Source: Patescibacteria group bacterium (GTDB lineage: Bacteria > Patescibacteriota > Saccharimonadia > Saccharimonadales > CAIOMD01). From it: a DNA stretch of 15,667 bases. The stretch is taken from positions 1-15,667 of the forward strand of contig JALOQO010000028.1 of the NCBI GenBank assembly GCA_025453305.1, written 5' to 3'. A model generated the notes under the pieces. That model was not told where the DNA came from. It saw nothing but the letters and a program-made list of their open reading frames with translations, and ran no database searches. Shown here in pieces: positions 1-15,667 of this stretch; the stretch's first letter is position 1, and every line of letters begins with the position of its first letter. The translations under genes were made by a program, and so were the position numbers.

Positions 1-1407
1 TCCAAACCAAAACACCAAAAACCATCTAAACCCAAACACCCAATTCATAGTAATAAGCTAAGACTAACTATCTTTATAACCATCTTTGCTACTGTATCTG
101 TATTTGGTATAAGCTTTATAACCGGCAACCAACAACAAAGCGGAGTAGGTAACTCTCAAGCCTCTGCCATAGAACCAGCCGACATCAACAACGACAATAC
201 CGTAAATGTCCTAGACCTATCCTACATGTTAGGCAAATGGAAAACCACAGACACCCTGGCAGACTTAAACCAAGACGGCCTGGTTAATGTCCTAGACCTA
301 TCCAGGCTACTAGCTAAATGGGGGCCAGTAGCTACCCAACCGCCAGTTACCACAGACACTTCTTTTAGTTTTGTAACAATAACAGACACACAGGTGCAAA
401 CAATGGTTACCGGTGGAGTGTTTGATCAGCGAATGCGCTGGATAGCGAATAATAAAAACACAAAAGATATTAGATTTGTGGTGCAGGTTGGGGATTTGGT
501 TAATTGGGATAATTGTGGCCCCGAATCTCAAGAGACAGATCCGGCAACTGGTAAAAAACGGTGTAATGCTCAAATGCGCGCCAATCATGTTTATGTTGCT
601 GCGCCTAACTACGGTGACCATTGGCAATATGTAAATGCAGACAAAGGTTTAAAGATAATAGAGGCAGCAAATATACCCTGGATGTCTACTATTGGCAATC
701 ATGATACATCTGCTGTTGGCTGTGGCGACCTTAATTCACCAAACGGGGGTGGCTCAGCAATAACCGACTGTCGTTCAACTTACCCGCAGTGGGGTATACC
801 TAGCGATATTACTGTAAACCAAATGCTTAGAAATACCATAACTTGGAATAAGTTTTTCCCACAGAGTAGATATAAAAATGTAGATACTATTGGATTTTAT
901 GAATCTGGTAAAAGCGACAATAACTACCAGACATTAAGTGCGGGTGGTGTTAAATGGATGATTCTTAACATTGAACTATGGCCTAGGCAGGGGGCAATAG
1001 ATTGGGCAAAAAGCGTAGTCGCCAACCACCCTGATCATAATGTAATCGTTAACACTCATCATTATCTAAACGACGGAAACACTCTCTCTACAAGTAATGG
1101 TGGCTACGGAAATACTTCGCCACAATATTTATTTGATAATCTTATCAAACAGTACAGAAACATTAGATTTGTGTTTTCGGGGCACAGTGGATCTTTTGCT
1201 TTTAGAACAGACACCGGGGTTAACGGCAATAAAATATATTCAATTTTAGACCATATCAATGACCAGAACAACGACCACACCAGGGTACACGAGGTAGATA
1301 CCGCAAATAACACAGTATCGTCAAAATTAATAATTAACACAAACAACCCAACATTAACCTATAGTGGCCGTGATATTAATATTACAAATTTTGATTTTGT
1401 TAGATAA
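1..1407 (+). CDS. Membrane-anchored dockerin-like metallophosphoesterase (5' end outside window)
   Basis: The frame is open from base 1, so the gene starts upstream; 468 residues are visible. The order is a Lys/Pro-rich basic segment (residues 1-20), one membrane segment (about 21-42, signal anchor), two dockerin-like EF-hand loops (D61-N63-D65...D72 and D88-N90-D92...D99, each followed by a DLSxxLxKW helix), a Thr/Pro linker, then a calcineurin-like phosphoesterase domain from about 122. Its metal motifs are DTQ (129-131), GDLVN (164-168), GNHD (232-235), a His pair (353-354) and GHSG (394-397). The last motif lacks the second His of the usual GHxH, and the first has Gln instead of His. Family knowledge says such proteins are exported binuclear metal phosphoesterases; the substrate cannot be read. 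Dockerin-like repeats here probably act in surface attachment rather than in a cellulosome (inference). No terminator is seen before frr. Confidence 0.85.
   Translation, partial: SKPKHQKPSKPKHPIHSNKLRLTIFITIFATVSVFGISFITGNQQQSGVGNSQASAIEPADINNDNTVNVLDLSYMLGKWKTTDTLADLNQDGLVNVLDLSRLLAKWGPVATQPPVTTDTSFSFVTITDTQVQTMVTGGVFDQRMRWIANNKNTKDIRFVVQVGDLVNWDNCGPESQETDPATGKKRCNAQMRANHVYVAAPNYGDHWQYVNADKGLKIIEAANIPWMSTIGNHDTSAVGCGDLNSPNGGGSAITDCRSTYPQWGIPSDITVNQMLRNTITWNKFFPQSRYKNVDTIGFYESGKSDNNYQTLSAGGVKWMILNIELWPRQGAIDWAKSVVANHPDHNVIVNTHHYLNDGNTLSTSNGGYGNTSPQYLFDNLIKQYRNIRFVFSGHSGSFAFRTDTGVNGNKIYSILDHINDQNNDHTRVHEVDTANNTVSSKLIINTNNPTLTYSGRDINITNFDFVR
205..303 (+). repeat. Direct repeat encoding tandem dockerin-like calcium loops
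   Basis: An identical 18-base stretch occurs at 205-222 and 286-303, exactly 81 bases (27 codons) apart and in frame. It encodes NVLDLS, the end of the calcium loop and the start of the following helix in each dockerin half. Identity at the nucleotide level, including synonymous positions, suggests fairly recent duplication or gene conversion between the halves. Confidence 0.8.
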
Positions 1408-1452
1408 GGTTTACTATCGAGCAATTTTTTATAAACTAACAATAAATTAGGC

Positions 1453-1458
1453 TATAAT
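1453..1458 (+). promoter_or_regulatory. -10 box of the frr operon
   Basis: A perfect TATAAT lies here. Transcription would start near 1464-1466, which is the second of two closely spaced ATG codons (1465). No convincing -35 box is seen at the right spacing, and no TG extension. Confidence 0.55.
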
Positions 1459-1464
1459 ATGAAT

Positions 1465-2028
1465 ATGAATCCAAATATCACTATTCAAGATGTAAAAACG
1501 AAATTAACTGGTGCAATAACTCATTTTAACGATGAAATCAAAAAACTTCGTACCGGTAGGGCGCATCCAAGCATGCTAGATGGGGTTGTAGTGATGGCCT
1601 ACGGGTCTGCTATGCCCTTAAACCAGGTTAGCAATGTAACGGCTCCAGAAGCCCAGCTTTTACAAATTATGCCTTTTGACCCTAATAATATTCAGGCTAT
1701 ATCAGATGCCATAAGAAACGATCAGGGGTTGGGTTTAAACCCGTCGGATGACGGCCGTGTAGTTCGTATACCTATACCGCCCTTAACCACAGAAAGACGA
1801 CAGCAAATTGTTAAGCAGTTAAACGAAAAGATAGAAGAAACACATATTGCTTGCCGTAATATAAGGCACGAGGCCTTAAGCCAGGCAAAACAATCAAAAT
1901 CCAGCAAATTGATTAGCGAAGACGATTATGCACGGCTAGAAAAGCAAATAGATGAACTTATGGCAAAAACAAAGCAAGAGGTGGAGTCAACCGCTAAGAT
2001 TAAAGAACAAGAGATAATGACTGTTTAA
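1465..2028 (+). CDS. frr: Ribosome recycling factor
   Basis: This 187-residue protein splits post-termination ribosomes together with EF-G. It is full length for the family (about 185). The conserved LRTGRAHPSML segment lies near residues 28-38, and the three-helix core is visible as long charged helices at both ends (residues 5-30 and about 105-185), flanking the beta-rich second domain that carries RIPIPPLTTERR. Two ATGs compete: 1459 and 1465. The TATAAT at 1453-1458 directly abuts 1459, so a transcript from it would begin around 1465. I therefore prefer 1465 and a leaderless mRNA; starting at 1459 would add only Met-Asn. The stop overlaps the next gene by one base (TAATG), suggesting translational coupling. 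It heads a run with uppS and rseP, a widespread bacterial order. Confidence 0.95.
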   Translation: MNPNITIQDVKTKLTGAITHFNDEIKKLRTGRAHPSMLDGVVVMAYGSAMPLNQVSNVTAPEAQLLQIMPFDPNNIQAISDAIRNDQGLGLNPSDDGRVVRIPIPPLTTERRQQIVKQLNEKIEETHIACRNIRHEALSQAKQSKSSKLISEDDYARLEKQIDELMAKTKQEVESTAKIKEQEIMTV

Positions 2029-2360
2029 TGAAATTTAAAATAATTTCGTCTGCATTGATTTTTCTTTTTACACTTATTTCCGTAGCTTTACTTTGGGAAT
2101 ATCCTTTGATTCTAACTACAATCCTAATATTATTAAGCATAATTTTACTTACTATAGTTAGGGCTAGGTTAATAAAAAATTATTTTACATGCGCTTTTCT
2201 AGGGGCTTTCTCCGAGATAATAGCTATCAGGGCCAATACTTGGGAATATAATAGTCATCAGTTTCTCGGTATACCTATCTGGTTGCCGGTTCTTTGGGGT
2301 ATAGCAGGGGTTTGTTTTGTATTTATTGCAAGATTTTATAATGAAGTTGTTATAAAATAG
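2028..2360 (+). CDS. Small four-helix membrane protein of unknown function
   Basis: The product has 110 residues with four hydrophobic segments (about 5-23, 27-45, 52-68 and 84-102). I do not recognise the family. The second half holds an ordered set of polar and aromatic residues: E63, W72-x-Y74, G81-I-P83 and LWG at 89-91. The same E...Y...GxP...W order occurs in the CruF-like protein at 10577-11248, but the similarity is too short to claim homology. The start overlaps the frr stop by one base and uppS follows 6 bases after its stop, so it is almost certainly co-translated. It occupies the place near uppS where other bacteria carry cdsA, but it is far too short for CdsA and lacks its signature. 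Confidence 0.8.
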   Translation: MKFKIISSALIFLFTLISVALLWEYPLILTTILILLSIILLTIVRARLIKNYFTCAFLGAFSEIIAIRANTWEYNSHQFLGIPIWLPVLWGIAGVCFVFIARFYNEVVIK

Positions 2361-2366
2361 GTAGGT

Positions 2367-3059
2367 ATGTCAAAACAAAGCAATATAATCCCCAATCATG
2401 TTGGCATCATACTAGATGGTAACCGCAGGTGGGCAAAATCAAAAGGCTTAACCCCAATGGACGGACACAAGGCTGGGTTTGAGTCATTCAAGAAAGTTTC
2501 TGAAGCTGGTCTTGATAAGGGTATAAAATTTCTTAGTGCATTTGCATTTTCTACCGAAAATTGGCAAAGATCTAAAGACGAAGTATCTTTTTTAATGAGC
2601 TTCATACAGTTTGTAATGAAAAAATACATCAATGAACTACAAGAAAAAAACATTAGATTTATATGGCTTGGTAGCGAAGACGGTTTGAGTAAGAAAATCA
2701 TAAATCAATTAAGAAGAGCCGAAGATTTGTCTAAAAATAACACTAGAGCTACTTTTTGTTTGTGTTTTAACTATGGCGGTTATCAAGAGATTGTTGATGG
2801 TGCCAATAAGTTGCTTAATAATAATCAGGCTATAACTGCAGAAAATCTAGGTAGTGCGATTTACGGTGGTAACGAAGTCCCACCGGTAGATTTATTAATT
2901 CGTACATCTGGCGAGGAGAGAATTAGCAATTTCATGCTTTGGCGGGTAGCTTATAGCGAACTTTATTTTAGTAATAAATTATGGCCAGATTTTACACCAC
3001 AAGACTTAGATGTTGCGCTAAATGAATATGCTCATAGGCAAAGGAGATTTGGCGCTTAA
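2367..3059 (+). CDS. uppS: Isoprenyl transferase (undecaprenyl diphosphate synthase)
   Basis: This cis-prenyltransferase extends farnesyl diphosphate with isopentenyl diphosphate to the C55 lipid carrier used for peptidoglycan and surface polymers. At 230 residues it is slightly short for the family (about 240-250) but complete. The signature loop with catalytic Asp is D17-G-N-R-R-W-A; FSTENW follows near residue 62, and RTSGEERISNF starts at R179, ahead of the AYSELYF segment. The C-terminal RRFG tail is present. It lies 6 bases after the preceding stop and overlaps rseP by one base (TAATG). In a reduced genome this indicates retained peptidoglycan lipid-carrier synthesis. Its substrates could in principle be scavenged, since no other isoprenoid gene is in the window. 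Confidence 0.95.
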   Translation: MSKQSNIIPNHVGIILDGNRRWAKSKGLTPMDGHKAGFESFKKVSEAGLDKGIKFLSAFAFSTENWQRSKDEVSFLMSFIQFVMKKYINELQEKNIRFIWLGSEDGLSKKIINQLRRAEDLSKNNTRATFCLCFNYGGYQEIVDGANKLLNNNQAITAENLGSAIYGGNEVPPVDLLIRTSGEERISNFMLWRVAYSELYFSNKLWPDFTPQDLDVALNEYAHRQRRFGA

Positions 3060-4273
3060 TGTGGTTAGTTGTACTTGGAATAGTTTTATTTATTTTATTA
3101 ATTATCCTGCACGAATATGGCCATTTTTTAGTAGCAAAACGCAACGGCGTAGATGTAGAAGAGTTCGGTGTAGGTTTCCCTCCAAAAATATACGGCAGAA
3201 AACTGGGCAAGGGAATTTTTGAGGGTTATTACACTGTTAATTTGTTGCCGCTGGGTGGATTTGTTCGCTTAAAAGGTGAACACGATGCTGATAAAGCCAA
3301 AGGATCGTTTGGCTCTGTGGGCACAAAGGCAAAATTGAGAATAATGCTTGCCGGTGTAGCGGTAAACTTTGTAGCGGCTCTGGTTGTGTTTACAATACTA
3401 GCTTGGATAGGTATGCCCCAGGTGGTGCCGAATCAGTTCACCGTTCCTAGTGACACCAAGGTGTTACGGGACGATTTTATTACCGGTCTAGTCGTATCAG
3501 ATTCGCCAGCTTATAAATCGGGGTTAACAAGCGGAGACATAATTCGAACATTTGGTCCTAATACTATTTACACCCAAGAAGATATTCGAACTGCTGCAGA
3601 GCAAAATGCCGGTCAAATCGTTGAAATAACCTACGAAAGAAATGGCGAACTTAAAACAACTATGTCTACGATTAACACTACCGAACAAGCAATGCAAGCA
3701 GGTGAAAAGCTGGCTAATGAAGCTAAGGCCAAAGGTAGAATAAGCGAGGTAAATCAACAAACTATAGAAGATTATGCTAGTTATTTTGGTCTAGCCGGTA
3801 CAAGGTATCAATTAAATCAATCCACTTGGTCGGCCCCGGTAGTGGCGGTTGGTTTATCTGGCCAATTTAGCTGGTTAACGCTAAAGGCAGTTGGTACAGC
3901 ACTTGCGAATTTAGCTAAGGCATTTGTTGGATTAATCACCCTAAATGCTAACGAAGCAAAACAAGATGCCGCCAAAGCAGGTGAAAATGTCGCTGGCCCG
4001 GTAGGAATATTTGCTATTTTACAGCAAGGTTCGGATTTAGGTTTTCAGTTTGTACTATTTGTTGTTGGTGTATTAAGTTTGACTTTGGCAATAATGAATG
4101 CATTACCAATACCCGCCTTAGACGGTGGTAGGGCATTTGTGATGCTTACTTTTAGGGCTTTAAAAAAACCGCTATCTGCAGACTTAGAAGATCGCATACA
4201 CGGCACCGGTTTTGCAATTTTAATGTTACTATTTGTGGTAATTGTAATTGTTGATGTTAATCGGTTTTACTAA
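3059..4273 (+). CDS. rseP: RIP site-2 metalloprotease (RseP, M50 family)
   Basis: This polytopic zinc protease cleaves transmembrane substrates inside the membrane, typically anti-sigma factors or leftover signal peptides. The catalytic HEYGH motif (H18, E19, H22) lies in the first membrane helix, and the second zinc-ligand motif, ALPIPALDGGR, has its Asp at residue 355 in a later helix. One PDZ domain lies between (about residues 125-205), with the carboxylate-binding region around FITGLVVSDSPAYKSG. Residues 210-260 are an extra charged, Ala/Lys/Glu-rich segment before the next hydrophobic stretch. The length (404) fits the family. It overlaps uppS and the following CPBP gene by one base each, so the three are probably made together. 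No rseA/rpoE partner is in the window. Confidence 0.93.
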   Translation: MWLVVLGIVLFILLIILHEYGHFLVAKRNGVDVEEFGVGFPPKIYGRKLGKGIFEGYYTVNLLPLGGFVRLKGEHDADKAKGSFGSVGTKAKLRIMLAGVAVNFVAALVVFTILAWIGMPQVVPNQFTVPSDTKVLRDDFITGLVVSDSPAYKSGLTSGDIIRTFGPNTIYTQEDIRTAAEQNAGQIVEITYERNGELKTTMSTINTTEQAMQAGEKLANEAKAKGRISEVNQQTIEDYASYFGLAGTRYQLNQSTWSAPVVAVGLSGQFSWLTLKAVGTALANLAKAFVGLITLNANEAKQDAAKAGENVAGPVGIFAILQQGSDLGFQFVLFVVGVLSLTLAIMNALPIPALDGGRAFVMLTFRALKKPLSADLEDRIHGTGFAILMLLFVVIVIVDVNRFY

Positions 4274-5175
4274 TGAAACAACTCGCCCCTTCTAAGAAAG
4301 AAGTTATTGTTAATAATACACAACATAATAAGAATTTTATTAGTTGGTCGGCTAGTTCAGCTATAGTAGTAGGTTTAGTAGCCTATTTATTTTCTCAAAT
4401 AAGTATTATTATTGCGCTAGTTCTAATTTCGTTATTTACAGGCGATAGTAGCCTAAACGACGATTTTATAAATCAGCCATGGGTGAGTTTGGTTTTAACC
4501 GGTGTTGGTGCATTGGTTGTATTATTAATACTAAGCTTATATTTAAAATATAAAAAATTAAACTACACCGTCTTGGGTTTGGGTAAAATATCTCAAGCAA
4601 AATTTTGGATGGTGCCACTAGTGTTTATTGTGTATATGGCTACTACAGCTATGGTTATCGGCCTTACCAGTCTTATATTTACAAGTTTTGATGTAGAACA
4701 AGAGCAAGTTGTGGGCTACGACGGCGCAGCGGGCTGGCAATTAGTATTGGCATTTATTGGGTTAGTAATCATACCACCTTTTGCAGAAGAGCTGATGTTC
4801 AGGGGCTTTATATATCAAGGATTAAAAAACAACTGGAAAAATCTTGCGGTTGTTATAGCGGGTCTTGTTGTTAGCCCATTGTTGTTAGTATTGGTAGGGC
4901 CAGTGGCTGGGTCGGTATTTGGATTAGGTACGATAATTAGTTTATTGCTAGCAAAAATGAAACCAATTTATGGCGCAGCTTTTTTTACCAGTATGTTATT
5001 TGGGCTGGTGCATTTACAGTGGAATGTAGCAATTGATACATTTATTTTATCTTTTTTCTTGATATGGATATTTGAAAAAACAGATAATCTTTGGGGCAGT
5101 ATTGCGCTGCATGCTTTAAAAAATGGCCTAGCTTTTAGCTTGCTGTTTTTGTTTAAAGACATAATTTCGTTATAA
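4273..5175 (+). CDS. CPBP family intramembrane metalloprotease (Abi/Rce1-like)
   Basis: A 300-residue membrane protein with about eight hydrophobic segments. All three CPBP motifs are present: EELMFR (E172, E173, R177), F-x-x-x-H ending at H247, and H280-x-x-x-N284. Known members include prenyl-protein endopeptidase Rce1 and proteins linked to bacteriocin immunity and signal processing. About 70 residues separate the first and second motifs, more than I expect for the family; the extra part is an almost wholly hydrophobic Gly/Val/Leu stretch that could form an additional hairpin. It follows rseP with a one-base overlap, so two intramembrane proteases are co-translated. The substrate is unknown. 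No clear terminator follows; the proS promoter lies in the 59-base gap. Confidence 0.9.
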   Translation: MKQLAPSKKEVIVNNTQHNKNFISWSASSAIVVGLVAYLFSQISIIIALVLISLFTGDSSLNDDFINQPWVSLVLTGVGALVVLLILSLYLKYKKLNYTVLGLGKISQAKFWMVPLVFIVYMATTAMVIGLTSLIFTSFDVEQEQVVGYDGAAGWQLVLAFIGLVIIPPFAEELMFRGFIYQGLKNNWKNLAVVIAGLVVSPLLLVLVGPVAGSVFGLGTIISLLLAKMKPIYGAAFFTSMLFGLVHLQWNVAIDTFILSFFLIWIFEKTDNLWGSIALHALKNGLAFSLLFLFKDIISL

Positions 5176-5200
5176 AGTTTAGCGAGTACCGATTATCTAC

Positions 5201-5209
5201 TGTTACAAT
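5201..5209 (+). promoter_or_regulatory. Extended -10 promoter of proS
   Basis: TG-T-TACAAT forms an extended -10 element. Transcription would start near 5215, leaving a 5' leader of about 20 bases with AAAAGAGAA upstream of the ATG at 5235. A -35 box is not apparent. Confidence 0.5.
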
Positions 5210-5234
5210 ATATAGGTACTAAAAGAGAATATTT

Positions 5235-6941
5235 ATGAAAGTATCCAAATTATTTACCAAAACAAGTAAAACCTACCCAGCAGACGAAGCGGCAAAGAAT
5301 GCTCAATTACTAATTCAGGCGGGTTTTGTTCACAAAGAAATGGCCGGTGTCTATGCTTATTTGCCCCTAGGCTGGAAAGTTATAGAAAAAATTAAGCAAA
5401 TAATCCGCGAGGAAATGGACGCCACTGGTAGCCAAGAGCTTATGATGACCGTTTTACAGCCGCAAGATATCTGGGAAAAGTCTAATAGATGGGATGATAA
5501 GATTGTAGACAATTGGTTTAAGACTAAGCTATTAAACGGTACCGAACTAGGCGTTGGCTTAACTCACGAAGAGCCAATAGTAGATGCCGCCAAAGCTTAT
5601 ATTTCTTCTCATAAAGATTTACCAGTAAGTGTTTATCAAATAGGCAATAAGTTCAGAAACGAAAAACGGGCAAAATCGGGGTTACTAAGGGGTCGTGAAT
5701 TTATTATGAAAGATGCCTATACTTTTGCCCGAGATCAAGACCAGCACCAACAAGTTTATGAGCAATTAGCAGAAGCCTATCACAAGGTTTATCAAAGGCT
5801 TGGATTGGGTGATTGTACATATCGGGTTAAGGCCGATGGCGGTATATTTACCAAGCGCTATAGTGACGAATTTCAAACTAAAAGCTCTATAGGCGAGGAT
5901 TTGGTTTTTCGTGTGCCCGAAACTGATCAATATTTTAATTCAGAAATAGCGCCATGTAGAGCTCCGCAAAATCAACAGACTACCCAATTATTACCTATGG
6001 AAGAACGAAAAACCCCAGGAGTAACCGGTGTAGAACAACTTTCTAAAGAACTAAATGTACCGGTAGAATTAACTGTTAAAACAATGATATATGTTATCGA
6101 TGGTAAAGTAACCGCGGTTGCGGTAAGGGGTGATTACGAGGTTAACGAAATTAAACTAAGAATGGCCCTGGACGCAACCCAGGTGCAACTAGCCGATGAA
6201 TCAACTGTCCAAAAAACAACCGGTTCGGTGGTTGGCTATGCTGGCTTAATTGGACTATCGTCAGATATTCAGATTGTAGCAGACGATTCAATAGAAAATC
6301 TTGTTAACTTTGAACTAGGAGCAAATAAAACAGACTATCATAATGTCAATGTTAATTGGGTTAGAGATATTGCCAGTCCAGACAAATTCTACGATGTTAA
6401 ACAGGCTAAAGAAGGCGATATACACCCAGAATCAGGCAGGGTATATGAAACTTTTAGGGCCGTAGAGGTTGGTAATATTTTCCCATTAGAGACTAAGTAC
6501 ACAGACGCCCTAGACTTATATTATACAGACGAATCAGGCAACCAAAAACAATTAATTATGGGATGTTACGGTATAGGGGTAAGCCGATTAATGGGTGTCT
6601 TGGCCGAGCATTTTGCCGATGAAAAGGGGCTTGTCTGGCCAGAAGCCGTTGCTCCTTATAGGGTATATATTGTTCAGATCGGCGATAATCAAGAGGTAAC
6701 TGGGGCGGCTAGTGATTTATACGAAATTTTAAATAAATCCAATGTCGAGGTTCTTTGGGACGATCGGCCAAAAGCCCGGCCCGGCGAAAAGTTTGCCGAT
6801 GCCGATTTATATGGTATCCCTTATAGAATAGTAGTTAGCAGTAAAACTATAGATAGTGGTGAGTATGAGGTTAAAAAACGAACCTCTAGCGAATTATTAA
6901 TGCTAACAAAAGACCAAATTGTCAATATGTTTACAAGCTAG
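5235..6941 (+). CDS. proS: Prolyl-tRNA synthetase, bacterial type with editing domain
   Basis: A class II synthetase charging tRNA-Pro. The 568-residue length matches the bacterial form that carries a YbaK-like insertion domain for removing misacylated alanine. Motif 1 lies around YAYLPLGWKVIEKI; the Pro-site THEEP follows; motif 2 begins FRNE and continues through GLLRGREF; the insertion domain spans about residues 225-380, with VELTVKTMIYVIDG containing the expected editing-site Lys; motif 3 is GCYGIGVSRLMG; the anticodon-binding domain follows with WDDRPKARPGEKFADADLYG. Nothing essential appears missing. It has its own extended -10 promoter and a leader with a purine-rich ribosome site. 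The promoter of the next gene overlaps its final codons. Confidence 0.97.
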   Translation: MKVSKLFTKTSKTYPADEAAKNAQLLIQAGFVHKEMAGVYAYLPLGWKVIEKIKQIIREEMDATGSQELMMTVLQPQDIWEKSNRWDDKIVDNWFKTKLLNGTELGVGLTHEEPIVDAAKAYISSHKDLPVSVYQIGNKFRNEKRAKSGLLRGREFIMKDAYTFARDQDQHQQVYEQLAEAYHKVYQRLGLGDCTYRVKADGGIFTKRYSDEFQTKSSIGEDLVFRVPETDQYFNSEIAPCRAPQNQQTTQLLPMEERKTPGVTGVEQLSKELNVPVELTVKTMIYVIDGKVTAVAVRGDYEVNEIKLRMALDATQVQLADESTVQKTTGSVVGYAGLIGLSSDIQIVADDSIENLVNFELGANKTDYHNVNVNWVRDIASPDKFYDVKQAKEGDIHPESGRVYETFRAVEVGNIFPLETKYTDALDLYYTDESGNQKQLIMGCYGIGVSRLMGVLAEHFADEKGLVWPEAVAPYRVYIVQIGDNQEVTGAASDLYEILNKSNVEVLWDDRPKARPGEKFADADLYGIPYRIVVSSKTIDSGEYEVKKRTSSELLMLTKDQIVNMFTS

Positions 6942-6957
6942 TATGTTATGCTATACT
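6930..6957 (+). promoter_or_regulatory. greA promoter
   Basis: TTTACA (6930-6935) and TATACT (6952-6957) are separated by 16 bases, with TG at 6949-6950 giving an extended -10. The -35 sits inside the last codons of proS. Transcription would start near 6964, leaving a leader of about 59 bases that ends with an AGAGGAG site (7004-7010), 12 bases before the ATG. Confidence 0.6.
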
Positions 6958-7022
6958 ACTACGGCTATCGTGTGACAATTTGATAAAAACATAGCGACAT
7001 TACAGAGGAGAATATATAATTA

Positions 7023-7403
7023 ATGAACAAATCATATAAATTAACACAAGCTGGTATAGACGAGCTTAAGGCCGAGCTAGAATCACTTATTGCTCAAAGA
7101 CCAGAGATTACCGACAGGATTAAGTCTGCTCGCGAAATGGGTGATTTAAGCGAAAATGCCGAGTACGCTAGCGCTAGAACCGAACAAGACCGTAACGAGA
7201 ATCGTATAAAAGAGATTGATTATATCCTAAAGAACACCGAGGTTATAAGGTTAGTAGGTACGGTAGAGGCTGATCCGGTTGCTGGTAAAATAAGCGATGA
7301 GTCACCAATCGGCAAGGTTTTAATCGGCAAGTCTGTAGGCGATATTGTAGAGATTGCCACACCGGCTGAATCTACAAACTACACCATAGTGACTATTCAG
7401 TAA
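7023..7403 (+). CDS. greA: Transcript cleavage factor GreA, shortened in the C-terminal domain
   Basis: GreA inserts its coiled coil into the RNA polymerase secondary channel and stimulates cleavage of backtracked RNA. The N-terminal coiled coil is intact (residues 1-75), with the tip acidic residues D41 and E44 in AREMGDLSENAEY at the same numbers as in E. coli GreA. The product is only 126 residues, against about 155-160 usually. After NTEVIRL (71-77) it jumps directly to VGTVEADP, so about 30 residues that normally form the first strands of the FKBP-like domain are absent. The rest of the domain (KISDESPIGKVLIGK onward) is normal. No frameshift or stop marks the joint. It could be a true compact form or an assembly deletion. 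The gene has its own promoter and an AGAGGAG ribosome site. Confidence 0.9.
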   Translation: MNKSYKLTQAGIDELKAELESLIAQRPEITDRIKSAREMGDLSENAEYASARTEQDRNENRIKEIDYILKNTEVIRLVGTVEADPVAGKISDESPIGKVLIGKSVGDIVEIATPAESTNYTIVTIQ

Positions 7404-7457
7404 ATACTGATCAGTAAGTCCCAATTTAAACTATTCATTTAATATTTAGGTATAATA

Positions 7458-7559
7458 TTGGCAGGGGCTTTAATAACTACTTTTACTAGTTTTAGCGAAA
7501 TTGGGGCGTTAATATTTATTATTGGGCTAGGGCTAACTATAGTAAGTTTCTATTTTTGA
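7458..7559 (+). CDS. Possible small hydrophobic peptide
   Basis: In the 203-base gap between greA and lysS, one frame (open from 7443 after a TAA) encodes a 33-residue, strongly hydrophobic peptide from a TTG codon, with Gly, Leu, Ile and Phe alternating in a way that resembles a membrane segment. There is no ATG. A weak AGG at 7448-7450 lies 7 bases upstream of the TTG. The TATAAT at 7451-7456 overlaps this region and would place a transcription start downstream of the TTG, which argues against translation from that promoter. It could be a small membrane protein, a gene remnant, or chance. A 12-base palindrome (7405-7416) also lies in this gap. Confidence 0.22.
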   Translation: MAGALITTFTSFSEIGALIFIIGLGLTIVSFYF

Positions 7560-7592
7560 TTATAAAACTAAATTTTATCTAGAAAAATAAGA

Positions 7593-7598
7593 TATACT
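7593..7598 (+). promoter_or_regulatory. -10 box of lysS (likely leaderless)
   Basis: TATACT ends 8 bases before the lysS ATG at 7607, so the transcript would begin at or next to the start codon. No Shine-Dalgarno is present. No -35 is evident. A second TATAAT at 7451-7456 could give an alternative long leader. Confidence 0.5.
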
Positions 7599-7606
7599 AA
7601 ATATCA

Positions 7607-9136
7607 ATGGCTACACTAAAAGAACTAAGAGACGAACGATTAAGAAAACTGCAAGATCTTAAAAATCTGGGGGTAAATCCTTATCCCGCTAAAGCAAAAA
7701 GAACTCATAAAAATATTCAAATAGTAACCGATTTTGATAATCTACAAAATACCCCAGTAACTGTTGCGGGCAGGATTGTTTCTATAAGAAAATTCGGCAA
7801 GATTGCCTTTATAGTTATAAAAGACGATTCTGCAAAATTACAACTATTTTGGAAAAACGACGATTCCGACAACCCAGATTATGCAAAGGGCGAACTTAGT
7901 TTGAACGAAATCAAATTACTAGATCCCGGGGATTTTGTTGAATGTATGGGCAGTGTAATTAAAACTCAAACCGGAGAAATATCACTACAAGTTGATAAAT
8001 TTAGACTATTAACAAAGTCGCTTAGGGGAATGCCAAACGAACAAGAGGGCTTTACTAACAAAGAAGAACGAATGCGTAGGCGATATGTTGATATAAATGT
8101 TAACGATAATGTTAAAGAACGGTTCATTAGACGGAGTAAGTTTTGGCAGGCAACTAGACAATTCTTAGAACAAGAGGATTTTCTAGAGATAAATGTTCCT
8201 ATACTAGAAAATATAGCCGGCGGAGCCGATGCAACACCGTTTATTACTCATATGGATGCACTAGACCAAGATTTTTATTTGCGCATAAGCCACGAACTCC
8301 CCCTAAAAAGGCTGTTAGTTGCAGGTTACGAGAAAGTATTCGATATCGGTGCCAGGTTTAGAAACGAAAATTATTCAGAGGAACACTTGCCAGAGCATAT
8401 TGCAATGGAGTGGTATTGGGCCTATGCCGACTGGCAAGACGGCATGGAATTAACCGAAAGACAAATAAGGTATGTGGTAGATAAAACATGGGGAAAAAGA
8501 CAGTTCACATTAGCAAATGGCCAAGAAGTTGACTTTGGTCCAGATGGAGAACATTTTAGTAAAATTAGTTTTGTAAATGTATTAAATGATCAATACGGTA
8601 TTGATGTTTTTAATTCTAGCATAGAGCAGATTGCTCAAACACTGAAAGACCAGGGCTTAGAAGTAGAAAAACAAGATAATAGGCAGCGCAGCCTAGATAA
8701 ACTATGGAAAAAATATCGCAAAACCATTAGCGGCCCCGTATTTTTAGTCGATATTCCAACTTTTATGCAACCGTTAGCCAAAAAACAATCAACCAACCCC
8801 GATTTATCTGAACAATTTAATTTAGTTTTTGGCGGTAGCGAAATGTGCAAGGCTTTTTCGGAGCTAAACGATCCAATCGATCAGCTTGACAGATTCAAGG
8901 AACAACAAGCGCTAAGAGATGCGGGCGACGAAGAGGCCCAGATGTTGGACATCGATTTTGTAGAGGCCCTAGAATACGCCATGCCACCGGCTTGTGGATT
9001 TGGTTGGAGTGAAAGGGTTTTTTGGGCTCTAGAGGGTGTTACGGCCAGAGAAGGTGTTCCGTTTCCTCAATTAAAATACGAGATAGACGAAACCACAAAG
9101 AATACTTATCCTCAAATAGACTTTGAAATTATGTGA
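7607..9136 (+). CDS. lysS: Lysyl-tRNA synthetase (class II)
   Basis: Charges tRNA-Lys. At 509 residues it has the usual architecture: an N-terminal OB-fold anticodon domain (about 50-130, VTVAGRIVSIRKFGKIAF) and a class II catalytic domain with motif 2 at FRNE (251-254). The catalytic Glu of the HELPLKR segment is E230, and E268 and Y270 of the MEWY segment match the lysine-site residues of E. coli LysRS. Several other conserved positions differ: Pro at 232 where Tyr is usual, Lys at 415 where the lysine-contacting Asn is usual (E412 and E419 are kept), and a motif 3 (G464-F-G-W-S-E-R470) one residue shorter than GLGIGIDR. LysRS remains the best call because the FSELNDP segment and overall collinearity are clear. 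The likely transcript is leaderless, and crtI follows 7 bases after the TGA stop. Confidence 0.92.
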   Translation: MATLKELRDERLRKLQDLKNLGVNPYPAKAKRTHKNIQIVTDFDNLQNTPVTVAGRIVSIRKFGKIAFIVIKDDSAKLQLFWKNDDSDNPDYAKGELSLNEIKLLDPGDFVECMGSVIKTQTGEISLQVDKFRLLTKSLRGMPNEQEGFTNKEERMRRRYVDINVNDNVKERFIRRSKFWQATRQFLEQEDFLEINVPILENIAGGADATPFITHMDALDQDFYLRISHELPLKRLLVAGYEKVFDIGARFRNENYSEEHLPEHIAMEWYWAYADWQDGMELTERQIRYVVDKTWGKRQFTLANGQEVDFGPDGEHFSKISFVNVLNDQYGIDVFNSSIEQIAQTLKDQGLEVEKQDNRQRSLDKLWKKYRKTISGPVFLVDIPTFMQPLAKKQSTNPDLSEQFNLVFGGSEMCKAFSELNDPIDQLDRFKEQQALRDAGDEEAQMLDIDFVEALEYAMPPACGFGWSERVFWALEGVTAREGVPFPQLKYEIDETTKNTYPQIDFEIM

Positions 9137-9143
9137 TTTCGTT

Positions 9144-10586
9144 ATGGCGATAAATCAAAACAAAAAACAGCTTATTGTGGTGGTCGGTGCTGGAGTAGCT
9201 GGGCTTGCAGTGGCATTATTAGCAAAACACAAAGGCTATGATGTAAGTGTTTATGAAAGTACTCCTACCTATGGAGGTAAAATGGGAATATTAAAATTAG
9301 GCGGAGCAGTTTTTGATACTGGCCCAAGTTTAGCTACAGATGTTAAAGTTATTGATAAGCTTTATACAGATTGCGGCTTAAACCCCCGTGAATATTGGAA
9401 CTATGTTAAATTACCAGAAATTACTAGGTACTTCTGGCAAGACGATAAACATTACATAATGCCAGCGGGAATAGCTAATATAGAGAAATCTCTAGCTCAC
9501 ACTTTTGATACCGACCCGGTGCTACTACATAACTATTTGTATAAGCTTAAAAAAAGTTATTCAAAAAGCATTTCGTATTTTGTAGATAAGCCTGTTAGTA
9601 TAAGATCTTTTTCCAGCCTTAATGCTCTGGTGTCTTTTGGTCTAATTGCACCACTTATGATTCAGGATTTACATCGGCGAAACAACAGATATTTAAGAGA
9701 TAAGAAATTAGTTCAGTTATTTGACAGGTACGCTACCTATAGCGGTAGCAATCCTTATTTAACGCCTGCCTTGAGTATTTTGGCTAGTGGTCCAGAAGTT
9801 ATTGGCGGTGCATACTATCCCGTAGGCGGTATGAGATCCATTGCAGACGGTCTTTACCAAGCCGGCAATGATTTGGGGGTAAAATTTAATTTTAATAAAC
9901 CGGTCAAATCTATTGTGCAAGTTTCGAGCAGAGTAGAGGCGGTTGTTACTAAAAAGGGTGTTATTAAAACAAATAAAGTTATTTATGATGGCGATGCTAG
10001 GATGCTGTCGGTAATGCTCAAGAAAAAACCAAAACCCGCCAAGCCAAGCTCAATGTCAACTTCTGCTTTTGCATTTTATTGGGTGGTTAAGGGCGACTTT
10101 AAGCAGTTTGGTTTGCATAATATTTTATTCAGTGACGATTATCAAAAAGAATACCAGCAATTATCGGCTGGTATGATATCCCAAGATCCTACAGTTTTTA
10201 TTAATATCACAAGTAAACTAGAGCCCGGGCTAACGGCGACCGGCACAGAGAACTGGTTCGTGATGGTTAATGTTCCTGCTGGTGTGGGCGAGCATCTACT
10301 AGATAAAGTCAGGCAATCGGTATTACAAAAGGTGTTTAATGTTACGGGTAAAAAACCCATTATTATAGCCGAAGATTATTTAAGCCCCAAAAAACTAGAA
10401 CAAAATACCGGAGCATACAGTGGTGCAATTTATGGTCAGTCGGCAAATAACTTGTTTTTGACCATAAAAAAGCCTTCTAACAAAACAAATATTAAGGGCT
10501 TATATAGGGTAGGCGGCACTTCACACCCCGGTGGGGGCGTGCCTTTGGCTGTTCGTTCCGCTACAATAGTTAGTAAATGGCTATAA
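9144..10586 (+). CDS. Carotenoid desaturase, CrtI/CrtD/CrtN family
   Basis: An FAD-dependent membrane-associated oxidoreductase that introduces or shifts double bonds in acyclic carotenoids. The 480-residue product starts with the dinucleotide-binding fold VVVGAGVAGL (12-21), with acidic residue E38 ending the second strand, then GGKMGILKLGG and FDTGPSLAT, typical of CrtI-type enzymes. The C-terminal flavin motif is VGGTSHPGGGVPLAVRSA. I chose the ATG at 9144 rather than a TTG at 9123 that lies inside lysS. Phytoene desaturase, 4,4'-diapophytoene desaturase and 3,4-desaturase (CrtD) cannot be told apart by eye. The CruF-like gene overlapping its end by 10 bases favours a role on acyclic, hydroxylated carotenoids (inference). 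Its AT-rich codon style looks like its neighbours, so any transfer is not recent. No crtB, crtE or cyclase gene is in the window. Confidence 0.88.
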   Translation: MAINQNKKQLIVVVGAGVAGLAVALLAKHKGYDVSVYESTPTYGGKMGILKLGGAVFDTGPSLATDVKVIDKLYTDCGLNPREYWNYVKLPEITRYFWQDDKHYIMPAGIANIEKSLAHTFDTDPVLLHNYLYKLKKSYSKSISYFVDKPVSIRSFSSLNALVSFGLIAPLMIQDLHRRNNRYLRDKKLVQLFDRYATYSGSNPYLTPALSILASGPEVIGGAYYPVGGMRSIADGLYQAGNDLGVKFNFNKPVKSIVQVSSRVEAVVTKKGVIKTNKVIYDGDARMLSVMLKKKPKPAKPSSMSTSAFAFYWVVKGDFKQFGLHNILFSDDYQKEYQQLSAGMISQDPTVFINITSKLEPGLTATGTENWFVMVNVPAGVGEHLLDKVRQSVLQKVFNVTGKKPIIIAEDYLSPKKLEQNTGAYSGAIYGQSANNLFLTIKKPSNKTNIKGLYRVGGTSHPGGGVPLAVRSATIVSKWL

Positions 10587-11248
10587 AAAAGCATATTCAT
10601 GAATCTTGGCACAATAACAGGCAACTTATGGTTGTTTTTATTGTGGCATTTTTTTTATTGGCTGGGGTGGTGCAATATGCTGTTGGCTTAACTTATGTAA
10701 TCAAATTAACATCTTTGGTTATTGCTATTATGACTGCTTTGGCTGTGATTTTTTGGGATGTTAATTACGGGCGCAGGTTGTTATTAAGCCTTATAGCTAT
10801 AATAACCGGAATAGTAGTTGAGCTAATCGGGGTTAATACTGGCCTACTTTTTGGCGATTACCAGTACGGTACAATAATGGGTTATAAAATTGCTGGTGTA
10901 CCACTTCTTATCGGTGCTACTTGGTTATTGGTAACAGTTTCTGCTTGGCAAATAGTTAGTTTTAGTAGCTTAAAATCCTATCAAAAAATATTAATTGCCA
11001 GCGGTTTGGTTGTTATGTTTGATTTATTACTAGAGCAGTTTGCAACGGCATTTGGATTGTGGGTTTGGGATAACGGAGTCATACCGCTGTTAAATTATGC
11101 GAGCTGGTTTTTTGTTAGTGTATTTTTACTTACGATTTATGCAAAATACTCTAAACAGGGTAATCCCGGCATATTCGGAAGCTTATTTGGAGCCTTTGCA
11201 TTACCTTTAATGGCCATATTTTTTTGGCTTATGCTTTTAATAAGTTAA
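10577..11248 (+). CDS. CruF-like carotenoid 1,2-hydratase family membrane protein
   Basis: A 223-residue polytopic protein with about seven hydrophobic segments. It carries the hallmarks of the carotenoid biosynthesis family PF04240, which includes gamma-carotene 1',2'-hydratase CruF and the haloarchaeal bisanhydrobacterioruberin hydratase. These are E82-x-x-G85-x-x-T88-G89 followed by FGDYQYG (92-98), GVP (107-109) with W116, then D149...E153 and the W162-x-W164...P170-x-x-NY...W177 block. Known members add water to the terminal psi-end double bond of acyclic carotenoids, giving tertiary alcohols. It overlaps the desaturase gene by 10 bases, so the two are surely co-expressed, probably from the lysS promoter. 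Family assignment is confident; the exact substrate is not known. Confidence 0.87.
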   Translation: MAIKKHIHESWHNNRQLMVVFIVAFFLLAGVVQYAVGLTYVIKLTSLVIAIMTALAVIFWDVNYGRRLLLSLIAIITGIVVELIGVNTGLLFGDYQYGTIMGYKIAGVPLLIGATWLLVTVSAWQIVSFSSLKSYQKILIASGLVVMFDLLLEQFATAFGLWVWDNGVIPLLNYASWFFVSVFLLTIYAKYSKQGNPGIFGSLFGAFALPLMAIFFWLMLLIS

Positions 11249-11267
11249 GAACCCGTAAAGCTACATT

Positions 11268-11297
11268 TTGACTATACAATTAAGCCAATGTTAAGAT
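11268..11297 (+). promoter_or_regulatory. Promoter of the 61-residue basic protein gene
   Basis: TTGACT (11268-11273) and TAAGAT (11292-11297) are 18 bases apart, with TG at 11289-11290 extending the -10. This is one of the best-matching two-box promoters in the window. The start would be near 11304, giving a leader of about 42 bases. Confidence 0.6.
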
Positions 11298-11331
11298 TAT
11301 TAATATACCATCCAGTTAGTTATTAAATAGC

Positions 11332-11340
11332 AAAGGGGGT
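11332..11340 (+). promoter_or_regulatory. Strong Shine-Dalgarno of the 61-residue gene
   Basis: AAAGGGGGT differs from the ideal AAAGGAGGT by one G that can still pair by G-U wobble. It lies 6 bases before the ATG at 11346. It is the strongest ribosome binding site in the window, where several genes have none. Confidence 0.75.
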
Positions 11341-11345
11341 AAATT

Positions 11346-11531
11346 ATGAAAAAGACAATCAAGAATAATGTTAAAAACCGCTACTTACAATGGAATGAAG
11401 ACATGCGAATTTTACAAAGAATGGTAACTAAAAAAAGTGTGTATGCTAAAGCCAGGGTAAATAGTGTCGATTATCAAAGGCGGCCAAAACACTCTAAACG
11501 GTACTTTTACCAGTACGAACAGTATTGCTAG
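11346..11531 (+). CDS. Small, very basic, Tyr-rich protein of unknown function
   Basis: A 61-residue product with 9 Lys and 7 Arg against 4 acidic residues (net about +12), plus 7 Tyr, most of them toward the C-terminus, which ends YFYQYEQYC. There is no membrane segment or signal peptide. I do not recognise the family. Charge and size suggest binding to nucleic acid or the ribosome (inference). Coding is supported by context: a two-box promoter with extended -10, the best Shine-Dalgarno in the window at ideal spacing, and a hairpin terminator 22 bases after the stop, making a single-gene transcript likely to be highly expressed. A single Cys is the last residue. Confidence 0.72.
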   Translation: MKKTIKNNVKNRYLQWNEDMRILQRMVTKKSVYAKARVNSVDYQRRPKHSKRYFYQYEQYC

Positions 11532-11552
11532 GCAACCCTTAATAAATGCCTA

Positions 11553-11582
11553 AAAATCACCCCTGTTAGTTGGGGTGATTTT
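11553..11582 (+). terminator. Rho-independent terminator
   Basis: A perfect 11-bp inverted repeat: AAAATCACCCC (11553-11563) and GGGGTGATTTT (11572-11582) around an 8-base loop. The right arm ends in TTTT, and the A-run on the left makes it potentially bidirectional. It closes the single-gene unit of the 61-residue protein and may also end lysS-crtI-cruF readthrough. Confidence 0.85.
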
Positions 11583-11586
11583 AGTA

Positions 11587-11615
11587 TTGCAAAATTGCTT
11601 ATGCTGTGTTATAAT
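11587..11615 (+). promoter_or_regulatory. Promoter of the M14 peptidase gene
   Basis: TTGCAA (11587-11592), a 17-base spacer and a perfect TATAAT (11610-11615) with TG at 11607-11608. The predicted start near 11622 leaves a leader of about 19 A/T-rich bases without a Shine-Dalgarno. A second extended -10 (TG at 11622-11623, TATTAA 11625-11630) could start almost at the ATG. Confidence 0.6.
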
Positions 11616-11640
11616 AATAACTGTTATTAAAATATAAAAA

Positions 11641-13545
11641 ATGCAGTACCAAAAAGATAAAAAAATTAAAAAATTATATAGTAAGTCATTAATTTTTGCC
11701 TTTTTTGTGACCTTAGTTATTGTACTAGGGGCACTCTGGTTTTTTTATCCTAGCAAACTAACCTATGGTTATGGTTCTGATAATTGCGTAACCAGACCAA
11801 CTTTATTACCGGGGTTTTATAAAAATAAAGAATCTGATGTTTTAGTAGAATACCGGTCTGTTTATAAGATGGCTGGTAGGCCAGTTATGGCAAAAGATAT
11901 TTGTATATTTTTAAAACAGTTACCAGGCGAAGGAGAGCAACGAGTTATTGCTGAATCATTGTTTGGCGTAAAATTATTATCCCAAAGGATAATTGTAAAG
12001 TCCGATTCCTATCCCAGGGTAACGGTAGAACAACAATCGCTCAAAAAAGTTTCGGTAAATGGCAATTTAGATTTCGAGCTAGAACAGCCCGACAAGTATT
12101 TTAAATATTCCCTAAAAAACGAAATTAAGGATATAGATTGCGAAAACAAGTTGAGCCAAGTAAGCTGCAGCCTAGAATCACTTAACTTAAAGCACGCCAC
12201 TAACTACAGGGCAAAAGTTATCAGAACTTACGGTCAATCAACAGTTCCGGTTATGGCTATCGATTTTACAACTGTAGAGCCCATTAATATTATCGGGACA
12301 TCTTTACCAGCCGACGGTCGGGTACTTAGCCGGCTTACAGAAGTTGTTATAAAAACAGATAAATTATTACAAGACCTAGGTGATATTCAGGTTCTTACTG
12401 GCGCTGATAAAATTGATATTTCTACAAAAATAGCCGGGAACGACATCATCATTACTTTGCCAGATAATTTGCCCAGAGAAACAACATATAAATTATTAAT
12501 ACCCAGTCTAATTGGTAAAGCCAAAGAATCACTTCCAGATCCATACGAGTCAGAATTTTATTTAACCCCTGGGCCTAAGTTGACGGGTTGGTCATTGGGC
12601 GATAGAAAAACACCCCGGGCGGGCGGTTTTGCTGTATATTTTAACCAAAAATTAGGCCAACAAGATCTTACTGGTAAAATCAAATTGTTTCAAAATTCAA
12701 ATGAAGTTCCGTTTAGCACTGCTATTAAAGGTTCCTATGTATATGTTTATCCAAATGTTGATTTTAGTGCATGTGCAGAAATCAAGTTACAGGTTAACGG
12801 CGATATAAACAATAGCTATGGTATTAGCAGCAACCTTAACTGGTCAGCCACTAGCAGGGTAGAATGCGCAACCAGCTTTATTGTTGGTAAATCTGTTCAA
12901 GGCCGTTCAATTGTGGGCTATAGTTTTGGTAATGGTGCTAAAGAAATTTTGTTTATTGGTGCTATTCACGGTAACGAACAAAATTCTAAGGCAATATTAG
13001 ACAAATGGCTGTACGAGTTAGAGGGTAATCCTTCTAGAATACCAGCCGGTACCAAGGTTACAGTTATACCGCTAGTTAACCCAGACGGATATGCCCGGGC
13101 AAGCCGTTACAATGCAAACAGCGTTGATTTAAACCGTAATTTTGGAGCCAACAACTGGAAAGCCGATATAACTATTCAGGGTGGATCGGTTATGGTAAAT
13201 GGTGGCGGTATTTCTCCATTATCAGAACCCGAATCAAGCGCTATTGCCAATTACATATCTAGCAAAAGACCAGCCTTAGTTCTTACATATCATAGCCAGG
13301 GCAACATTGTAGAATCAAACGAAGCCGGCAATGCTAATAGTTTTGCGCGAACATATGCAAATATATCTAAATACGGCTATACACAGGGCAGTAGCAACGG
13401 TGAGTTTTTTGCCTACGATCTGAATGGCTCATTAGAACAATGGGCCTATGACAAACTGGGTTTGGCGGTGGTATTAGTAGAGCTAAAAACAAGATATAAC
13501 GACGATTTTTCAAGAAACAAAGAAGCGATGTGGGCAATGTTATAA
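11641..13545 (+). CDS. Exported M14 zinc carboxypeptidase with N-terminal Ig-like domains
   Basis: A 634-residue protein with a basic N-terminus, one membrane anchor (about residues 16-36) and a long extracellular part. Residues about 210-305 and 310-410 look like bacterial Ig-like (Big_5-type) beta domains; the second is followed by a metallopeptidase domain from about 415. Zinc ligands H443 and E446 (HGNEQ) and H551 (TYHSQGN), substrate-binding N498-R499 in the VDLNRNFG segment, and the catalytic Glu E614 in LVELKT are all present, so the enzyme should be active. M14 relatives with this core, such as MpaA-type enzymes, hydrolyse gamma-D-Glu-diaminopimelate bonds in wall peptides; others take protein C-termini. 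A cell-wall or host-directed role is inference. It has its own promoter just after a terminator. Confidence 0.88.
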   Translation: MQYQKDKKIKKLYSKSLIFAFFVTLVIVLGALWFFYPSKLTYGYGSDNCVTRPTLLPGFYKNKESDVLVEYRSVYKMAGRPVMAKDICIFLKQLPGEGEQRVIAESLFGVKLLSQRIIVKSDSYPRVTVEQQSLKKVSVNGNLDFELEQPDKYFKYSLKNEIKDIDCENKLSQVSCSLESLNLKHATNYRAKVIRTYGQSTVPVMAIDFTTVEPINIIGTSLPADGRVLSRLTEVVIKTDKLLQDLGDIQVLTGADKIDISTKIAGNDIIITLPDNLPRETTYKLLIPSLIGKAKESLPDPYESEFYLTPGPKLTGWSLGDRKTPRAGGFAVYFNQKLGQQDLTGKIKLFQNSNEVPFSTAIKGSYVYVYPNVDFSACAEIKLQVNGDINNSYGISSNLNWSATSRVECATSFIVGKSVQGRSIVGYSFGNGAKEILFIGAIHGNEQNSKAILDKWLYELEGNPSRIPAGTKVTVIPLVNPDGYARASRYNANSVDLNRNFGANNWKADITIQGGSVMVNGGGISPLSEPESSAIANYISSKRPALVLTYHSQGNIVESNEAGNANSFARTYANISKYGYTQGSSNGEFFAYDLNGSLEQWAYDKLGLAVVLVELKTRYNDDFSRNKEAMWAML

Positions 13546-13548
13546 AGC

Positions 13549-13557
13549 TGTTATAAA
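13549..13557 (+). promoter_or_regulatory. Extended -10 of rsmE (likely leaderless)
   Basis: TG-T-TATAAA lies directly after the upstream stop codon and ends 8 bases before the rsmE ATG at 13566, so the mRNA would start at or next to the ATG. No Shine-Dalgarno is present. Confidence 0.5.
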
Positions 13558-13565
13558 ATTATAAA

Positions 13566-14276
13566 ATGAAACTACAAAGATTTTACATTAAAGATTTACA
13601 TAATCGGTACGGGCCGATTGCTTTGGGTCACGAACTTTGGCTTAATGACAAAGAGATTGCCCACCAACTTATTAGGGTTTTTAGGGCTCGCCCCGGGTAC
13701 GAGCTTATTTTATTTAATGATCAAGAAGAACGGCTATATAAAATTATTGAAATTGGTAATGATTTGGCTGTTAAACTTAGTTTGGTTACCGATATAGTTA
13801 GAAAATTGCCCAAAAAAGAGATTTACTTATTGTGGTCGGTCCTAAAAAAAGATAAAAACGATTGGATAATGCAAAAAGCAACCGAACTGGGCGTTCATAA
13901 ATTTGTGCCAATTATCGCTACCCGCAGTGAAAAAACCGATATAAATATCGAGCGAGCTCAAAAAATAATTATAGAAGCTTCCGAACAGTGTGGCAGGGGC
14001 GACATACCAGAACTCCGCGAACCCTTATTACTACACGACGCATTAGAACAATATCAATATTTGCCACTGTTTATTTGCGAACAAAATGCCCAAAACAGTC
14101 AAACTAATCCACCAGATTTAGATAAAATAGGCTTGTTAATTGGCCCAGAAGGCGGATGGACAGATGCCGAAAAGCAAGATTTTATCAATCGCCGTTTCCC
14201 CCATATATTATTATCCGAATTCACCCTAAGAGCCGAAACGGCCGCTATTGTGGCGATAGCTAAACTTATGAACTAA
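13566..14276 (+). CDS. rsmE: 16S rRNA (uracil1498-N3)-methyltransferase
   Basis: A SPOUT-fold methyltransferase that methylates N3 of U1498 in 16S rRNA using S-adenosylmethionine. The 236-residue length fits the family. It has an N-terminal PUA-like RNA-binding part (about 1-75), then QKATELGV near residue 100, the EASEQCGRG segment, and the SAM-binding knot motifs GPEGG (193-197) and LRAETA (221-226), all as expected. It starts 20 bases after the M14 gene stop. An extended -10 box 8 bases before the ATG and the lack of a Shine-Dalgarno suggest a leaderless transcript in addition to any readthrough. The gene is ordinary in sequence. Confidence 0.95.
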   Translation: MKLQRFYIKDLHNRYGPIALGHELWLNDKEIAHQLIRVFRARPGYELILFNDQEERLYKIIEIGNDLAVKLSLVTDIVRKLPKKEIYLLWSVLKKDKNDWIMQKATELGVHKFVPIIATRSEKTDINIERAQKIIIEASEQCGRGDIPELREPLLLHDALEQYQYLPLFICEQNAQNSQTNPPDLDKIGLLIGPEGGWTDAEKQDFINRRFPHILLSEFTLRAETAAIVAIAKLMN

Positions 14277-14291
14277 GATCTAATAATCATC

Positions 14292-14300
14292 TGATACAAT
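14292..14300 (+). promoter_or_regulatory. Extended -10 of the nuclease gene (likely leaderless, GTG start)
   Basis: TG-A-TACAAT ends 7 bases before a GTG start codon at 14308. Transcription would begin at or next to the GTG. No Shine-Dalgarno is seen. Confidence 0.5.
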
Positions 14301-14307
14301 TAATTTA

Positions 14308-15090
14308 GTGGCATATATAAAAAGAAACTCTACTTATCAACCGGGCCAAACCGCACCCTACACTATTAGCCGTAGCAAAATAGAGTTGTTTACACAGTGC
14401 CAGCGGTGTTTTTGGCTAGATGCTAGGCAGGGAATCAAGCGCCCTAGTAGCCCGCCGTTCCAAATAAACAAAGCCATAGATGAACTTTTTAAAAAAGAAT
14501 TTGACGGTTACCGCAAAAACCAACTGCCGCATCCAATAATGATAAAAAATAAAATAGATGTCGTGCCGTTTGATCACGAGCTAATGGATACCTGGCGAGA
14601 TACTTTTAAGGGTATTAGAACCTTATATGAACCTCAAAATTTAGAAATATTTGGCGGGGTTGATGATATCTGGGTTGATTCTGACGATAATTTGATAGTG
14701 GTAGATTATAAAGCAACAGCCAAAGCTAAAGAGGTGGATCTTGATGCCGACTGGCAACAAAGTTACAAAAGGCAACTAGAGGTTTATCAGTGGTTGCTTA
14801 GGCAAAACGGTTTTAAGGTGAGTGATACAGGGTATTTTGTGTATGCTAACGCAATATTTAGTGGAGACAACTTTAACGACACTCTTAAATTCACCACAAA
14901 ACTAATATCCCACACCGGATCTGATAAATGGATAGAACCAACACTGGCTGACATTAAACGAGTTCTAGAAGGGCCTATCCCAAAAACAGGCGATTCTATA
15001 ATGGGCGGAGAGTGCGAATTTTGTGGATATGCCAAAAAGAGAACCGAGTTAACTCTAGATTATTTAAAAACAATTAAAAATAAGCACTAA
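14308..15090 (+). CDS. RecB/Cas4-like PD-(D/E)XK nuclease with four cysteines
   Basis: A 260-residue stand-alone nuclease domain of the PD-(D/E)XK superfamily. The active-site pieces are G117-V-D-D120, VVD133-Y-K135 and the downstream Q156-L-E-V-Y160 helix motif typical of RecB and Cas4 types. Two CxxC pairs, C31-x-x-C34 in the N-terminal FTQCQRCFWL and C236-x-x-C239 near the C-terminus, bracket the fold, as the cysteines of the 4Fe-4S cluster do in AddB and Cas4, though the spacing here is CxxC...CxxC. It could bind Fe-S or zinc. The start is GTG: an in-frame TAA at 14284-14286 leaves no ATG upstream. No CRISPR array or helicase gene is adjacent, so a DNA-repair role is more likely than adaptation. 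Its last 17 bases overlap the end of the convergent - strand gene. Confidence 0.85.
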   Translation: MAYIKRNSTYQPGQTAPYTISRSKIELFTQCQRCFWLDARQGIKRPSSPPFQINKAIDELFKKEFDGYRKNQLPHPIMIKNKIDVVPFDHELMDTWRDTFKGIRTLYEPQNLEIFGGVDDIWVDSDDNLIVVDYKATAKAKEVDLDADWQQSYKRQLEVYQWLLRQNGFKVSDTGYFVYANAIFSGDNFNDTLKFTTKLISHTGSDKWIEPTLADIKRVLEGPIPKTGDSIMGGECEFCGYAKKRTELTLDYLKTIKNKH

Positions 15091-15535
15091 TAGGCGAGCC
15101 ATCGATATAAACATTTTGTATCACCCATATATCGCCGGCATACTTTTCAGAAAAAATGTCTAAATTATAGTCACCAATTTGGCTAGCCAAAAGTGGGCTA
15201 GATTTACTTAACGGGAAACTAATTTGTTCACCGGCATTTCCGTTTTTTGCAGTATATTTAGTTACTTTATAGCCATCTGTAGGTGGCTGAAAGGAATTTA
15301 ATAACAAATTACAGGTTTTATTGTTTTTACATTCCGACAGAGCCTTGGTTGTATCGCTAGTGTTTGAAACCTTGGCAATTTCGTTGGCCAGCGCAGGGCC
15401 CATCAGTGCATTAGCGGTTACAAAATCACCACTTTTTATAGCAGCAAAAAATGTTCGGATACTGTCTATAGAAGTTTTTGGTGGAGTTACATTTTTTGAA
15501 ACAACTGGTGCAACGGCAGGGTTACTGTTGCCGGC
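15074..15535 (-). CDS. Probable secreted or lipoprotein-like protein, 3' part only
   Basis: The frame is open from its stop at 15074 to the window end on the - strand, so the ATG at 15403 is internal. Upstream of it the reading continues through a Pro/Val/Ser/Thr-rich linker (SNPAVAPVVSKNVTPPKTS), then SIDSIRTFFAAIKSGDFVTA. The compact C-terminal domain of about 130 residues has two Cys in ECKNNKTCN. The F..AIKSGDF..A..L pattern recalls NTF2-like DUF4878-type lipoprotein domains, but this is a weak match by eye. I end the trusted part near 15535, because beyond that the sequence reads better as a different gene on the + strand. The expected membrane anchor or signal is therefore missing. It converges on the nuclease gene with a 17-base overlap and no terminator. 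Confidence 0.6.
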   Translation of the reverse strand, partial: AGNSNPAVAPVVSKNVTPPKTSIDSIRTFFAAIKSGDFVTANALMGPALANEIAKVSNTSDTTKALSECKNNKTCNLLLNSFQPPTDGYKVTKYTAKNGNAGEQISFPLSKSSPLLASQIGDYNLDIFSEKYAGDIWVIQNVYIDGSPISAYF

Positions 15536-15667
15536 TATCTTTTTGAAGTGGAAGAAGTCTCCGGAAAGTTTCTGAAGATCAGGATTCCTGACGGTCGTAC
15601 AGGGTTTGTAAAAAAGTCCGATTGCATCCCTTTCGGCAAATGGATTGACAATGAACCCAGCGCTTCG
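15533..15667 (+). CDS. SH3-like domain fragment, probably foreign or chimeric contig end
   Basis: On the + strand the last 45 codons encode a bacterial SH3-type sequence: LFEVEEVSGKFLKIRIPDGR, then TGFVKKSD and PFGKW. This arrangement is typical of SH3 domains preceding NlpC/P60 peptidases, notably in Bacteroidota. There is no start codon: the frame is closed by a TGA at 15497-15499, and the codons between it and the domain look non-coding. Codon use (CTG, AAG, ATC, TCC) differs from the TTA/CTA, AAA, ATA style elsewhere in the window, and I count about 46% G+C over 15541-15667. The simplest reading is an assembly join; a real insertion or a broken gene is possible. Confidence 0.45.

Follow-up and report, generated by a model that had tools for sequence, protein, structure and literature searches.

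A crtD-cruF gene pair behind lysS in a Saccharibacterium and its place in a predicted Bacteroidota-type carotenoid pathway

Saccharibacteria have very reduced genomes and are held to be episymbionts, and they are commonly considered to be without biosynthesis beyond the essentials. The window analysed here (15,667 nucleotides, the entire contig C19 of draft genome G000, which has 659,616 bases in 97 contigs and is 69.6% complete and 0.79% contaminated) carries two carotenoid-type genes directly behind lysS, which raises the question of whether such a cell makes a pigment of its own, and which one. The pair is read here as catalysing the two final reactions of a carotenoid pathway that is complete in this genome, with product, transfer and role as proposed below, and I consider this reading probable. 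An earlier note on this DNA had started from the view that CPR cells lack such pathways. That view is outdated: a 2023 study from Lake Baikal reported Patescibacteria with genes for bacterioruberin, and its available text describes lyeJ, crtD and cruF, in one case in a Saccharibacterium (PMC9948471).

The lysine--tRNA ligase gene lysS occupies 7607..9136 on the + strand (NF001756, 480.9 bits, cut-off 468). It is followed on the same strand by crtD (9144..10586), encoding a predicted FAD-dependent 1-hydroxycarotenoid 3,4-desaturase of 480 aa, whose ATG at 9144 lies 7 bases past the lysS end at 9136 and whose stop codon is at 10584-10586. The ATG of cruF (10577..11248, +), encoding a predicted carotenoid 1,2-hydratase that is a membrane protein of 223 aa, is at 10577 and its stop ends at 11248, and the crtD stop and cruF start overlap by 10 bases (10577..10586, +). 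The earlier note had given exactly this geometry, and recomputing the coordinates from the sequence reproduced it. The overlap suggests translational coupling, and from this overlap and the position behind lysS the two genes are probably co-transcribed. Downstream of cruF, a small basic ORF of 61 aa (11346-11531) precedes a terminator-like hairpin (11561-11575). Further upstream in the window, a metallophosphatase (226-1407) had a weak dockerin-like N-terminal match (E 0.043, below cut-off), and a membrane-like 110-aa ORF (2028-2360) lies between frr and uppS, a place where it was not seen in the related genomes G003 and G005; the ORF itself had no Pfam match over cut-off, and its relative P0242 matches DUF2878 (PF11086). 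A scan against Rfam gave no match, while scans for promoters and terminator-like elements found 13 (16.2 expected) and 9 (3.6 expected), respectively.

The CrtD assignment draws on profile models, PDB entry 4rep, a tree and conserved residues. The best NCBIfam model for the window protein was the CrtD model NF042421 (344 bits, E 8e-103), followed by proteobacterial CrtD (241 bits) and general CrtI (223 bits), and its closest PDB relative by sequence was 4rep, 'Gamma-carotene desaturase' (E 1.5e-85). The score lies below the curated NF042421 cut-off of 500 bits, which three of three Bacteroidota CrtD used for calibration exceeded (595-800 bits), and the protein is hence placed as a sister clade and not as an equivalog. 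Named Bacteroidota CrtD relatives are 36-39% identical to it. A midpoint-rooted tree was built from 71 chosen rows (29 from the best 120 of 4072 matches, plus loci), in which one clade (100/100) unites the window CrtD with the fragment from G005 and 19 metagenome proteins. This clade groups with 21 Bacteroidota-side CrtD rows (99/98), and the CrtI rows are separate from both; the CrtI proteins of G000, G003, G005, G181 and G083 stand beside five Bacteroidota CrtI (10 rows, 100/97). Rows called Bacteroidota-side include an Ignavibacteriota record (L103), a record titled Kuenenia (L081) and metagenome proteins. Of the 80 positions at which 17 Bacteroidota-side CrtD are invariant, the window CrtD matches 65; of the 25 that are CrtD-specific (mostly missing from CrtI) it has 20, compared with 0 in the CrtI of G000. 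The protein is a sister of the Bacteroidota 1-hydroxycarotenoid 3,4-desaturases, the activity itself being a prediction.

The window CruF matched PF04240 (Caroten_synth) with 82.2 bits (gathering cut-off 25, E 6e-23). It stayed under the curated NCBIfam cut-off (TIGR03460, 65.5 vs 154.7 bits), as three Bacteroidota CruF likewise did (55-69 bits). At each of the 20 positions where 17 Bacteroidota-side CruF are invariant, the window protein has the same residue. In a midpoint-rooted tree of 66 chosen rows (35 from the best 120 of 127 matches, plus loci), it belongs to a 29-row clade of short CruF (93/84), joined by 26 Bacteroidota-side rows (together 95/83). Long branches have an unsure placement in the CrtD and CruF trees (Deinococcus, Sulfitobacter, Priestia and the G083 CruF). 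Among the closest CruF matches listed, P0139 is the sole entry with a taxon name ('Patescibacteria group bacterium'), and matching contig sizes (167,787, 75,370 and 107,599 bases) suggest that CrtD and CruF relatives share metagenome contigs. An AlphaFold2 model of CruF (28 sequences) was mainly helical with a mean pLDDT of 89.1; a Foldseek search of it against the PDB returned no match at E <= 0.001, the top entry being the mycobacterial Insig homologue MvINS (E 0.2, not significant), and the CruF profile had no match among PDB sequences. A single-sequence CruF scan of genome contigs produced 91 stretches and 0 relatives. The window CruF is a PF04240 member that groups with Bacteroidota-type short CruF, and hydratase activity is predicted for it. 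The earlier description of a CrtI/CrtD-type desaturase next to a CruF-like protein is therefore upheld, both by the family and subfamily models, with the NF042421 score below its cut-off, and by phylogenies that group both with carotenoid enzymes.

Crucially for ownership of the pair, the arrangement recurs in relatives. G005, from the same family and another genus, shares the order frr-uppS-rseP-CPBP-proS-greA-ORF-lysS-crtD with the window; its crtD lies 11 bases past lysS, is 51% identical to that of the window and is cut by the end of the contig, so a downstream cruF could not appear there. In G003, a third genus of the family that is named as a Saccharibacterium, cruF (37% identity) is found 12 bases past lysS with no crtD between, and no CrtD-like match above 116 bits was found in this genome. 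Its crtI, crtB and crtE are on a separate contig from cruF; this crtE consists of two overlapping frames (L054, 2604-3712), perhaps due to a frameshift. Close CrtD relatives were sought in 49 of 392 genomes drawn from the order, namely those matching PF04240 or PF00494, a set that excluded G001, G002 and G004, and were seen only in G000 (1078 bits) and G005 (309 bits), the next match scoring 175 bits at 30% identity. Within the family, PF04240 occurs in two of six genomes, and G001, G002 and G004 have neither PF04240 nor PF00494. Hence crtD and/or cruF sits behind lysS in three related genera within a conserved gene order, which is the lysS-crt arrangement that the earlier note had suggested looking for, and its attribution of the DNA to a Saccharibacterium agrees with the synteny shared with G003. 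Together with the profile scores, this synteny excludes a chance resemblance.

It also bears on whether the pair comes from a bacteroidete through a chimeric contig or faulty binning. Named CruF relatives among the 80 retained of 113 are nearly all Bacteroidota, G003 aside, and the tetranucleotide distance of the pair segment (0.248) lies towards the top of the values for 20 non-overlapping 2.1-kb window pieces (0.167-0.253, two of them higher). However, the overall G+C of the pair resembles that of its neighbours, as does G+C at the third position (0.335 and 0.312 in the pair vs 0.299-0.346 in seven neighbours), and the gene order shared with G003 and G005 refutes mis-binning, which was rejected as barely conceivable.

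The named loci with a related CruF (79, being the 80 retained of 113 relatives minus L074, which is G003) are almost all from Bacteroidota, in which crtD-cruF is a common pair. In 29 of these 79 loci, crtD immediately precedes cruF in the same orientation, with gaps from -70 to 138; crtD occurs anywhere in 40, crtYcd in 33, and at least one of crtD, crtYcd, crtI and crtB in 67.

A second contig of G000 (C89, L007) carries on its - strand dnaG and rpoD (both named by eye), a kinase-like gene, and then crtE (PF00348, 173 bits, cut-off 27), crtI (TIGR02734, 433 bits, cut-off 238), crtB (PF00494, 177 bits, cut-off 26) and crtYcd (TIGR03462, 97 bits, cut-off 39.4, two repeats), which is truncated at 207 aa where the contig stops. 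The first three crt genes are open frames in an operon-like order, crtYcd stays open as far as the contig extends, and with cruF and crtD all six genes are present in one draft. G005 has crtE-crtI-crtB-crtYcd in the same order, its crtE being cut by a contig end. CrtB and CrtE of G000 scored under every NCBIfam equivalog cut-off, and their assignment relies on the Pfam families they match and on the order of the genes. For CrtB, the HpnD model (118 bits) outscored the CrtB models (89 bits), a preference also displayed by three Bacteroidota CrtB from carotenoid loci (98-105 bits vs 73-98 for the best CrtB model). Of 26 CrtYcd columns that are near-invariant in 33 CrtYcd of named loci, G000 retains 22 and G005 23. 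A further contig of G000 (C96, L009) holds a partial FAD oxidoreductase (2-796) nearest to HpnE and phytoene-desaturase models, a weak third TIGR02734 match of this genome (34 bits, below cut-off), and a gene at 1430-2104 that by eye has the look of a Crp-type regulator.

The earlier note had spoken of a pigment module formed by the pair; given the genes on the second contig, this module is not an isolated one, and G000 seems to have every gene needed to convert prenyl diphosphates into a monocyclic, hydroxylated carotenoid. The two enzymes could instead modify carotenoids acquired from the host cell, the upstream genes being relics or serving another end. Such dependence would suit cells considered to be episymbionts, HMG-CoA reductase was absent in 16 of 16 genomes (the control matched in 5 of 14), and rhodopsins of Saccharibacteria bind externally supplied retinal in assays, while in the genomes that encode them Jaffe and co-workers, in the available text, found no retinal synthesis (PMC9296517). 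Against this, crtE, crtI and crtB of G000 are intact frames in an operon-like cluster, with crtYcd open to the contig end, and the identical gene order is found in G005, and I regard scavenging from the host as unlikely; with the upstream genes found in G000, the pair as isolated scavenging enzymes was rejected or ranked low. Absences carry little weight throughout, since the drafts are incomplete (G000 69.6%, G005 74%).

In the proposed pathway, CrtE would form GGPP, CrtB phytoene and CrtI lycopene, one end of which CrtYcd would close to a beta ring. At the end left open, CruF would then hydrate C-1',2' and thereby also block formation of a second ring, and CrtD would desaturate at C-3',4' adjoining the new hydroxyl, with 1'-hydroxytorulene or a close derivative as the predicted final product. 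The same functions from GGPP to 1'-hydroxytorulene are described for Nonlabens spongiae, for which crtD is also listed directly before cruF (PMC11855829). According to the available text of that study, its crtY, cruF and crtD together gave mainly 1'-hydroxytorulene in lycopene-making E. coli, crtY and cruF mainly 1'-hydroxy-gamma-carotene, and crtY alone mainly beta-carotene (PMC11855829).

This last result would favour beta-carotene as the main product in G000, perhaps for retinal and a rhodopsin, with CruF and CrtD on a side branch only. But adding cruF shifted the main product to 1'-hydroxy-gamma-carotene, and G000 has no rhodopsin. Across the 392 genomes, a rhodopsin was found over cut-off in nine (15 at E <= 0.001) and PF00494, a family including squalene synthases, in 44; none of the nine is among the 44, where ~1 would be expected by chance, so that the lack of overlap is suggestive only. 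A search for Blh gave 0 of 24 genomes, with the control also silent. From the rhodopsin counts, a link to rhodopsin and retinal was rejected or ranked low, and beta-carotene as the main product is improbable. Two genomes of the window's own family, G001 and G002, are among the rhodopsin-bearing genomes without PF00494. PF04240 was detected in 12 of the 392 genomes; five (G016, G018, G037, G046 and G220) have a PF04240 protein and no PF00494 phytoene synthase match. A second CruF-like protein of ~272 aa is encoded in G036 (L060, 6914-7735) with a counterpart in G220 (L067, 69-887), and the L060 protein is nearest to the gamma-carotene 1'-hydroxylase model (71.7 bits vs a cut-off of 400).

The 1'-hydroxytorulene route proposed for G000 differs from its precedents in several respects. 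Unlike in N. spongiae, the G000 genes are divided between two loci of housekeeping genes, and the cyclase is of the CrtYcd type, whereas the tested flavobacterial cyclase is compared in the available text with Pantoea CrtY (26%) and CrtYm (PMC11855829) and may be of another type. CrtZ (PF04116), the ring hydroxylase of the branch leading to myxol and flexixanthin, was found in 0 of 15 genomes (the control matched in 2 of 14), so that, as far as a draft of 70% can tell, the ring should carry no hydroxyl. In the Deinococcus deinoxanthin pathway, CrtD carries out the 3',4'-desaturation. The CruF-type 1',2'-hydration of gamma-carotene in that pathway (PMC11855829, as described there) is common with the proposal for G000, while one Deinococcus CruF and two FAD enzymes are far from the window proteins in the trees, on long branches of unsure place. 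For Algoriphagus, a pathway that combines crtYcd, cruF and crtD has been predicted; the parts of the report available list the same six core genes as in G000, including CrtYcd and a 221-aa CruF, and add crtW and crtZ, all with predicted functions (PMC10784355). Among the top-ranked papers listed in the literature searched (titles and starts of abstracts, with few subscription papers or preprints), no cyclase-bearing or Bacteroidota-type carotenoid pathway was found for Saccharibacteria.

The earlier note had favoured an acyclic hydroxylated carotenoid, and the pair could serve an acyclic C50 bacterioruberin pathway as in haloarchaea or the Lake Baikal Patescibacteria. The latter are of the same phylum and, as described in the text available, similarly combine a desaturase with a CruF hydratase, but together with a lycopene elongase (PMC9948471). 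CruF and CrtD both serve bacterioruberin synthesis, and the top NCBIfam CruF model for the window protein was the bacterioruberin one, as it was for the three Bacteroidota CruF. A UbiA prenyltransferase lies beside cruF in G036, G074, G091 and G014, adjoining a CrtI as well in the first three, and G036 exceeds the cut-off of the CrtID model (660 vs 640 bits), so the gene sets of G036, G074 and G091 look like bacterioruberin synthesis. G003, although a member of the family of G000, likewise has a strong UbiA match (182 bits), located away from its cruF. Several findings argue against this product in G000, however. The best UbiA-family lycopene elongase match of G000 reached 21.8 bits, short of the 34.2-bit cut-off, and G005 had no match, both drafts being incomplete, while CrtYcd is present in both. 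By its PDB relative and its tree, the window CrtD sides with gamma-carotene-type desaturases, and the CruF tree puts the window protein with the Bacteroidota type and at a great distance from the UbiA-linked CruF of other Saccharibacteria (G014, G036 and G091). Bacterioruberin as the product of G000 was accordingly rejected or ranked low, and I would be surprised to see it. The acyclic route has a matching gene set in other Saccharibacteria and is less likely in G000. With a CrtYcd-type cyclase in G000 and no UbiA match over cut-off, the Bacteroidota monocyclic route is the most likely one.

As for its origin, crtD-cruF shares ancestry with the Bacteroidota pair, and I infer a horizontal gain, most likely before the genera of the family diverged; base composition hardly betrays a transfer, and its direction is read from the sister grouping only. 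Judged from sequence, this is a real, intact and Bacteroidota-related pigment gene set in Saccharibacteria with a predicted product. Confidence in the pathway is tempered by CrtB and CrtE scoring under equivalog cut-offs, by the strong UbiA match of G003, and by a tested cyclase that may not be of the CrtYcd type. The wider picture, in which a family of Saccharibacteria makes its own 1'-hydroxytorulene by a Bacteroidota-type route gained separately from the bacterioruberin-like one, while another genus of that family carries a rhodopsin instead, is put forward tentatively, at slightly less than an even chance.

The pigment would likely act as an antioxidant and stiffen the membrane. If this is true, a membrane pigment would be worth its cost even to such a cell, given a six-gene route with parts in three genera of one family, and the pathway raises the question of where the isoprenoid precursors come from. 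A carotenoid would be a marker that can be searched for directly in enrichments by absorption, Raman or LC-MS. If true, carotenoid and rhodopsin would be two different solutions by which very small cells live with light.
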